Assembly: GCF_016863295.1 (NCBI RefSeq)
Contig: NZ_BOOP01000004.1
Coordinates: 372,001-436,000 of the forward strand
DNA: 64,000 nucleotides
Direction: 5' to 3'
Source of the DNA: Planotetraspora phitsanulokensis
GTDB taxonomy: Bacteria; Actinomycetota; Actinomycetes; Streptosporangiales; Streptosporangiaceae
Within the stretch, counting starts at the first letter, position 1, and each line of letters starts with the position of its first letter. Both the position numbers and the translations under genes were made by a program. The notes beneath the pieces are model-generated. The model was given only the letters and a program-made list of their open reading frames with translations. It ran no database searches and was not told where the DNA came from. Below are positions 1 to 64,000 of the stretch, in pieces.

Positions 1-446
1 CGACCGTCCAGGGCCTGGTGAAGGTCGCCTTCGCCGTCCAGGACCACGACACCGTGCTGCAGCGGCTCGCCGACGAGGTCAGCCCTCGCGTCCTGGCCGC
101 GCCGGCCCGCCTCGACGACGTGAGCCGCCAGCTGGAGGAGTACTTCGCAGGACGCCGGACGCGCTTCGACCTTCCGCTGGACTGGCGGCTGTCGAAGGGA
201 TTCCGGCGTGAGGTGCTGACGCACCTGCGCGACATCGGCTACGGCCGCACCGAGAGCTACGCCCAGGTCGCCGCCGCCGCGGGCAGCCCCCGCGCGGTCC
301 GCGCGGTGGGCACCGCCTGCGCCACCAACCCGCTCCCCGTCGTCGTGCCCTGCCACCGGGTGGTGCGCTCCGACGGCAGCCCGGGGGGCTACGCCGGCGG
401 CCCCGACGCCAAGCTGGCCCTGCTGGCGCTGGAGAGAGCAGCCTGA
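1..446 (+). CDS. ogt: Methylated-DNA--protein-cysteine S-methyltransferase (5' end outside window)
   Basis: Suicide DNA-repair protein that moves the alkyl group from O6-alkylguanine to its own cysteine. The C-terminal domain is complete: the acceptor motif VPCHRVV, preceded by AVGTACATNPLPVVV and followed by the glycine-rich GGYAGG turn. A GTG at 18 is open upstream with no stop, and the codons before it read TVQGLV, which fits the N-terminal domain of the family, so the gene begins before base 1. About 148 codons are visible against a usual 160-180. The protein ends at a TGA after ERAA. Family assignment is firm; I see only the 3' part of the gene and nothing of its promoter. Confidence 0.93.
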   Translation, partial: TVQGLVKVAFAVQDHDTVLQRLADEVSPRVLAAPARLDDVSRQLEEYFAGRRTRFDLPLDWRLSKGFRREVLTHLRDIGYGRTESYAQVAAAAGSPRAVRAVGTACATNPLPVVVPCHRVVRSDGSPGGYAGGPDAKLALLALERAA

Positions 447-457
447 CGAAAACGAAA

Positions 458-488
458 TCGACAAATAGCATGCATTTCCTGCTATAAA
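458..488 (+). promoter_or_regulatory. Putative promoter with inverted repeat in spacer
   Basis: TCGACA (458-463) and TATAAA (483-488) are separated by 19 bp in an AT-rich pocket within GC-rich DNA, pointing at the LLM gene at 588. ATAGCA (465-470) and TGCTAT (480-485) form a 6-bp inverted repeat lying between the two boxes, where a repressor could block polymerase. The 5' leader would be about 95 nt; I found no riboswitch class I recognise in it. Confidence 0.4.
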
Positions 489-587
489 AGTAGACAATCG
501 CAACGCAAGCCCCCTGCCGACGGCCCTCGCGTAACCGCAGGCGGATTCACCGCGATCACGGTCACGCCACCCGTCCGAGGAGAGGGC

Positions 588-1625
588 ATGAACCTGCATC
601 TCGCCGTGGCACTGGACGGCGCCGGCCGGCATCCGGCCGCGTGGCGCGCCCACGAGGCCCGTCCCGACCTGCCGTTCGGCGCCGGACACTGGGCGCGCCT
701 GGTGAAGGAGGCCGAGCAGGGCCTGCTCGACTTCGTCACCTTCGACGACGGGCCCGGGGCCGGACCCGGGCGGCCGAACGGACCCGGACGGTCAGCCGGA
801 TCCGGGGGGTCGGACGGGTCCGGTCATGTCGGCGGCGGATCGGATCCGACGCTGGTCGCGACCCGGCTCGCGCCGCTGTCCTCGAGGATCGGCCTGGTCC
901 CCGCCACCGCCGCGATCCCCGGCCGGCACGGCCATGTCGCCTCCACGATCGCCACGCTCGACCGCCTCAGCCGCGGGCGGGCCGGGTGGAGCCCGAAGGT
1001 CTCAGGGAGTCTCCGAGAGGCGTCCGACGTCGTCGACGCCGTCCGCAGGTCGTGGCACGACTTTCCCGACGGGCCGCCGCCGGTGTTCTCAACGGTCGGC
1101 GGCGTGGCGTCGTACGAGTTCGTGGCACAAAGCTGCGACGTCGTCCACGTGACCCCGCAGGATTGGCTGGACGCCACCATGATCGTGGACGACCTGCGGG
1201 CCGCGGAGAGGGCCGTCGGCCGCACCGGACACCGTTTGAAGATCTTCGCCGATCTCGCGGTCTTCCTCGACGGCTATCCCGGGGTCGCCGCGGGCAGGAA
1301 GGCGCGGCTGGACGACCTCGACGGCGCGGAGTTCACATCGGACGCCCTCGTGTACGCCGGCACTCCCACCGGCCTCGTCGGCCTGATGCTGGACTGGCGC
1401 TCGGCGGGCCTGGACGGCTTTCACCTACACCCCGGCGCGCTCCCGCACGACCTGTCCATGATCGTCCGGGGACTGGTGCCGGAACTGCAGGCCAGGGGCG
1501 TCTTCCGGCACCGGTACGGCGCCGCGGGCCTGCGCGCCCGCCTCGGCCTGCTCCGCCCGGACGGCCGCGAGGGCGACGTCCTGCGACCGCCGCGTCCTGT
1601 CCGTCGGCGCTGGACGATGCCGTGA
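588..1625 (+). CDS. LLM class flavin-dependent oxidoreductase (luciferase-like monooxygenase)
   Basis: A 345-residue luciferase-like TIM-barrel protein of the NtaA/SnaA/DszA-like branch, enzymes that use reduced flavin (FMNH2 or F420H2) on small organic substrates. It opens with MNLHLAVALDGAG, keeps the DFVTFDDG segment, and has LAPLSSRIGLVPATAA and the HGHVASTIATLDRLSRGRAGW block typical of the flavin site. Residues about 60-85 are a low-complexity Gly/Ser/Pro linker (GPGRPNGPGRSAGSGGSDG), an insertion relative to the family. The last 40 residues after GVFRHRY are Arg-rich and probably disordered. The start has a good Shine-Dalgarno (GGAGAGG just upstream). The substrate cannot be told from sequence. 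It stands alone, convergent with the methyltransferase that follows. Confidence 0.85.
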   Translation: MNLHLAVALDGAGRHPAAWRAHEARPDLPFGAGHWARLVKEAEQGLLDFVTFDDGPGAGPGRPNGPGRSAGSGGSDGSGHVGGGSDPTLVATRLAPLSSRIGLVPATAAIPGRHGHVASTIATLDRLSRGRAGWSPKVSGSLREASDVVDAVRRSWHDFPDGPPPVFSTVGGVASYEFVAQSCDVVHVTPQDWLDATMIVDDLRAAERAVGRTGHRLKIFADLAVFLDGYPGVAAGRKARLDDLDGAEFTSDALVYAGTPTGLVGLMLDWRSAGLDGFHLHPGALPHDLSMIVRGLVPELQARGVFRHRYGAAGLRARLGLLRPDGREGDVLRPPRPVRRRWTMP

Positions 1626-1719
1626 CCCCGCGCGTCCCGTCCGGCGAGGTGGGGCGATGCTCGGCGACCCACGCGTCCTATCCCGGCGAGGCTGGAGGAT
1701 GCCCGGCGACCGGCGCGTC

Positions 1720-2397
1720 CTATCCGGCGGCGCGGAACTCGGCCCGCCAGCGACGCTTCGGGGGATCCTCGTCGTCGTGGAACTCGACGATCTCGGCGGG
1801 CTCGAGGCCGTGCCCGGTGAAGGACTCGATGTCGTCCCTGGTCAGCGGCCACGGCATCTCCCCGGCGGGCTCGCCGTCGAGCCTGGCCCTGGCGATCACC
1901 AGGAGCGTGCCGCCGGGCGCCACGAGTGAGGAGACCCGTGCGATGGCGCTCTCTCGGGACCGCCCCGTCAGCACCTGGAGCGTGTAGATCTCGACGACGA
2001 GGTCGAACCCGGCTCGCCACTCGTCCGGCGTCGCCAGCAGGTCGGCTGTGACGTAGCGGACCGGCGACCCGGGGAAGCGGCGGCGTGCTCCCTCGATCGC
2101 GCTCGGCGCCACGTCGAAGGCGGTCACCGCGAAGCCCATCCCGGCGAGGTGCTCGGCGTCGTCCCCGAGGCCGCATCCGACGACCAGGGCCGTACGGCCG
2201 GCGCCGGACAGGCCGCGTGACCCGGCCCAGGCGACGAGGTGCGGGTTGGGCTCACGGTCCGCCCACGGCACCACGGTCTCCCCCCGGTCGGCCGCGGCGT
2301 ACAGCGGTTCGAACCAGCCCGTCGGGTCGCCCTGCTCCACGTAGTGCGCGGCCAGCCGCCGGGCATACGCGCGGGTGTCGTTCATGGGAGAGGTCAT
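1720..2397 (-). CDS. Class I SAM-dependent methyltransferase (TPMT-like)
   Basis: A 225-residue Rossmann methyltransferase. The SAM-binding glycine motif is VVGCGLGDD (residues about 72-80), followed by an acidic turn (AFDVAPSAI) and the VEIYTLQVL segment. The N-terminal block PTGWFEPLYAAADRG followed by PNPHLVAWA resembles thiopurine-S-methyltransferase-like proteins. I start at 2397 (MTSPMNDT) because GGAAGG sits about 9 nt upstream; an in-frame ATG at 2472 would add a stretch with no resemblance to the family. The methyl acceptor is unknown. It follows the DUF421 gene on the same strand after a 94-nt AT-rich gap carrying inverted repeats, so it probably has its own promoter. Confidence 0.85.
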   Translation of the reverse strand: MTSPMNDTRAYARRLAAHYVEQGDPTGWFEPLYAAADRGETVVPWADREPNPHLVAWAGSRGLSGAGRTALVVGCGLGDDAEHLAGMGFAVTAFDVAPSAIEGARRRFPGSPVRYVTADLLATPDEWRAGFDLVVEIYTLQVLTGRSRESAIARVSSLVAPGGTLLVIARARLDGEPAGEMPWPLTRDDIESFTGHGLEPAEIVEFHDDEDPPKRRWRAEFRAAG

Positions 2398-2440
2398 CTC
2401 GATCGTCGCCTTCCATTTCCGCGATGCACGCCATGATTCC

Positions 2441-2485
2441 ATATGTCCACATATCAAGAGCTTTTGTATCAAAATGCGGACATAT
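2441..2485 (-). promoter_or_regulatory. AT-rich operator-like repeats before the methyltransferase
   Basis: ATATGT-CC-ACATAT (2441-2454) is a perfect 6-2-6 palindrome. ATATGTCC (2441-2448) is also matched by its reverse complement GGACATAT at 2478-2485. Three ATATGT half-sites in 45 bp, in DNA far more AT-rich than its surroundings and just upstream of the methyltransferase gene, suggest a repressor site. No regulator can be assigned. Confidence 0.35.
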
Positions 2486-2491
2486 TAGTGA

Positions 2492-3013
2492 TCATTCGCG
2501 CGGAAGGCCGCCGCCCGGTGGCGGCCGTGCGTCCGGATGCGGCAGGACGGACACGGCGCCCTTGGCCTCGAAGATGGCCAGGTGGACTCCGGACGGACCG
2601 GCGTGCCCGTGCTGACGCAGGACGGCGTCGAGGTCGCCCTCGGTGAGCCCGCACCGGCGCAGGTTGCGGCGGTTCACCTGACCGTCGCGGATGAGGATCC
2701 GCAACGGCGGGTCGACCAGGCGGCTGATCACCGGCAGGAGGCGGAGCCTGGTGACGGCCGCGTGGACCGCGAGCAGGGCGACCAGCGCGGCGGCGCCGGT
2801 CAGCCACGAGGCGTCGGTCGCGGTGGCGGTCCGTCCCACCAGGGCGCCGACCGCGACCGCGGCGACCCAGTCGAACGGGGCGAACTCCGCCATGGTCCTG
2901 CGCTCGGTGAGCCGGAACGCCACGGCGGCGGTGAAGAACAACGCCACCGCCTTCACCGCGGCATAGGCGGCACGGTGCCAGTCGCCGATCAGGACGTCGC
3001 CGAAGCTGTCCAA
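2492..3013 (-). CDS. DUF421 domain-containing membrane protein (YetF-like)
   Basis: A 173-residue protein with two or three hydrophobic N-terminal segments (AAYAAVKAVALFFTAAVAF; DWVAAVAVGALVG; WLTGAAALVALLAVHAAV), then a soluble DUF421 domain with the characteristic PPLRILIRDGQVNRRNLRR stretch followed by the LTEGDLDAVLRQHG helix. Members of this family are inner-membrane proteins of unknown biochemical role; YetF of Bacillus is the usual reference. The C-terminal tail HPDARPPPGGG is variable. The gene lies between the dehydrogenase gene (171-nt gap) and the methyltransferase on the same strand. Membership is clear, function is not. Confidence 0.85.
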   Translation of the reverse strand: MDSFGDVLIGDWHRAAYAAVKAVALFFTAAVAFRLTERRTMAEFAPFDWVAAVAVGALVGRTATATDASWLTGAAALVALLAVHAAVTRLRLLPVISRLVDPPLRILIRDGQVNRRNLRRCGLTEGDLDAVLRQHGHAGPSGVHLAIFEAKGAVSVLPHPDARPPPGGGLPRE

Positions 3014-3184
3014 GCCTGGCTCCCCTCAGCCGGCGTGGCGATCGCGCGGCGAACCGGAAGCGGCGCCGCGCACAGGACCGGGCGAGCGAGCACCTCGGAC
3101 GCCCCTCCGGACGATACGCCTCCGCAGGCGGAACGCGGCCGTCCGACATGAACCCGTTCTCCGGAACCGTTCCCGCAACGCCGT

Positions 3185-4159
3185 TCAGGCGACCACGACG
3201 ACCATCTTGCCGCCGGCTTCGCCGGCCTCCATCACCCGATGCGCCTCGCGTATCTCCTCGAAGCGGAACACGCGCGACGGCTTGGCCTTCAGCCGGCCCG
3301 CCGCCACCTGCTCCGCGATCGCCTGGAGCGGCACGTCGGACAGCGGGAAGCCCGGCGTCCCGAACACGAAGCTGGCGAAGAACGTCAGATAGACCCCGCT
3401 CGCCATCTGCGACAGCGGGTCGAAGCCGGCGATGGGATCGAGACCTCCCAGCCAGCCGGCCAGGCAGGCACGTCCGCCCCGGCGCAACATCGCCAGCGAG
3501 TCGAGGATCGTGCTGTTGCCCACGAGGTCCAGCACCGCGTCGATGCGCTTGGCCTCGGCGATCCGCTGGGAGAGTCCTGGCCCTTCGAGCTCTGCGCGGG
3601 CCGCGCCCAGCCCCTCCAGCAGAGCGAAGCGTCCCCGGTCGCGCGTGGTGGCGATGACTTGCACTCCGGCGTCCACCGCGAGGTTGAGCGCGGCCTGGCC
3701 GAAGGCGGAGGTCGCGCCCCGGATGACCAGCGTCTGTCCTTGCGTGATCTCCAGGTTGCGGAACAGGCAGGTCCAGGCGGTGGCGTAGGTCTCCGGGACG
3801 ACGGCGAGCTCGGCCCAGGGCAGATCCGATTCGATGAGCGCCACGTTCGACGCCGGCGCCCGGGTGTATTCCGCGTAGCTGCCGTCGATGGTCCGCCCGA
3901 GGCCCCCCATCAGTGCCGCGACCTTGGCGCCGACGGGAAACTCCCCGCCGGGACAGGCCTTCACCAGCCCGACGCACTCGATGCCGCTGACTCTCGCGGC
4001 CTCGGCCCACTCCCCTCTGCGCATGTGCATCTCGGCGTGATTGAGGCCGAACGCCTTGACCTCGATGACGACCTGACCGGCCAGAGGCTCGGGCTCGGGC
4101 AGTTCCGTGTAGACGAGGCAGTCCGGCCCGCCGAATCTCTCGATGACGATGGCACGCAT
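3185..4159 (-). CDS. Zinc-type alcohol dehydrogenase-like protein / quinone oxidoreductase (MDR)
   Basis: A 324-residue medium-chain dehydrogenase/reductase of the quinone oxidoreductase branch, expected to use NADPH on quinones or enones. The GroES-like N-terminal domain (IVIERFGGPDCLVYTELPEP; KAFGLNHAEMHMRRG) is followed by the cofactor-binding fold with VIRGATSAFGQAALNLAVDAG (about residues 144-164). The cysteine/histidine ligands of the catalytic and structural zinc sites are absent, as usual in this branch. It ends MEAGEAGGKMVVVVA, the standard C-terminus. GAGAGGAGCC precedes the ATG at 4159. It is followed on the same strand by the DUF421 gene. Confidence 0.88.
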   Translation of the reverse strand: MRAIVIERFGGPDCLVYTELPEPEPLAGQVVIEVKAFGLNHAEMHMRRGEWAEAARVSGIECVGLVKACPGGEFPVGAKVAALMGGLGRTIDGSYAEYTRAPASNVALIESDLPWAELAVVPETYATAWTCLFRNLEITQGQTLVIRGATSAFGQAALNLAVDAGVQVIATTRDRGRFALLEGLGAARAELEGPGLSQRIAEAKRIDAVLDLVGNSTILDSLAMLRRGGRACLAGWLGGLDPIAGFDPLSQMASGVYLTFFASFVFGTPGFPLSDVPLQAIAEQVAAGRLKAKPSRVFRFEEIREAHRVMEAGEAGGKMVVVVA

Positions 4160-4242
4160 CTCGGCTCCTCTCGATGGTCAGAGGTCGAGGGCGAGACCGA
4201 CCGCCGTCCAGGAGGCGGCGGACCACTGCCGGACGCCCCGGA

Positions 4243-4764
4243 TCAGCCGTCCGGCGCCTGACGTGCCCGCTGGTAGTGCCGCCTGGCCTTCATCCTGTTC
4301 CCGCAGACGGCCATCGAGCACCAGCGGGCCTGGTTGGTCTTGCTGCGGTCGAACAGGAAGAGACGGCACTCGTCGTTGGCGCACGGCCTGAGCCGCCCCG
4401 GCTTCGTCCCTTCCAGAGCGCTCCAGGACAGCACGGCTCTGACCGCCGACGCGCGCTCCGCCGGTGCGTCGAGGCGCCACTCCACCCCGTGCTCCGACAC
4501 GACCGGACGGTAGGCGACCCCTTCGAGGAACGGCGCAAGGACGGTCGGCGGCCGCTCACCGCGCACGACAGCCTGAATCGCGTCCCGCGCCTGCCGCGCG
4601 GCGTCCCAGTCGGCCGGCGAGCCGGACCCTCCTCGTTCCCCGAGCCACACGCGGGCCTCTTCGGCGTCGCTCAGCCGGTCCTGGACGACGCCGTCGACGA
4701 ACGGTGTGGTGTTGAGCAGATCTAAGAGCGCGTCCTCGTCCGCTCGCGTCGTCGGCACCAGCAT
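4243..4764 (-). CDS. CGNR zinc-finger / ABATE-domain protein
   Basis: A 173-residue protein with an N-terminal ABATE-type domain (about residues 5-110) and a C-terminal CGNR zinc finger: CANDECRLFLFDRSKTNQ, then RWCSMAVCGNRMKARRHYQR, with four cysteines spaced to bind zinc. Such proteins are regarded as putative DNA-binding regulators. I start at 4764 (MLVPTTRADED), where GAGAGG precedes the ATG; a longer frame to 4848 would run across the divergent promoter and past the hydrolase start. It is divergent from the alpha/beta hydrolase, and the shared 82-bp gap contains a direct repeat, so it may regulate that gene. Confidence 0.82.
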   Translation of the reverse strand: MLVPTTRADEDALLDLLNTTPFVDGVVQDRLSDAEEARVWLGERGGSGSPADWDAARQARDAIQAVVRGERPPTVLAPFLEGVAYRPVVSEHGVEWRLDAPAERASAVRAVLSWSALEGTKPGRLRPCANDECRLFLFDRSKTNQARWCSMAVCGNRMKARRHYQRARQAPDG

Positions 4765-4778
4765 CCCTAACCTCTCTT

Positions 4779-4808
4779 CTCCATTTGACAGGTTACACCT
4801 CCACTTGA
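4779..4808. promoter_or_regulatory. Direct repeat in CGNR/hydrolase divergent promoter region
   Basis: CTCCATTTGA (4779-4788) and CTCCACTTGA (4799-4808) are 10-bp direct repeats (one difference) spaced exactly 20 bp, about two helical turns. They lie between the divergent CGNR-protein and hydrolase genes. TTGACA at 4785-4790 overlaps the first copy but I see no convincing -10 at 16-18 bp. This is a candidate operator. Confidence 0.35.
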
Positions 4809-4846
4809 TTTGCTCTAACCGTATAAACCGCTCAAGGGGGTTAGCC

Positions 4847-5716
4847 ATGAACGTTCATCACCGTTACGCCACCGTGGAGGGGCGTCGGATTTTCTACCGC
4901 GAGGCCGGACCGGCGGACGCACCGGTGCTCGTCCTGCTGCACGGCTTTCCGACCAGCTCGTTCATGTTCCGCGGCCTCATCCCGGCCCTGGCGGACCGCT
5001 ACCACGTCATCGCCCCCGACTACCTGGGCTTCGGGCTGTCCGACGCGCCGTCCGCCGACGAGTTCGACTACACCTTCGACGCGCTCGCCGGATTGACCGA
5101 GGGCCTGCTGAGCCAGCTGGGGGTCTCCCGCTACGCCGTCTACGTCCAGGACTACGGCGCCCCCGTCGGATGGCGGCTCGCCCTGAACCGGCCTGACGCG
5201 ATCACGGCGATCATCACCCAGAACGGCAACGCCTACGAGGCGGGCTTCGTCCCGAGCTTCTGGGAGACCGTCTGGGCCTACCACCGGGAGCAGACGCCGG
5301 AAACCGAGGCGGCCATCAGCCAGGCCCTCACCCTCGATGCGATCAAGTGGCAGTACCTCACCGGCGTGCCGGACGAGACCGTCGTCAGCCCGGACACCTG
5401 GCATCACGACTTCGCTCTGGTCTCGCGGCCCGGCAACGACCGCGTACAACTAGCCCTTTTCCTCGATTACGCGACCAATCCCCCGCTCTACCCGCGCCTG
5501 CACGAATACCTCCGGGCGCGGCAGACACCTCTGCTCGCCGTCTGGGGCCAGGGCGACGAGATCTTCGGCCCAGCGGGCGCCCGGGCCTTCGCCGACGATC
5601 TGCCCGACGCCCGGATCCACCTCCTCGAGGGCGGTCACTTCCTCCTCGAGAGCGCCCTCGACGAGGTCGCCGCGCTGATCAGGGCATTTCTCGACGAGGT
5701 GCTCCCGCGCCGCTGA
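4847..5716 (+). CDS. Alpha/beta hydrolase, haloalkane dehalogenase / epoxide hydrolase type
   Basis: A 289-residue alpha/beta-fold hydrolase. The nucleophile elbow reads VQDYGAPVG (about residues 101-109), so the nucleophile is Asp and not Ser. That puts it with haloalkane dehalogenases and epoxide hydrolases, which form an alkyl-enzyme ester. The oxyanion motif is HGFPTSS, the acid region is near WGQGDEIFGP and the catalytic His is in LEGGHFLLES. I start at 4847 (MNVHHRYATVEGRRIFYREAG), where AAGGGGG lies 6 nt upstream. The 3' end overlaps the convergent DUF998 gene by 38 nt. Substrate is unknown; the divergent CGNR regulator is the obvious candidate controller. Confidence 0.88.
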   Translation: MNVHHRYATVEGRRIFYREAGPADAPVLVLLHGFPTSSFMFRGLIPALADRYHVIAPDYLGFGLSDAPSADEFDYTFDALAGLTEGLLSQLGVSRYAVYVQDYGAPVGWRLALNRPDAITAIITQNGNAYEAGFVPSFWETVWAYHREQTPETEAAISQALTLDAIKWQYLTGVPDETVVSPDTWHHDFALVSRPGNDRVQLALFLDYATNPPLYPRLHEYLRARQTPLLAVWGQGDEIFGPAGARAFADDLPDARIHLLEGGHFLLESALDEVAALIRAFLDEVLPRR

Positions 5717-6374
5717 CCCCTGCCTCGCGCATCAGCAGGGCCGCCACCGCGGTGGTCCAGGCGAAGGCGATCACGATCGCGACCGCCAGTCGCACGCTCA
5801 GCCCGTCCTGGCCCGGCCAGATGGAAAGGACGAGAGCGGTGCCTGCGGTCATCGCGCTGTAGGCCGCCCACCCCCGCCGTCCGAGCAGGGCGAACCGGCG
5901 GACGAACACGAAGCCGGCCGCCACCAGCGCCGTGAAGGCGACGGGGGGTGCGACGGCGTGCACCATGGCGTGCCAGCTCAGGTGATCGGGCATCCCGGAA
6001 GGCGCTCCAGGGGGAAAGCCGAGGGCGGGGTCCGTCACGAAGACCCCGCCCGCGACCAGCCCGATGCCGTAGACGCCGACCAGCGGCGGCGCCCACGTCC
6101 CGGCAGGCCCCGGGTGAAGCACGCGCCGCAGGCCGACGGCGAAGGCGAGGGAGAGCAGGCCGGCGACGACGAAGTCGGCCATCTGCACCCATCCCAGCGA
6201 TCCGAGGCTGAGCAGGCTGATCGGATGGCGGCTGAGGTCGAACCCGTCCCGGGTGAGCACCTGTGCCGCCACCACGCCGACGTACACGGGACCTGCGGCG
6301 ACGCCACAGGCCAGCAATGCGCGGGTCGTCCCGGACGCCTGGCTCCGGGCGGCGGCGTGCGCCTGCGTGGTCAT
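5679..6374 (-). CDS. DUF998 domain-containing membrane protein
   Basis: A 231-residue integral membrane protein with about six hydrophobic segments and the DUF998 hallmarks LSRHPISLLSLGSLGWVQM and MPDHLSWHAMVHAVAPPVAF. It is the last gene of an ArsR-SRPBCC-DUF998 unit: its ATG at 6374 overlaps the SRPBCC stop by 4 nt (ATGA), so translation is probably coupled. The biochemical role of DUF998 proteins is not established. Its 3' end runs 38 nt into the convergent hydrolase gene. Confidence 0.88.
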   Translation of the reverse strand: MTTQAHAAARSQASGTTRALLACGVAAGPVYVGVVAAQVLTRDGFDLSRHPISLLSLGSLGWVQMADFVVAGLLSLAFAVGLRRVLHPGPAGTWAPPLVGVYGIGLVAGGVFVTDPALGFPPGAPSGMPDHLSWHAMVHAVAPPVAFTALVAAGFVFVRRFALLGRRGWAAYSAMTAGTALVLSIWPGQDGLSVRLAVAIVIAFAWTTAVAALLMREAGVSGAGAPRREMP

Positions 6375-6928
6375 CGGCCGGCCTCCTGGACTCCGTCCGG
6401 TGTCACTGCGCCGTTCCCGGCGGCACTGCTCCCGGCGGCACTGTTTCCGGCGGCCTCGAGCAGCGCCCTGAGCTCGCCGAGCTGGGCGCTCCAGCCGCCG
6501 CCCGCGCCGGGGATCTCACCCCCGACCTGCGCGGCCACCCGGGGAGCGTCGGTGACATCGTGGATCACGGTCAGCTTCGTGACGCCGGACTCACCCGGCT
6601 CGATCTCGTAGGTCAGGCGGGTGACCGGCTCGGCCGACGTCTCCGCGTCCCAGACCGGGTGCCACGTCTGCACGAGCCGTCGCGGCGGATCCACCTCGAT
6701 GACCGTGCCCTCGACGGCCACGTCCGGCGACCCCATCGCCTTCATCTCGGCGCTGGCGAGCGCCTTGTACGTCCCGCCCGGACGCAGCTCGTACTCCACC
6801 GGCGTCCGATATCCGTACCTCTCGGCCCACTCGGGCCTGGTGATCGCCTCCCAGATCGCCTCGGGCGTGGCCCTGATCGACACCTGGTGAACCTGAACAG
6901 TGCGCGTGCCGTCCGTCGTACCGGCCAT
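6371..6928 (-). CDS. SRPBCC (AHSA1-like) protein
   Basis: A 185-residue START/Bet v1-like protein. Recognisable blocks are VSIRATPEAIWEAITRPEWAE at the N-terminus, GGTYKALASAEMKAMG, and the LTYEIEPGESGVTKLTVIHD strand pair of the AHSA1 type. The Ser/Ala-rich C-terminus (AAGNSAAGSSAAGNG) is probably disordered. I start at 6928 (MAGTTDG), 2 nt after the ArsR stop, with GGAGGAATAGCC as ribosome site. ArsR plus SRPBCC pairs are common in actinobacteria; the ArsR protein is assumed to control the pair. The ligand is unknown. Confidence 0.87.
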   Translation of the reverse strand: MAGTTDGTRTVQVHQVSIRATPEAIWEAITRPEWAERYGYRTPVEYELRPGGTYKALASAEMKAMGSPDVAVEGTVIEVDPPRRLVQTWHPVWDAETSAEPVTRLTYEIEPGESGVTKLTVIHDVTDAPRVAAQVGGEIPGAGGGWSAQLGELRALLEAAGNSAAGSSAAGNGAVTPDGVQEAGR

Positions 6929-6930
6929 GG

Positions 6931-7245
6931 CTATTCCTCCAGCTCGGCTTTGAGATCGGCGAGCGCCGACGCGTGACGCTCGGTGTACTTGTCGATCCAC
7001 CGGTCGTGAATGAGCCGGATCGGCACGGGATTGAGGAAGTGCAGCTTCTCCCGGCCGGACCGGCGCGTCACCACCAGGCCCGCCTCTTCGAGCACACGCA
7101 GGTGCTTCATGACACCGAAGCGGCTCATCTCCAGCTCGGACTCCAGCTCGGTGAGCGTACGGCCGTCACGCGCGAAGAGCAGGTCGAGCAGGAAACGCCG
7201 GGTCGGGTCCGCGAGCGCCTTGAACACGCGATCGTCATCGGGCAC
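6931..7245 (-). CDS. ArsR family winged-helix transcriptional regulator
   Basis: A 104-residue (or 111-residue) winged-helix repressor: VFKALADPTRRFLLDLLF opens the domain, LTELESELEMSRFGVMKHLRVLEEAGLV is the recognition helix-turn-helix, and VTRRSGREKLHFLNP is the wing. No clustered Cys metal site is visible, as in the subgroup paired with SRPBCC proteins. The start is decided by the promoter: TTGACA and TATTTT place the transcript start at the GTG at 7245, giving a leaderless mRNA; the ATG at 7266 lies inside the promoter spacer and has no ribosome site. It heads the ArsR-SRPBCC-DUF998 operon and is probably autoregulated through the palindrome in its promoter. Confidence 0.85.
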   Translation of the reverse strand: MPDDDRVFKALADPTRRFLLDLLFARDGRTLTELESELEMSRFGVMKHLRVLEEAGLVVTRRSGREKLHFLNPVPIRLIHDRWIDKYTERHASALADLKAELEE

Positions 7246-7251
7246 GGCCTC

Positions 7252-7281
7252 AAAATAGGTGACCATTTGGTCACATGTCAA
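7252..7281 (-). promoter_or_regulatory. ArsR operon promoter with operator in the spacer
   Basis: Reading leftward: TTGACA (7281-7276), an 18-bp spacer, TATTTT (7257-7252), then 6 nt and the GTG at 7245. The spacer holds GTGACCA-TT-TGGTCAC (7259-7274), a perfect 7-bp inverted repeat with a 2-bp centre, ideally placed for a dimeric ArsR repressor to occlude polymerase. Both hexamers match the sigma-70-like consensus well. Confidence 0.75.
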
Positions 7282-7303
7282 TCCTGCCAGAGGCTCCCCC
7301 CGC

Positions 7304-7568
7304 GTGATCATGCACAGGCTCGCGCACAGGCATCCCGACCTGCCCCAACCTTGAGGGTGATCATGCACGAGTTCGTGATCAATACGCCTGACCAGCACAA
7401 ACTTCACCCATGATCATGCACGGATTCGTGGATTGCGTACATGACCAGCGCGAACTCAGTCCGTGATCATGCACACAATCCGATGCACATCCCCCGACCT
7501 GGACCGACAACATTCGTGATCATGCAAGCGCCGAACGCTCAACCGGGTGCCGGCGAGAACCCATGACT
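7304..7568 (+). repeat. Tandem array with exact 53-bp period
   Basis: The 12-bp core GTGATCATGCAC begins at 7304, 7357, 7410, 7463 and 7516, a spacing of exactly 53 bp each time. The third copy begins with A and the fifth ends AAG in place of CAC-like sequence. The 41 bp between cores are mostly different but keep islands at fixed phase: TTCG about 4 bp after the core in copies 2-3, and GACC(T/A)G near offset 34 in copies 1-4. The block fills the gap between the ArsR promoter and the end of the Gfo/Idh gene and has no credible gene. The 53-bp period equals five helical turns at 10.6 bp, so the cores would lie on one face of the DNA. Confidence 0.85.
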
Positions 7569-7584
7569 ACGGCGACCCCCTGCC

Positions 7585-7720
7585 GTACATGATCACGTAC
7601 AGCATTTCCCCTGATCACCACAGCACCGCCCGAACGTATGCATGGTCACGGGCGATGCTGGTGCTGGTCACGTGGGCAATTCGCGAATCCGCGCCTGATC
7701 ACGAACTCGTGCATGATCAC
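7585..7720 (-). repeat. Inverted copies of the 53-bp repeat core
   Basis: On the minus strand the same core recurs in degenerate form at 7596-7585 (GTGATCATGTAC), 7618-7611 (GTGATCAG) and 7649-7638 (GTGACCATGCAT), and in full at 7720-7697. The last is a 24-bp perfect inverted match to 7357-7380. These copies are not evenly spaced. The TGA stop of the Gfo/Idh gene (7717-7719) lies inside the terminal copy. The arrangement is head-to-head with the 53-bp array. Confidence 0.75.
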
Positions 7721-8808
7721 GCCGAAGCGGATTCTCCTTCGGCGGGGAGGCCCTGCTGGTCGAGCAGCCTGGTCACGGCCTGCTGGGCGGTCACGATGTC
7801 CTCCAACGCCCCCGGCACTCCCGTGAGAGGCGGTACGCCGGAGGTCGCCATCGCGTGGAAGGCCACGAGTTCCCGTTCGAAGGACGGGGTCACGTCGCTG
7901 AAGGCCAGCCGTCCATCGGCGCTCACGTCGGTGAGGCCGGTCGCCGCGCCCAGCAGGTAGGGCGTGGCGAAGACCACCTCGAACGTGCCGGTGGCGTGGT
8001 GCACGGCCACGGTCTCCCGGTAGCCGGGATAGTCCTCGAGGAAGTGCCAGTGGATGGCGTAACGCCCACCGGCGCGCAGCGCACCCGACATCTCGACCGA
8101 GCGCCCGCCCACTCCCGGCCAGGTCGTCACGTGGTCGACTCCGGCCGGTCCGCCCGCGAGCAGGCGGAGCAGCGACAGGTCGTGGCAGATGCTGTTGAGA
8201 ATGGTCATGTAGAGCCCGCGCGCCTCGGGCGTGGCCTCGCCGATGGCGGCGCGGACCAGTTCGTCCTCCTGCGCGCGCAACCTGGCGACCACCTCGGCGG
8301 GCACGTCGCCGGGCGGCTCGGGAAGCCGGGCGAACGCGAGCTGCGCCTGGTCGCTCGGGTGCAGGACGGTCACCTGGACGGCGCGCACGTCGGCCTGCCG
8401 TCCGGCCACCCGCTGGACGGCGGGGTCGTACTGCTTCATGTATCCGACCATCAGCCGGGGCCGGTCGGGATCCTCCAGCGCCGCGATCTCGGCCGCCTCG
8501 GCGCGGGTGTAGGCGAGTGGCTTCTCGCACAGTACGGCGTAGCCCCTGCTGAGCGCGTCGACGACCACCCGCCCGTGCGAGCCCGACGTCAGCACGAGCA
8601 CGGCGTCGAAGCCGCCCGCGTCGAGCATCTCCGTCACGTCGGTGTAGCGCCCTGCCGCGCCGTACCGGTCGGCGAGGCGTCCGGTCAGCGAGGCCGACAG
8701 GTCGCACAGGGCGACCACCTCGAACAGGTCGCCCCGCCGCTCCAGCAGAGGCAGGTGCACCGTCTGCGCGATGACGCCGAGCCCGGCCACCGCGACCTTG
8801 AGCCTCAC
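7717..8808 (-). CDS. Gfo/Idh/MocA family oxidoreductase
   Basis: A 363-residue NAD(P)-dependent sugar or inositol dehydrogenase-type protein. The N-terminal Rossmann motif is VAVAGLGVIAQTVHLPLL, and the family's catalytic-lysine motif CEKPLAYTRAEA is present (about residues 93-104). The C-terminal alpha/beta domain includes YMTILNSICHDLSLLRLLAG, where the His of the active site is expected. It starts at a GTG (8808) that overlaps the stop of the TIM-barrel gene by 4 nt (GTGA), so translation is coupled. As the last gene of the leftward sugar operon it probably oxidises a sugar or polyol released by the upstream glycosidases; the exact substrate is not readable. Confidence 0.9.
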   Translation of the reverse strand: MRLKVAVAGLGVIAQTVHLPLLERRGDLFEVVALCDLSASLTGRLADRYGAAGRYTDVTEMLDAGGFDAVLVLTSGSHGRVVVDALSRGYAVLCEKPLAYTRAEAAEIAALEDPDRPRLMVGYMKQYDPAVQRVAGRQADVRAVQVTVLHPSDQAQLAFARLPEPPGDVPAEVVARLRAQEDELVRAAIGEATPEARGLYMTILNSICHDLSLLRLLAGGPAGVDHVTTWPGVGGRSVEMSGALRAGGRYAIHWHFLEDYPGYRETVAVHHATGTFEVVFATPYLLGAATGLTDVSADGRLAFSDVTPSFERELVAFHAMATSGVPPLTGVPGALEDIVTAQQAVTRLLDQQGLPAEGESASA

Positions 8809-9665
8809 AGGCCCACACTCCTCAAGAACTCGCGGTTGGCCCGCTGGTCGGCGAGGATCGCGCCGAGGTCCTGACCTGTCGCGGGCGCGTCCTGCTCGAT
8901 CACGATCCAGCCCTGGTAGCCGACCTCGCGGAGCACGTCGGCGAACCCGGCGATGTCCACCTCTCCCCGTCCCAGCGCGGGGAAGCAGCCGTTCTTCACC
9001 GCCGTGGTCAGGTCGCCGCCCTGAGCGAGGACCGCACGGTCGGCGTCCTTGACGTGGACCTGCGTGACGCGCCCCGACCAGGCCCTGAGCGCGGCGACGG
9101 GGTCGCCGCCGGCGAGCCAGAGGTGGCCGGTGTCGAGGCAGATCCCGACGTCGGTGAGCTCGAGGAGCCTTTCGACGTCCTCCGGCGTCTCCACGTCGGT
9201 CTCGAGGTGGTAGTGGAAGGTCGGCTCGAGACCGGCCTCGCGGCACACGTCGGCCGCGGCCTGCACGCGGGCGGCGAACTCCGGCCAGGCCTCGCCGGGG
9301 ATTCCGGGGGCGTCGCCCCCGGGTCGCGCGAACCTCTCCACGTTGCTCGGGCAGGCCAGCGTCGGCCGAGGGGCGAAACGGGGGTCGTCAACGGCGACGC
9401 TCGTGAAGAAGCCGAGCGCCGCGCGCAGGCCGGCGAGGTCGGCCTCGAAGCCGGCGGCGTCGCCGTACCTCAGGTCGACCCAGCCGCCCGCCAGTCCGAG
9501 CCCCGCGCGCGCGAGGTCGCCGGCTCCCAGGTAGCCGATGGGGCCGGAGTCGACCCCGTCGTATCCGGCCTCGGCCATTCCGGCGAGTAGTTCGCCCGCG
9601 CCGATCAGGTCGGTGTCGTGCCGGTAGATCCCGAAGTTCACGGGGGCGCTCGCCACCCGTGTCAT
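8805..9665 (-). CDS. Sugar phosphate isomerase/epimerase-like TIM-barrel protein
   Basis: A 286-residue xylose-isomerase-like TIM barrel of the IolE/epimerase group. Metal-binding landmarks are TFHYHLETDVET, VGICLDTGHLWLAGGDP, VTQVHVKDAD and LGRGEVDIAGF, in the usual order. It is expected to isomerise, epimerise or dehydrate a small sugar or inosose. I start at 9665 (MTRVASAPVNFGIYRHD), with GGAAG upstream; an ATG at 9695 overlaps the beta-galactosidase stop (ATGA) and would add ten residues, so it remains possible. It is immediately followed by, and coupled to, the Gfo/Idh gene, suggesting the two act in sequence. Confidence 0.85.
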   Translation of the reverse strand: MTRVASAPVNFGIYRHDTDLIGAGELLAGMAEAGYDGVDSGPIGYLGAGDLARAGLGLAGGWVDLRYGDAAGFEADLAGLRAALGFFTSVAVDDPRFAPRPTLACPSNVERFARPGGDAPGIPGEAWPEFAARVQAAADVCREAGLEPTFHYHLETDVETPEDVERLLELTDVGICLDTGHLWLAGGDPVAALRAWSGRVTQVHVKDADRAVLAQGGDLTTAVKNGCFPALGRGEVDIAGFADVLREVGYQGWIVIEQDAPATGQDLGAILADQRANREFLRSVGL

Positions 9666-9691
9666 CGTGACTTCCAAGAGACTCCTCCGCT

Positions 9692-13513
<3,822 letters not shown>

Positions 13514-13514
<1 letters not shown>

Positions 13515-14485
13515 TACGCCGTCCCCTTCTCGCGGCGCGAGACGATGCGCCAGTTGATGGCCGTGAACAGCAGGATCACGAGGAAGACGGCCCAGGCGAT
13601 CGCGGCGCCGTACCCGTAGTCGTTGTTGCTGAAGGCCTCGCGGTAGAAGTACAGGATCGCGGTGAGGCCCGCCTGCCCCGGCCCGCCGGAGTTGGGGTTG
13701 ATGGAGGCGTTGCCGCCGAACAGGACCTGCGGCTCGGTGAAGGTCTGCATCCCGTTGATCGTCGATACGACGACGGTGAACAGGATGATCGGCCGGAGCT
13801 GCGGAATCGTGATCCGGAAGAACGTCTGGACGGGCCCCGCTCCGTCGATCTTGGCCGCCTCGTACATCTCCGTCGGGATGGCCTGAAGGCCGGCCAGGTA
13901 GAGGATCGCGTTGTAGCCCGTCCACTGCCAGGTGATGAGGCTGGCGATGACGAGTTTGATCGTCCACTCGTTACTCAGCCACGGCACCGCGCCGATGTGC
14001 AAGGAGCCCAGGATCGCGTTGATCAGGCCCTGGTTGGTGCTGAAGACCGCGCCGAAGACGATGGCGATGGCCACCAGCGAGGTGACGTTCGGGATGAAGT
14101 ACGCGATCCGATAGACCGAGGTGAAGCGGACCTTGGAGTTGAGCAGTACCGCGAGCACCAGTGCCAGGAACAACATCGGGACCGTGGACATGATCCAGAT
14201 CACGAAGGTGTTGTACAACGACAGCCAGAACGTGGAGTCCTTCACGAGGAACGCGAAGTTGCGAAGTCCCACGAACTGTATGTCGCCGATGCCGTCCCAG
14301 TGCTGGAACGCGAGGTACAGCGAGAACAGCACCGGCACCAGGCCGAACACCAGGAACAGCAGGAAGAACGGCGAGATGGCCAGGTAGTGCGGCCAGTAGG
14401 TTCTCAACGCCCCCCGACGGCGCCCCGCCGCGGGGCGCGCCCCGGGGGGAGCCTCGCGGGGAGGCGTCGTGCGGGTGTCGGTCAC
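13514..14485 (-). CDS. Carbohydrate ABC transporter permease, MalF type
   Basis: A 323-residue permease. A basic N-terminal tail (TPPREAPPGARPAAGRRRG) precedes six helices, the first near ISPFFLLFLVFGLVPVLFSL. The EAA docking loop is YEAAKIDGAGPVQTFFRIT. It begins at a GTG 1 nt after the stop of the solute-binding protein gene and ends sharing a base with the second permease start, so the three transport genes are tightly coupled. Substrate is inferred only from the neighbouring glycosidases. Confidence 0.92.
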
Positions 14486-14486
14486 G

Positions 14487-15758
14487 TCAGTTCACACCCT
14501 GACGCTCGGCGATCTCCTTGGCCTTGCTCACCGCGTCGGCCCAGGCGGTGTCGGGGTTCTTGCCCTTCGCCCAGACGCTCAGCACCTCGTCGAAGTACGG
14601 CGCGGACACCGCGGCGTCGGCCGGCGCCTCGTAGCTGACCGGGATCTTCTGCGCGGCGTCTCCGAAGACCTCGACGGTCTTCTGCCCGCCGAAGTACGGG
14701 TCCGGAGCGGTCAGCGCGGGCAGCGTGTAGGCGGCCGGGCTGGAGGGGAAGAGCGCGGCGTCGGTGAAGCCGCGGCCCTGGTTCTCCGGGCTGAGCAGCC
14801 ACGTGACGATCTGGAAGGCCAGCTGGGGGTTGCGGCACTCCTTGGGCAGGGCCAGGAACGAGCCGCCGTAGTTGGAGGGGCCGCCGGGCATGGCGGCCAC
14901 CCGCCACTTGCCCGTGTCGTCGGGGAGGGCGTTCTTGAGGTCCTGCCCGCGCCATGCGGCGCCGAACAGGGACGGCGACTTGCCCTTGCTGGCGGCTGTG
15001 AACTGGTCGCTCTCGCCGGCCTGCGGGGCGGCGATGCCGAGCTGGATGGGCTTGATCGCCAGTTCCCAGGCGTTGCGGACGTGGTCCTGGTCGCCGATGA
15101 ACTTGCCGCTCTCGTCGATGAAGCGCTTGGTCCCCTGGCCGATGACCATCTGGAAGATCGTGGGGATGTCCATGACCAGGCTGGCGCCGGTGTTCGCCTG
15201 CTTCATCTTCACGCCGGCCGCGTAGTAGTCGTCCCAGGTGGACATGGCGGCGGCGACGTCCGCGGGCTCCGTGGGCAGCCCCGCCTTGGCGAAGTCGTCG
15301 GGGCGGTAGTACATGGCGGTGGGGCCGATGTCGATCGGGAAGCCGATGAGCTTGCCGTCCTTGGTCGAGCCCTGCTTCCACTTCCAGTCCACGAACTGGG
15401 ACGCGAGCTTGTCCGCGCCCAGCGTGTTGAGGTCGATGAACCGGTCGGCCTGGACCAGCAGGGACGCGATGTCCTCGCCCTTGACGCCGGTGATGTCGGG
15501 GACGAACCGGCGGCCGGTCAGCGTGGTGACGAGCTTCTGCTTGAAGTCGCCGCCGATCACCGAGGGCTTCAGCTTCGTCTGCGTGAAGTGCTTCACCGCG
15601 TCGGCGACGACCTTGTCGCTGAGGCCTCCGCCCCAGTACCAGAGCGTCAACTCCTTGGCGTCCGACCCCGAACCGGAGCCGGAGCCGCACGCGGCCAGCG
15701 CGGCCGAACCTGCGGAAAGAAGCGCGACCTGAAGAAGCCTTCTCCGGGAGAGTTCCAT
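14487..15758 (-). CDS. Extracellular sugar-binding lipoprotein of ABC transporter
   Basis: A 423-residue family 1 solute-binding protein. The leader MELSRRRLLQVALLSAG ends in the lipobox LAAC, so it is a membrane-anchored lipoprotein; the SRRRLL arginines are also compatible with Tat export. Mature-domain landmarks include LTLWYWGGG and GIPIDIGPTAMYY-like hinge sequence (GFPIDIGPTAMYY). The start at 15758 has AAAGG upstream and sits 1 nt after the kinase stop; an ATG at 15773 would lie in the kinase gene. It captures the oligosaccharide for the two permeases that follow. Confidence 0.92.
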   Translation of the reverse strand: MELSRRRLLQVALLSAGSAALAACGSGSGSGSDAKELTLWYWGGGLSDKVVADAVKHFTQTKLKPSVIGGDFKQKLVTTLTGRRFVPDITGVKGEDIASLLVQADRFIDLNTLGADKLASQFVDWKWKQGSTKDGKLIGFPIDIGPTAMYYRPDDFAKAGLPTEPADVAAAMSTWDDYYAAGVKMKQANTGASLVMDIPTIFQMVIGQGTKRFIDESGKFIGDQDHVRNAWELAIKPIQLGIAAPQAGESDQFTAASKGKSPSLFGAAWRGQDLKNALPDDTGKWRVAAMPGGPSNYGGSFLALPKECRNPQLAFQIVTWLLSPENQGRGFTDAALFPSSPAAYTLPALTAPDPYFGGQKTVEVFGDAAQKIPVSYEAPADAAVSAPYFDEVLSVWAKGKNPDTAWADAVSKAKEIAERQGVN

Positions 15759-15759
15759 A

Positions 15760-16707
15760 TCAGGGCCTTTCATCAGGGATGACATCGGAGAGAAATGTGT
15801 ACGCACGACGCAGCTCCGGATCGGTGACGTCGTGCCACCAGCGGGCGATCCCGGACCAGCCGGGCGCCGCCAGCGACCCGCCGATGCCCTGCACGGACAG
15901 CGCGGCCGACAGGTTGGCGAACCGCAGCCGATCGGCGAGCGGCCAGCCGGCGAGCGTGGCGGCGACGAGACTCGCGCCGAACACGTCGCCGGCGCCGGTC
16001 GGGTCGATCGCGTCGACGGAGAGGCCCGGGACCCGGGCGGACTCCCCCGTGGTGGCGTCGACGGCCAGCACGCCCTCGACTCCGCAGGTGACGACCGCCA
16101 GTGGCACGAGGTCGGCCAGCTTCGCCAGCGCGGCCTCGGGCGTGTCGGTCCGGGTGTAGCTCATCGCCTCGTACGCGTTGGGCATGAAGGCGTGGCATCC
16201 GGCGAGCTGATCCAGCATCTCCGGCGACCACTCCTGTGAGGGATCCCAGCCCAGGTCGGCGAAGATCAGGCCGCTGCCGCGGACGGGTCCCGTGCCGAGA
16301 TGGAGGATCGACGCGCGGGCCGCGGGCGGCTCGCCGAGCTCGCCCTCGGGGCCGCCCGGCGGTTCCGCGCCGTGGGTGACCAGAGCCCGGTCCCCCTGGT
16401 AGGCCAGCGAGACGGTCACCGGCGTGCTCCAGTCGGCCAGGCGCCGCGACGGCGTCAGGTCGACGCCCTCGGACTCGAGGGTGTCCCAGCAGTAGCGGCC
16501 GTAGGAGTCGTCTCCGAACGCGGCCGCCAGGGAGGTGCGCAGCCCGAGCCGTCCGAGCGTGACGGCGAAGTTGGCGATGCCGCCGGGCCCCGACGCCATG
16601 CCCGTGGTCCACGTCTCGGCGCCCAGCTTGGGTGCGCCCTCAAGCCCGGTGAAGACCAGGTCGTAGAAGAGCAGCCCAGACAGGAACACGTCCACGTCTG
16701 CGGTCAT
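15760..16707 (-). CDS. PfkB family carbohydrate kinase
   Basis: A 315-residue ribokinase-like sugar kinase. The N-terminal signature region has GPGGIANFAVTLGRLGL, and the C-terminal PfkB signature IDPTGAGDVFGASLVAATLAG contains the anion hole and the catalytic Asp (about residues 246-266, DPTGAGD). It heads the leftward operon (kinase, binding protein, two permeases, GH2, TIM barrel, Gfo/Idh), preceded by AAGGTGGG. It likely phosphorylates the monosaccharide released in the cell. The GH4 enzyme across the divergent promoter belongs to a family that often needs phosphorylated substrates, so the kinase could also feed it. Confidence 0.9.
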   Translation of the reverse strand: MTADVDVFLSGLLFYDLVFTGLEGAPKLGAETWTTGMASGPGGIANFAVTLGRLGLRTSLAAAFGDDSYGRYCWDTLESEGVDLTPSRRLADWSTPVTVSLAYQGDRALVTHGAEPPGGPEGELGEPPAARASILHLGTGPVRGSGLIFADLGWDPSQEWSPEMLDQLAGCHAFMPNAYEAMSYTRTDTPEAALAKLADLVPLAVVTCGVEGVLAVDATTGESARVPGLSVDAIDPTGAGDVFGASLVAATLAGWPLADRLRFANLSAALSVQGIGGSLAAPGWSGIARWWHDVTDPELRRAYTFLSDVIPDERP

Positions 16708-16872
16708 GCGGCATTACCCACCTTGTGAGAATAATGAACTGATTTGGGCTGGATCGCGCCAACCGAGTACGCAGGATCGTGCACCCATGAGCACTCCTTT
16801 AGCAAGAGTCTGACTGAAATTGCTCATATTGACCTATGGATGTGAGCGACTTTGCACGCTAAGGTCGCTGAC
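16708..16872. promoter_or_regulatory. Divergent control region of the first sugar locus
   Basis: The 165-bp gap between the kinase and DeoR genes must hold the promoters of both operons. ATGAGCA (16787-16793) and TGCTCAT (16821-16827) are a perfect 7-bp inverted pair 34 bp apart centre to centre, a plausible pair of DeoR half-sites. TTGACC at 16829 is a rightward -35 candidate but its -10 is poor. AGAATA at 16728-16733 gives TATTCT as a leftward -10 candidate. Confidence 0.4.
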
Positions 16873-17625
16873 ATGCTCAGGGACCGACGGCACGAGTTGA
16901 TATTGCGCATCCTCCGATCCGATGGCCCGGCCACCGTCGAGCTGCTCGCGGAACGGCTGGACGCGAGTCACGCCACCATTCGGCGCGACCTCGTGCAGCT
17001 CGGCGAGGAGGGACTGCTCAGGCGGGTGCACGGCGGCGCGATGCCGATCGACGACAGGGACGACCCGTTCGTGGACGTCGCCGAGGTCAGGTCGGCGGAG
17101 AAGGACGCGATCGCACGGCGCTGCGCGGAGCTCGTCAAGGACGGCGAGACCGTGCTGCTCGACATAGGCACGACCGCGCACCGGGTGGCCCGGCAACTCA
17201 AGGGCCGCTCGCTGACCGTGATCACGAGCAGTCTCGCCGTACTGGACGAACTCCATGACGAGGAGGACGTACAGGTCATGCTTCTGGGCGGGATGTTGCG
17301 GCGCGACTATCGGTCGCTGGTCGGCTTCCTGACCGAGGACAACCTGCGGCAGGTGCACGCCGACCGGCTGATCCTGGGCACGAGCGGGATACGCCCCGGT
17401 GGGCACGTCATGGACACCACCGTGGTGGAGGTCCCGGTCAAACGGGCCATGATCGCCGCGAGTGACCAGGTGGTCCTGGTCGCCGACGTCGGCAAGTTCC
17501 CCGGGACGGGCATGGCAAAGGTCTGTGAGCCAGGTGATCTGGACATCGTGGTGACGAACGCGCCCGTGGAGCCGGTGACCGGCACCGCGTTGCGCGAAGC
17601 GGGGGTAGAGGTGATCGAGGTATGA
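16873..17625 (+). CDS. DeoR/GlpR family transcriptional regulator
   Basis: A 250-residue regulator: N-terminal DeoR helix-turn-helix (AERLDASHATIRRDLVQLGE) with the linker RRVHGGAMP, then the sugar-phosphate-sensing domain (GTTAHRVARQL; GGMLRRDYRSLVG; ADVGKFPGTG). I start at ATG 16873, with AAGG 8 nt upstream; a TTG at 16852 is in frame but has no ribosome site. Its stop overlaps the GH4 start by 4 nt. Proteins of this family typically release DNA when a phosphorylated sugar accumulates, matching the kinase encoded divergently. It is the likely controller of the 7.7-22.1 kb locus. Confidence 0.9.
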   Translation: MLRDRRHELILRILRSDGPATVELLAERLDASHATIRRDLVQLGEEGLLRRVHGGAMPIDDRDDPFVDVAEVRSAEKDAIARRCAELVKDGETVLLDIGTTAHRVARQLKGRSLTVITSSLAVLDELHDEEDVQVMLLGGMLRRDYRSLVGFLTEDNLRQVHADRLILGTSGIRPGGHVMDTTVVEVPVKRAMIAASDQVVLVADVGKFPGTGMAKVCEPGDLDIVVTNAPVEPVTGTALREAGVEVIEV

Positions 17626-18962
17626 GGCTGACCATTCTCGGTGGCGGGGGCTTCCGGGTCCCGCTCGTCTACCGGGCGCTCCTGGCGGACCGGGGGAAGG
17701 GCAGGGTGACCCATGTGACCCTGTACGACCTGGACGCCTCCAGGATCGCGACGATAGGCAGGGTGCTCGCCGAGCAGGCGGAGGGCGTCGCCGACGCCCC
17801 GGAGGTGCACGTCACCACCGACCTCGACGAGGCCCTGACCGGAGCCGATTTCGTCTTCTCCGCGATCCGCGTCGGCGGGCTCGAGGGCCGTGCCGTGGAC
17901 GAGCGGATCGCCCTGGAGGAGGGAGTGCTCGGCCAGGAGACGGTGGGGGCCGGCGGCATCGTCTACGGCCTGCGCACGCTCCCCGTGACCGACCACATCG
18001 CCCGCAGGGTCGCCGCGATCGCCCCCGACGCCTGGGTCATCAACTTCACCAACCCGGCCGGCACGGTCACCGAGGCGATGTCCCGTCACCTGGGCGACCG
18101 CGTCATCGGCATCTGCGACTCGCCGGTCGGACTGGGCCGCCGCGTCGCGTCCGCGCTCGGGGTGGACCCGGCCGCCGTCTGGCTCGACTACGCGGGCCTC
18201 AACCACCTGGGCTGGCTGCGCGCCGTACGCGTCGAGGGCCGCGACCTGCTCCCCGGCCTGCTCCAGGACGAGGACGCCCTGACCTCCTTCGAGGAGGGCA
18301 AGCTCTTCGGCGCCGAGTGGCTGCGCACGATCGGCGCCATCCCCAACGAGTACCTGCACTACTACTACTTCAACCGCGAGGCGGTCACGGCCGCGCGAGC
18401 GGCCCGGCAGACGCGCGGGGCGCTGCTCATCGACCAGCAGCGGCGTTTCTACACGGAGACGACCGGCTCCGCACTGGGCCTGTGGGAGACCACGCGGCTG
18501 GAGCGCGAGACCACGTACATGGCCGAGAACCGCGAGGCCGTCGGCGCCGGGGAACGCGAGTCCTGCGACCTGGAGTCCGGCGGCTACGAGCAGGTCGCCC
18601 TCGCGCTCATGCGGGCGATCGCCCTCGACGAGCGCACGACGCTCATCCTCAACGTCCGCAACCGCGGCTCCCTCGGCGCACTGGACGGCGACTCCGTGGT
18701 CGAGGTGCCCTGCCTCGTGGACGCCAACGGCGCCCGGCCGGTGGCCGTCGACCCGCTCCCCGACCACGCTCAGGGCCTGGTCAGCAGCGTCAAGGCGGTC
18801 GAGCGCGCGGTCATCGAGGCGGCCACCACCGGCTCCCGCCAGGCCGCTGTGCGCGCCCTGGCCGTTCACCCGCTCGTCGACTCCGTCAAACTTGCCGGAC
18901 GGCTCCTGGAACGTTACGAACAGGAGCTCCCTCAGCTCGGCTACCTTCGTGGAAGGAACTGA
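17622..18962 (+). CDS. Glycoside hydrolase family 4 (NAD- and metal-dependent glycosidase)
   Basis: A 446-residue GH4 enzyme, a family that cleaves glycosides by an NAD-dependent oxidation-elimination mechanism with a divalent metal. It opens with the Rossmann motif LTILGGGGFRVPLVYRALL; INFTNPAGTVTEAM and the metal-site segment GICDSPVGL follow, then NHLGWL (about residues 195-200) and FNREAVTAARAARQTRG. The specificity tetrapeptide is CDSP (166-169), not one of the well-known variants. The nearest annotation is 6-phospho-beta-glucosidase, but no PTS is present in the window. It is translationally coupled to DeoR (ATGA overlap) and followed 6 nt later by the GH38 gene. Confidence 0.9.
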   Translation: MRLTILGGGGFRVPLVYRALLADRGKGRVTHVTLYDLDASRIATIGRVLAEQAEGVADAPEVHVTTDLDEALTGADFVFSAIRVGGLEGRAVDERIALEEGVLGQETVGAGGIVYGLRTLPVTDHIARRVAAIAPDAWVINFTNPAGTVTEAMSRHLGDRVIGICDSPVGLGRRVASALGVDPAAVWLDYAGLNHLGWLRAVRVEGRDLLPGLLQDEDALTSFEEGKLFGAEWLRTIGAIPNEYLHYYYFNREAVTAARAARQTRGALLIDQQRRFYTETTGSALGLWETTRLERETTYMAENREAVGAGERESCDLESGGYEQVALALMRAIALDERTTLILNVRNRGSLGALDGDSVVEVPCLVDANGARPVAVDPLPDHAQGLVSSVKAVERAVIEAATTGSRQAAVRALAVHPLVDSVKLAGRLLERYEQELPQLGYLRGRN

Positions 18963-18968
18963 ACACCG

Positions 18969-21900
18969 ATGCACGATGACCGCGAGCTCGTCGAGGCGCG
19001 GATCGACCGGGTGCTGCGCCAGCGCATCGCCCCTGCGGTCCACGCCGAGCGCGTTCCGCTGACGCTGGCGGCGTGGCACGTCCCCGACGAGCCCGTGCCC
19101 GTGGCGGAGGCGCTGGCCGCGGACTACGAGCCGTTCGAGGCGGGCACCTTGTGGGGCAGGCCCTGGTCCACCACCTGGCTGCGCGCGACCGGCACCGTGC
19201 CGGCCGAATGGGCCGGGCGGCGGGTCGAGGCCGTCTTCGACCTGGGCTTCATCGGCGACTGGCCGGGCGGCCAGGCCGAGGCGCTCGTCTACGACCTCGA
19301 GGGGCGGCCCATCAAGGGGATCGAGCCGCAGAACCAGTACGTCCCGGTGGCCGGCCCCAGCCAGGGCGGCGAGCAGGTCGGGCTCCTGCTGGAGATGGCG
19401 GCCAACCCCGACATCCTGGCCGGCGACTTCCTCCCCACGCCGCTGGGCGACAAGACCACGGCCGGCGACAAGCCGCTCTACCGCTTCGCCTACGCCGACC
19501 TGGCCGTCCTCGACGAGAACGTCTGGCACCTGCGACTCGACATCGAGGTGCTCAAGGAGCTCATGGCGGAGCTGCCCGTCGACAACCCGCGCAGGCACCA
19601 GATCCTCCGCGCGCTCGAGCGCTGCATGGACGCCATCGACATCCAGGACGTCCCGGGTACGGCGGAGCAGGCCCGGGCCCTCCTCGTGGACGTGCTGTCG
19701 TCCCCCGCGCACGCGAGCGCCCACACCGTCTCCGCGACCGGGCACGCGCACATCGACAGCGCGTGGTTGTGGCCGATCAGGGAGACCAAGCGCAAGACCT
19801 CCCGGACCTTCTCCAACGTCACGGCGCTGGCCAAGGACTACCCCGAGTTCGTCTTCTCCGGCCCGCAGGCCCAGCAGTACGCGTGGGTCAAGGAGCGCTA
19901 CCCGGAGATCTTCGAGCGCATGCGCGAGGCGATCAAGGCGGGCCAGTGGGTGCCCGTCGGCGGCATGTGGGTGGAGGCCGACGGCAACCTGCCCGGCGGC
20001 GAGGCCCTGGCCCGCCAGCTCGTCCACGGCAAGCGGTTCTTCATGGACGAGTTCGGAGTGGAGACCCGCGGCGTCTGGCTGCCCGACTCCTTCGGCTACA
20101 CCGCCGCATACCCGCAGCTCGCCCGCCTCGCCGGGAACGACTGGTTCCTCACCCAGAAGATCTCCTGGAACCAGACCAACAAGTTCCCCCACCACACGTT
20201 CTGGTGGGAGGGCATCGACGGCACCCGGATCTTCACGCACTTCCCGCCCGCCGACACCTACAACGGCACGTTCAAGGGCGAGGAGCTGGCGCACGCCGTG
20301 CGCAACTACGCGGAGAAGGGCGCGGGCGTGCGCTCGCTGCTGCCCTTCGGCCACGGTGACGGCGGTGGCGGCCCCACCCGCGAGATGCTGGAGAAGGCCC
20401 GGCGCCTGCGCGACCTCGAGGGCTCCCCGCGTGTCGTGATCGAGGACCCCAACGAGTTCTTCGCCGCCGCCCGCGCCGAGCAGCCCGACGCGGCCGTGTG
20501 GTCCGGCGAGCTCTACCTGGAGCTGCACCGCGCCACCTACACCAGCCAGGCGAGGACCAAGGCGGGCAACCGGCGCAGCGAGCACCTGCTGCGCGAGGCG
20601 GAGCTGTGGTCGGCGACGGCCGCGGTGCACGCCGGATTCGACTACCCGCACGAGGAGCTCGACCGGCTCTGGAAGATCGTGCTGCTGCACCAGTTCCACG
20701 ACATCCTGCCGGGCAGCTCGATCGCGTGGGTGCACCGCGAGGCCGAGGCGACCTATGCCCAGGTCCGCGCCGACCTCGAGGCGATCGTCTCGGCGGCGGC
20801 CGGGGCTCTGGCCGGGGCCGGGCAGTCCGCGTGGGTGCTCAACACCAGCCCCGAGGCGCGCGCCGAGGTCGTGACCGTCCCCGCCGAGCTCGGAGCCGAA
20901 GCCGGCCAGGTCCTCTCCGACGGGTCTGCCGCCGTCTTCGCCGAGGTGCCCGGATCCGGCGCGGTACGGCTCGGCGCCCCGTCGGCGCCGCCCGCCCCCG
21001 TCACCGTGACGGGGACGACCATCGACAACGGCGTGGTCCGGGTGGAGATCGACGAGGCGGGGCTGTTCAGCTCGGTCAGGGACCTGGTGGCCGGCCGCGA
21101 GGTCCTGGCTCCCGGATCCCGGGGCAACCTGCTGCAGCTCCACACCGACTTCCCGAACCACTGGGACGCCTGGGACATCGACCGCCACTACCGGCGGCAG
21201 CACGCCGACCTCACCGGGGTCGACTCGATCACGGTCACCGAGAGCGGGCCGCTCCTCGCCGCCGTCCGGATCGAGCGCTCCTTCGGCGCGTCCCGCATCG
21301 TCCAGACGGTCCGGGTGAAGGCGGGCAGCCCGCGGATCGAGATCGAGACCGAGATCGACTGGCACGAGCGCGAGAAGATCCTGAAGGCGGCCTTCCCGCT
21401 CGACGTGCACGCCGACCGTTCGGCCGCCGAGATCCAGTACGGCCACATCTTCCGCCCGACCCACACCAACACCAGCTGGGACGCGGCCCGGTTCGAGGTC
21501 TCCAACCACCGGTGGATCCACCTCTCCGAGCCCGGGTACGGCGTGGCCGTCGTCAACGACTCCACCTACGGCCACGACGTGGGCCGCACCACCCGGCCGG
21601 ACGGAGGGACGACCACGACCGCCCGGCTGAGCCTGGTCAGGGCGCCCCGCGTCCCCGACCCGGAGGCCGACCAGGGCAGGCACCGCCTGACGTACGCGCT
21701 GGTCCCGGGCGCGTCCGTCGCCGACGCGGTGGCGTCGGGCTACGCCCTCAACATGCCGCTCCGGGTGACCGCGGGCGGGTCGGGCGAGACCCCCGTGCCG
21801 CTGGTGACCGCCGAGGGCCGGTCCGTCCGGATCGAGGCGGTCAAGCTCGCCGACGACCGCTCGGGCGACGTGATCGTCCGGGTCTACGAGTCGCTCGGCG

Positions 21901-22070
21901 GCCGGGGGGTCACCCGGCTGCTCCCGGCCTTCCCCGTCTCGGCGGTGGAGGTGGACGACCTGCTGGAGCGCCCGCTGGCCGGCGAGCAGGTCGCCGTGGA
22001 CGCCGACGGCGCCGTCCCGCTCAGGCTGCGCCCGTTCCAGGTGCTGACCATGCGCCTGCGCCGCTCCTGA
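18969..22070 (+). CDS. Glycoside hydrolase family 38 alpha-mannosidase
   Basis: A 1033-residue GH38 enzyme. The catalytic barrel contains the zinc-binding GHAHIDSAWLWP (about residues 257-268), the nucleophile Asp in WLPDSFGYTAAYPQL (about 371-375), QKISWNQTNKFPHHTFWW and GHGDGGGGPT; LLHQFHDILPGSSI lies at the barrel end and the beta-rich C-terminal domains complete the protein. No signal peptide is present, so it acts in the cytoplasm on imported oligosaccharides. The ATG follows the GH4 stop by 6 nt. It is the last gene of the rightward operon; a strong stem-loop follows the stop. The pairing with GH2 and GH4 suggests a mixed mannose/galactose-containing substrate. Confidence 0.93.
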   Translation: MHDDRELVEARIDRVLRQRIAPAVHAERVPLTLAAWHVPDEPVPVAEALAADYEPFEAGTLWGRPWSTTWLRATGTVPAEWAGRRVEAVFDLGFIGDWPGGQAEALVYDLEGRPIKGIEPQNQYVPVAGPSQGGEQVGLLLEMAANPDILAGDFLPTPLGDKTTAGDKPLYRFAYADLAVLDENVWHLRLDIEVLKELMAELPVDNPRRHQILRALERCMDAIDIQDVPGTAEQARALLVDVLSSPAHASAHTVSATGHAHIDSAWLWPIRETKRKTSRTFSNVTALAKDYPEFVFSGPQAQQYAWVKERYPEIFERMREAIKAGQWVPVGGMWVEADGNLPGGEALARQLVHGKRFFMDEFGVETRGVWLPDSFGYTAAYPQLARLAGNDWFLTQKISWNQTNKFPHHTFWWEGIDGTRIFTHFPPADTYNGTFKGEELAHAVRNYAEKGAGVRSLLPFGHGDGGGGPTREMLEKARRLRDLEGSPRVVIEDPNEFFAAARAEQPDAAVWSGELYLELHRATYTSQARTKAGNRRSEHLLREAELWSATAAVHAGFDYPHEELDRLWKIVLLHQFHDILPGSSIAWVHREAEATYAQVRADLEAIVSAAAGALAGAGQSAWVLNTSPEARAEVVTVPAELGAEAGQVLSDGSAAVFAEVPGSGAVRLGAPSAPPAPVTVTGTTIDNGVVRVEIDEAGLFSSVRDLVAGREVLAPGSRGNLLQLHTDFPNHWDAWDIDRHYRRQHADLTGVDSITVTESGPLLAAVRIERSFGASRIVQTVRVKAGSPRIEIETEIDWHEREKILKAAFPLDVHADRSAAEIQYGHIFRPTHTNTSWDAARFEVSNHRWIHLSEPGYGVAVVNDSTYGHDVGRTTRPDGGTTTTARLSLVRAPRVPDPEADQGRHRLTYALVPGASVADAVASGYALNMPLRVTAGGSGETPVPLVTAEGRSVRIEAVKLADDRSGDVIVRVYESLGGRGVTRLLPAFPVSAVEVDDLLERPLAGEQVAVDADGAVPLRLRPFQVLTMRLRRS

Positions 22071-22082
22071 GAAACCGTGTGT

Positions 22083-22110
22083 GAGCCTGCCGGCCCCGGC
22101 CGGCAGGCTC
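22083..22110 (+). terminator. Stem-loop after the GH38 gene
   Basis: GAGCCTGCCGGC and GCCGGCAGGCTC form a perfect 12-bp stem with a 4-nt loop 12 nt after the GH38 stop. There is no U-tract, as is common in high-GC actinomycetes. It should end the DeoR-GH4-GH38 transcript. Confidence 0.75.
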
Positions 22111-22239
22111 CTCCGCACGGGAGCCGGGGCGACCGGCAGAGCGGCCCGGCTCCCGCTCGCGACGACAACCCGGATCACAGTGCCGCGACGTCGCCCGTAT
22201 CCTTTGCTGCGTCCATCGCGTCGCCAGAGTCGGAGCCTC

Positions 22240-23412
22240 ATGAACAGCCCGGAGTGGCCCTTCCGCCTGATCGTCACCGGAGGCGGGACGGGCGGCCACA
22301 CCTACCCGGCCCTCACCGCGATCCGCACGCTGCATGCCCGGCTCGCCGCCGGCGGCCGCGCGCTGCAGGTGTTGTGGGTCGGTACTGCCAACGGACTCGA
22401 GGCCCGCGTCGCGGCGAGCGAAGGCATCCCGTTCGCGGAGGTCGCGACCGGGAAGGTGCGCCGCTCCCGCAACCCGCTGAAGCTGGTCTCCCCGGCCAAC
22501 GTCAAGGACATGGGGCGCGTCCCGCTCGGCGTCGCGCAGGCACGGTCGATCGTCTCCGACTTCGGCCCGGACGTCGTCCTGGCCACCGGCGGCTACGTCG
22601 CCGTCCCCGTGGGGCTCGCCGCGAAGATGTGCCGCCGCCCCCTCGTCGTCCACGAGCAGACGGTCCGGCTCGGCCTCGCCAACAGGATGCTCGCCCGTGC
22701 CGCGACCCGCGTGGCGGTGTCGTCCGACTCGACTCTGCCGCTGCTGCCCGACTCGGCCCGGCCGGCCGCCGTCGTCACCGGCAACCCGGTGCGTCCCGAG
22801 GTGTTGTCGGGCCATCCGGGCAAGGCCATCGACGCTCTCCGCCCGCACGGCTTCGCCTTCGACCACGCCAGGCCCACCGTGTACGTCACCGGCGGAGCCC
22901 AGGGGTCGCAGCAGATCAACGAGCTGATCTTGTCCGTGCTCCCGTGGCTGCTGGCCCACGCCAATGTGATCCACCAGTGCGGCCCGGCGAACCTCCTCGA
23001 TCTCCGGAGGCGCGTCGCCGGGCTCCCGCCGGGACTGGCGGCCCGCTACCACCTCACCGACTACATCGGCCCGGAACTGCCCGACGTCCTGGCCCTGGCC
23101 GACGTGGTCGTCTCCCGGTCCGGCGCCGGAACGATCGCCGAACTGACCGCGCTGGGCAAGGCGTCGGTGCTCATCCCGTTGGCGAGCTCCGCCGGCGGGG
23201 AGCAGGCGCACAACGCGCGGCACCTGCACGAGTCCGGGGCGTCGATCGCCCTGCTCGGCGAGGTTTCCCCCGCCCGCCTGCAGGAGGCGGTCGCCCCGCT
23301 GCTCGGCGACCCTCGCATGCGCGCCGCGATGGCGGCACGGGCGCGGGAGCACGGCCGCCCGGACGCGGCCGAGCGGCTCGTCGACGTCGTCCTGTCCGTC
23401 GCCGGCCGCTGA
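22240..23412 (+). CDS. MurG-like UDP-GlcNAc glycosyltransferase (MurG paralogue)
   Basis: A 390-residue GT-B glycosyltransferase resembling MurG, which adds GlcNAc to lipid I in peptidoglycan synthesis. N-terminal lipid-acceptor loop TGGGTGGHTYPAL, second glycine loop LATGGYVAVPVGLAAK, HEQTVRLGLANRMLARAA, GNPVRPEV, and the C-terminal UDP-GlcNAc site TGGAQGSQQINE and SRSGAGTIAELTALGK are all present. It differs from canonical MurG at several normally fixed positions (for example HEQT for HEQN, and GGAQGS for GGSQGA). It is not in a cell-wall (dcw) cluster, so it is probably a second, specialised copy. GGAG lies close upstream of ATG 22240. Confidence 0.85.
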   Translation: MNSPEWPFRLIVTGGGTGGHTYPALTAIRTLHARLAAGGRALQVLWVGTANGLEARVAASEGIPFAEVATGKVRRSRNPLKLVSPANVKDMGRVPLGVAQARSIVSDFGPDVVLATGGYVAVPVGLAAKMCRRPLVVHEQTVRLGLANRMLARAATRVAVSSDSTLPLLPDSARPAAVVTGNPVRPEVLSGHPGKAIDALRPHGFAFDHARPTVYVTGGAQGSQQINELILSVLPWLLAHANVIHQCGPANLLDLRRRVAGLPPGLAARYHLTDYIGPELPDVLALADVVVSRSGAGTIAELTALGKASVLIPLASSAGGEQAHNARHLHESGASIALLGEVSPARLQEAVAPLLGDPRMRAAMAARAREHGRPDAAERLVDVVLSVAGR

Positions 23413-23544
23413 CCCTCCGGCCCCTCCGACCAGGCTTTCGGCCCGCCCCGACCGGCCCTTTCGGCGACGCACCGTGGCCGCCACCCGGCGCACCGTGTCC
23501 GCCCTGCCTTGACCTTGGCCGCGTGTTACGGGGAAAATGGGCCC

Positions 23545-23678
23545 GAGACAGTGGAGGGGAGTACTCCTTCGCGGCCCGTCGTCATCACGGACTGTCACGT
23601 CCCGGCGCGGTCGGCTCGCACGAGGCGAGCGGAGAAGACCTCCGACAGACGTACCAACGCCCAGTCGGAGGATCACGC
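23545..23678 (+). promoter_or_regulatory. yybP-ykoY (Mn2+) riboswitch with SD-sequestering hairpin
   Basis: The leader of the TerC-type gene carries the yybP-ykoY landmarks in order: GGGGAGTA (23556-23563), GTCATCACGGAC (23581-23592), CCCGGC (23601-23606) and GGAGAAGACC (23631-23640). The family is known to bind Mn2+ and to sit upstream of TerC/Alx and MntP genes. CCTCCGAC (23639-23646) can pair with GTCGGAGG (23664-23671), which contains the ribosome site of the ATG at 23679. The same CCTCC can instead close the aptamer base with TGGAGG (23552-23557). The two pairings exclude each other, so metal binding should free the ribosome site and turn translation on. Confidence 0.82.
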
Positions 23679-24737
23679 ATGCCACCACCTATGTCCGTGC
23701 CCGCTTGGGTCTGGGCCGCGGCCCTCGCCGGCCTGCTCGCCCTCATCCTGCTCGATCTCCTCGTGGTCGACAGGAAGCCCCACAAGATCACCGTGCGTGA
23801 AGCGGCGAAGTGGGTCACGTTCTACATCGGCTGCGCCGTGGCCTTCGGAATCGGCGTCTGGATCTTCGGGGGCAGCGACCAGGCGGCCGCGTTCGCCACC
23901 GGATACATCACCGAGTATTCGCTGAGCGTCGACAACCTCTTCATCTTCATGATCATCATGGCGAACTTCGCCGTGCCCGCGATCCACCAGCACCGGGTGC
24001 TGCTCATCGGGATCATGATGGCGCTCGTCATGCGCGGCGTGTTCATCGCCGTGGGCGCTCAGGCCGTCCAGAACTTCAGCTGGATCTTCTGGATCTTCGG
24101 CGGGATCCTCATCTACACCGCCTGGAAGTTCGCCACCGACAAGCAGGAGTCGGAGGAGTACGACCCCAACGGGGGCCTCGTCCGGCTGGTGCGCAAGCTG
24201 TTCCCGGTGACCGACGAGTACCACGGGTCACACCTGACGATCAAGCGGGACGGCCGTCGCTGGGTGACCCCGATGTTCATCGTCATCGTCGCCATCGGCG
24301 GGGCGGACCTGGTCTTCGCCGTCGACTCCATCCCGGCCATCTTCGGCATCACCCAGGACGCGTTCCTGGTCTTCGCGGCCAACGCGTTCGCCCTGATGGG
24401 GCTCCGGCAGCTCTACTTCCTGCTCGGCGGGCTCGTGGAGAAGCTCGTCTACCTCTCCCACGGCCTGGCGGTCATCCTCGGCTTCATCGGCGCGAAGCTG
24501 GTGCTGCACGCCCTGCACGAGAACGAGTTGCCGTTCATCAACGGCGGCGAGCACGTCACCTGGGTGCCTGAGATCAACAACTGGGTCTCCCTCGGCGTCA
24601 TCGTGTCGGTGCTCGCCGTGACCACGCTGGCCAGCATCCTCAAGTCCCGGCGGGACGAGCGGGAGGGCGGCGGCGGGACGCCCGCCGTCGAGGCCGAGCC
24701 GCCCTCCCCCGAGGTGGCCGGCAACGCACCGCACTGA
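23679..24737 (+). CDS. TerC/Alx family membrane protein (probable Mn2+ exporter)
   Basis: A 352-residue membrane protein with about eight to nine helices. TerC signatures are TEYSLSVDNLFIFMIIM with the acidic Asp in the third helix region and GGADLVFAVDSIPAIFGI with its paired Asp residues, plus a cytosolic loop (KFATDKQESEEYDPNGG). Family members protect against manganese excess, some by exporting Mn2+, and this fits the yybP-ykoY riboswitch in the leader. ATG 23679 has GGAGG 7 nt upstream; ATG 23691 (MSVPAW) is an alternative. The gene ends convergent with the two-component operon, with a hairpin in between. Confidence 0.93.
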   Translation: MPPPMSVPAWVWAAALAGLLALILLDLLVVDRKPHKITVREAAKWVTFYIGCAVAFGIGVWIFGGSDQAAAFATGYITEYSLSVDNLFIFMIIMANFAVPAIHQHRVLLIGIMMALVMRGVFIAVGAQAVQNFSWIFWIFGGILIYTAWKFATDKQESEEYDPNGGLVRLVRKLFPVTDEYHGSHLTIKRDGRRWVTPMFIVIVAIGGADLVFAVDSIPAIFGITQDAFLVFAANAFALMGLRQLYFLLGGLVEKLVYLSHGLAVILGFIGAKLVLHALHENELPFINGGEHVTWVPEINNWVSLGVIVSVLAVTTLASILKSRRDEREGGGGTPAVEAEPPSPEVAGNAPH

Positions 24738-24771
24738 CCCACGGCTCCTCCCCCCTCCGCCCGAGCACGGG

Positions 24772-24798
24772 CGCCTCACCCCCGCCGGGGCGGAGGCG
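24772..24798. terminator. Bidirectional terminator hairpin
   Basis: CGCCTC (24772-24777) pairs with GAGGCG (24793-24798), and the interior CCCC (80-83) with GGGG (87-90) extends the stem. It lies between the converging ends of the TerC gene and the response regulator gene and can serve both. Confidence 0.6.
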
Positions 24799-24810
24799 GG
24801 AGGACGGCCG

Positions 24811-25455
24811 TCAGCTGCCGAGATAACGCAGGACGGCGAGCACGCGCAGGCTGTACCCCGAGATGTGCGACAGCTCGAGCTTGTCGAAGATCGCGCTGAT
24901 GTGCTTTTCCACGGCGCTCTGGGAGACGTGGAGGAGCTCGGCGATGGAGGCGTTCGTGTAGCCCTGCGCCATCGCGTCGAGCACCTCCCGCTCGCGCGGC
25001 GTCAGGTGGCTCAGGGGGTCGGTGTGGGTCGTCCTGGCCAGGAGTTGCCGCACCACCTCCGGGTCGAAGGCCGCCCCGCCCGCCCTGACCCGTTCCAGCG
25101 CGTCCATGAACTCGCCGACCTGGGCGACCCGGTCCTTCAGCAGGTATCCCACTCCCGCGGTGTCCGCGGTGATCAGCTCCGTGGCGTAGCGCTTCTCGAC
25201 GTACTGGGAGAGCACGAGCACGGCGACGCCCGGCCGGCGCTGCCGGATCTCCAGCGCGGCCCGCAGCCCCTCGTCGGTGTGCGTCGGAGGCATGCGGACG
25301 TCCACGACCACCAGGTCCGGGTTGTGCGCGCCGACGGCGTCGAGAAGGGCCTGGCCGTCGCCCACCGCGGCGACGACCTCGTGGCCCTCCTCTTCGAGCA
25401 GCCGGACCAGCCCTTCGCGGAGCAACGTCGAGTCCTCGGCCAGGATCAACCGCAT
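24811..25455 (-). CDS. NarL/FixJ-type response regulator
   Basis: A 214-residue response regulator. Receiver domain: acidic pocket LILAEDST, phospho-acceptor Asp in LVVVDVRMPP (about residue 52), switch Ser in VLVLSQ and Lys in GYLLKDR. C-terminal LuxR-type helix-turn-helix: LTPREREVLDAMAQGYTNASIAELL then SQSAVEKHISAIFDKLEL. It follows the histidine kinase gene with a 10-nt overlap, so the two form a co-translated two-component system. The signal is unknown. Confidence 0.93.
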   Translation of the reverse strand: MRLILAEDSTLLREGLVRLLEEEGHEVVAAVGDGQALLDAVGAHNPDLVVVDVRMPPTHTDEGLRAALEIRQRRPGVAVLVLSQYVEKRYATELITADTAGVGYLLKDRVAQVGEFMDALERVRAGGAAFDPEVVRQLLARTTHTDPLSHLTPREREVLDAMAQGYTNASIAELLHVSQSAVEKHISAIFDKLELSHISGYSLRVLAVLRYLGS

Positions 25456-26618
25456 GGGAGCTCCGCCGTGATGGTCGTCGGGCCGTTCGGGGGACTGTCC
25501 ACCGTGAAGCGCCCGTCGAGCGCGGCGACCCTGCGGGCCAGCCCGGACAGTCCGCCGCCGGACGGGTCGGCGCCGCCGGACCCGTCGTCCCTCACCCGCA
25601 CGACGATCATCTCGCCCTCCTCTTCGATCTCGACGACGACCTCCCGAGCCCCCGAATGCTTGGCCGCGTTGGCGACGGCCTCCCGTACGACGAAGTAGGC
25701 GGCGGTCTCGACCATGCCGGCGGGCCGCCGGGCCAGACCGTACCGGACGGTGACGGGGACGCCCGCGCGTCCCGCGACGGCCGACAGGGCGTCGTGCAGT
25801 CCGAGCGAGTCGAGTCCGGTCGGGTAGATCCGCCAGGCCACTTCGCGCAGCTCGCTCAGCGCCTCCTGCGCCTCCTGCTGGGCCTGGCGGAGGAGGTCCT
25901 CCAGGTGTTCCTGCGAACGGCCCCGGCGGGCCCGGCCGATCAGGAGAGCGAGGGCCACGAGCCGCTGCTGGACGCCGTCATGGAGGTCCCGCTCGATCCT
26001 GCGCCGCTCCTGATCGACCACGGCGACGATGCCGGCCCGGCTTTCCGCCAGTTCGGCGACGCGCCGCTCCAGCGCCTCAGTGGAGCTCGGGCCGAGGAAA
26101 CGCCGCGCGATCCCCACTTCCAGGGCCGCGACCCCGACGATGCCCATGATGTCGAGGAAGAGCATGACCGCCCCGGCGACCGCGAGGTAGGCCACGATCC
26201 AGGGCGTGGGCGGGATGCCGTCCGGGTTCTGCCCTTGCGACCAGCCCACCACGAACGTCACCCCGGTGGCGGCGCCGAGACCCAGCAGGAACAGCACCAG
26301 ACCGCCCAGCACGCCGACGAGCCACCGGACCGCGAGGTAGGCGATCACCCGGCTCCCGCGGCGTTCGGAGACGACCGGGCCGCCGAACAGGCCGAGGCGC
26401 CGCACCTCCAGCTCGGCCAGCCCGCCGGCGGCGAGGAGCACGAACCGCGCGGGCGCGGGACCACGCCGCCGATGGACGCGCGACGCGAGCAGGATGGGCC
26501 CGGCCAGGAGGAGGAAGACCATCTCGACCGCGGCGGTCAGCGTTCCCAGGACGAGCGCCGCCAGCACCCGTCCCGCCCGCGCCATCCGCGTGATCAGGCG
26601 TTCCGGCTGCTCAGGCAT
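25446..26618 (-). CDS. Sensor histidine kinase (HisKA_3 family)
   Basis: A 390-residue sensor kinase. The N-terminal half is a membrane sensor domain with four hydrophobic segments (VLGTLTAAVEMVFLLLAGPILL; YLAVRWLVGVLGGLVLFLLGLG; WIVAYLAVAGAVMLFLDIM), resembling the actinobacterial putative-sensor domain. The phospho-acceptor His is in ERDLHDGVQQRLVALALLIG, and the ATP-binding N, G boxes are REAVANAAKHSG and VRDDGSGGA followed by GGGLSGLARRVAALDG. Partner of the overlapping response regulator. The nearby DedA gene is 75 nt upstream and may share the transcript. Confidence 0.92.
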   Translation of the reverse strand: MPEQPERLITRMARAGRVLAALVLGTLTAAVEMVFLLLAGPILLASRVHRRRGPAPARFVLLAAGGLAELEVRRLGLFGGPVVSERRGSRVIAYLAVRWLVGVLGGLVLFLLGLGAATGVTFVVGWSQGQNPDGIPPTPWIVAYLAVAGAVMLFLDIMGIVGVAALEVGIARRFLGPSSTEALERRVAELAESRAGIVAVVDQERRRIERDLHDGVQQRLVALALLIGRARRGRSQEHLEDLLRQAQQEAQEALSELREVAWRIYPTGLDSLGLHDALSAVAGRAGVPVTVRYGLARRPAGMVETAAYFVVREAVANAAKHSGAREVVVEIEEEGEMIVVRVRDDGSGGADPSGGGLSGLARRVAALDGRFTVDSPPNGPTTITAELPCG

Positions 26619-26693
26619 GGGCGATCCGGCGCCTGGCGGCCGTGCCAGGGGCCGTCCGGCGCACGAGGTCCACGGTGTCGGCCGACGGGTCCG

Positions 26694-27332
26694 TCATCGG
26701 GCGTGCCTGCCCGCGCCCGGCCGCTCGCGGAGCCGTACGGCGACGAAGCAGACCACGGCCACGACCACCGCCACGACGACGACCTTGGACAGGACGCCCA
26801 CGTACTGCTCCACCAGGGACCAGCTCTCGCCGAGCAGATATCCCGCCATCACGAAGATCGTGTTCCAGATGAGGCTTCCGGAGAGGGTGAGGCCGAGGAA
26901 GGTGCCCAGCGGCATGCGCTCGACTCCCGCGGGAACCGAGATGAGGCTGCGGAACAGGGGGATCATCCGCCCGAAGAACACCGTCTTCGTGCCGTGCCGG
27001 GCGAACCACGCCTCCGCCTTCTCGATGTCGGTCACCTTGACCAGCGGCAGCCTGGCAGCGATGGCCACCGTGCGGTCCCGGCCGAGCAGCGCTCCGACCC
27101 AGTAGAGGGCCAGCGCTCCGATGACCGATCCCAGGGTCGTCCAGCACAGGGCGGCGACGAGGCTCATGTCTCCTCTGCTCGCGGTGAAGCCCGCCAGAGG
27201 CAGGATCACCTCACTGGGCAGGGGCGGGAAGAGATTCTCCAGGGCGATCGCCAGGCCCGCGCCCGGCGCCCCGAACCCCTCCATCAGTCCGATCGCCCAC
27301 CCGGTCGCCCCGTCGAGATCAACTGCGTTCAT
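26694..27332 (-). CDS. DedA family membrane protein
   Basis: A 212-residue protein of the DedA/VTT superfamily, membrane proteins linked to lipid carrier (undecaprenyl phosphate or phospholipid) flipping. Landmarks: LENLFPPLPSEVILPLAGF, GSVIGALALYWVGALLGRD, GRMIPLFRSLISVPAGVERM (the conserved Arg/Pro motif) and GSLIWNTIFVMAGYLLGESW. The start at 27332 has no Shine-Dalgarno but TAGGTT (27344-27339) is exactly 6 nt upstream, suggesting a leaderless transcript. It precedes the two-component genes on the same strand; a short inverted repeat (CCTGGC/GCCAGG near 26632-26648) lies in the 75-nt gap. Confidence 0.92.
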   Translation of the reverse strand: MNAVDLDGATGWAIGLMEGFGAPGAGLAIALENLFPPLPSEVILPLAGFTASRGDMSLVAALCWTTLGSVIGALALYWVGALLGRDRTVAIAARLPLVKVTDIEKAEAWFARHGTKTVFFGRMIPLFRSLISVPAGVERMPLGTFLGLTLSGSLIWNTIFVMAGYLLGESWSLVEQYVGVLSKVVVVAVVVAVVCFVAVRLRERPGAGRHAR

Positions 27333-27410
27333 GAGGCGAACCTATGAGGCGCCAGGATGCGGGGACCATGTGGCCGTCCGCCGAACCGGGACGGATGACC
27401 GGAGCCCTGG

Positions 27411-27430
27411 GGGTGTGGAAAGCCACACCC
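27411..27430 (-). terminator. Stem-loop downstream of the XRE regulator gene
   Basis: GGGTGTGG and CCACACCC form a perfect 8-bp stem with an AAAG loop, about 105 nt after the XRE gene and before the DedA promoter. It lacks a U-tract and probably insulates the two units. Confidence 0.55.
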
Positions 27431-27533
27431 TGACGCGGGCTCCTCCCCTTGTTGCGACGCGTCGGTAGCGACATGTCCGGGTTCTCAGGCCGGATCCGCG
27501 ACCGACGTCATCACCGAGCGGGCCTCGCGCACG

Positions 27534-28121
27534 TCAGGAGCCCTTCGGGCGTGCCCGCACGTGCAGCCGCTCCCCCTGCGGGCCGAACAGCATGAGGACC
27601 TCCACCGGCCGGGGCCCGGCGTTCGCGAACGCGTGTGGCGTGCGGGTGTCGAACTCGGCGACCTCCCCCGCGGTGAGGACGAGGTCGTGCTCGCCCAGGA
27701 ACAGCCGCAGCCGGCCCGAGAGCACGTAGAGCCACTCGTAGCCTTCGTGGGTCTTCAGCTCCGGGTCGGCGCACTCCGCCGGTCCCGGGGGGATGATCGC
27801 CTTGTAGGCCTGCGGGCCGCCGAAGTGGCGGGTCAGCGGCACGAAGGTCCTGCCGCTCCGGGTGAAGGGACGCATGTGGACGCGGGGGTCCCCGGTCACC
27901 GGCGCGCCGACCAGCTCGTCCAGTTGCACGCCGTACGCCTTGGCCAGGGGCAGCAACAGTTCCAGCGTCGGCTTGCGCTGCCCGGACTCCAGGCGGGAGA
28001 GCGTGCTGAGCGAGATGCCGGTCGCCTCGCTCAGCTGGGCCAGGGTGGTGTCCCGCTCCCGCCGCAGGGCGCGCAGCCTCGGGCCGACGGCGGTCAGCAC
28101 GCTCGCGAGATCGTCTGCCAT
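27534..28121 (-). CDS. XRE family transcriptional regulator with cupin domain
   Basis: A 195-residue regulator. The N-terminal helix-turn-helix is VGPRLRALRRERDTTLAQLSE, then GISLSTLSRLESGQRKPTLE. The C-terminal cupin (about residues 95-190) has THEGYEWLYVLSGRLRLFLGE and FDTRTPHAFANAGPRPVEVL, the small-molecule or metal pocket. I start at ATG 28121, where TTGACA-18-GCAAAT-6-ATG predicts a leaderless transcript. A palindrome lies in the spacer, suggesting autoregulation. It is divergent from a SAM methyltransferase, its most likely target; such XRE-cupin proteins sense a small ligand not identifiable here. Confidence 0.9.
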   Translation of the reverse strand: MADDLASVLTAVGPRLRALRRERDTTLAQLSEATGISLSTLSRLESGQRKPTLELLLPLAKAYGVQLDELVGAPVTGDPRVHMRPFTRSGRTFVPLTRHFGGPQAYKAIIPPGPAECADPELKTHEGYEWLYVLSGRLRLFLGEHDLVLTAGEVAEFDTRTPHAFANAGPRPVEVLMLFGPQGERLHVRARPKGS

Positions 28122-28157
28122 GCCTCTATTTGCCGGTCTGGCAACGAAGTTTGTCAA
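28122..28157 (-). promoter_or_regulatory. XRE regulator promoter with spacer palindrome
   Basis: Reading leftward, TTGACA (28157-28152), 18 bp, GCAAAT (28133-28128), then 6 nt to ATG 28121. TTGCC-GGTCT-GGCAA (28130-28144) is an inverted repeat covering the -10 and half of the spacer. The -10 is weak (3 of 6), but the geometry is identical to the ArsR promoter at 7252-7281. Confidence 0.55.
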
Positions 28158-28220
28158 CCACCGTCGTACGGCTGCAGCATGCGTACTCATCGACCACGAC
28201 ACACAGGAGGACGGACGGCG

Positions 28221-28853
28221 ATGACCGAGGACACCATGTCGAGCGAAGAGTTCTGGGATACCCGCTACGGCGGCTCCGGCCGGATCTGGAGCGGGAATCC
28301 CAACGTCATCCTGGTCCGTGAGGTCACCGGTCTCGAACCGGGCAGCGCCCTGGACCTGGGATGCGGCGAGGGAGCCGACGCGATCTGGCTCGCCCGGCAG
28401 GGCTGGCGCGTGACGGCCACGGACATATCCCTCGTCGCCCTCGACCGTGCCGCCCTGCAGGCGGAGGCCGAGGGGGTCGCCGACCTGGTCGACTGGCGGC
28501 ACCACGACCTCGGCGTGTCCTTCCCCGACGGGGAGTTCGATCTCGTCTCGGCCCATTTCCTGCATTCGCCCATGGAGATGCCGCGGGAGCAAATCCTGCG
28601 GAGCGCCGCCGCGGCCGTCGCGCCCGGCGGCACGCTGCTGATCGTGGGGCACGCGGGGCCCGCCCCCTGGGACCACGACCACGCCCACATGGTGCTGCCG
28701 ACGCCGGAAGAGGTCCTGGAATCCCTCCGGCTCCCGGACGGCAGGTGGGAGGTCCTGCTCTGCGAGGAACACGAGCGGCTGCAGACCGCCCCCGACGGGA
28801 CCCTCGCCACGCGGACGGACAACGTGCTCAAGGTCCGGCGCCTGAGCGAATGA
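28221..28853 (+). CDS. Class I SAM-dependent methyltransferase
   Basis: A 210-residue methyltransferase. SEEFWDTRYGGSGRIWSGNPN is the typical opening of the TehB-like actinobacterial group; the SAM site is ALDLGCGEGADAIWLARQGW and TATDISLVAL (about residues 44-75), with DLVSAHFLHSP and VAPGGTLLIVGH later. The ATG has GGAGG 10 nt upstream; a second ATG 15 nt later is possible. It is divergent from the XRE-cupin regulator. The substrate is unknown; related proteins methylate small molecules or toxic anions. Confidence 0.88.
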   Translation: MTEDTMSSEEFWDTRYGGSGRIWSGNPNVILVREVTGLEPGSALDLGCGEGADAIWLARQGWRVTATDISLVALDRAALQAEAEGVADLVDWRHHDLGVSFPDGEFDLVSAHFLHSPMEMPREQILRSAAAAVAPGGTLLIVGHAGPAPWDHDHAHMVLPTPEEVLESLRLPDGRWEVLLCEEHERLQTAPDGTLATRTDNVLKVRRLSE

Positions 28854-29077
28854 GCCCGGCCCCCGCCGAGCAGACCGATGAGCGCCGCGGTTGGTGACCC
28901 GGCCACGAACGCGCCGCCGCCCGGAGGAGCATGCGGATGACTCCGCCTGGGCGGGGGCGCGATAGGCGACCGTCGCCGCCATACGCGCGGGCTACCCGGT
29001 CCAGATCGACGACGGTGCGCGTGACTGACATCGCGGCGATCTTCTACAGTGGCCTGCGGCAGGGAGGGAGGCGCGTG

Positions 29078-29251
29078 ATGACGCTCGCGGACCGGGCCGC
29101 CGCAGGCCGAGACGACCCCCCGTGTGCCGAGCGGCTTCCACGCCTGCCGAGTCCGGGCCGACCGGCTTCGCCCGGCCGGACGACCTCGATGCCGGACACC
29201 TGCGTATTCACCCTGTCGCCGAGCCTGGCCGTCCTGGAGCGTGTCGTGTGA
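29078..29251 (+). CDS. Possible small ORF coupled to the LLM gene
   Basis: The gap 28854-29247 has no obvious gene except this 57-codon frame. Its ATG (and a GTG one codon earlier) follows GGGAGGGAGG, one of the best ribosome sites in the window, and its TGA (29249-29251) overlaps the LLM start GTG at 29248. The product (MTLADRAAAGRDDPP...; two Cys) resembles nothing I know and is rich in Pro and Arg. It could be a leader peptide giving translational coupling, or chance. The rest of the gap holds nothing I recognise. Confidence 0.3.
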   Translation: MTLADRAAAGRDDPPCAERLPRLPSPGRPASPGRTTSMPDTCVFTLSPSLAVLERVV

Positions 29252-30225
29252 CGATCCCCCGTCTGTCCGTGTCCCTGGGTTACTGGCAGGACCGCCCTCC
29301 GGAGGAGGCGCTGCTCACCGCCGAGATCGCCGACCGCCTCGGGTACGGCGAGCTGTGGATCGGTGAGATGGCGACGTACGACGCGTTCGCCCTGGCCACC
29401 CGGGTCGCCGGCGTCACCGGGGAGATCGCGCTGACGCTCGGTCCGCTCCCCGTGTCCGTACGTGACCCGATGACCATCGCCCGCGGCGCGGCCTCGGTGA
29501 CCGGCCTCACCGGGAGGCGGATCAGCGTCGCCATCGGCACCTCCAGCGACGTCGTCGTCGCCGACTGGCACGGCCGTGACCGGAGCCGGGCGGGAACGGC
29601 ACTGCGGGAGTCCGCGGTGGCGCTGCGCCAACTACTCGACGGGCACAAGACCACGCTCGAGGGCGAGGTGGTGCGGACCCGCGGGTATCGCCTGCGGCTG
29701 CCCGCCCCGCAGTCCGAGCTCACCGTCGCCGCGTTCGGCCCGTCCGCCGTGCGCACCGCGGCGCTCCACGCCGACCGGATGGTGCTGAATCTCATCACGC
29801 CGCAGTCCGCGGCGGCGCTCGTCGACCGGATGCGGGACGAGGCCGAGCGCGCGGACCGTACCGTGCCGAGAGTGGCCGCCTGGGTCACCGCGGCCGTCGA
29901 CCCTTCAGACGCCGCGATCGAACAGATCCGCCGGGCCGTCGTCGGCTATCTCGCCGCTCCCGGCTACGGCGAGATGTTCGACGAGGCGGGCTTCGGCGAC
30001 CTGGTGCGGTTCGCCAGGACCCGGCCGCACCCGCGCGACCTGCTCGCCGCGATCCCGCAGGAACTGGTCGCGGCGGTCGGGCTCGTCGGAGACCGCGCCA
30101 CGGTGCGCTCCCGGCTCGCGGAGTACGCGGCCGCGGGCGTCGACGAGGTCGCGGTCGTGGCCGCCAGCGTCCCCGACGACCCGGGCGGGGAGAGGACCCT
30201 GACGGCGCTGCGCGCTCTGGCGTGA
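29248..30225 (+). CDS. LLM class F420-dependent oxidoreductase
   Basis: A 325-residue luciferase-like TIM-barrel enzyme. RLSVSLGYWQDRPPEEALL, YGELWIGEMATYDAFALA and IALTLGPLPVSVRDPMTIAR match the Rv3093c-like F420 subgroup, which uses the deazaflavin F420 in place of FMN. Later blocks are GRRISVAIGTSSDVVVADWHG and ELTVAAFGPSAVRTAALHAD. The GTG at 29248 has GGAG 8 nt upstream and overlaps the stop of a small upstream frame. Substrate is unknown. It is convergent with a membrane protein gene. Confidence 0.87.
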   Translation: MTIPRLSVSLGYWQDRPPEEALLTAEIADRLGYGELWIGEMATYDAFALATRVAGVTGEIALTLGPLPVSVRDPMTIARGAASVTGLTGRRISVAIGTSSDVVVADWHGRDRSRAGTALRESAVALRQLLDGHKTTLEGEVVRTRGYRLRLPAPQSELTVAAFGPSAVRTAALHADRMVLNLITPQSAAALVDRMRDEAERADRTVPRVAAWVTAAVDPSDAAIEQIRRAVVGYLAAPGYGEMFDEAGFGDLVRFARTRPHPRDLLAAIPQELVAAVGLVGDRATVRSRLAEYAAAGVDEVAVVAASVPDDPGGERTLTALRALA

Positions 30226-30283
30226 CCCTGTCCGCATCACGGCGTCCGCATGACGCAGGTCCGGGACGCATGGTGTGGGCGTT

Positions 30284-31051
30284 TCATCCTTCAGGGTCAG
30301 ATATGAGCGGTCGGACAGCGGCGTCGTCACCGTGCGGTAGGCCGGACATGTGCTGGGTCCGCCCGAAGATGCCGCCGAGCAGGACGTATCCGAGCGCGTA
30401 CGGTGCGGCACCGACGATCTCGAAGAGCGATGTGATCATCGAATGCGGCCCGAAGCCGAACAGCGCCGCAGTGCCACCGAGCGCGTAGACCACGCCTCCG
30501 AATCCCAGCAGCAGACCGGTCCACCGCCGCCCGTACCGGTTGAGCAGAAGGGCGAGCAGCACGTACCCCAGAGGGAAGAGGACGTTGGCCGCCACCACGA
30601 TGATGCCGCCCTCGATGTCGAGATCCGCGGACGTGTGCACGATGTCGGGCGCGTACTTGGCCGCCACCGGGTTGTGGCCGCCGTCGAAGACGATGAGACC
30701 GAACCAGAACATGGTGCCGACCAGAGCGGTGTACAGCGCCACAAGTCCTCGCCGGCCGAACCCGCGCATGCCCAGAGCCAGGACACCGGCCAGGCAGGTC
30801 GCCTGCACCAGCAGGCTGATCGCCTCCATGGAATGCGTGAACGCGTACCACTCGGCGTGCGCCGCAATGGCGTGCCCGTCGCGCGCCGGGTGCAGTATGA
30901 CGGTGAGCAGGAACAGCGGCCCCCCGATCATCGCGGTCAGCTTCACCATCGTCCGTACATGCCGAGTGTCGTCCTCGGCATCGCCTTGACGAAGGCGGCC
31001 GCGGGGCGTCGTCGTCCCAGCGGCACCTTGCGCCGAGCGGTGGACAGTCAT
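30284..31051 (-). CDS. Multi-pass membrane protein of unknown function
   Basis: A 255-residue protein with a hydrophilic N-terminal tail of about 40 residues and then about seven hydrophobic segments (MVKLTAMIGGPLFLLTVILHP; SLLVQATCLAGVLALGM; ALYTALVGTMFWFGLIVFDGG; GIIVVAANVLFPLGYVLLALLL; LLLGFGGVVYALGGTAALFGF). I do not recognise a family. Charged motifs between helices include HPARDGHA and GGHNPVAAKYAPDIV. ATG 31051 has GAGGAG 8 nt upstream; longer in-frame starts lack one. It follows the drug exporter gene on the same strand after a short gap on the far side of 31133-31183. Confidence 0.7.
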   Translation of the reverse strand: MTVHRSAQGAAGTTTPRGRLRQGDAEDDTRHVRTMVKLTAMIGGPLFLLTVILHPARDGHAIAAHAEWYAFTHSMEAISLLVQATCLAGVLALGMRGFGRRGLVALYTALVGTMFWFGLIVFDGGHNPVAAKYAPDIVHTSADLDIEGGIIVVAANVLFPLGYVLLALLLNRYGRRWTGLLLGFGGVVYALGGTAALFGFGPHSMITSLFEIVGAAPYALGYVLLGGIFGRTQHMSGLPHGDDAAVRPLISDPEG

Positions 31052-31183
31052 CGTTGTTCTCCTCATCTGTTCGTTCGGACCGGTGTGCCGTCGATTCGCC
31101 TGCGTGCAGGTGGGCTCCGTCTTCACGCACACCGCTCATGGGCGTGGGCGGTCAGGTATGCGGTGCGCTGCTGACGCGTGGCA

Positions 31184-32617
31184 CTAGTGGGTGTGCGGAA
31201 TCGCACCGGCGGGTGCGACTCCTGCGGGCACGATGATTGCGGCCAGCACGGCGGCGGCCACGGCCGCGACAGCACTGACCGTGAAGGCATGAGTGACGCC
31301 GGACGTGCTGATGTCGCCGGTCACGCCGCCGACGGCGACGCTGGACAGGACGGCGACCCCGAGTGCGCCGCCGAGTTCGTGGAAGGTGTTCACGATTCCC
31401 GAGCGCGTGCCCGCCTCGTCGGGGGCGACCCCGCTCAGCGCCGCGGTGACCGCCGTGACCAGCGCGGCGCCGACACCGATCGACGCCACGCTGAGACCGG
31501 CGACCAGACCGAGCGGGCTGCCCGCAGCGGCCGCCAGCCCGGAACCGAGCGCGGCGACTGCCAACGAGCCGGCGGCGAGCACGCGCCCGTCGAGCTTCGT
31601 GACGGCCTGGCTGCCGCCATGGGCCCCGATGATCGTGCCGAGCGCGATCGGCAGGAAGGCCAGACCGGTCTCCGCGGCGCTGTAGCCGTGAAGACGCTGG
31701 AGATAGAACGACCCGAGGTAGAACGCGCCGACCAACAGGCCGGTGGCGACCAGCATCAGCATCACCCCGGCCACCACCGGACGACCGGTCAGCACCCGCA
31801 ACGGCATCAGCGGTGCGAAGGCCACGCGCTCGACCAGCACGAACACCCCGTACAGCAGAACCGCCACGGCCAACGGCACAAGCGTCGACACCGCGAGCCA
31901 ACCGTGTCCGCCGACGTTGACCAGCCCGTATATGGCGGCGCCGGTGGCGAGGGTGACCGAGAGCGCGCCGGCCGCATCCACCTGGACAGGTCCGGACCGG
32001 CGTCTCCACCTGGCGGGAATCACCAGGGGCGTCAGCGCCAGGACGATCAGCCCGGCCGGTACGTTGATGAAGAACACCCACCGCCAGCCCGGGCCAGACG
32101 TCAGCAGACCGCCGAGAATCACGCCCAAGGCTGAACCGGCACCGCCGATCGCCGCCCATATGCCCAGCGCCCTTGCCCGGTCCTTGCCGGCAAAGGTCGT
32201 GGTGACCATCGACAGCGCTGCCGGTGACATCAACGCCGCGCCGATGCCCTGCGCCGCACGACCGGCCAGCAGTATCGCCGCGTCGGCCGCGAGTCCGCTG
32301 ACCAACGACGCGACAACGAAGATCGCCAGACCGCTGAGGAGCACCCGGCGAGCACCGAACATGTCGGTAGCGCGGCCGCCGAGCAGCATGAGACCGCCGA
32401 AGACCAACGTGTACGTCGTCAGCACCCACGGCATGACCCCCCGGTGCAGCGCCAATTCGACGCCGATGTCGGGCAGCGCCACGTTCACGACGGTCACGTC
32501 GAGAACGAGCATGAACTGCGCGACGCTCAACAGCCCCAGCAGCCACCACCGCCGCACGTCAGGCGATTCGGTGTGGTCCTGGTCGTTGGAGGCCGACAAC
32601 GGTGACGTAGCCGCCAT
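31184..32617 (-). CDS. MFS drug exporter, DHA2 (EmrB/QacA) type
   Basis: A 477-residue major facilitator protein of the 14-helix DHA2 class. Motif A region GGRATDMFGARRVLLSGL; the D1 region LDVTVVNVALPDIGVEL; motif C region GGAGSALGVILGGLLTSGPGWRWVFFINVP. ATG 32617 has GAGGAGGGAG upstream. It is divergent from a TetR gene; a palindrome near its start (32682-32695) is a likely operator. This is the standard layout of a repressor-controlled efflux pump. Substrate is unknown. Confidence 0.92.
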   Translation of the reverse strand: MAATSPLSASNDQDHTESPDVRRWWLLGLLSVAQFMLVLDVTVVNVALPDIGVELALHRGVMPWVLTTYTLVFGGLMLLGGRATDMFGARRVLLSGLAIFVVASLVSGLAADAAILLAGRAAQGIGAALMSPAALSMVTTTFAGKDRARALGIWAAIGGAGSALGVILGGLLTSGPGWRWVFFINVPAGLIVLALTPLVIPARWRRRSGPVQVDAAGALSVTLATGAAIYGLVNVGGHGWLAVSTLVPLAVAVLLYGVFVLVERVAFAPLMPLRVLTGRPVVAGVMLMLVATGLLVGAFYLGSFYLQRLHGYSAAETGLAFLPIALGTIIGAHGGSQAVTKLDGRVLAAGSLAVAALGSGLAAAAGSPLGLVAGLSVASIGVGAALVTAVTAALSGVAPDEAGTRSGIVNTFHELGGALGVAVLSSVAVGGVTGDISTSGVTHAFTVSAVAAVAAAVLAAIIVPAGVAPAGAIPHTH

Positions 32618-32681
32618 GGCCTGCTCCCTCCTCTGTATCAACGGCCGCCGCATGCGCGATCGGCCTCTGCAGGGCTAACTT

Positions 32682-32695
32682 GAACATCTCTGTTC
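32682..32695. promoter_or_regulatory. Palindrome in MFS/TetR intergenic region
   Basis: GAACA-TCTC-TGTTC is a perfect 5-4-5 inverted repeat 65 bp upstream of the exporter gene, in the 283-bp gap shared with the divergent TetR gene. A second TGTTCGAGTTG-like half lies near 32858. It is a candidate TetR operator. The rest of the gap shows nothing recognisable. Confidence 0.45.
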
Positions 32696-32900
32696 GGGTT
32701 AAACGCTAGCATTAACTCGTACACCGTTGTTCCATTTACCTCAGGTCATGGCGAAGCAGTACGCGGCCACCGGGAGGGGCCGGGCATTTCTCGCACTCCT
32801 TCCACGCCGCCGTCCACGGGACGAGAGGGCGGGTGTCGCGAGGACAACATGAACTAGACTGTTCGAGTTGCTCGGCGACCTTCAGCTCACAGGAGTAGGG

Positions 32901-33554
32901 ATGGCAGCCACACCGCACGGCGCCGGCGGCAGGCCCAGGTCCGCGCAGCGCGCAGCGGCGCCGCTCATAGAGCGGCGGGCCGACGCCCGGCGCAACATCG
33001 CGTCCATCCTGGACGCGGCCGTGCTGCTTCTCTCCCGCGACGCCGACGCCAGCGTCGCCGACATCGCCAGGGCAGCCGGTGTCGGCCGGGTCACGCTCTA
33101 CGGGCACTTCAGCACCCGCGCAGACCTCGTCGACGCTGTGCTGACGCGCACCGTGGAGCAGGCCGACGCCACTCTCGACGCGACCGACACAGCCGGTGAC
33201 CCACGCCAGGCGCTGACCCGACTCGTCGGCGCCTCATGGCGGATCGTCCACCAGTTCCGGTCCGTGCTTCAGGCCGCCCAGCGCGAACTTCCCCCGGAAC
33301 GGATCCGCGCGGTCCACGACCGGATCCTGCGGCGCGTCCACACGATCATCGATCGCGGGCGACGCGCCGGCGTCTTCCGCGACGACCTCCCCGAGGAGTG
33401 GCTCGTCACAGCCGTGTTCAGCCTGATGCACGCCGCAGCCGAAGACAGCGCCGCGGGCAAGGTGGACACCGGCGATGCGGCGCGGATCATCGCGGCGACG
33501 CTGCTCGCAGCCCTCAGCGCGCCCGGTTCGACCGTGCCCACCGTGAATCTATAG
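32901..33554 (+). CDS. TetR/AcrR family transcriptional regulator
   Basis: A 217-residue repressor. After a basic N-terminal tail, RRNIASILDAAVLLLSRDAD and ASVADIARAAGVGRVTLYGHF form the TetR helix-turn-helix, followed by STRADLVDAVLTRT. The C-terminal ligand domain is all helical. AGGAG sits 5-9 nt before ATG 32901. Divergent from the DHA2 exporter, it most likely represses that gene and responds to its substrate. Confidence 0.9.
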   Translation: MAATPHGAGGRPRSAQRAAAPLIERRADARRNIASILDAAVLLLSRDADASVADIARAAGVGRVTLYGHFSTRADLVDAVLTRTVEQADATLDATDTAGDPRQALTRLVGASWRIVHQFRSVLQAAQRELPPERIRAVHDRILRRVHTIIDRGRRAGVFRDDLPEEWLVTAVFSLMHAAAEDSAAGKVDTGDAARIIAATLLAALSAPGSTVPTVNL

Positions 33555-33684
33555 CCGCCGAACGCGCGGGCCCGTTCTCACTGCACACCGCCGCCACGGC
33601 GCGCACGCGGGCAGGACGGTGTTGTGGACGAGGCCGGCGAGCGTGCTGCCCCGGCCGGGCCGGGGTGATGGTGTTCCTTCGGCA

Positions 33685-33780
33685 CTACTGCGGAGGCGGC
33701 GTGATCGCTGGAGTGACGAGGCCGGACTCGTAGGCGAAGACGATGAGTTGCGCGCGGTCGCGGGCGCGGTGCGCCCATGC
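33685..33780 (-). pseudogene. Relic: C-terminus of a NarL-type response regulator
   Basis: On the minus strand the codons ending at TAG 33685 read RARDRAQLIVFAYESGLVTP plus a short tail, the characteristic last helix and tail of LuxR/NarL response regulators. Upstream of it there is no helix-turn-helix or receiver domain in any frame, only about 100 bp of unrelated sequence. It is therefore a 3' fragment left after deletion. It lies in a 571-bp stretch (33555-34125) with no intact gene, bordered by a long palindrome at 33876-33901. Confidence 0.65.
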
Positions 33781-33875
33781 CGGCGCCCGCCGGTTTCCCC
33801 CTGCCGACCTTCTTCGCACATGCCCGGGCCGGCGACGATCACGCTGAGCGGCACGTCGGGAGGGAGACGTAGCTC

Positions 33876-33901
33876 ATTACTACATCCCTGGATGTAGTAA
33901 T
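33876..33901. promoter_or_regulatory. Perfect 12-bp palindrome (operator-like)
   Basis: ATTACTACATCC-CT-GGATGTAGTAAT is a perfect 12-bp inverted repeat with a 2-bp centre, AT-rich in a GC-rich setting. An ATG follows directly on the minus strand but leads to no real gene, so this appears to be an orphan operator in front of the deleted response regulator, about 100 bp upstream of its surviving 3' end. The TACTACA..TGTAGTA core resembles BlaI/MecI-type sites, but I cannot assign the regulator. Confidence 0.6.
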
Positions 33902-34125
33902 CCGCCTGCCTGCGCGCCCCCCACAGTAGCGGCAATGACATCCCCGGACTGACGACCGCAACCGCTTGCGGCCGACATCGTGACCATGGCACGGACCGCG
34001 CAGTTGGAGCGTCGGCCGGTGCCGTTCCCGCAAGTCGATACGACGTGATGGGCGCTTCGGCACCACCTGGGCAACCTGAGCTGACGTGCCGCGATCACAG
34101 CACCAACCTTGGAAGAGGGCGCGTT

Positions 34126-34758
34126 ATGAAGATCACGCTCTTCGGGGCGACCGGAGGCACCGGCGGTCAGGTAATCCGGCAGGCCTGCGACGCGGGCCAC
34201 GAGGTCACCGCGGTGGTGAGGGACCCGGCCCGGCTCACCGAGTCGCATCCCCGCCTGACGGTGCTGCAGGCCGACGTGATGGACCCCGCCGCGATCGGCC
34301 CGGCCGTCAACGGGCGTGACGCCGTGGTGTCAGCGCTCGGCTCCCGCGACGGGCGGGCACCGACCACCGTCTGCACCGACAGCATGACCAGCATCACCCA
34401 GGCCATGCACGCCGAAGGCGTGCGACGACTCGTCGTGATCAGCGCAGGCACCCTCACCACCGACGGCGACGGACCACTGACCCGCCTGATCCTCAAACCG
34501 ATGCTGGGCAACCTACTCAAGCACACCATCGCCGACAAGCGCCGGATGGAGGATGTCGTCCGCGCCAGTGATCTGGAGTGGACGATCGTACGTCCGCCGA
34601 TGCTCACCAACGGGCCCCGTACCGCTGCCTATCGCAGCGCCGTCGACCGCAACGTGCGCGGCGGAATGCGCATCTCGCGTGCCGATCTCGCCGACTGCGT
34701 CCTGCGTTGCCTGGCCGACCAAGGCCCGATCAATGCCGCGATCGCGATCGGCGACTGA
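34126..34758 (+). CDS. NAD(P)-binding protein, NmrA-like / atypical SDR
   Basis: A 210-residue Rossmann protein. MKITLFGATGGTGGQVIRQA is the NAD(P) site (GATGGTGG); VVRDPARLT, LQADVMDPAAI and GRDAVVSALGS follow, the standard pattern of atypical short-chain dehydrogenases related to flavin reductase/NmrA. No YxxxK pair in the classical position, so it may sense the cofactor or reduce flavins or quinones. ATG 34126 has GGAAGAGGG upstream. A methyltransferase relic and the MMPL gene follow on the same strand and may be co-transcribed. Confidence 0.87.
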   Translation: MKITLFGATGGTGGQVIRQACDAGHEVTAVVRDPARLTESHPRLTVLQADVMDPAAIGPAVNGRDAVVSALGSRDGRAPTTVCTDSMTSITQAMHAEGVRRLVVISAGTLTTDGDGPLTRLILKPMLGNLLKHTIADKRRMEDVVRASDLEWTIVRPPMLTNGPRTAAYRSAVDRNVRGGMRISRADLADCVLRCLADQGPINAAIAIGD

Positions 34759-34815
34759 CCGACGTCTGCACGCCGGCCCGGACCTGGTATCCGCACAGAC
34801 GAGACGGCTCCCACC

Positions 34816-34947
34816 ATGCCATCCATCGACGCCCTATCCAGCAATGTCATCAACACAGGAGACGCGATGCCGCCCATCGTCAACACCCATCAGGCCGAAG
34901 CCTGGAACGGATACGGAGGCCACCACCACGCGGCGGTGCGAGCATGA
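34816..34947 (+). pseudogene. Relic: N-terminus of a SAM methyltransferase, coupled to the MMPL start
   Basis: A 43-codon frame ends with MPPIVNTHQAEAWNGYGGHH, which is the usual opening of an actinobacterial class I methyltransferase (IVNT.QAEAWNGYEG.HWA). It then stops: its TGA (34945-34947) overlaps the ATG of the MMPL gene (34944). The SAM-binding part is missing altogether. The internal ATG at 34867 keeps AGGAG upstream. I read it as the stump of a deleted gene whose ribosome site now feeds the MMPL gene. Confidence 0.65.
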
Positions 34948-37121
34948 ACACCGGCACCGAAGCCCGCAGCCCGGCCATCATCCGCTTCTCTCGCTTCGTA
35001 CTGCGGCACAAGCTCGCGGTGACACTGTCCTGGCTCGTGCTCTTCCTTGCCGGTGGCGCGGCCTCCGGCCAGCTGTCAGGCCACCTGTCCCACGACTTCT
35101 CCTTCCCGAACGCGGCCGGCGACAGGGCCAACCACGCGATCCTGACCGCGTACGGCACCGGAGCCGGCACATACCCGCTGGTTCCCGTGGTCGTCCTCCC
35201 CAGCGGAACCACCGCCGACGACCCAGCGGTCAAACAGGCGTTCAACGCGGTGGCCGTCACCATGCGGATGCGGGTGGTGTCCTATCCCTCCACCGGCGAC
35301 CACCGGTTCGTCGGCGCCGACGGGCGGACCGTCTTCGGACTGGTCTTCACCCCGCCCGCCCGCGGCGCGTCCGCACCCGACTACGGGGGGCAGATCACCC
35401 GGGCGATGTCGAGCGTCCTTCCGGCGGGCGCGACGGTGCGCGTGACCGGAATCAGCGAGCTGTCCACTGTGGATGACACCGGCTCGGGCAGCAGCGTTCT
35501 GACCGAGACTCTGATCGGCGGGCTCGGTGCACTCATCGTGCTGGCCTTCGTCTTCGGCTCGTTGCTGGCCCTGGTGCCGCTGCTGGTGGCGGCCGTGTCG
35601 ATCCTCACCACGTTCCTCATCGTGCTCGGGCTGACCCAGGTCTCCGACGTGAGCTTCATCGTCCAGTTTCTGGTCGCACTGATCGGCCTGGGTGTGGCCA
35701 TCGACTACTCGCTGTTGCTGGTCACCCGATGGCGCGAGGAGCGGACCCACGGCTACTCCGGCGACGAGGCGGTACACCGCGCCATGGCCAGTGCCGGGCG
35801 GGCCGTGCTGTTCAGCGGGGTGACCGTGGCCATCGGGCTGATCGCGCTGGTGGTTCTACCCGTACCTTTCATGCGCAGCGTCGGATATGGCGGGATGCTC
35901 GTCCCCCTGGTCAGCGTGCTGGTCACCCTCACCCTGCTGCCGGTGCTGCTGGCCACTGTCGGGCACCGAGTGGACTGGCCCCGGGTACGCCGGGAGGAGT
36001 CGGCCAGCCGCGCCTGGCGGGCTTGGGCCGGTGGTGTCGTCCGCGCCCGCTGGCTCGCCGCCGCCGGCGCGCTGCTGATCCTCGGCGGCCTGGCCGTCGC
36101 AGGTTCGGACATCAAGCTCGGCGACGCCCAGAGCGAAGCGCTTGCTCGCTCGGCCCGGCCGGCCGCCGCGGCAGGACTGGCCGACCTGACCCGGGCCGGA
36201 ATACCCAGCGGCGTGCTGACCCCCATCGAAGTGCTCATCCCCGCCGGCACGCAGCCACCGTCGACGTTGGACGGCCTGCCCGGCACCTACGCGGCGGTCG
36301 CGCCATCGGACCCCGCGTGGCACCAGGCCGCGACGCGGCTGCTGGTCGTGCTGCCGGGCGACGAGGCGAGCAGCGACGCCGGTAAGGCCACCATCACTCG
36401 GGTACGCGATGTGCTGCACGGTGTGCCGGGCGCGCAAGTGGGCGGGCTGGGCGTATTGGAGGAGGACGCCGAACAGGTGCTCTACGGACCGTTCCCGCTG
36501 CTGCTCGCACTCATCGGACTGATCACCTTCGTCCTGCTGACCCGGGCGTTCCGCTCAGTGTTGCTGGCGCTCAAGGCGGTCGTGCTCAACCTGCTGTCCC
36601 TGGCCGCCAGCTATGGAGTGCTGGTCCTCGTATGGCAGAACGGCCACGGCTCACAGGCCATCTGGGGGGTACCGGCCACCGGCGCGATCACCTTCTGGGT
36701 ACCGCTGATGGGCTTCGCATTCCTCTATGGGCTGTCCATGGACTACGAAGTGTTCATCCTCGCCCGGACGCGGGAGGAGTACGACCGCACCGGGGACACC
36801 CGCACAGCGATCGTCGAAGGCCTCGGCCGCACCGGACGGCTGGTCACCAGCGCCGCGCTGATCCTGTTTCTTGCCTTTGTATCGCTGGCCACGGCGCCGG
36901 ACACCGACATCAAAATCCTGGCGACCGGACTGGGCGCGGGCATTCTGCTCGACGCGACAGTGGTCCGCAGCCTGCTGGTGCCGGCCACGGTATCGCTGTT
37001 CGGCCGCTGGAACTGGTGGTTGCCCGGCTGGGCCGCCCGCCTGTTGCGCGTTCCGGCGGTGCCGGTCGACACGGCATCCGTATCCATCGCCGACCCGGCT
37101 TCCCGTACCGCTGTCGGCTGA
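34944..37121 (+). CDS. MMPL family transporter
   Basis: A 725-residue RND-type MMPL transporter with about twelve helices and two large outside loops. First helix RHKLAVTLSWLVLFLAGGAA; then the helix bundle with VALIGLGVAIDYSLLLVTRW (the proton-relay GxxxDY motif) and its second-half twin GFAFLYGLSMDYEVFILART. Relatives export lipids, siderophores or drugs. The ATG at 34944 lacks its own ribosome site and overlaps the stop of the methyltransferase relic, so it depends on reinitiation. The 3' end is clear at TGA after SRTAVG. Confidence 0.9.
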   Translation: MNTGTEARSPAIIRFSRFVLRHKLAVTLSWLVLFLAGGAASGQLSGHLSHDFSFPNAAGDRANHAILTAYGTGAGTYPLVPVVVLPSGTTADDPAVKQAFNAVAVTMRMRVVSYPSTGDHRFVGADGRTVFGLVFTPPARGASAPDYGGQITRAMSSVLPAGATVRVTGISELSTVDDTGSGSSVLTETLIGGLGALIVLAFVFGSLLALVPLLVAAVSILTTFLIVLGLTQVSDVSFIVQFLVALIGLGVAIDYSLLLVTRWREERTHGYSGDEAVHRAMASAGRAVLFSGVTVAIGLIALVVLPVPFMRSVGYGGMLVPLVSVLVTLTLLPVLLATVGHRVDWPRVRREESASRAWRAWAGGVVRARWLAAAGALLILGGLAVAGSDIKLGDAQSEALARSARPAAAAGLADLTRAGIPSGVLTPIEVLIPAGTQPPSTLDGLPGTYAAVAPSDPAWHQAATRLLVVLPGDEASSDAGKATITRVRDVLHGVPGAQVGGLGVLEEDAEQVLYGPFPLLLALIGLITFVLLTRAFRSVLLALKAVVLNLLSLAASYGVLVLVWQNGHGSQAIWGVPATGAITFWVPLMGFAFLYGLSMDYEVFILARTREEYDRTGDTRTAIVEGLGRTGRLVTSAALILFLAFVSLATAPDTDIKILATGLGAGILLDATVVRSLLVPATVSLFGRWNWWLPGWAARLLRVPAVPVDTASVSIADPASRTAVG

Positions 37122-37259
37122 ACCTGCCGGCAGCGGGATCGGGCGTTCAGCGGAACGCTCCGAAACCCGGGCCGCGTGATCAACCAACCCGACGAACGTC
37201 CATGACCGGTGCACCATCCGGGTCGCCGCCCTTCAGCATGGGCGTCCTATCATCCTGCT

Positions 37260-37601
37260 GTGTACGACGACGGCCTTGTGACCTGTACTGATGCAGAGCT
37301 GATCATCCAGAGGTACTACTTCCCGCTCGGGTCGGCCAAGCGGATCCCGCTCTCCGGCATCCGGGGGGTGGACTGGAGGCCGCTCCCCCACGGAAGCCTG
37401 CGGATCTGGGGTTCCGGCGACTTTGTGCACTGGTTCAACCTCGACGCCCGCCGGCCCGGGAAGAGGGCCGCGCTCGTCATCGATCTGGGCCGCAGGATCG
37501 TCCCGGTGGTCACACCCGACGAGCCGGGCCGGCTTGTGGCGGAACTCGCCGCCCACGGGATCGCCACCAGCGGGTTCCCACAGGGCCCCGCAGGGACCTG
37601 A
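37260..37601 (+). CDS. Small PH-like domain protein, unknown function
   Basis: A 113-residue protein starting VYDDGLVTCTDAELIIQRYYF, with IPLSGIRGVDWRPL, RIWGSGDFVHWFNLDARRPGK and a C-terminal PVVTPDEPGRLVAELAA. It reads as an actinobacterial bacterial-PH-like hypothetical family; no catalytic residues are apparent. I start at GTG 37260: TATCAT (37248-37253) lies exactly 6 nt upstream and there is no Shine-Dalgarno, so it is probably leaderless. A longer frame from 37209 has no support. Confidence 0.72.
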   Translation: MYDDGLVTCTDAELIIQRYYFPLGSAKRIPLSGIRGVDWRPLPHGSLRIWGSGDFVHWFNLDARRPGKRAALVIDLGRRIVPVVTPDEPGRLVAELAAHGIATSGFPQGPAGT

Positions 37602-37619
37602 TCGCGGACGCCGTGCCCG

Positions 37620-38552
37620 TCAGAGCGGGGACGGGGTGGCGCTCAGCACTTCGGCCTGCCGTCGCAACCGTGCGACGTCCTGACCCGGCGGCACGCCGAA
37701 CAGGCGCCGGTATTCGCGGCTGAACTGCGACGCGCTGTCGTAGCCGACCGCGAACCCGACATCGGCCACGTCCTGCGAGGTGCTGAGCAGGAGTAGGCGC
37801 GCCTCCTGCAGGCGGATGCGCTTCTGGTACTGAATGGGCGTCATCGCGGTGACCGCGCGGAAGTGCCGGTGGAACGCCGACGCGCTCATTCCCGACATCC
37901 CGGCGAGGTCGTCCACGCGGATCGCCTCCGCGTGGTGGTCGCGGATCCAGCGGACGGCGCGGCCGATGTGGGACAGGCGGCTGTCGGCGAGGCCGATCTG
38001 ACGGACCGTGGCCCCCTGCTCGCCCGTGACCAACCGCCAGTGGATCTCCCGCTCGATCATCGGCGCCAGCACCGGCGCGTCGGCCGGACGGTCGAGCAGC
38101 CTGACCATCCGCACCATCGCGTCGAGGAGGTCGGCCGAGACGTCGCTGACCACCACGCCGCGCGGGGTCGCGGCTCCACGGCCGACCGCACGCGCGTACG
38201 CGGCGGGCCCGCCTTCCAGCAGCAGGGACGCGATGACGGCCGGCCGGAGAGTGAGCCCGCAACCGAGGAAGGGCCGTTCCCTGCTCGCCTGGGTGTGGTG
38301 GCCGGTCACGGGGAGGCCGACGGAGACCACCAGATACTGGCCCGCGCCGTAGTCGTGGATCCGGTCGCCCAGGGTGAGGCGCTTGGCGCCCTGGGCGACG
38401 ACGGCGAGCGTGGGCTCGGCGACGGTGGCCGTGGGAGGGGTCGGCTTCTCGACCGCCGACAGCAGCAGGCCGCCGGGGGCGAGGCCGGGCCGTCCGGCAT
38501 GCCGGCCGATCAGGGAACGCAGTTCGTCCAGGGACACGTCCGATTCAAGCAC
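37620..38552 (-). CDS. AraC family transcriptional regulator
   Basis: A 310-residue regulator. N-terminal AraC_N-type ligand domain (LAPGGLLLSAVEKPTPPTAT; VAQGAKRLTLGDRIHDYGAG; YLVVSVGLPVTGHH), then two C-terminal helix-turn-helix units: LAGMSGMSASAFHRHFRAVT and DVADVGFAVGYDSASQFSREY, closing with RRLFGVPPGQD. Starts at a GTG (38552). It is divergent from the aldo/keto reductase, and two direct repeats 21 bp apart in the gap suit its two-headed DNA binding. The pairing with an oxidoreductase suggests control by a toxic carbonyl or similar. Confidence 0.9.
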   Translation of the reverse strand: MLESDVSLDELRSLIGRHAGRPGLAPGGLLLSAVEKPTPPTATVAEPTLAVVAQGAKRLTLGDRIHDYGAGQYLVVSVGLPVTGHHTQASRERPFLGCGLTLRPAVIASLLLEGGPAAYARAVGRGAATPRGVVVSDVSADLLDAMVRMVRLLDRPADAPVLAPMIEREIHWRLVTGEQGATVRQIGLADSRLSHIGRAVRWIRDHHAEAIRVDDLAGMSGMSASAFHRHFRAVTAMTPIQYQKRIRLQEARLLLLSTSQDVADVGFAVGYDSASQFSREYRRLFGVPPGQDVARLRRQAEVLSATPSPL

Positions 38553-38591
38553 CGGGGACGGGACCGGGCTTCACGACCCTGCTGAATTCGC

Positions 38592-38620
38592 CAGGATCGT
38601 GCAAGGCACCGGCAGGATCG
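38592..38620. promoter_or_regulatory. 21-bp-spaced direct repeat (AraC-type site)
   Basis: CAGGATCG occurs at 38592-38599 and 38613-38620, direct repeats spaced 21 bp, in the 142-bp gap between the divergent AraC and aldo/keto reductase genes. AraC-family dimers classically bind direct half-sites spaced two helical turns. The reductase start is about 75 bp downstream. Confidence 0.5.
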
Positions 38621-38694
38621 ATCTAACGTCTTCGCAGGTCATGGCGCTTAACTCGAAGGGTCTGCTTTTCACGCCTGAGCACAGGAGCACACAC

Positions 38695-39777
38695 ATGGCG
38701 CTCGATTCCTTCGTCAGCCTCGGCCGGTCCGGCCTCAAGGTCAGCCCCTTCTGCCTCGGGGCGATGAACTTCGGCGAGGACGGCGGGTTCGGCTGCAGCG
38801 TCGAGGAGTCGGAGAAGATCCTTCAGACCTACCTCGATCGGGGCGGGAACTTCGTCGACACCGCCAACTTCTACACCAACGGCCATTCAGAGAAGATCAT
38901 CGGCGACTACTTCGCCCAGCGTCCGGGGCTGCGCGACCGCGTCGTCCTGGCGACCAAGTTCTTCTGCAATCTGCACCTGGGCGACCCCAACGGCGGCGGC
39001 GCGGGCCGCAAGGCGATCCTCGGGCAGATCGAGGATTCGCTCCGCCGTCTGCGCACGGACTACATCGACCTCTACTGGCTGCACAACTACGACTGGTCGA
39101 CGCCCATGGAGGAGACCCTGCGGACACTGGACGACCTCGTCGCCGCGGGCAAGATCCGGTACGTGGGCTTCTCCGACACCCCCGCCTGGTTCACCGCGAA
39201 GGCGCACACGACGGCCCTGCTGCGCGGCTGGACGCCGATCACCGCCCTGCAGATGGAGTACTCCCTGCTGGAGCGCACGATCGAGGGCGAGCTGATCCCG
39301 CTGGCGCAGGACGCCGGCATGGGCGTGCTCCCCTGGAGCCCGCTCAAGAGCGGCTACCTGTCCGGGGCGTACACCCGTGGGAACGGCATCCCCGCCGGCA
39401 CCCGGCGCTCGGCGGTGCTCGGGGCGCCCAGCGAGGCCCAGTTCACGGTGATCGACGCGCTCGCCGCCGTCGCCGAGGAGGTCGGCGCGAGCTCCGCAGC
39501 GGTCGCTCTCTCCTGGGTGCGGAACCGCCCCGGCGTCAGCTCCACGATCATCGGGCCCCGCCGGCTCGACCACCTCGAGGCGAACCTCGCCGGGCTGGAG
39601 ATCCGGCTGACCGACGAGCAGACCGCCCTTCTCGACGAGGTGTCGGCTCCCACGCTGAACTTCCCCGCCGAGCTCAACCGCCAGGTCGCGCCCATGCTCA
39701 AGTACTCGGGCGCCACCGTCGACGGCCGCAAGAGCGTCGTCTACCCGCCCCTGCTGGAGAGCACGACCCGCTACTGA
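38695..39777 (+). CDS. Aldo/keto reductase
   Basis: A 360-residue NADPH-dependent aldo/keto reductase. LGRSGLKVSPFCLGAMNFG is the family opening; the catalytic Asp and Tyr are in NFVDTANFYTNGHSE, the Lys in VVLATKFF and the His in IDLYWLHNYDW. The C-terminal cofactor segment is SSTIIGPRRLDHLEANL. ATG 38695 has AGGAG 8 nt upstream. Its last 7 nt overlap the convergent HxlR gene. It reduces aldehydes or ketones; the substrate is unknown. The divergent AraC regulator is the probable controller. Confidence 0.93.
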   Translation: MALDSFVSLGRSGLKVSPFCLGAMNFGEDGGFGCSVEESEKILQTYLDRGGNFVDTANFYTNGHSEKIIGDYFAQRPGLRDRVVLATKFFCNLHLGDPNGGGAGRKAILGQIEDSLRRLRTDYIDLYWLHNYDWSTPMEETLRTLDDLVAAGKIRYVGFSDTPAWFTAKAHTTALLRGWTPITALQMEYSLLERTIEGELIPLAQDAGMGVLPWSPLKSGYLSGAYTRGNGIPAGTRRSAVLGAPSEAQFTVIDALAAVAEEVGASSAAVALSWVRNRPGVSSTIIGPRRLDHLEANLAGLEIRLTDEQTALLDEVSAPTLNFPAELNRQVAPMLKYSGATVDGRKSVVYPPLLESTTRY

Positions 39778-40277
39778 GCCGCCTGTGCCTGGCGGGCCGC
39801 GACCCAGTCGTCGTTGGAGACGATGGCGAGGTCGTCGAGGCCGAGGTCGTCTCCGGATCGGCCTCGCGGCCGGATCGTGACGGGAGAGCCGGTCACGCGC
39901 TCCACGACCGTGAGCGGCCCGCCCTCGGGCTGGAGGTAGGTGTCGCCCCACTGCATCAGGGCGAGGACGGCAGGCAGGAGGTCTTCCCCCATCCGAGTCA
40001 GGACGTACTCGTAACGGGTCCGCTTCCCCGGCTCCTGGTAGGGCCGCTTCTCGAGAATGCCCGCGGCGACGAGCTGCTTGAGACGCGCGGCGGCCACGGC
40101 GTCGGTGATGCCGACCCGTTCGACGAAGTCGTCGAACCGCGTCGTCCCGTAGTAGGCCTCCCGGATCAGGAGGATGGCCGACCGCGTGCCGATCACGTCC
40201 ATGGCCTTGCCGATCGAGCAGTCGTCGGTACGCCAGCGCGATCTGTCCGCAAGGAGCCCCTCGAAAGTCATCGCCAT
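39771..40277 (-). CDS. HxlR family transcriptional regulator
   Basis: A 168-residue winged-helix protein: CSIGKAMDVIGTRSAILLIRE, then TRFDDFVERVGITDAVAAARL and LVAAGILEKRPYQEPGKRTRYEY are the HxlR DNA-binding core. About 60 extra C-terminal residues are unassigned. Start is ATG 40277 or 40271; TAGGAT lies 7 nt before 40277, with no Shine-Dalgarno, suggesting a leaderless transcript. Divergent from a DHA2-type MFS gene across a 57-bp gap that carries a long palindrome. HxlR proteins often sense quinones or aldehydes. Confidence 0.9.
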   Translation of the reverse strand: MAMTFEGLLADRSRWRTDDCSIGKAMDVIGTRSAILLIREAYYGTTRFDDFVERVGITDAVAAARLKQLVAAGILEKRPYQEPGKRTRYEYVLTRMGEDLLPAVLALMQWGDTYLQPEGGPLTVVERVTGSPVTIRPRGRSGDDLGLDDLAIVSNDDWVAARQAQAAQ

Positions 40278-40307
40278 AACGCCGATCCTATCCCTGGCTG
40301 GCTGATC

Positions 40308-40338
40308 CCATAGTCAGATGGTTATCATCTGGCTATGG
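40308..40338. promoter_or_regulatory. 31-bp palindrome over the MFS promoter and start codon
   Basis: CCATAGTCAGAT (40308-40319), a 7-bp centre, and ATCTGGCTATGG (40327-40338) are inverted arms with one mismatch in 12. The site covers the MFS -10 (TATCAT, 40323-40328) and its ATG (40335). Bound protein would block the exporter promoter directly. The divergent HxlR gene is the natural candidate. Confidence 0.65.
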
Positions 40339-41807
40339 GACCACCAAGTCAGAGGGTGGGGCAGCGTCAGCGTCCCCTTCTCCTCCTCATCGCCGTGTTG
40401 TGCGGCGCCCCGTTCATGGCGGCCCTGGACGTCTTCGTCGTCAACCTCGCCTTCCCCGCGATCGGGCGCGACTTCGCCGGAAGCTCCCTAAGCGATCTGA
40501 GCTGGGTGCTCAACGGCTACTCGATCGTCTACGCCGCGTTGCTGATCCCACTCGGGCGCTGGGCGGACGCCGTCGGCGCCAAACGGATGTTCCTGCTCGG
40601 CCTGACCCTGTTCACGCTGGCGAGCGTGGTCGCCGCCGCCGCCGTCGGCCTCCCGATGCTGATCGCCGCCCGCGTCGCGCAGGCCGTGGGCGCGGCGGCC
40701 CTGACCCCCGCCAGCCTCGAGCTGCTGGTGCGGACGGCACCGGCGAGCAGACGCGCGTTGTCGGTGGGTCTGTGGGCCGCGTCCAGCGCGATCGCCTCGG
40801 CACTCGGGCCCGTCATCGGCGGCCTGCTCGTGGAGCTGTCGTGGCGATGGGTCTTCCTCATCAACGCCCCGATCGGCGTCGTCCTCGTCATCGTGGCCGC
40901 GCGGACGATCCCCGCCGGCGGCCACGCGGCGGGCGGGCGCGTCAACCTGCTCGCCGCCCTGCTGGCCGCCGTGGGGGCAGGTTCGCTCTCGCTCGCGCTG
41001 GTCGAAGGCGGCTCCTGGGGATGGGGCTCCGCGCCGACCATCGTGTGCCTGCTCGTGAGCGTCGCGGCGGTCGCCGGACTGACCTGGGACAGCAGGCGCG
41101 GCGCGGCTCCCCTCATCCCCGCGACGCTGATGCGGGTGCGCACGTTCGCCTGGGCGAACGCCGCGATGGCGCTGTTCAGCGCCTCGTTCGCCGCGGGGCT
41201 GCTCGCCCTGGTCTTCTGGCTTCAGGACGTCTGGGGATACACCGCCGTCGAAGCCGGGCTCGCGATCGCTCCCGGCCCGCTCATGGTGCCGCTGTTCGCC
41301 GTCGGCGGGCAGCGTCTGCTCGGCCGCGTTCCCGCCGCATATCCCGCCGCGGCCGGCGGTCTCCTGTGGGCCGCGGGCACCCTCATGATCCTCGTAAGCG
41401 TCGGCTCCACATCCGGCTCCACGTCCGGTTACGCCACCGGCGTCCTGCCCGGATGGCTGGTGGCCGGCGTCGGCGTCGGCCTGGCGCTCCCGGCCATCCT
41501 CGCGTCGTCCACGGCGGCGCTGTCACCGCACCACGCGTCCACCGGCAGCGGTGTGATCAACATGAGCCGGCAGATCGGGACCGTCGTCGGCGTCAGCGCC
41601 TTCGTCGCGATCCTCGGCTCGGGCGCGGACGCCGCATCTCCTGAGGCGTTCCGGACCGCCTGGTGGGTCGTCGCCGCCGTCGGCCTCCTGTCGGCCGTCC
41701 CGGCACTCGGGATCTCCACCAGCCGAGCGCCCGTTCCGGCGCCGGCGCAGCCACTGTCGAACACGCACCAGGAGTCGAGCACACCTCAGGAAAGGACGTC
41801 CCGATGA
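40335..41807 (+). CDS. MFS transporter, DHA2 type
   Basis: A 490-residue 14-helix exporter. FMAALDVFVVNLAFPAIGRDF, GRWADAVGAKRMFLLGLTLF (motif A) and ASSAIASALGPVIGGLLVELSW-type motif C region followed by RWVFLINAPIGVV. ATG 40335 lies 6 nt after TATCAT with no ribosome site, giving a likely leaderless mRNA. The stop overlaps the thiolase start by 4 nt (ATGA), so the two genes are co-translated. Under probable HxlR control through the palindrome at its start. Confidence 0.9.
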   Translation: MGPPSQRVGQRQRPLLLLIAVLCGAPFMAALDVFVVNLAFPAIGRDFAGSSLSDLSWVLNGYSIVYAALLIPLGRWADAVGAKRMFLLGLTLFTLASVVAAAAVGLPMLIAARVAQAVGAAALTPASLELLVRTAPASRRALSVGLWAASSAIASALGPVIGGLLVELSWRWVFLINAPIGVVLVIVAARTIPAGGHAAGGRVNLLAALLAAVGAGSLSLALVEGGSWGWGSAPTIVCLLVSVAAVAGLTWDSRRGAAPLIPATLMRVRTFAWANAAMALFSASFAAGLLALVFWLQDVWGYTAVEAGLAIAPGPLMVPLFAVGGQRLLGRVPAAYPAAAGGLLWAAGTLMILVSVGSTSGSTSGYATGVLPGWLVAGVGVGLALPAILASSTAALSPHHASTGSGVINMSRQIGTVVGVSAFVAILGSGADAASPEAFRTAWWVVAAVGLLSAVPALGISTSRAPVPAPAQPLSNTHQESSTPQERTSR

Positions 41808-42976
41808 GAGACGCCGTCATCGTCGAAGCGGTCCGCACCCCCATCGGCAGGGGCAGAGCCACCGGGAGCCTGCACGGCGTCCACCCCGTCGACCTGCTCG
41901 CCCACAGCCTGCGCGCGATCGTCGACCGAACCGGGATCGACCCGGCCCTCGTCGACGACGTCATCGGCGGAGTCGTCACGCAGTCCGGCGAGCAGGCGGC
42001 AAACGTCACCCGCCGCGCGGCTCTGGCCGCGGGCTTCCCCGAGTCCGTCCCCGCGACGACCGTCGACCGCCAGTGCGGCAGCAGCCAGCAGGCCGTCCAC
42101 TTCGCCGCCCAGGGCGTCATCGCGGGCGCGTACGACATCGTCGTCGCCGCCGGCCTCGAATCCATGAGCCGCGTCCCCATGGGCGCGAACCTCGCCGGAA
42201 CCACCGACCCGTACGGCCGGGCCTTCGCCGCGCGCTACCCCGACGGCCTGGTCGGGCAGGGCGTCGCCGCGGAACTGATCGCCGCGAGATGGAACCTCAG
42301 CCGGACCGAGATGGACGAGTTCGCCCTCACCTCGCACGATAGGGCCGCCGAGGCGACCGGGAAAGGCCTGTTCGAGCGTGAACTCGCACCCCTGGCCGGG
42401 CTCGACCACGACGAGGGCATCCGCACCGGCAGCGACCTGCGGACCCTCGCCGCCCTCAGGCCCGCCTACTATGACGAGGACGTCGCCCGGCGGTTCCCGC
42501 AGATCACCTGGAACGTCACCGCCGCCAACGCGAGTCAGATCAACGACGGCAGCGCGGCGGTGATGATCACCACCAGCGAGATCGCCGCGAGACTCGGGCT
42601 CACCCCGCTGGCGCGTCTGCACAGCTTCGCCGTCGCGGGCGACGACCCCCTGTACATGCTGACGGCGGTCGTCCCCGCCACCCGCAAGGTCCTGCGGCGG
42701 GCCGGGCTCGGACTCGACGACATCGACCTGTTCGAGGTCAACGAGGCCTTCGCCTCCGTCGTGCTGGCCTGGGCCAGGGAGACGGGCGCCGACCTCGGAC
42801 GCGTCAACGTCCGAGGCGGCGCCATCGCCCTCGGTCATCCCCTCGGCGCCAGCGGCGCCCGGCTCATGACCACCCTCGTCCACGCCCTCGCCGAAGGCGG
42901 CGGACGATACGGCCTGCAGACGATGTGCGAGGCCGGGGGCCTCGCCAACGCCACCGTGGTCGAGAGGCTGACGTAG
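41804..42976 (+). CDS. Thiolase (acetyl-CoA acyltransferase, FadA type)
   Basis: A 390-residue thiolase. Acyl-acceptor Cys in VDRQCGSSQQAVHFAAQG (about residue 88), NEAFASVVLAW, the active-site His in RGGAIALGHPLGASGARLM and the second Cys in MCEAGGLANA. The last motif is normally CGGGMG-like; here Ala-Asn replace the usual final residues, a modest departure. It either degrades 3-ketoacyl-CoA or condenses acetyl units. It is coupled to the MFS gene, an unusual partner, and ends 18 nt from the convergent GGT gene. Confidence 0.92.
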   Translation: MRDAVIVEAVRTPIGRGRATGSLHGVHPVDLLAHSLRAIVDRTGIDPALVDDVIGGVVTQSGEQAANVTRRAALAAGFPESVPATTVDRQCGSSQQAVHFAAQGVIAGAYDIVVAAGLESMSRVPMGANLAGTTDPYGRAFAARYPDGLVGQGVAAELIAARWNLSRTEMDEFALTSHDRAAEATGKGLFERELAPLAGLDHDEGIRTGSDLRTLAALRPAYYDEDVARRFPQITWNVTAANASQINDGSAAVMITTSEIAARLGLTPLARLHSFAVAGDDPLYMLTAVVPATRKVLRRAGLGLDDIDLFEVNEAFASVVLAWARETGADLGRVNVRGGAIALGHPLGASGARLMTTLVHALAEGGGRYGLQTMCEAGGLANATVVERLT

Positions 42977-42993
42977 GTCGCGTCTCCCTGGCG

Positions 42994-44916
42994 CTACCAG
43001 CCGACGGCCTGCCCGTCCTTCCGGAAGTCGGAGCCCGCCCGGTACATGCCGTTGACGGGCGGATCGCCGTCGATCCCGCCGCCCTGCGGCGGCTTTGCGG
43101 CCGGATCCGGAGTGAACAGCAGCGCCTGGTAGCCGCCCATGAGGTCGCCGTTGGCGCGGACCGGCTTCTGCCCCCACGCCGCCAGCTGTTCCCCGACCAG
43201 GTCGTACAGGCCGGACTCGAGATCGAGCTCGTCGGTGGCCTGGTCGTGGTGGAACCGCGCCGCGTCCCCGGCGGCCTGCACGTTCATCCCGAGATCGACC
43301 ATGTTGACGATCTCCTGGACCTGGGCCTGCGGTTGTTCGTCGCCGCTCATCGTGCCGAACGCGAGCAACGGCTTGCCGTTCTTCATGACGAAGGCGGGGA
43401 TGATCGTGTGGAACGGCCTCTTGCGCGGCGCGACCACGTTGGGGCTCGCGGGGTCCAGAGAGAACAGGTTGCCCCTGTCCTGCAGCGGGAAGCCGTACCC
43501 GGGGACGGTGATCTGCGACCCGAAGTAGTCGTAGATGCTGTAGATGAACGACACCATGTTCCCCCACCGGTCGCCGACCGTGAGATAGACGGTGTCACCG
43601 TGGTGGACGGTCTTGATCTCCGGTGCCCGCGCCTGCGTCAGCGAGATCTTGCCGCACAACGACGCGGCGTACTGCTTGGAGAGCAGCCGGTCCAACGGCA
43701 CGCGTTCGAAGCGCGGGTCCGCGTTGTGGGCCTCGAGGTCGGAGAAGGCCAGCTTCTTCGCCTCGACGAGAACCTGCCAGAACGTGGCCGAGCGCGGGCC
43801 GAGCGCCGCGAGGTCGTAGCCCAGGCGCGGGCCGCACTGCTCGACGATGTTGAGCATTTCGAGGGTGGCGAAGCCCTGCGAGTTCGGCGGCGTCTGGAAG
43901 ACCTCGTAGCCCTTGTACGTCGTGGAGATCGGCGTGACCCACTCCGAACGGAAATCGGCGAGGTCGGACGGGACCCACTTCGCGCCCAGTCTGTTGACCT
44001 TGGCGAGGATGGCGTCCGCGATGGGCCCCTTGTAGAACGCGTCCCGCCCCCGGCTCGCGAGGGTGCGGTAGGCCTTCGCCAGATCCGGGTTGCGCACGTT
44101 GCTGTACAGCGGGGGCGCCTTGCCGTCGACGAGGAAGGTCTTCACCGAGTCGGGATCCTGCGCGAGATCCTCCTCCATGTACTCCCAGTCGCGGTGGATC
44201 CGCTCGGTGAGTCCGTAACCCTGCTCGGCCGTCGTGATCGCGGGTTTGAGCACCTGGTCGAAGTCCATGGTCCCGAAGCGCCGGAGCAGTTGGTCCCACC
44301 CGTCGACCGCCCCTGGGACGGTGATGCTGTGGACTCCGTAGAGGGGCACGCCCGTGTCGGCGTCGTAGCCGAGCTTCTTGAAGTACTCCGGGGTCCAGGA
44401 GCGTGGTGCCCACCCGCTCGCGTTCAGGCCGTACAGATGACGGTCCTTGGCGGAGTAGTAGAGCATGAACATGTCTCCGCCGATGCCCGCGCTGTAGGGC
44501 TCGACGACGCCGAGCATCGCCGCCGTCGCCACCGCGGCGTCGGCGGCGTTCCCGCCGCGCTTGAGAATGTCGAGCCCCGCCTGCGCCGCGAGCGGCTGGC
44601 TCGTCGCCACCATGCCGTGCCGGGCCAGAACCTCGGAACCGGTCTGCTCGGCCCAGTTGCTGGCGCGGTCGCCGCGCACCGCCGTGATGGAGCGGCCCGG
44701 GTCGGGTTTGTCGTCGGTCGGCGTGCCGAACGGGGTGTCGGACACCGTGCCGTGGCCGGACTCGCCCATGGCGAGCGAGCCCGGCAGGATCGTCGAGCTG
44801 AGCGCGACGGCTGCGGCGGACGCCGTGATCAGCAGCCGCCGCCGGACCGTGTCGCCGCGTCGTCGGGACACGATCATTGGATGAAGCGGATGAAGCGGAC
44901 GAAGCGGTTTTCTCAC
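42994..44916 (-). CDS. Gamma-glutamyltransferase family protein (exported)
   Basis: A 640-residue GGT-type Ntn hydrolase, expected to self-cleave and to hydrolyse or transfer gamma-glutamyl groups. The large-subunit blocks are ILKRGGNAADAAVATAAMLG, VEPYSAGIGGDMFMLYY and ITVPGAVDGWDQLLRRFG; the processing Thr is in HHGDTVYLTVGDRWGNMVSF, followed by DYFGSQITVPGYGFPLQDRG. The N-terminus has an Arg-rich leader (SRRRGDTVRRRLLITA) and a hydrophobic stretch, so it is exported, possibly by Tat. The GTG at 44916 has GGAGG 6 nt upstream. The first 13 residues come from a 9-bp repeat (44880-44906). It follows the amine-oxidase gene by 31 nt in one operon. Confidence 0.9.
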   Translation of the reverse strand: MRKPLRPLHPLHPMIVSRRRGDTVRRRLLITASAAAVALSSTILPGSLAMGESGHGTVSDTPFGTPTDDKPDPGRSITAVRGDRASNWAEQTGSEVLARHGMVATSQPLAAQAGLDILKRGGNAADAAVATAAMLGVVEPYSAGIGGDMFMLYYSAKDRHLYGLNASGWAPRSWTPEYFKKLGYDADTGVPLYGVHSITVPGAVDGWDQLLRRFGTMDFDQVLKPAITTAEQGYGLTERIHRDWEYMEEDLAQDPDSVKTFLVDGKAPPLYSNVRNPDLAKAYRTLASRGRDAFYKGPIADAILAKVNRLGAKWVPSDLADFRSEWVTPISTTYKGYEVFQTPPNSQGFATLEMLNIVEQCGPRLGYDLAALGPRSATFWQVLVEAKKLAFSDLEAHNADPRFERVPLDRLLSKQYAASLCGKISLTQARAPEIKTVHHGDTVYLTVGDRWGNMVSFIYSIYDYFGSQITVPGYGFPLQDRGNLFSLDPASPNVVAPRKRPFHTIIPAFVMKNGKPLLAFGTMSGDEQPQAQVQEIVNMVDLGMNVQAAGDAARFHHDQATDELDLESGLYDLVGEQLAAWGQKPVRANGDLMGGYQALLFTPDPAAKPPQGGGIDGDPPVNGMYRAGSDFRKDGQAVGW

Positions 44917-44947
44917 CAGAGACCTCCATGCTCGCCTGGGATGCCGG

Positions 44948-46897
44948 CTACGGTGCGACGCCGTCCACGCCGCGGGAGACCGAGTCGCTCGGCTTTCCCG
45001 CCAGGTCGCGGACGGCGCGGTAGGCCATGTCGATCGCCGAGTCCACGTACGCCCGGGGTGCGGAGTCGGAGTTCGCCACCGCGACGCGGCCCCACCGGCG
45101 GCGTGCGACGTGGCTGGGAAGTTCGCCGTCGGGCCAGAACGTGTCCCAGGGCAGTCCGTATTCGTAGGCGTAGGCGTGGGACCAGCGGTTCACCGTGATG
45201 CCCTCGATGTCGCGGGCCGGGTCGAAGCCGCCGTTCCCGAGGGCGCGTCCGAGCTGGTCGCGGATCGCCCGCTCCATGTCCTGGAACGACGTGGCCAGCA
45301 GCTCCCGCCGGCCGGCCTGTCCCTGCTCCCGCGGCGGCAACCCGGGCTTGCACATCGTCTTGGCGAGGTGCAGGATCGCCGGTTCACGCGGGTCGTCCGG
45401 GAATCTGTAGTCGCCCATGCTGACCGGGAAGTCCAGGCCCGCGCTCCCCCAGTACATCGTCGGGTACCGGACGCTGGAGATCTTGAGCCGGTCGAACGCC
45501 GTCCAGTCGCGGACCTGCACGTTGGTGTAGACGAGCGAGAGCTTGCCCGCGTACTGCAGCGCCGCACGCTGCTCGGCGGAGATCTCCTCGGTCAGGTACG
45601 GGATCATCTGGTTGTTGCAGGCCAGCACCACATGGCGGGCGTGGACCGTGCGCAGGTCGCCGGACTGGACGTACGCGATCTCGACCCGCCGGGCGTGGTC
45701 GACGTGCCTGACGCGGACGGCCGGCGCGCTGAGGCGGATCCGGACCCGGTTGCCCTTCCGGTCGAGCCGGTCGTAGTGCAGCAGGCTGGTCGTGATGGTC
45801 TCCATGCCGCGCCCCGGCAGCGCGTCGGGAATGAGCTTGCGGACCAGCGCGCGTGCGACGCCGCCGTTGCCCTCGGGGAAGTGGTAGATGTAGTCGTCCT
45901 CCGAGGTCCACAACTTCTGACCGGTCGGCGCGAGCCGCCGGTCCGGCTGGTCCCAGTCGAGCCCGAGGCCGTCGAAGCCGGCGAACTCGATGGAGGCGTC
46001 GAGGGCTCCGACCGCGTCCGCGCCGTAGCCCCAGTTCCCGTTGGGCGTGGTCTGCAGGAACCTGACGGCGTCCGGGTGCGCCCTGACGTGCTCGGTCAGG
46101 TACTCCCGATAGGTGATCCGGGCGAGCCGGTCCTTCTTCTCCTTGTCGGTGAGCCCGGCCATCCAGTCTTCGGGCGCGTCGTAGATCTTGCTCAGGTCGC
46201 TCTTGGCCCGGTCCGCCATGGGCGCGTTCCTGAGGATCTCGGCGTACTCCGTGCCGGGCCGGTAGGCCACGAAATGGTCGCGTCCCCACGACTCCTTGTC
46301 GAAGTACAGGGCCCTGCCGAGCCCGTGCCTGGCGTCGAAGCCGGAGTCGAAGTACTTCTTGAAGCGCTTGACCTCGATCCCGACGTCCTCGATGAGCGAG
46401 CGGGCCTCGCGGCTGAAGGTCGAAGGGGACTCCAGCGACTGCGAGCCGCCGTACCCGACGAGTAATCGCCCGTGTGCGCGGAACTCGTTCCTGCGCGCGT
46501 GACCGCCGACGTCGTCGAGCGCGTCGAGGATCAGGATGCGGGCGTCCCGGTCGAACTCCCGCTGGTAGAAACGGGCCGCCGACAGTCCGCTGATGCCGCC
46601 GCCCACCACCACCAGGTCGTACTCCTCGCCGGTACGGCGCGGCTCGCCCGCGTCCCTCCAGAACGTGCCGTCGCGGAGCCTGTGCGGCACGGTCATGGAG
46701 TCGTTCGTGTAGCCCCGCATCCCCTGAAGCGCCGGCGGATACGCGTCCCCCGCCTTCCGTCCGGTGTCGGCCGCGGCGGCGCCTGTGCCGAGACCACCCA
46801 GTGCGACCGCCCCCACCGCGACCGCGACTCCGTCGATGAAGTCGCGGCGGCTGATCGGGCGCCGCATGCCCAGTTCGTCGTCGGATCGTTCGGGCAT
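44948..46897 (-). CDS. Spermidine dehydrogenase-like FAD-dependent amine oxidase (Tat-exported)
   Basis: A 649-residue flavoprotein. A twin-arginine leader (RRPISRRDFIDGVAVAVGA) precedes the FAD motif YDLVVVGGGISGLSAARFY (about residues 93-111) and ILILDALDDVGGHARRNEF. The block GRLLVGYGGSQSLESP is characteristic of spermidine dehydrogenase (SpdH)-type amine oxidases. C-terminal landmarks are ITVNRWSHAYAYEY and GRVAVANSDSAPRAY, lining the FAD and substrate channel. It would oxidise an amine such as spermidine outside the cytoplasm. ATG 46897 has GAGGTGG upstream. It leads the operon with the gamma-glutamyltransferase and is divergent from a TetR gene. Confidence 0.82.
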   Translation of the reverse strand: MPERSDDELGMRRPISRRDFIDGVAVAVGAVALGGLGTGAAAADTGRKAGDAYPPALQGMRGYTNDSMTVPHRLRDGTFWRDAGEPRRTGEEYDLVVVGGGISGLSAARFYQREFDRDARILILDALDDVGGHARRNEFRAHGRLLVGYGGSQSLESPSTFSREARSLIEDVGIEVKRFKKYFDSGFDARHGLGRALYFDKESWGRDHFVAYRPGTEYAEILRNAPMADRAKSDLSKIYDAPEDWMAGLTDKEKKDRLARITYREYLTEHVRAHPDAVRFLQTTPNGNWGYGADAVGALDASIEFAGFDGLGLDWDQPDRRLAPTGQKLWTSEDDYIYHFPEGNGGVARALVRKLIPDALPGRGMETITTSLLHYDRLDRKGNRVRIRLSAPAVRVRHVDHARRVEIAYVQSGDLRTVHARHVVLACNNQMIPYLTEEISAEQRAALQYAGKLSLVYTNVQVRDWTAFDRLKISSVRYPTMYWGSAGLDFPVSMGDYRFPDDPREPAILHLAKTMCKPGLPPREQGQAGRRELLATSFQDMERAIRDQLGRALGNGGFDPARDIEGITVNRWSHAYAYEYGLPWDTFWPDGELPSHVARRRWGRVAVANSDSAPRAYVDSAIDMAYRAVRDLAGKPSDSVSRGVDGVAP

Positions 46898-46904
46898 GAT
46901 CCAC

Positions 46905-46947
46905 CTCATTTCTTTAGCGATGATAGAGAAATGAGGGCCGCGATAAT
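46905..46947. promoter_or_regulatory. TetR-type operator and leaderless -10
   Basis: CTCATTTCT (46905-46913) and AGAAATGAG (46927-46935) are perfect 9-bp inverted arms with a 13-bp centre, in the 56-bp gap between the divergent amine oxidase and TetR genes. GATAAT (46942-46947) lies 6 nt before the TetR ATG. A single bound repressor could cover both promoters. Confidence 0.65.
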
Positions 46948-46953
46948 AGACCC

Positions 46954-47616
46954 ATGCCACGGCCCAATCACTCGGAGCGGACACGCGCCCAGATCGTCGA
47001 GGCCGCGGTCGCCCTGCTCGACGCGGAGGGGCTCGAGGCGCTGTCCACCCGCAGGCTCGCGGCCGAGCTCGGGGTCCGCGGGCCGACCCTGTACCACTAC
47101 TTCGCCGACAAGAACTCCCTGCTCGAGGCGGTCAGGGATCGGATCGCGGCGGAGATCTGGACGGGCGTGGAGTCCCGGCTGGCCGACATCGAGTCCGGAG
47201 ACTGGGAGCGGGTTCTGCGCGGCTACGTCGACGGCGCCCTCAGCGCGATGGCGCGGCACCCCAGGGCCATCGGCCTGATGGCCCTCGGCGCCGCCACCAG
47301 GCAGTCGACACTGCGGGGCTACGAGACGATGCTCACGCGCCTGACCGAATGCGGCTGGCCGCTCGGGCTCGCCTGGCAGATCTTCCTCGCCGCCGAGAAC
47401 CTGATGCTGAGCGCCGCACTCGAAGCGGGTCAGCCCGCTTTCGCGCCGTCATCCGAACAGACGGCGGAACTGCCCCTGCTGCGGGCCCTCGCGGGCGAGC
47501 TCGCGGCGGATCCGTCGCTCGACGACGGGTACGAGACGGGGCTCGACGCGCTGATCGCGGGCATCGGCGTCACCCTCGGCGCGTACCGGAACCCGGACGT
47601 CCGGTCGCCGCACTGA
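46954..47616 (+). CDS. TetR family transcriptional regulator
   Basis: A 220-residue repressor. SERTRAQIVEAAVALLDAEGLEAL then STRRLAAELGVRGPTLYHYFADKNSLLEAV is the TetR helix-turn-helix; the C-terminal region (LMALGAATRQSTLRGYETML) resembles the TetR/TetR_C_1-type ligand domain. No ribosome site; GATAAT is exactly 6 nt before the ATG, so the mRNA is probably leaderless. It is divergent from the SpdH-like operon and upstream of a second SpdH-like gene on its own strand, so it may control both. Confidence 0.9.
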   Translation: MPRPNHSERTRAQIVEAAVALLDAEGLEALSTRRLAAELGVRGPTLYHYFADKNSLLEAVRDRIAAEIWTGVESRLADIESGDWERVLRGYVDGALSAMARHPRAIGLMALGAATRQSTLRGYETMLTRLTECGWPLGLAWQIFLAAENLMLSAALEAGQPAFAPSSEQTAELPLLRALAGELAADPSLDDGYETGLDALIAGIGVTLGAYRNPDVRSPH

Positions 47617-47630
47617 GCCCTCACGAACCC

Positions 47631-47684
47631 TTCGCTCCCTTCGCTCCCTTCGCTCCCTTCGCTCCCTTCGCTCCCTTCGCTCCC
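47631..47684 (+). repeat. Six tandem copies of a 9-bp unit
   Basis: TTCGCTCCC is repeated six times without a mismatch, 15 nt after the TetR stop. A perfect simple array like this is likely to vary in copy number between strains. It has no coding role that I can support. Confidence 0.9.
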
Positions 47685-47692
47685 TAGGCTTC

Positions 47693-47789
47693 CTCGCGAA
47701 CCCTTCGCGCACGCGCGCGTACCTCGCGAACCACCTCTTCCTCCGAATCACCCCTCCCTCGCGAACCCTTCGCGCCCGCGCGCGTACCT
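47693..47789 (+). repeat. Two 32-bp direct repeats, 65 bp apart
   Basis: Copies at 47693-47724 and 47758-47789 differ at one base. Each contains CGCGAA-CCC-TTCGCG, a 6-bp hairpin, followed by a CG-alternating run. A degenerate third copy (CTCACGAACCCTTCGC, 47621-47636) leads straight into the 9-bp array, so that array probably arose from slippage in this element. The hairpins may help terminate the TetR transcript. Confidence 0.8.
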
Positions 47790-47848
47790 TGCACCTCAGA
47801 AATGGTCAAGGCACGCATCACCCTGGTTATCCGTCGTTCTCAGAGCTT

Positions 47849-47923
47849 CGAAATACGGATTTCGTCGTCATTTCCGGATATCTCGAAAGATTCATTGACT
47901 GGCCCGTTATGTGCTTCTAGCGT
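47849..47923 (+). promoter_or_regulatory. Promoter region of the second SpdH-like gene
   Basis: TTGACT (47895-47900) and TAGCGT (47918-47923) are 17 bp apart and about 40 bp upstream of the GTG at 47964. CGAAAT-ACGG-ATTTCG (47849-47864) is a perfect 6-4-6 inverted repeat upstream. The whole 47800-47925 stretch is much more AT-rich than its surroundings. Confidence 0.5.
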
Positions 47924-47963
47924 CCGCAGCATCCGTCGATCACCACGACATGACGAGGTGCAC

Positions 47964-49877
47964 GTGGCCAGGTTCACCGACGACGAGTTGGGCATGAAGC
48001 GGGGAATCACCCGGCGGGACCTTCTGAACGGAATGCTGGTGGGCGGCGGCGCCGCCGCGCTGAGCGCGGCGCTGCCGGGCGGCGCCGCGCACGCGTCCAC
48101 CGGGCACGGCGGCGGCTCCCCGTATCCGCCGACCAGCAACGGCGTCGTCGGCCAGACGGACGCGGCCCGGACGGTCGGCCACGATGTCACCTTCGGCGGC
48201 GCCGACCCCGGACCTGCTCGTGACCTGCGCGAACACTATGACCTGGTGGTCGTGGGCGGCGGCGTGAGCGGCCTGGCCGCCGCGTATTTCTATCGGAAGG
48301 CCTTCGGCTCCCGCGCCCGCATCCTGGTTCTCGAAGCCCTCGCGGACTTCGGCGGCCACCAGCACCGCAACGAGTTCCAGGTCCGGGGCCGCACGCTGCT
48401 GAGCAACGGCGGCATGGTCAACCTCGACAGCCCCGACACGTGGAACTCCCCCTCACTGAGCCTCATGGACGACCTCGGCATCGACTTCGCGAAACTCGCC
48501 GAGGGCGTCGACACCGGCTACTACACCTCGAAGGGGCTCGGCACCGGCTACTTCTTCCCGGAGGAGGGCTTCGGCGCCGACACCCTGGTCACGCGCGGCG
48601 CGACCGAGCCGCTCAGCACGCTGATCGCCCGGCTGCCGCTGTCGGAGACCGCGCGCGCGGACATCCTCAAGGTGGAGAACACCACGGAGGACTACTTCCC
48701 CGGTCTCAGCGACGCGGAGAAGAAGCAGCGCCTCGCCCGGATCAGCTATGCGGACTACCTGCGCCACCACGTGGGCGTCGGCGAGGAGGCGCTCGTCTTC
48801 TACCAGCGCCGCACGCACGGGCTGTGGGGCACCGGCATCGAGGCCGTCCCCGCCGGAGACTGCTGGGGCACCGGCCTGCCCGGCTTCAGGGGGCTCGCGC
48901 TCGAGCCGACTCCGTACAACGGCATCGGGCGCACCCCCGCGATGTCCCTCACCACGGCCGACGAGGAGCTCTACTACTTCCCCGACGGCGGCGCCACGGT
49001 GTCGAGGCTGCTGGTGTCGCAGCTCGTCCCCGGGGTCTTCTCCGGACGCCAGACGATGGAGAGCGTCATCACGGCCCGGGCCGACTACGGCAGGCTCGAC
49101 AGGGCCGGCTCCGACGTGCGGATCCGGCTCAACGCCATGGCCACCGACGTGCGCCATCGGCGCGGCACCCGCGGGCCGGTCGACGTCGAATACGTCAGCG
49201 GCGGCAAGACGTACCGGGTGAGCGGGTCGCACGTCGTCATGGCCTGCTGGAACAGCGTGGCCTCCTACATCGTCCCCGGGCTCCCGTCCGCCCAGGTCGA
49301 GGCCATGCGTTACGGGGTCAAGGTGCCACTGGTCTACGCCAGGGTCGCCCTCCGCGACTGGCGGGCCTGGGAACGGGCCGGCATCTCGCGGATCACGCCG
49401 TACGGCACGTTCTGGGACAGCTGCTCCCTCGCCACGACCACCCACCAGGGCGGATACGCGTCGGCCCGCGAATCGGACGAGCCGATCGTCGTCACGCTCT
49501 CCAAGACGCCGAACCAACCCGGCCTGCCGATCACCCGGGACCAGCACAGGGCCGGGCGCCGGCTGTTGCTCGAGACGTCCTTCAGCGACTTCGAACGCGA
49601 GATCCGCGACCTGATGCAACGCGCTCTCGGACCCAGCGGCTTCCGCGCCTCCAGGGACATCATGGCGATCACCGTGAACCGCTGGTCGCACGGGTACGCG
49701 TACGAGTACAACTCCATCGCCGACCCGGTGATCTTCAAGCCGGTCGCCGAGCAGCCGTTCGTCCTCGCTCGCCGGCCGTTCGGGAACATCACCATCGCGA
49801 ACTCCGACGCCGGGGCCTTCGGCTACACGCACGCCGCCGTCGACGAGGCCTTCCGGGCGGTGAAGGAGCTCACCTGA
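47964..49877 (+). CDS. Spermidine dehydrogenase-like FAD-dependent oxidoreductase, paralogue 2 (Tat-exported)
   Basis: A 637-residue flavoprotein clearly paralogous to the enzyme at 44948-46897. Both share the opening DDELGM, a twin-arginine leader (here KRGITRRDLLNGMLVGGGAA), the FAD motif YDLVVVGGGVSGLAAAYFY, ILVLEALADFGGHQHRNEF, and ITVNRWSHGYAYEY near the end. The SpdH-type block GYGGSQSLESP is replaced by SNGGMVNLDSPDTWN, so its substrate may differ. The GTG at 47964 has GAGGTG upstream; earlier in-frame starts would run through the promoter. It follows the TetR gene on the same strand behind its own promoter. Confidence 0.8.
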   Translation: MARFTDDELGMKRGITRRDLLNGMLVGGGAAALSAALPGGAAHASTGHGGGSPYPPTSNGVVGQTDAARTVGHDVTFGGADPGPARDLREHYDLVVVGGGVSGLAAAYFYRKAFGSRARILVLEALADFGGHQHRNEFQVRGRTLLSNGGMVNLDSPDTWNSPSLSLMDDLGIDFAKLAEGVDTGYYTSKGLGTGYFFPEEGFGADTLVTRGATEPLSTLIARLPLSETARADILKVENTTEDYFPGLSDAEKKQRLARISYADYLRHHVGVGEEALVFYQRRTHGLWGTGIEAVPAGDCWGTGLPGFRGLALEPTPYNGIGRTPAMSLTTADEELYYFPDGGATVSRLLVSQLVPGVFSGRQTMESVITARADYGRLDRAGSDVRIRLNAMATDVRHRRGTRGPVDVEYVSGGKTYRVSGSHVVMACWNSVASYIVPGLPSAQVEAMRYGVKVPLVYARVALRDWRAWERAGISRITPYGTFWDSCSLATTTHQGGYASARESDEPIVVTLSKTPNQPGLPITRDQHRAGRRLLLETSFSDFEREIRDLMQRALGPSGFRASRDIMAITVNRWSHGYAYEYNSIADPVIFKPVAEQPFVLARRPFGNITIANSDAGAFGYTHAAVDEAFRAVKELT

Positions 49878-50016
49878 TCGGACCCCCGGACGAACGCTCC
49901 CGCCCGGAATCCCCGCCGGGCGGGACACAGGTCTCTGTCTCCGGGATCACCTTCGTTGCCACGATGCTCCTGCGCCGGCTGATCGCCGGCACGAGGACTC
50001 ATGAAGGGAGTGCGTC

Positions 50017-50709
50017 GTGGTTTCGTCGAGGTGGCGCGTCGCGGCGGGGATCGCCTGCTTGCTGGTGGGGTCGATCGGGCAGCTCGCCCAGTATCTGGTG
50101 ACGCCGGTTCTGGGCGGCGACGCCGGCGCCGCCGACCAGGTCCGCGAGGTCGCCGCGCACCTGCCGGAGATGCGGCTGGTGTTGTGGTTGGACCTGGCCG
50201 TCCTCCTGGTGGTCCCCGCCGTCCTGTACGTCTCGGCGGTCGCGGGCAGGTCTCGGCTCGCCGCCGCCGGAACGGTGCTGGCGTTCCTGACATCACTCGG
50301 CGCGATCGTCCTGGTGGCGACCGACGCTCTCTACTACGAGGCCGCTCTGCAGGCCGACCAGGCCGGGAGCATCGCCCTGGTCTCGGCGTACCAGGCGAAC
50401 GGGCTGGTCAGCGGCCTGCTCGCGGCCTATCTGCTTGGTCACGCGGTCGGGTTCATCCTGCTGGGCATCGCGCTCGCCCGCACCCGTGCCGTACCGGTGT
50501 GGGCGGGGGTGGCGTTGTGCGCGTCGCCTGTTGCGGAGATCGCGGGATACGCCTCCGGGACGTCCGCGCTGGCGGCCGCCGGCTACGCCCTGCTGGTGGT
50601 GGCGTTCGGCGCGTGCGCGGTGTCGCTGGCCCGTAAGGGTCTCCCCACGGCGGGTTCGCCCGCGCCGGCGGAGGGGCCGGTCGCGTCGGCTCCCCTCACC
50701 GCGTCCTGA
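50017..50709 (+). CDS. Membrane protein, DUF4386-like
   Basis: A 230-residue protein with about six hydrophobic segments (VAAGIACLLVGSIGQLAQYL; LVLWLDLAVLLVVPAVLYVSA; GTVLAFLTSLGAIVLVATDAL; GLVSGLLAAYLLGHAVGFIL; GYALLVVAFGACAVSLA). The arrangement resembles the DUF4386 group, but I see no diagnostic residue. GTG 50017 has AAGGGAG 8 nt upstream. It precedes the two-component genes on the same strand by 40 nt and may be co-transcribed with them, in which case it could be part of the sensory unit. Confidence 0.75.
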   Translation: MVSSRWRVAAGIACLLVGSIGQLAQYLVTPVLGGDAGAADQVREVAAHLPEMRLVLWLDLAVLLVVPAVLYVSAVAGRSRLAAAGTVLAFLTSLGAIVLVATDALYYEAALQADQAGSIALVSAYQANGLVSGLLAAYLLGHAVGFILLGIALARTRAVPVWAGVALCASPVAEIAGYASGTSALAAAGYALLVVAFGACAVSLARKGLPTAGSPAPAEGPVASAPLTAS

Positions 50710-50749
50710 AGATGCGCGAACGCGCCGCGCGACGTATGAATGGGTCGCG

Positions 50750-52738
50750 ATGAACCGATCAAGACTGCTCGTAGCAGTCACGCGTACCGCCGTCGCCCTG
50801 GCCGGTCTCCTGGCTGTGGCGGCGGTGGCCGTCGCGCTGATCTACCGGCGGGAGGCGATGGACCTGGTGCTCGCGGCCGTCGCCGTGGGCTTCCTGTCCG
50901 TGCCGATCGTGGGCGGCGCGGCGGCGCGGGCGGAGCCGCGCAACGCCGTCGGCTGGATCCTGCTGGCCGCCGGGATCGCGATGCCGCTGGTGATCGGGGC
51001 GTACCTGTACTCGCAGGCGGCGTTCGTGCGCGGCGTCCCGCTGGCCGGCGCACGGCTGGCGGGCTGGCTCGACGGCTGGCCCTGGGTGTTCGCCCTGGCG
51101 GTCGTGCCGACCTTCGGCCTCCTGTTGTTCCCGGACGGCCGCCTGCCCTCCCGCCGCTGGCGCCCGGTGTTGTGGGCCTGCTCCGCGGTCGTCGGAGCGC
51201 AACTGGCCTCGACGCTCTTCGGGCCGGGGCTGCTCGACTACCCCGAGCAGGACAACCCGACGGGACTGCCGGGACCCGCCGGCGCCTTCGCGCAGGGCCT
51301 GGGCGGCACGATCATCCTGATCGCGCCGCTCGCCACGGCGGCCGCGCTGTCGGTCCATCTACGGAGGCGCAGGGCCGCCCGAACCGCCCACGCCGACGCT
51401 CTGGCCCTCGTCACACCGGCCGCCTGGCTGATCGCCGCATCATGGTGGAGTTGCATCGCCATCAGCGTCGCCGGCGACGACAGCATCAACGCCTTGCCGT
51501 ACGAAGCGGTCGCCATGGTGAGCCTCGCAGTGACCGCGTGGATCGCCATCCGGCGGTACGGGCTGTTCGACGCCCGTCTGGTCATCAGCAGAGCCCTGGT
51601 GTACGGCACGCTGACCGCGGCCGTGATCGCCGTGTATCTCGCGGTGGCGACCGGTTGGGCGCGGCTCGCGTCGGACACGGTCAGCCACCCGGTGGCCGTC
51701 GCGGTCGCCGTGCTGGTGGCACTGCCCCTGCGCGACCTGCTGCAGCGGGCCGCCAACAGGCTGGTCTACGGCTACCGCGACCGCCCCTACGAGGCACTGG
51801 TACGGCTCGGCCACCGGTTGGAGGACGCCGCGGCCTCCGACGAGGTGCTCCCCGCGGTCGCGCGTACCGTGCGCGAGGTGTTGCGCCTCCCCCGCGTGGC
51901 CGTCGAGATCGGCGACGAGACCGTCGCGGCCGCGGGCCGTTCAGCGGGAACTCTGCCCGAGGAGTTCCCGCTGGTCTTCGCCGGAGAGACCATCGGAACC
52001 CTCATCGCGGAACCACGCGAGGCGGGCGGTCCCTTCACCGCGGAGGAGCGGCGGCTGCTCGCCGGGATCGCCCGCCAGATCGCCGCGGCCGGACACGCCG
52101 TCTCGGTCACCGCTGACCTGCTCCGCTCCCGCGAACGGCTCGTCGCGGCGACCGAAGAGGAACGCCGCCGCCTGCGACGCGACCTCCACGACGGCCTGGG
52201 CCCCGGGCTGGCGGGCATGGTCCTCGGGCTGCAACGCGCGCGCAGGCATCTCACCACGGACCCCGCCGCCGCGACGAGCCAGCTCGACGAGCTCACGAGC
52301 CAGACCCAGCAGGCCGTCGCCGAGGTGCGCCGCCTCGTCTACGGCCTGCGTCCTCCCGCACTGGACGAACTCGGGCTCGTCGGCGCGCTCTACGAACATG
52401 CCCGTGTGCTGGGCGGGATCACGGTGGACGGGCCCGACCCGGTTCCGGCCCTGCCCGCCGCCGTGGAGGTGGCGGCCTATCGGATCGCCCTGGAGGCGAT
52501 GACCAATTCCGCCCGCCACGCCCGCGCCGCCACGTGCACGGTCCTGGTCCACATCGACGGCGCCCTGCACCTGGAGGTCGCCGACGACGGCGCCGGGCTC
52601 CCCGTGGAGTACCGGGCCGGAGTCGGCATCTCGTCCATGCGGGAACGCGCGACGGAGCTCGGCGGCGTCTGCACGATCGAGCGCCGCACCCCCACCGGCA
52701 CCCTGGTCCGTGCCACGATCCCGTTGGAGCCGGAATGA
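50750..52738 (+). CDS. Sensor histidine kinase (HisKA_3 family)
   Basis: A 662-residue sensor kinase. The first 330 residues contain eight or so membrane helices; LFPDGRLPSRRWRPV between helices is common in this actinobacterial group. A GAF-like region (about 355-455) follows, then the phospho-acceptor His in RLRRDLHDGLGPGLAGMVLG and the ATPase boxes EAMTNSARHARA and VADDGAGLP with GISSMRERATELGG. The response regulator gene overlaps its stop by 4 nt (ATGA). No clear Shine-Dalgarno precedes ATG 50750; TATGAAT lies 8-9 nt before it. Confidence 0.92.
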   Translation: MNRSRLLVAVTRTAVALAGLLAVAAVAVALIYRREAMDLVLAAVAVGFLSVPIVGGAAARAEPRNAVGWILLAAGIAMPLVIGAYLYSQAAFVRGVPLAGARLAGWLDGWPWVFALAVVPTFGLLLFPDGRLPSRRWRPVLWACSAVVGAQLASTLFGPGLLDYPEQDNPTGLPGPAGAFAQGLGGTIILIAPLATAAALSVHLRRRRAARTAHADALALVTPAAWLIAASWWSCIAISVAGDDSINALPYEAVAMVSLAVTAWIAIRRYGLFDARLVISRALVYGTLTAAVIAVYLAVATGWARLASDTVSHPVAVAVAVLVALPLRDLLQRAANRLVYGYRDRPYEALVRLGHRLEDAAASDEVLPAVARTVREVLRLPRVAVEIGDETVAAAGRSAGTLPEEFPLVFAGETIGTLIAEPREAGGPFTAEERRLLAGIARQIAAAGHAVSVTADLLRSRERLVAATEEERRRLRRDLHDGLGPGLAGMVLGLQRARRHLTTDPAAATSQLDELTSQTQQAVAEVRRLVYGLRPPALDELGLVGALYEHARVLGGITVDGPDPVPALPAAVEVAAYRIALEAMTNSARHARAATCTVLVHIDGALHLEVADDGAGLPVEYRAGVGISSMRERATELGGVCTIERRTPTGTLVRATIPLEPE

Positions 52739-53418
52739 CCGCCGACAAGCCGATTCGCGTCGCGATCGCCGACGACCACCCCATGTTCCGCTCCGGGCTG
52801 CGCACGCTCGTCGAGGAGAGCCCGCACCTCGAATTCGCCGGGGAGGCCCAGGACGGCGAGGAGGCTCTCGCCGTCTGCGCCCGGACCGAGCCCGACGTCA
52901 TCCTCATGGACATCCGGATGCCGGGCACCAGCGGTGTCGAGGCCACACGCCGCATCCTGGCCGGACAGCCCGGGATCGGCGTCCTGATGCTCACCATGCT
53001 GGAGGACGACACGTCCGTCTTCGCCGCCATGCGTGCCGGCGCCCGCGGCTACATCCTCAAGGGCGCGGCACCGGACGAGATCGTCCGCGCCATCACCTCG
53101 GTCGCCGCCGGTGAGGCCATCTTCGGCGCCGCCCTCGCCACGCGCATGGCGCACTTCTTCGCGACACGCCCGCGCGGCGGAGCCCATCCGTTCGCCGCCC
53201 TGTCCTCCCGCGAGCGCGACGTGCTCGACCTCATCGCGGCCGGCCACTCCAACGCCGTCATCGCCGCCCGACTGGCGCTCAGCGAGAAGACGATACGCAA
53301 CAACGTGTCGAGCATCTTCGCCAAGTTGCAGGTGGTGGATCGGCCCACGGCGATCGTCCGGGCGCGAGAGGCGGGACTCGGCACGCCGAACAGCGCACTC
53401 GGCGACACCCCTGTGTGA
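52735..53418 (+). CDS. NarL/FixJ-type response regulator
   Basis: A 227-residue regulator: VAIADDHPMFRSGLR acidic pocket, phospho-acceptor Asp in VILMDIRMPGTSGVE, Thr in LMLTML, Lys in GYILKGAAPDEIVRA, then the LuxR helix-turn-helix (LSSRERDVLDLIAAGHSNAVI; LSEKTIRNNVSSIFAKLQV). It is translationally coupled to the kinase. The FATRPRGG linker between domains is short. Targets are unknown; the adjacent membrane protein gene is a possibility. Confidence 0.93.
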   Translation: MTADKPIRVAIADDHPMFRSGLRTLVEESPHLEFAGEAQDGEEALAVCARTEPDVILMDIRMPGTSGVEATRRILAGQPGIGVLMLTMLEDDTSVFAAMRAGARGYILKGAAPDEIVRAITSVAAGEAIFGAALATRMAHFFATRPRGGAHPFAALSSRERDVLDLIAAGHSNAVIAARLALSEKTIRNNVSSIFAKLQVVDRPTAIVRAREAGLGTPNSALGDTPV

Positions 53419-53463
53419 TCTCCGGGCGGGGTGCCGCCCCTCGGCGGATCGACGGCGTGACCG

Positions 53464-54981
53464 TCAGCCCTGGCGGCGGAACCAGGGCAGCCGCGACAGG
53501 GGCGCGGTGACGGTCACGACGTCGGGCCCGTGCAGGAGGGTGCCGTCGTCGGCCTGCCACGCGCCCGGCGGGAGCACGACGTCGCGTGAGGTGGCGCCCT
53601 TGACCAGGACGGGCGCCACCAGGAGGTCGGGACCGAGCATGAACTGGTCGACGACCCGCTCGTAGCCCTGTCCGGGGAAGCCGAACTCCAGTGACCGCAT
53701 GATCGGGTCGCCCGTACGGGACGAGTCCTTGGCCAGTGCGAGAATCTCCGGGCCGAACCGTTCGTGCAGGGTGGCGGCGGACCTGCAGTGCTCCAGGTGC
53801 TCAGCGGGCAACAACCGCCAGGGCGCGGCGGAGAACTGCATCATCGGGAACAGCGCGGAAGCCTGCGCGTAGCGGACGAACAGCTCGGGATCGAAGTCGG
53901 CGCTGCCGAACGACTGGTACTCACCGCCGCCGATCATGTCGGGACAGGTGTAGGCGTGCCCGGTGAGCGCCTGGGCCAGCGCGTTCGGGATGAGGCTTGC
54001 CAGCCCGTCGCGGCCGTCCCACGCGTGGTGCTTGTCGCGCTGGCGCTGGGCCAGCGGCAGTCCCGCCGCGAGCCACGCGTCGCGGAACTCGTTGAGGGGG
54101 TACGGCAGGCCGAACCGGTTCCAGGCGATCGTGTACGCCTGCGGATCGGGGCATCCGAGGTCGGCGTAGAAGGCCGCCTCACCGCCGTCGAACTTGAATC
54201 CGTCCACGCCGACGTCCTGGCGCAGCCTTCTCAGTTCTCCCGAGAGCCATCGGAGCGCGTCGGGCTTGAGCAGGTCGAGCGCCGCGCCGAACCCGTTCCA
54301 CCACTCGCCGATCGCGGGGCGTCCGCGCCGGTCGCGGATCAGCAGGTCGTCGTCGCGCAGCCTGCGGAAAACCTGCGAGTCGGGCGTGACGTAGGGCACC
54401 AGCCACAACATCACCTTGAAGCCCATCTCGTGCAACCGGGCCACCATCGCCGCCGGGTCGGGGAAGCGGCCGCTGTGGAAGGTCCACTGGCCGTACTCCT
54501 CGTGCCAGCGGTCGTCGATCATCAGAATGCCGGGCGGGAACCCGTGGTCCAGCACGGCCTGGGCGTAGGAGAGCACGTTGTGCTGGGTCGGCTCGAAGAG
54601 GGTCTCGATCCACAGGTTGTACTGCGGCGCGGTGAACAGGAGCGGGTCGGGCATCCGCCCGTCGGGCGGAAACCGTTCCTCGACCAGGTGCCGGTAGACC
54701 CCCGGCAGGTCGCCGTGGCCGCCGCCGACGATGATGCCCGCGGACACGTCGGCGCGCAGCAGCAGCTCGCCGGCGGACATCTCGATCGCGAACGGCCGAT
54801 CGGACCAGATGTAGCGCCCCTTGCTCGACAGGAGCATCGGCATGCCCTGGTTGCCGCCCAGGTCCCGCAGGTCGGCACGGTAACCGTCGGTGAACGGCAT
54901 CTCGATGCCGTCCGCCACGGCGCCGCCCCACCAGTGCTCGCCGTCCTCGACCGGCAGTCTGACCGTTGCCCCGAGTGTCAC
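53464..54981 (-). CDS. Glycoside hydrolase family 31 alpha-glycosidase
   Basis: A GH31 enzyme of about 505 residues. The nucleophile Asp is in VDGFKFDGGEAAFY (about residue 260) and the acid/base Asp in YTCPDMIGGGEYQ (about 347); FPPGILMIDDRWHEEYG and MQFSAAPWRLLP complete the barrel. It is shorter than typical alpha-glucosidases and, in the LIPNALAQALTGHAY and MQFSAAPW segments, resembles the MYORG/KIAA1161 subgroup, in which alpha-galactosidase activity is known. No signal peptide. I prefer GTG 54981, with AAGGGGAG upstream; ATG 55014 lacks a ribosome site and lies in the predicted promoter. Divergent from the DeoR-ABC operon. Confidence 0.85.
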   Translation of the reverse strand: MTLGATVRLPVEDGEHWWGGAVADGIEMPFTDGYRADLRDLGGNQGMPMLLSSKGRYIWSDRPFAIEMSAGELLLRADVSAGIIVGGGHGDLPGVYRHLVEERFPPDGRMPDPLLFTAPQYNLWIETLFEPTQHNVLSYAQAVLDHGFPPGILMIDDRWHEEYGQWTFHSGRFPDPAAMVARLHEMGFKVMLWLVPYVTPDSQVFRRLRDDDLLIRDRRGRPAIGEWWNGFGAALDLLKPDALRWLSGELRRLRQDVGVDGFKFDGGEAAFYADLGCPDPQAYTIAWNRFGLPYPLNEFRDAWLAAGLPLAQRQRDKHHAWDGRDGLASLIPNALAQALTGHAYTCPDMIGGGEYQSFGSADFDPELFVRYAQASALFPMMQFSAAPWRLLPAEHLEHCRSAATLHERFGPEILALAKDSSRTGDPIMRSLEFGFPGQGYERVVDQFMLGPDLLVAPVLVKGATSRDVVLPPGAWQADDGTLLHGPDVVTVTAPLSRLPWFRRQG

Positions 54982-55035
54982 GTTCTCCCCTTCACGACGT
55001 CCGACGTCGCTCATGGTGAGGAACGCGGACGAGCT

Positions 55036-55140
55036 TGTCAATGGGAAACCATTCCTTTCCAAACAGAAAGGATCTTGCGTTTCGCAAGCGTTACAAATTG
55101 CCGATTGACAAGGTTTGGAAAGTGTTAGCAGCATGGCGCC
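55036..55140. promoter_or_regulatory. Divergent GH31/DeoR promoters with operator repeats
   Basis: CTTTCCAAAC (55055-55064) and GTTTGGAAAG (55113-55122) are perfect 10-bp inverted copies. CTTGCG-TTT-CGCAAG (55074-55088) is a second perfect inverted repeat between them. Leftward TTGACA (55041-55036) serves GH31. Rightward TTGACA (55105-55110), 18 bp, CAGCAT (55129-55134), then 6 nt, serves DeoR at ATG 55141. The downstream 10-bp arm sits in that spacer. Confidence 0.65.
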
Positions 55141-55974
55141 ATGGTTCCCGAGCCTGAGGGCGTCCCTACCGAAGGACGCCGCGAACGCATCGCCGCACTG
55201 GTCGCCGACCGCACTTTCGTCCGGATCGGCGATCTGGCCGAGGCGTTCGGCATCTCCAGGGTCACCGTCCGCGCCGATCTCGACTTCCTGGAGAAGCAGG
55301 GCAGGCTCAAACGGGTGCGCGGCGGGGCACTCGCCGACGCGCGGCCCGGCGCACTGCCCGCCAGCCGGGCGGGCGGCCTCATCGAGTCCTCCTTCGAGGA
55401 CGCGATGGACGCCTCCGCCACGGAGAAGACACTCATCGGCCGGGCCGCCGCGCAGCTCATCACCTCGGGCGAGAGCGTGATCCTCGAGGCCGGCACCACG
55501 ACGATGGCGGTGGCCAGGGCACTCGTCGAGCGCGCCGACCTACGTGATGTGGTGATCTTCACCAACGGCCTGGCGATCGCGCTGGAGCTGGAGCGGGCGA
55601 TCCCCCGCTTCACCGTGATCGTCACCGGCGGCACCCTGCGCCCGCTGCAACATTCCCTGGTCAACCCCCTGGGGGTGGGCATGCTGGCCCAGATCAACGC
55701 CGACACCCTCTTCCTGGGCTGCAACGGAGTCCACCCCAGGACCGGCTTCACCAACCTCAACCTTCCCGAGGCCGAGCTCAAGCAGGCCATGATCCGCTCG
55801 GCGGGCCGCCGGATGTTCGTGGCCGACGGCTCCAAGCTGGGCCGCGTCGAACTGGCCCCCATCTGCCCGATCGACGAGGCGGACCTGCTGCTGACCGGCG
55901 CCTCCGCCGACGCCCAGGCGGTGGCCGAGTGCCGCGAGGCCGGCCTCGACATCGAGATCTGCGAGGAGGCGTGA
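55141..55974 (+). CDS. DeoR/GlpR family transcriptional regulator
   Basis: A 277-residue regulator: RRERIAALVADRTFVRIGDLAE, then FGISRVTVRADLDFLEKQGRL is the DeoR helix-turn-helix, with RVRGGAL linker. The sensor domain has EAGTTTMAVARAL, VIVTGGTLRPLQHSLVNPLG and FVADGSKLGR. No Shine-Dalgarno; promoter geometry (TTGACA-18-CAGCAT-6-ATG) makes a leaderless transcript likely. Its stop shares a base with the first permease start (TGATG), so it is co-transcribed with the transport genes. It should respond to the phosphorylated form of the imported sugar. Confidence 0.9.
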   Translation: MVPEPEGVPTEGRRERIAALVADRTFVRIGDLAEAFGISRVTVRADLDFLEKQGRLKRVRGGALADARPGALPASRAGGLIESSFEDAMDASATEKTLIGRAAAQLITSGESVILEAGTTTMAVARALVERADLRDVVIFTNGLAIALELERAIPRFTVIVTGGTLRPLQHSLVNPLGVGMLAQINADTLFLGCNGVHPRTGFTNLNLPEAELKQAMIRSAGRRMFVADGSKLGRVELAPICPIDEADLLLTGASADAQAVAECREAGLDIEICEEA

Positions 55975-56906
55975 TGGCCGCCACCATCCTGGAGCGGCCA
56001 CTCCGACGCCGTACGGCACGGCGGGCGGGGCCGTCGTGGCAGCGTGGTCACGGCAGGATCGCGCTGGTCTTCCTCGCGCCCGCGCTGCTCGGGTTCGCCG
56101 CCTTCTACCTGGTGCCGACCGTGCGCGGCCTGTGGTTCAGCTTCACCGACTACAACCTGCTGTCCGACCCGGACGTCGTCGGGCTGGACAACTACGGCGA
56201 GATGCTGGGCGACCGGGTGTTCTGGAACGCGCTCAAGGTCACCGGCGTCTACGTCGTCTTCAACGTCGCCACGCAGACCGTTCTCGCCCTGGGCCTCGCC
56301 GTACTGATGGAACGGCTGACCAGATCGGTCATGATCAGGGCGATGGTGCTGCTGCCGTGGCTGGTGCCGAACGTCACGATCGCCCTGCTGTGGATGTGGC
56401 TGCTCGATGCCAACGTCGGCTTCGTCAACCACGTGATGGAGCAGATCGGGCTGGCCAAACAGGGCTTCCTGTTCAGCCCCGACCAGAGCATCCTCACCGT
56501 CGCCTCGATCAACACCTGGCGCCACGTCGGCTACACGGCGTTGCTGCTGTTCGCCGGCATGCAGCTCATCCCCAGGCACCTCTATGAGGCCGGCAGGATC
56601 GACGGCGCCGGCGAATGGCGGATGTTCCGTCAGATCACTCTGCCGCTGCTGCGCCCGGTGCTCGCGCTGGTCCTCGTCGTCTCCCTGATCGGCTCGTTCC
56701 AGATCTTCGACACCGTGGCGGTGACGACGGAGGGCGGGCCGGTCAACGCGTCCCGGGTCATCTACTACTACATCTACGAGAAGGCCTTCACACAGTTCGA
56801 ATTCGGCTACGCCTCAGCGATGTCGGTCTTCCTCATCTTGTTCCTCGTCGCGCTGACCCTGCTGCAGATGCGGCTGCTGCGCGCCTCGACCTCAGATCTC
56901 GCCTAG
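55974..56906 (+). CDS. Carbohydrate ABC transporter permease, MalF type
   Basis: A 310-residue permease with six helices after a basic tail; GRIALVFLAPALLGFAAFYL is the first. The EAA-like docking loop is YEAGRIDGAGEWRMFRQIT. It begins in the DeoR stop codon with GGAGG upstream. The partner permease starts 8 nt after its stop. The system lacks its own ATPase, as in the first sugar locus. Confidence 0.92.
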   Translation: MAATILERPLRRRTARRAGPSWQRGHGRIALVFLAPALLGFAAFYLVPTVRGLWFSFTDYNLLSDPDVVGLDNYGEMLGDRVFWNALKVTGVYVVFNVATQTVLALGLAVLMERLTRSVMIRAMVLLPWLVPNVTIALLWMWLLDANVGFVNHVMEQIGLAKQGFLFSPDQSILTVASINTWRHVGYTALLLFAGMQLIPRHLYEAGRIDGAGEWRMFRQITLPLLRPVLALVLVVSLIGSFQIFDTVAVTTEGGPVNASRVIYYYIYEKAFTQFEFGYASAMSVFLILFLVALTLLQMRLLRASTSDLA

Positions 56907-56914
56907 GCGGAACC

Positions 56915-57790
56915 ATGCGGAAAAACCCAGCCCGCCTGCTCGCCTGGGCGGGTCTCCTCGCAGCGCTCGCGATCACTCTGTTTCCCTTCTGGTGGATGCT
57001 CCGCACGGCGCTGACCGGCAACGCGAACCTGTTCGACGGCAGTTACTCGCTGCTTCCCGACCACCCGACTCCGATCAATTTCGAGCGGGTCCTCGGGCTG
57101 GCCTCCCCCGAGGAGGCCAGAGCCGCGGGCGGCACCGCGGCCAGCATGGACTTCTGGCGCTACCTGCAGAACTCGGTGCTGTTCGCCGCGGCCGTCGTCG
57201 CCGGGCAGGTCACGTTCAGCGCGATGGCCGCCTACGCCTTCGCCCGACTGCGCTTCCGCGGCCGCGACGTGCTGTTCTACCTGTTCCTCAGCACGATGAT
57301 GATCCCGCCGATCTTCACCGTCCTGCCCAACTTCGTGCTCATCAAGAGCCTCGGCGGAGTCAACACCTTCTGGGGCCTGGTCGCGCCGTACTTCTTCATG
57401 ACCCCGTTCGCGGTGTTCTTCCTGCGCCAGTTCTTCCTCAGCGTCCCCGGCGAGATCGAGGAGGCGGCCGGGCTCGACGGCGCGAGCCGCTGGCGCATCT
57501 TCTGGCAGGTCGTCGTGCCGATGAACAAGGGCCCGCTGCTCACCCTGGCCATCATCACCGCGGTGCAGACCTGGAACGAGTTCCTGTGGCCGCTGCTGAT
57601 CGCCAAGCAGGAGAACGTCCGGGTGCTGACCACGGCCATGGCGATCTTCCAGCAGCAGACGCCGAACGCCACCCCCGACTGGGCCGGTCTCATGGCCGGC
57701 GCCACCCTCGCCGTCCTGCCCGTCCTCCTGCTGCTCATCCTCTTCGGCCGCCGACTGGTCGATTCGATCCGTTTCACCGGCATCAAGTAA
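56915..57790 (+). CDS. Carbohydrate ABC transporter permease, MalG type
   Basis: A 291-residue permease. First helix LLAWAGLLAALAITLFPFWW; an extended outside loop (GLASPEEARAAGGTAASMDF) before the second helix; EAA loop IEEAAGLDGASRWRIFWQVV. ATG 56915 is preceded by AGGCGGA. The binding-protein gene starts 15 nt after its stop. Part of the DeoR-permease-permease-binding protein operon. Confidence 0.92.
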   Translation: MRKNPARLLAWAGLLAALAITLFPFWWMLRTALTGNANLFDGSYSLLPDHPTPINFERVLGLASPEEARAAGGTAASMDFWRYLQNSVLFAAAVVAGQVTFSAMAAYAFARLRFRGRDVLFYLFLSTMMIPPIFTVLPNFVLIKSLGGVNTFWGLVAPYFFMTPFAVFFLRQFFLSVPGEIEEAAGLDGASRWRIFWQVVVPMNKGPLLTLAIITAVQTWNEFLWPLLIAKQENVRVLTTAMAIFQQQTPNATPDWAGLMAGATLAVLPVLLLLILFGRRLVDSIRFTGIK

Positions 57791-57805
57791 CCCCCTGGAG
57801 AGACC

Positions 57806-59146
57806 ATGAAGACCTCCCGTCGCACCCTGTTCGCGACCATGCTCACCCTCAGCACTCTCACCGTCGCCGCCTGTGGTGGCGGCGGCTCGGAGACGCCCGC
57901 GGCCGACGGGAAGGTCACGCTCACCTACGCGTTGTGGGACGACCGACAGCAGCCCGCCTACCAGCAGTGCGCCGACGCCTTCCAGGCGAAGAACCCCGGC
58001 ATCTCCATCAAGATCACCCAGTCCGGCTGGGACCAGTACTGGACGGACCTCACCGCCAAGCTGGTCGCGGGCGACGCGCCCGACGTGTTCACCGACCACC
58101 TGTCCCGCTATCCCGAACTGGCCGCGAACAACCAGGTCATGGACATCCAGCCGTTCGTCGACAAGGACAAGCTCGATCTGTCGGTCTACCAGAAGGGCCT
58201 GGCCGACCTCTGGGTGCGCGACGGCAAGAGGTACGGCCTGCCCAAGGACTGGGACACGATCGCGGTCGTCTACAACACCGAGCAGGTGGCCAAGGCCAGG
58301 ATCGACCCCAAAGAGTTCGCCACCTGGACGTGGAACCCCACCGACGGCGGCGACTTCGAGAAGGCGGTCGCCAAGCTCACCGTCGACGGCAAGGGCCGCA
58401 ACGGCCTGGACCCCGATTTCGACAAGAACGACGTCAAGACCTACGGCCTGGCGCTGGAGACGGGAGGCGGCGCCTACGGCCAGGGCCAGTGGAGCCACTT
58501 CGCGGCCAGCGACGGCTTCGTCTTCACCGACAAGAACCCCTTCGGCTCCCACTACAACTACGACGACCCCAAGCTGGCCGAGACGATCAACTGGTACGCC
58601 GGGCTGATCAAGAAGGGCTACATGCCGCCCTACGACCAGGCCGGCAAGCTCGGCGTCACCCCGATGATGGAGGCGGGCAAGGCCGCCATGGTCACCACGG
58701 GCTCCTGGACCATCTCCAGCTGGGGCAAGGACTTCGCGTTCGCGCCGCTGCCCGTCGGCCCGCAGGGACGCAAGACGATGATCAACGGCCTGGCGGACTC
58801 GATCTACGCCGGCACCCCGCACAAGGATGAGGCCTGGAAGTGGGTCCGTTTCCTCGGCTCGGCCGAATGCCAGGACCTGATCGCGCAGAACGCGGTGGTC
58901 TTCCCCGCGATCACCACCTCGGCCGACAAGGCCCTGGCCGCGCACAAGGCGGCGGGGCGAGACGTCAGCGCCTTCGTCGACGAGGCCAACGACCCGCAGG
59001 GCACCTTCCTCTATCCGATCACCGACAACGCCGCGAAGGTCGAGCAGCTCGTCCTGGCCGCCTATGAGAGCGTCATGCTCGGCAAAGCCGACGCCTCCAC
59101 CGCGCTGCCCGCCGTCAACACCGAGGTCAACAACCTCTTCCAGTGA
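57806..59146 (+). CDS. Extracellular sugar-binding lipoprotein of ABC transporter
   Basis: A 446-residue family 1 solute-binding protein. The leader MKTSRRTLFATMLTLSTLT ends in the lipobox VAAC, and the mature protein opens with a Gly/Ser linker and VTLTYALWDDRQQPAYQQC. GLPKDWDTIAVVYNTEQV and GSWTISSWGKDFAFAPLPVG are typical hinge and closure segments. Last gene of its operon, followed by a bidirectional hairpin. It differs strongly from the binding protein at 14487-15758, so the two importers probably take different sugars. Confidence 0.92.
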   Translation: MKTSRRTLFATMLTLSTLTVAACGGGGSETPAADGKVTLTYALWDDRQQPAYQQCADAFQAKNPGISIKITQSGWDQYWTDLTAKLVAGDAPDVFTDHLSRYPELAANNQVMDIQPFVDKDKLDLSVYQKGLADLWVRDGKRYGLPKDWDTIAVVYNTEQVAKARIDPKEFATWTWNPTDGGDFEKAVAKLTVDGKGRNGLDPDFDKNDVKTYGLALETGGGAYGQGQWSHFAASDGFVFTDKNPFGSHYNYDDPKLAETINWYAGLIKKGYMPPYDQAGKLGVTPMMEAGKAAMVTTGSWTISSWGKDFAFAPLPVGPQGRKTMINGLADSIYAGTPHKDEAWKWVRFLGSAECQDLIAQNAVVFPAITTSADKALAAHKAAGRDVSAFVDEANDPQGTFLYPITDNAAKVEQLVLAAYESVMLGKADASTALPAVNTEVNNLFQ

Positions 59147-59147
59147 A

Positions 59148-59192
59148 CCGGACCGTTCCCCGGTAGGCGCTGCCCGGGCCGGAGCGGTCCGG
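59148..59192. terminator. Bidirectional terminator
   Basis: CCGGACCG (59148-59155) and CGGTCCGG (59185-59192) are perfect 8-bp inverted arms between the converging binding-protein and mutarotase-like genes; internal CCCGGG elements add smaller stems. Confidence 0.55.
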
Positions 59193-59204
59193 GCGGCGGA
59201 CGGT

Positions 59205-60029
59205 TCACCCGCTCAGCCGTCCCGCGGCCAGGACGAGCCGCCACGTCAGCTCGCCGGAGGCGGGGACCACCGCGGCGTCCCCCGGTCCCGCCTCCGCCAG
59301 GTCGAAGACCGCGCCGAGCATGGGCTCGACGCCGACGCTGCGGTACGGAGCGTGATCGGGGAATCCGCCGAGGTTGCGCCACAGGGCGACCGAGACCGGA
59401 ACCCCGTCAGGCGCCTCGACGCGCATGTCGAGCACGTCGGTCCCGTCCGTCACGCGTACGGCGTCGCATCTGAGCACCGCTCCCACCGCGGTGCCGTCAT
59501 ACGGCCCGAACCGGTCGAGCGGCAGTCCGAGCGGCTCAGGCCAGCGGCCCTCGGCGTGGGGGGCGCCGGCGGGCCAGGGACGGCCGAGCATCGGCTCGGC
59601 CTCGGGGAACACCCTGACCGGGGTGCCGGAAGGCGCGACGAGCCGGGCGTCCTCCCCGAGGTCGAGCAGGGCGTGGGCGGCCCAGACGAACGCGTGTCCG
59701 GGGTCGGCCGACATGCGGTAGGTCGCCACCACCGTCCCGGCCTCGTCGGAGACCTTGCGCAGCAGCTCGAAACCCTCACCTTGTACGGAGCTCTCGGCGG
59801 CGGAGCCGTTCCATGGGCGGCTCCACACGTCGCCGTGGTCGGGCAGCCCGCGCACCGTGGGCAGGCACTCCTCCAGGCCGCCCGCGTCGACGAAGGCCGC
59901 ACCGGGAACGACCGTCGCCCGCTCCGGATCGGGACGCGACCACAGCCACTCGCGGCCGCCGCCGGCGAGGGACGTCCATCTGCCACCCAGCGCCAGATCG
60001 AATCGGGGGCGCAACGGGATCGAAAACAT
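59205..60029 (-). CDS. Aldose 1-epimerase (mutarotase)-like protein
   Basis: A 274-residue beta-sandwich protein resembling galactose mutarotase-like enzymes (LRPRFDLALGGRWTSLAGGG; GLEECLPTVRGLPDHGDVW; ATYRMSADPGHAFVWAAHAL; FPDHAPYRSVGVEPMLGA). The PDHG and FVWAAH histidines may be the catalytic pair but I cannot align them with certainty. I start at 60029 (MFSIPLRP), 5 nt after GGGAG; GTG 60062 and ATG 60041 are alternatives. It follows an SDR gene by 46 nt on the same strand. It would interconvert sugar anomers for the import locus. Confidence 0.7.
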   Translation of the reverse strand: MFSIPLRPRFDLALGGRWTSLAGGGREWLWSRPDPERATVVPGAAFVDAGGLEECLPTVRGLPDHGDVWSRPWNGSAAESSVQGEGFELLRKVSDEAGTVVATYRMSADPGHAFVWAAHALLDLGEDARLVAPSGTPVRVFPEAEPMLGRPWPAGAPHAEGRWPEPLGLPLDRFGPYDGTAVGAVLRCDAVRVTDGTDVLDMRVEAPDGVPVSVALWRNLGGFPDHAPYRSVGVEPMLGAVFDLAEAGPGDAAVVPASGELTWRLVLAAGRLSG

Positions 60030-60075
60030 CGGCTCTCCCATCAGGGCGCGCACGCGCCTCACCTGAGCGACACGG

Positions 60076-60816
60076 TCAGGCGGAGTCCTTCACCGCGCTC
60101 CATCCGCCGTCCACCAGCAGGCACGCCCCGGTGACGTACGAACTCTCCTCGCAGGCGAGGAAGGTGACCGCGGCCGCCACCTCGTCGGGCCGGCCGAAAC
60201 GGCCGGCGGCGGTGCCCGCCACGCTGCGCAGGCGGTCCTCCTCGCCGATCCCGTCCCAGACGGGGGTGAGGATCGGCCCGGGAAGCACGGTGTTGACCCG
60301 CACGTCGGGGCCGTACTCCACCGCGAGCTGGCGGCCGAGCGACACGAGGCCGCCCTTGGCGGCGGCGTAGGCGGGATGCCCGGGCAGGCCGAACAGCGCG
60401 TGGACGGAGGAGCTCAGGACGACGGAGCCCCGGCTCTCCCGCAGGAGCCCGACGCAGGCGTTGACCGCCAGGTACGCCGCCTTGAGGTTGACCGCGATCT
60501 GCCGGTCCCAGTCGTCCTCGGCCAGTTCGTGCACGGGCGCCCGGACCACCACGCTGGCGTTGCTGTGGAGCACGTCCAGCCGGCCGAACTCGGCCCGCGC
60601 CACCTTCACGATCCGCCGCCAGGTCGCGGCGTCCGACACGTCGCCGGTGACCGCCCGCACGCCCAGCCGGTCGGAGGTCTGCGCGGCGACGTCCACGGCG
60701 ATCACGTGGGCGCCCTCGGCGAGGAATCGGTCCACGACCGCGGCGCCGATGCCCGAGGCCGCGCCGGTCACCACGGCGACCTTTCCGGACAGCAGTCCGC
60801 GTCCCATTGTCTGCAC
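60076..60816 (-). CDS. Short-chain dehydrogenase/reductase (SDR)
   Basis: A 246-residue classical SDR. Cofactor motif VVTGAASGIGAAVVDRFL, VIAVDVAAQ and TGDVSDAATW (NAD preference suggested by the Asp), then SNAS in place of the usual NNAG, catalytic SSSVHALFGLPGHPAYAAAKGG and PGPILTPVW; SSYVTGACLLVDGGW ends the protein. Start is uncertain: GTG 60816 has GGGGA upstream, ATG 60807 is a codon triplet later. It likely oxidises or reduces a sugar, as in non-phosphorylating galactose routes, but this is inference from context. Confidence 0.88.
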   Translation of the reverse strand: MQTMGRGLLSGKVAVVTGAASGIGAAVVDRFLAEGAHVIAVDVAAQTSDRLGVRAVTGDVSDAATWRRIVKVARAEFGRLDVLHSNASVVVRAPVHELAEDDWDRQIAVNLKAAYLAVNACVGLLRESRGSVVLSSSVHALFGLPGHPAYAAAKGGLVSLGRQLAVEYGPDVRVNTVLPGPILTPVWDGIGEEDRLRSVAGTAAGRFGRPDEVAAAVTFLACEESSYVTGACLLVDGGWSAVKDSA

Positions 60817-60985
60817 GTTGTCCCCGATGGTGAGTGACGCCCGGGAACGCTCTCCCATGAGCACGGGTGAGGCCGGGCGTCGTCGTCATACGTCGCGACC
60901 AAGTCAACACCCGCGGGTGACGACGGGGAATGTCCGATGTTCGCCCTCACCTGGACGATTCGCTGATTTCTGCCATACTGGGCCG

Positions 60986-61849
60986 ATGCCGATGCAGGAG
61001 GGCTTCCGCAACCAGCGGCTGACCGTCGTGCCGCGCCGGGTCGTCGCCGAGGCGAGCTCCCGCCCGGTGACCAGGCGCCTCATGGTCACCGACACCGGCT
61101 ACTATCCGAACGCCGCGGACCACCTGATGAAAAGGCTGGGCGGCATCGAGGAGACCATCCTCATCCTGTGCACGGCCGGCACGGGGTGGGCGAACATCGG
61201 GGGGACCCAGCACCGCGTCGGAGCCAACACGGCCTTGGTGATCCCCCACGGCGTCCCGCACGCGTACGGCGCGTCCGCCGACAATCCCTGGACGATCTGG
61301 TGGTGCCACTTACGAGGCGCCGACCTGACGGAGCTCATCGAGGAGATCGGGGCGGGCGCGTCCAGACCCGTGATCCCGATCGGCCGCCTCGATCGGGCGA
61401 TCGCCTTGCTCGACGAGATCGTGACCATACTTGAACGGGATCATTCGCCGGCGAGCCTGATGGGCGCGGCCGGCTCCGCGTGGAAACTTCTCACCCAGAT
61501 CGTGGTCGACCGCACCATGCCGGTGCCCGGTGACCCCCTGCAGCGCGCGATGGCCTACCTGGCCGAACGGCTGGACAGAACTGTCCGGGTCGCCGACCTG
61601 GCGGCTCTGGTCGGCGTCTCCCCCTCTCATCTGAGCGCGTTGTTCCGCCGTGCCACCGGAGGCGGCGTGCTCGCGCACCACACCGCGCTGCGGATGGCGC
61701 AGGCACGCAACCTCCTCGACACGACGGACGCGACGGTGGCGAAGATCGCACGGGAGGTGGGCTACCCCGACCCGTTCTACTTCTCCCGCCATTTCAAGCG
61801 GATGCACGAGGCCAGCCCCACCGAGTACCGCAACCGCGCGAAGGGCTGA
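60986..61849 (+). CDS. AraC family transcriptional regulator with cupin domain
   Basis: A 287-residue regulator. The N-terminal cupin (LMVTDTGYYPNAADHLMKR; ILILCTAGTGWANIGG; LVIPHGVPHAYGAS) senses a sugar in this family. The C-terminal two-unit DNA-binding domain reads VADLAALVGVSPSHLSALFR and KIAREVGYPDPFYFSRHFKR. CATACT (60974-60979) is exactly 6 nt before ATG 60986 with no ribosome site, so a leaderless transcript is likely. It lies between the SDR-mutarotase pair (divergent) and the GH36 gene (convergent), and probably controls one or both. Confidence 0.9.
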   Translation: MPMQEGFRNQRLTVVPRRVVAEASSRPVTRRLMVTDTGYYPNAADHLMKRLGGIEETILILCTAGTGWANIGGTQHRVGANTALVIPHGVPHAYGASADNPWTIWWCHLRGADLTELIEEIGAGASRPVIPIGRLDRAIALLDEIVTILERDHSPASLMGAAGSAWKLLTQIVVDRTMPVPGDPLQRAMAYLAERLDRTVRVADLAALVGVSPSHLSALFRRATGGGVLAHHTALRMAQARNLLDTTDATVAKIAREVGYPDPFYFSRHFKRMHEASPTEYRNRAKG

Positions 61850-61888
61850 GCCCGGGGAGCGGCCCCTCCCTTCGGCGCGGCCGCACCC

Positions 61889-64000
61889 TCACATCTCCGG
61901 GGCCCTCACGACCCGCAGCAGCACCGACCGGTCGACGTCCAGCGAGGGCGCCTCGATGCCGACGAGCCGCAGCACGCGCCCGGGAAGCGTCACGCCGTCG
62001 CGCTGCCACGGCGGGAGCACGACGCCGGCCGCGGGCGCGGACCCGGGGTGAACGGCTTCGACGGTGTAGTCGCGCTCGTCGTCGAGCCCGGGCAGGCGGA
62101 TCCGTCCCGGCGGCCACGTCGACGGCCGCTCGACGACGCTGAACGCGTAGAGCGCCTCACCGCGGTCGTCCGCCACCACTCCCTCCAGCCGGAACGCCGC
62201 GTCGGCGAGGTCGGCGTGGACGACCTCGCCCGAGTGCAGCAGCGCCCGGTGCTCCTTGTGGAAGGCGATCCACCGGGCGAGTGCGGCGCGGGTCTCGTCG
62301 TCGGCGGTGAGCAGGTTCACCTCGACGCCCAGGTGCCCCCACAGCGCCTTCTCCGCGCGGTAGTCGAGCGGATGCGTCCGGTGCGTCGTGTGCGACTCCT
62401 CGGCTCCGATGTGCGTGCCCTGCATCTCCGGGGGCACCAGCAACCCCGTCCAGCGCTGGATCTCGAGCCTCTCGTGCGGGTCGTTGCAGTCGCTGGGCCA
62501 GACCCGGTCGGCGAACTCGAGTACGCCGAGGTCGACGCGTCCGCCGCCGCTGGCGCACGACTCGATCTCCAGTCCGGGGTGGGCGGCCTTGAGCTCCGCC
62601 ATCAGCCGGTAGGCCTGCTCGACCTGCCTGCGGACCCCCGGCCGGCCGTCGGGCGTGTGGCCGGCGTCGAGCAGGTACCGGTTGTGGTCCCACTTGATGT
62701 AGGCGATGCCGAGCGTCCCGATGAGGTCGCTCATCCGCTCGAACAGGTACGCGTACGCGCCGGGGTGCCCGAGGTCCAGCACATGCTGGTGACGGGAGGG
62801 GAGGCCGGGGCCGTGCCCGCCGTCGAAGATCCATTCCGGGTGCTCGCGGGCAAGGTCGGAGTCGAGGTTGACCATCTCCGGCTCGAACCAGAGCCCGAAG
62901 TCCATGCCGAGTTCGCGCACCCGGGTGACGAGCGGCTCGAGACCGGCGGGCCAGACGTCCGGGTCGACCGTCCAGTCGCCGAGCGAACTGGTGTCGTCGC
63001 GGCGGCCCAGGAACCATCCGTCGTCGAGGACGAACCGTTCGGCGCCTGCCTGCGCTCCGCGTTCGGCGAGCGCGGTCAGGGTGTCGAGGTCGTGGTGGAA
63101 GTAGACCGCCTCCCACGTGTTCAGCACCACGGGCCGGGGCGAGCTGGGGTGTTGCGGCCGCGACCGCAGGTGCCGGTGGAACCGCGCGGCGAGGTCGTCG
63201 AGCCCGACTCCCCAGGAGCCGTACTGCCAGGGGCTCCGGTACGACTCGCCCTGGCCGAGCACCACCTCGGACGGCAGGAGCACCTCCCCCGCCGTGAGGT
63301 GCCTCGTGTCCGCCGGCACCCGCTCGGCGGCGAGCACCTGGTTGCCGCTCCACGCGAGATGCGTCCCCCAGACCATGCCCTCGCGGAACCCGAACCCGGC
63401 CTCACCGGCGACCACCAGCAGCGTGTGCTCGAGCCCCGGCTTGCCTCCCCGTGAGGCCCTGGCCCACTCCCCCACGTGGAACGGCCGCCGCTGCGGGACC
63501 CGCTCGAGCGCCCAGCGGCCGGTGAGGTCGAGGATCTCCGACGCCTCCGGCGGCACGGGCAGCGCCAGCTCGAGGGAGTCGATCCGGTACGGCTCGGCCG
63601 TGTCGTTCCTGATGGCGGCCCGCTGGCGGACGAGCCCGCTCGCGGCGAGCACCTGGATCTCGAACTCGGCGGCGAGGCCGTACTCGGGGTCGAGTGCCGT
63701 GGTGCGGAGCACTGGCCCGTCGTCCGTGTCGGCGACCTCGTGCTCCGCGTCCCGGAACTTCGGGGCCCAGCGGCGTCCGCCGGTGTCCCCGACCAGGCCC
63801 GGACGGCCGAGCCAGCCCTCCGCCAGTTGCGGGAGCACCGGGACGGGCTGCGGATAGGTCACCGCGCTGTCGCCGATGGCGGGAAGCGCCGCCCGCTGCA
63901 GGTCCGCCAGGGCGTCGTCCCCGAGCGCGCCGAGATCCGGCCCCCAGTGCAGGATGCGTGGAAGCCGGCCTCCGTCGACGGCGACGACGAGGCTGGTGCC
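61889..64000 (-). CDS. Glycoside hydrolase family 36 alpha-galactosidase (5' end outside window)
   Basis: At least 703 residues of a GH36 alpha-galactosidase; the frame is open to the last base, where it reads SLVVAVDGGRLPRILHWG, the family's N-terminal beta-sandwich, so the start is beyond the window. The nucleophile Asp is in IAYIKWDHNRYL, ESCASGGGRVDLGVLEF supplies substrate contacts and the acid/base Asp is in WPSDCNDPHERL. QGTHIGAEESHTTHRTH and PEWIFDGGHGPGLPSR are also typical. Cytoplasmic GH36 enzymes release galactose from raffinose-type sugars or melibiose. It supports an alpha-galactoside role for the second sugar locus. Confidence 0.93.
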   Translation of the reverse strand, partial: GTSLVVAVDGGRLPRILHWGPDLGALGDDALADLQRAALPAIGDSAVTYPQPVPVLPQLAEGWLGRPGLVGDTGGRRWAPKFRDAEHEVADTDDGPVLRTTALDPEYGLAAEFEIQVLAASGLVRQRAAIRNDTAEPYRIDSLELALPVPPEASEILDLTGRWALERVPQRRPFHVGEWARASRGGKPGLEHTLLVVAGEAGFGFREGMVWGTHLAWSGNQVLAAERVPADTRHLTAGEVLLPSEVVLGQGESYRSPWQYGSWGVGLDDLAARFHRHLRSRPQHPSSPRPVVLNTWEAVYFHHDLDTLTALAERGAQAGAERFVLDDGWFLGRRDDTSSLGDWTVDPDVWPAGLEPLVTRVRELGMDFGLWFEPEMVNLDSDLAREHPEWIFDGGHGPGLPSRHQHVLDLGHPGAYAYLFERMSDLIGTLGIAYIKWDHNRYLLDAGHTPDGRPGVRRQVEQAYRLMAELKAAHPGLEIESCASGGGRVDLGVLEFADRVWPSDCNDPHERLEIQRWTGLLVPPEMQGTHIGAEESHTTHRTHPLDYRAEKALWGHLGVEVNLLTADDETRAALARWIAFHKEHRALLHSGEVVHADLADAAFRLEGVVADDRGEALYAFSVVERPSTWPPGRIRLPGLDDERDYTVEAVHPGSAPAAGVVLPPWQRDGVTLPGRVLRLVGIEAPSLDVDRSVLLRVVRAPEM

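Follow-up and report, generated by a model that had tools for sequence, protein, structure and literature searches.

Converging arrays of a 12-bp core at 53-bp spacing in Planotetraspora: possible polar recognition sites at gene boundaries

The window, a 64,000-nucleotide stretch of Planotetraspora phitsanulokensis DNA (contig NZ_BOOP01000004.1, positions 372,001 to 436,000), contains an intergenic array of short cores organized in two arms that face each other. The genes and features of the locus are as follows.

4925 to 5716, plus strand: alpha/beta hydrolase gene
5679 to 7266, minus strand: DUF998, AHSA1 and ArsR genes, between the hydrolase gene and the plus arm
7304 to 7527, plus strand: plus arm, five cores at a 53-bp step, comprising four full units and a terminal core
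7304 to 7315, plus strand: core 1, exact GTGATCATGCAC, outermost in the plus arm
7337 to 7342, plus strand: second conserved motif of unit 1, GACCTG
7357 to 7368, plus strand: core 2, exact
7410 to 7421, plus strand: core 3, one mismatch
7463 to 7474, plus strand: core 4, exact
7516 to 7527, plus strand: core 5, one mismatch, the inner terminal core, after which the rest of the unit is absent
7528 to 7584, no strand: centre separating the two arms
7585 to 7720, minus strand: minus arm, with cores at 7585, 7638 and 7691 at a 53-bp step and an exact core at 7709, 18 bp outside 7691
7717 to 8808, minus strand: Gfo/Idh/MocA oxidoreductase gene (PF01408)

The original prediction described five recurrences of one core, always 53 bp apart. 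Both the places and the step are confirmed, but the five are not identical: the cores at 7410 and 7516 each depart from the other three by one mismatch. The extent given for the array, 7304-7568, proved too short; the description also overlooked a facing arm, a further motif within the units and the convergence of arms as a rule. Minus-strand cores lie past 7568 at 7585 (one mismatch), 7638 and 7691 (two each), and 7709 (none), and the stop codon of the Gfo/Idh gene sits within the last, outermost of these. The second motif recurs at the same offset in units 2, 3 and 4 as GACCAG, GACCAG and GACCTG. With up to two mismatches allowed, the window holds 14 core matches where 4.5 would be expected, a count attained in 0 of 100 shuffles. 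Elsewhere the window carries two tandem repeats of other kinds, a perfect one at 47628-47685 (9-bp unit CCCTTCGCT, 6.4 copies) and one at 1583-1729 (42-bp unit, 3.6 copies, 75% matches).

We compared this genome (G000) with P. thailandica (G001), P. kaengkrachanensis (G002), P. mira (G003), P. silvatica (G004), and Planotetraspora sp. A-T 1434 (G085), which the genome search places as a separate genus. In G002, G003 and G004 an array likewise adjoins the Gfo/Idh gene, and its other flank is the hydrolase orthologue (tblastn identity 96, 91 and 90%, respectively). At up to one mismatch, this locus has six plus and five minus cores in G002, four and five in G003, four and four in G004, and five and two in the window. 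No gene was called at the place of the DUF998-AHSA1-ArsR interval in G002, G003 or G004; in the window these three genes intervene after the hydrolase gene, and the plus arm therefore faces the ArsR start. A G004 stretch (C31) is 78% identical to window positions 7001-7282, the ArsR gene. In the piece of P. thailandica examined, neither array nor hydrolase lies beside the Gfo/Idh gene.

The exact 12-mer occurs 231 times in this assembly, 133 forward and 98 reverse, whereas the reversed-pattern control gives 0. The search that had been suggested for the core, 41 arbitrary bases and the core again returned 160 pairs here at up to two mismatches and 675, 589, 665 and 680 pairs in G001 to G004, respectively, so relatives within the genus keep both the core and its spacing. 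The remaining 55 of the 60 genomes in this search contained 0 such pairs. Among named genomes, the exact core pair occurs in at least 111 stretches, and all matches listed are from Planotetraspora. A wider pattern of tandem sites, with GTGATCWTGY-N6-TC ahead of a second GTGATCWTGY, is present in 16 of 297 genomes of the family Streptosporangiaceae and 7 of its 68 genera, three of the 16 genomes having just one to five matches. Class-wide, it is present in 5 of 394 genomes: G000, G143 of the same family, G327, and two genomes with a single match each. One of the options originally offered, an actinobacterial intergenic repeat family, is what the arrays are, confined in the searches made to one family. 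In G327, from another family of the class, the match at C9:47885-48136 is a satellite with a 22-bp unit that includes GTGATCATGC-N6-TC, and it looks unrelated. Genus g55 has 43 wide-pattern tandem matches in G060 and 180 in G109. A search of RNA families gave one sub-threshold match, elsewhere.

Anatomy and orientation were analysed in 177 arrays of at least two units, taken from 21 loci of G000, the window among them, from 400 kb of G002 and 382 kb of G003, and from 111 pieces of contigs chosen for an exact core pair at 53 bp. Units were called with a motif profile (score of at least 14) and clustered at 350 bp, and orthologous arrays were counted apart in each species. In the 672 units with a core after them, GTGATCATGC is near-invariant, TTC at +15..17 is 92-100% conserved, and (C/T)GACC(T/A)G(C/G) at +32..39 and a C ahead of each core are also kept; positions +19..30 form the variable stretch. 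The 41 bp between cores, originally taken to be free, are so in their variable parts, which have diverged by 41-43% between species, but not at the TTC and the GACC motif. In the 210 units without a following core, the core is retained and the remainder mostly is not. The strongest covariation in the 672 units joins neighbouring positions, and long-range pairs are absent from the top of the list. A possible stem within the unit shows neither covariation nor excess pairing (0.711 vs. 0.715 in shuffled sequence; 667 units), and an RNA hairpin inside each unit was rejected on these grounds.

Exactly 53 bp separates same-arm neighbours in 46 of 54 and 52 of 55 steps of two stretches taken without regard to arrays; the exceptions in the G002 stretch include six partial repeats of 30-31 bp. 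In the full set, 53 bp accounts for 495 of 549 steps, 52 bp for 25, and 54 bp for five, a tally biased towards 53 because pieces were chosen for a 53-bp pair. Other steps that would keep helical phase are nearly missing (one of 42 bp and two of 62 bp among the 549). Phasing along one face of the helix, as first proposed, is plausible, and the 41-bp period of another genus, g72, comes to about four turns, but the near absence of 42-43 and 63-64 bp steps indicates that the exact distance, and not phase alone, is held.

Plus units precede minus units in all 177 arrays, of which 87 are two-armed and 90 one-armed, some of the latter cut by the end of a sequence piece. The unselected stretches give the same order in 11 of 11 two-armed arrays. 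Looser clustering brings in few minus-plus neighbours, all of them weak matches or 444-481 bp apart. The distance between arms at the centre has a weak 53-bp coherence of 0.28 (n = 87, orthologs counted apart). An origin of the arms as a mirror-image duplication was rejected, since mirror units are no more alike (0.365) than other units of opposite arms (0.367).

Arrays stay in place as species diverge. P. kaengkrachanensis and P. mira have 291 gene gaps in common. Arrays occupy 12 of these in both species and one in each species alone, the two one-sided arrays being weak single hits. The comparison against G000 covers 249 gaps, with 10 arrays common and two and one on one side. For G085, which is further removed within Planotetraspora, a comparison across 147 genes gave four with arrays in common, five and four with arrays on one side alone, and 134 with none; dropping one self-match and one repeat leaves two places in common. 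Unit number, in turn, changes mainly by whole units: one gap holds three plus and seven minus units in G002, five and five in G003, and one and one in this genome.

Within these conserved places, the units diverge unevenly. Between G002 and G003 the mismatch is 0.7% at core positions 0-9, 10-11% at 15-18, 22% at 32-39, and 41-43% elsewhere, alike in both directions (43 units aligned from G002 to G003 and 44 in reverse, with 6 and 10 skipped for gaps), although aligning the units of one species to the sequence of the other itself favours core matches. An earlier count on 26 pairs, for which units had been preselected in the two species alike, put the core at 0.8% and the spacer at 32-34%. Control intergenic DNA (107 gaps) has diverged by only 13%, with 0.074 gaps per substitution; at 32% divergence this ratio predicts about 1.25 indels per unit and, as a rough estimate, some 29% of 53-bp units free of indels. 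The suggestion of selection on core and spacing thus holds up, the core differing at 0.7% and the spacers at 41-43% while steps of 53 bp prevail in the unselected stretches. The reason first offered for it, that decaying tandem duplications drop period and core jointly, is a weak argument. At variable positions, tandem neighbours have a likeness of 0.427, compared with 0.338 for units of different arrays. Some neighbours are recent exact duplicates, yet neighbours are in general just slightly more alike, and copying therefore does not homogenise whole units.

P. thailandica has a dialect of its own. Specifically, position 11 is G in 23 of its 26 distinct sites and C in 64 of 72, 50 of 55, 62 of 65, and 20 of 21 sites of four other species; its sites read mostly GTGATCATGCAGAAGTTC, and those of its sisters mostly GTGATCATGCACAGGTTC or near variants. 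Three P. thailandica gaps were set against P. mira: one lacks clean synteny, one has an arm reversed, and one matches, its three-core arm agreeing with the P. mira counterpart in core number, direction and position.

Gene context was read for 158 of the 177 arrays, leaving out four that overlap a gene call and 15 without a gene on one side; genes were called with a simple GC-frame script rather than a standard gene finder. Two-armed arrays lie between gene pairs of direction ++ (21), +- (31), -+ (9) and -- (14), and the plus-minus order of the arms is independent of gene direction. Arm ends point towards the 3' end of a gene in 97 of 150 cases for two-armed arrays and 55 of 83 for single arms, at median distances of 17 and 12 bp, respectively. 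Arrays favour convergent gaps: 61 of 158 lie in one, compared with 31 of 177 gene gaps of at least 100 bp in G002 and 20 of 163 in G003. Because 53 of the 150 arm ends point towards a gene start and 9 of the 75 two-armed arrays lie between divergent genes, a role in termination is not general.

Related arrays exist in other genera. G085 has like arrays in which 52-bp steps are also frequent. Genus g86 has 53-bp arrays in four species; of its 15 genomes, G209, G238, G143 and G216 have many tandem matches, G222 has one, and the remaining 10 have none. In its genome G209, most arrays among those listed start with GTGATCTTGTAGTTTGTCGCA, a 21-bp unit. In three G209 loci (L226, L232, L238) the outermost unit of both arms is near-identical over these 21 bp and the units further in differ, as though arm ends served a purpose of their own. 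In genus g72 (G077), the period is 41 bp in 86 of 100 steps listed, with 42 bp in six, 43 in five, 40 in two, and 53 in one, by hand count. The second motif there is CGCAGGTCAG, the reverse complement of CTGACCTGCG; it is inverted in 7 of 10 units and forward in 0 of 10, and the lone 53-bp unit of the genus has the GACC form.

The data show how the units are built and how the arms are oriented, that core and spacing are conserved, that the places are stable, and that copy number changes mainly by whole units. To explain this, we tentatively favor, as a good possibility that stops short of being probable, selected polar recognition arrays that a putative protein would bind as double-stranded DNA and that may mark transcription boundaries. 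In such a scheme, a unit would be an asymmetric signal, GTGATCATGC-N6-TC plus (C/T)GACCTG(C/G), repeated about every five helical turns; arms would converge or stand alone, those at gene ends beginning a median of 12-17 bp after the stop codon. The motif and the period would likely be preserved by a sequence-specific factor, most probably a protein that reads double-stranded DNA and touches its neighbours at a set distance. The presence of one motif at hundreds of places, its asymmetry, the covariation between neighbouring positions, the fixed spacing and the flip of the second motif together with the period all fit such a trans-acting factor. Tandem duplication may supply new units, which would account for the recent near-identical neighbours. 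With less certainty, convergent bound arms could form a two-sided boundary that halts transcription from the flanking genes, a step suggested by the position behind stop codons and by a single g86 gap discussed below. Polar, repeated sites that end transcription or replication units are familiar from Ter/Tus and from the Sal boxes of TTF-I, and by description the arrays resemble these in being polar, repeated and located at unit ends. No system of this kind is known to us whose sites recur at exactly 53 bp in hundreds of places.

A rather unlikely but serious alternative is that the arrays act as RNA, as terminators or 3'-end elements. The notion is that the transcribed arms form one long hairpin, or that each unit acts in the 3' UTR, with the simple palindromes of other genera as the ancestral form. 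As RNA, the window array forms a strong fold (z -6.8), and where an array start faces a gene 3' end, it lies a median of 12-17 bp away. Genera g69 and g71 have mainly single palindromes with the same ends as the core. In G114 (g69), 33 distinct 39-bp palindromes with GTGATCATGC ends show base-pair covariation, pairing at 0.79 against 0.70 in shuffled sets, where the highest of 500 values was 0.754. Five genomes have 75 palindromes in all; of 17 palindrome loci taken from them, 13 are no farther than 30 bp from a stop codon. In g71 (L241 of G076; G115), palindromes occur in both plus-minus and minus-plus order, unlike in the array genera. At one g86 gap, two species (G209, G238) have an array where 9 of 12 readable relatives have, by eye, a clean GC-rich hairpin; two of the 12, G143 and G216, carry arrays at other places. 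The array centre reaches -45 and -42 kcal/mol in these two species, a fold no weaker than the range of -36 to -51 found for the best windows of relatives lacking an array there, which speaks for an RNA element.

Against this reading, 90 of the 177 arrays are one-armed, allowing for those cut by a piece end, and an array's own arms pair scarcely better than swapped arms (mean z -0.3 and -0.4; 75 arrays). The outer flanks lack complementarity (0.436 vs. 0.425), and mirror-image units and positions within units behave as described above, with no sign of pairing. Complementarity kept by compensatory change was seen in the simple palindromes of G114 and not in Planotetraspora arrays. Furthermore, pairing alone does not demand the same 10 bases at hundreds of loci. 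The favoured boundary reading, for its part, gains no clear backing from a replacement of hairpins by arrays in Planotetraspora, an initial sign of which was due to masking: masked sequence gives -17.0 for arrays and -13.3 for like-masked controls (P = 0.03; 14 arrays, orthologs apart; 93 controls), and unmasked arrays are slightly weaker than controls, at -24.4 and -28.7 (P = 0.025; 14 arrays, 93 controls).

It is also quite unlikely, in our judgment, that the arrays are selfish or neutral repeats without host function, kept alike by gene conversion, by tandem duplication or as a non-autonomous transposon with inward repeats. The patchy distribution in the family and in 4 of 15 g86 species would suit such an element, as would the recent exact duplicates, the P. 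thailandica dialect, the spacers that outpace control intergenic DNA in divergence, and the 21-bp unit that starts most of the listed G209 arrays in the manner of a terminal inverted repeat. However, array places are common to different species, and in the few gaps inspected by eye neither a clean empty site nor a target duplication was seen. Whole units are not homogenised, and conversion limited to 12-bp cores is implausible. Finally, the exact core pair was unmatched in viral contigs, and the window array was unmatched in plasmids and phages.

REP sequences are imperfect palindromes that alternate in BIMEs and are tied to the transposase RAYT; they are extragenic and inverted, exceed 100 copies, and have proposed roles in protein binding and termination, according to the available part of PMC2817692. 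The arrays are like them in abundance, extragenic place, frequency near gene 3' ends and inverted arrangement, and differ from that partial description in their asymmetric units and plus-then-minus rather than alternating order. Mobilization by a REP-associated tyrosine transposase is very improbable, and as to PF01797 largely refuted. Specifically, Y1_Tnp (PF01797) is found in the array carriers G001 and G143, but it was unmatched in seven of the nine carriers searched (G000, G002, G003, G004, G085, G209 and G077), on which ground a RAYT-driven REP was rejected, and it occurs in the array-less G091 and G122. Among palindrome carriers, it is absent from G115, G076 and G074 and present in G114. 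Moreover, Planotetraspora units lack a covarying palindrome.

MIRUs are alike over whole units, run in direct orientation and contain coding frames, and many MIRU units are reportedly 53 bp long. A coding repeat of this kind, with a frame of 18 codons that opens at GTG and closes at an overlapping TGA (53 being 2 modulo 3), is hardly credible here: frame 0 has stops in 59 of 667 units against 86 column-shuffled (z -3.5), but the shuffle ignores neighbour preferences, so this value is no evidence of coding, and short-peptide coding was rejected because two minus-strand frames are similarly or more stop-poor (142 vs. 173 and 40 vs. 101) and codon position 2, not 3, is the most variable. By description, from a source available in part, the arrays resemble the MIRUs of Mycobacterium tuberculosis in size class, dispersal and variable copy number, those being dispersed tandem repeats of 46-101 bp at 41 loci, some copy-variable (PMC3914561). 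They differ in having many more loci, in keeping mainly motifs, and in the convergence of their arms.

No description of this repeat was found in the literature, as represented by open-licence PMC papers (titles, abstract starts and some texts). CRISPR arrays have identical repeats of about 23-50 bp, unrelated spacers and adjoining cas genes; a CRISPR array was rejected here in view of the 12-19 bp motif, the spacers with a common second motif, the convergent arms and the many dispersed loci. The nearest in layout are the STAR elements of Staphylococcus aureus, which have a 14-bp core, T(G/A/T)TGTTG(G/T)GGCCC(C/A), spacers no shorter than 40 bp, tandem copies lying between genes and unit-wise copy change, and whose function is given as unknown in the available part of that paper (PMC3532100). 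The likeness lies in the 12-bp core and 41-bp spacer, the mostly intergenic tandem copies and the change of copy number by unit. The core itself differs, being GTGATCATGCAC here. STAR repeats are direct, and convergent arms are not described for them in that portion of PMC3532100, whereas the present arms converge. By the same partial account, STAR spacers within a locus are often identical and the loci are not common to different species; here, spacers have diverged around a conserved second motif and 12 gaps are common against one and one.

Returning to recognition of double-stranded DNA by a protein, we speculate on a fuller form of this reading, which taken as a whole is unlikely. Specifically, some Streptosporangiaceae may possess a putative, undescribed DNA-binding protein that occupies polar sites at whole helical turns, five in Planotetraspora and four in the other genus. 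At a few hundred gene boundaries it would assemble into a pair of short filaments that run towards each other, and these would serve as orientation-dependent insulators or transcription stops effective from both sides. In single species, for example P. thailandica, the specificity of the protein would have changed together with its sites.

If a factor does read the arrays, they would represent a bacterial genome-wide boundary system of evenly spaced polar sites whose places were kept as species diverged. The arrays offer a natural test bed: loci of one to ten units, with one or two arms, periods of 41 and 53 bp, and one species dialect. Their study could also help explain why the intergenic gaps of some bacteria are filled with repeats of a core-and-spacer design, STAR among them.
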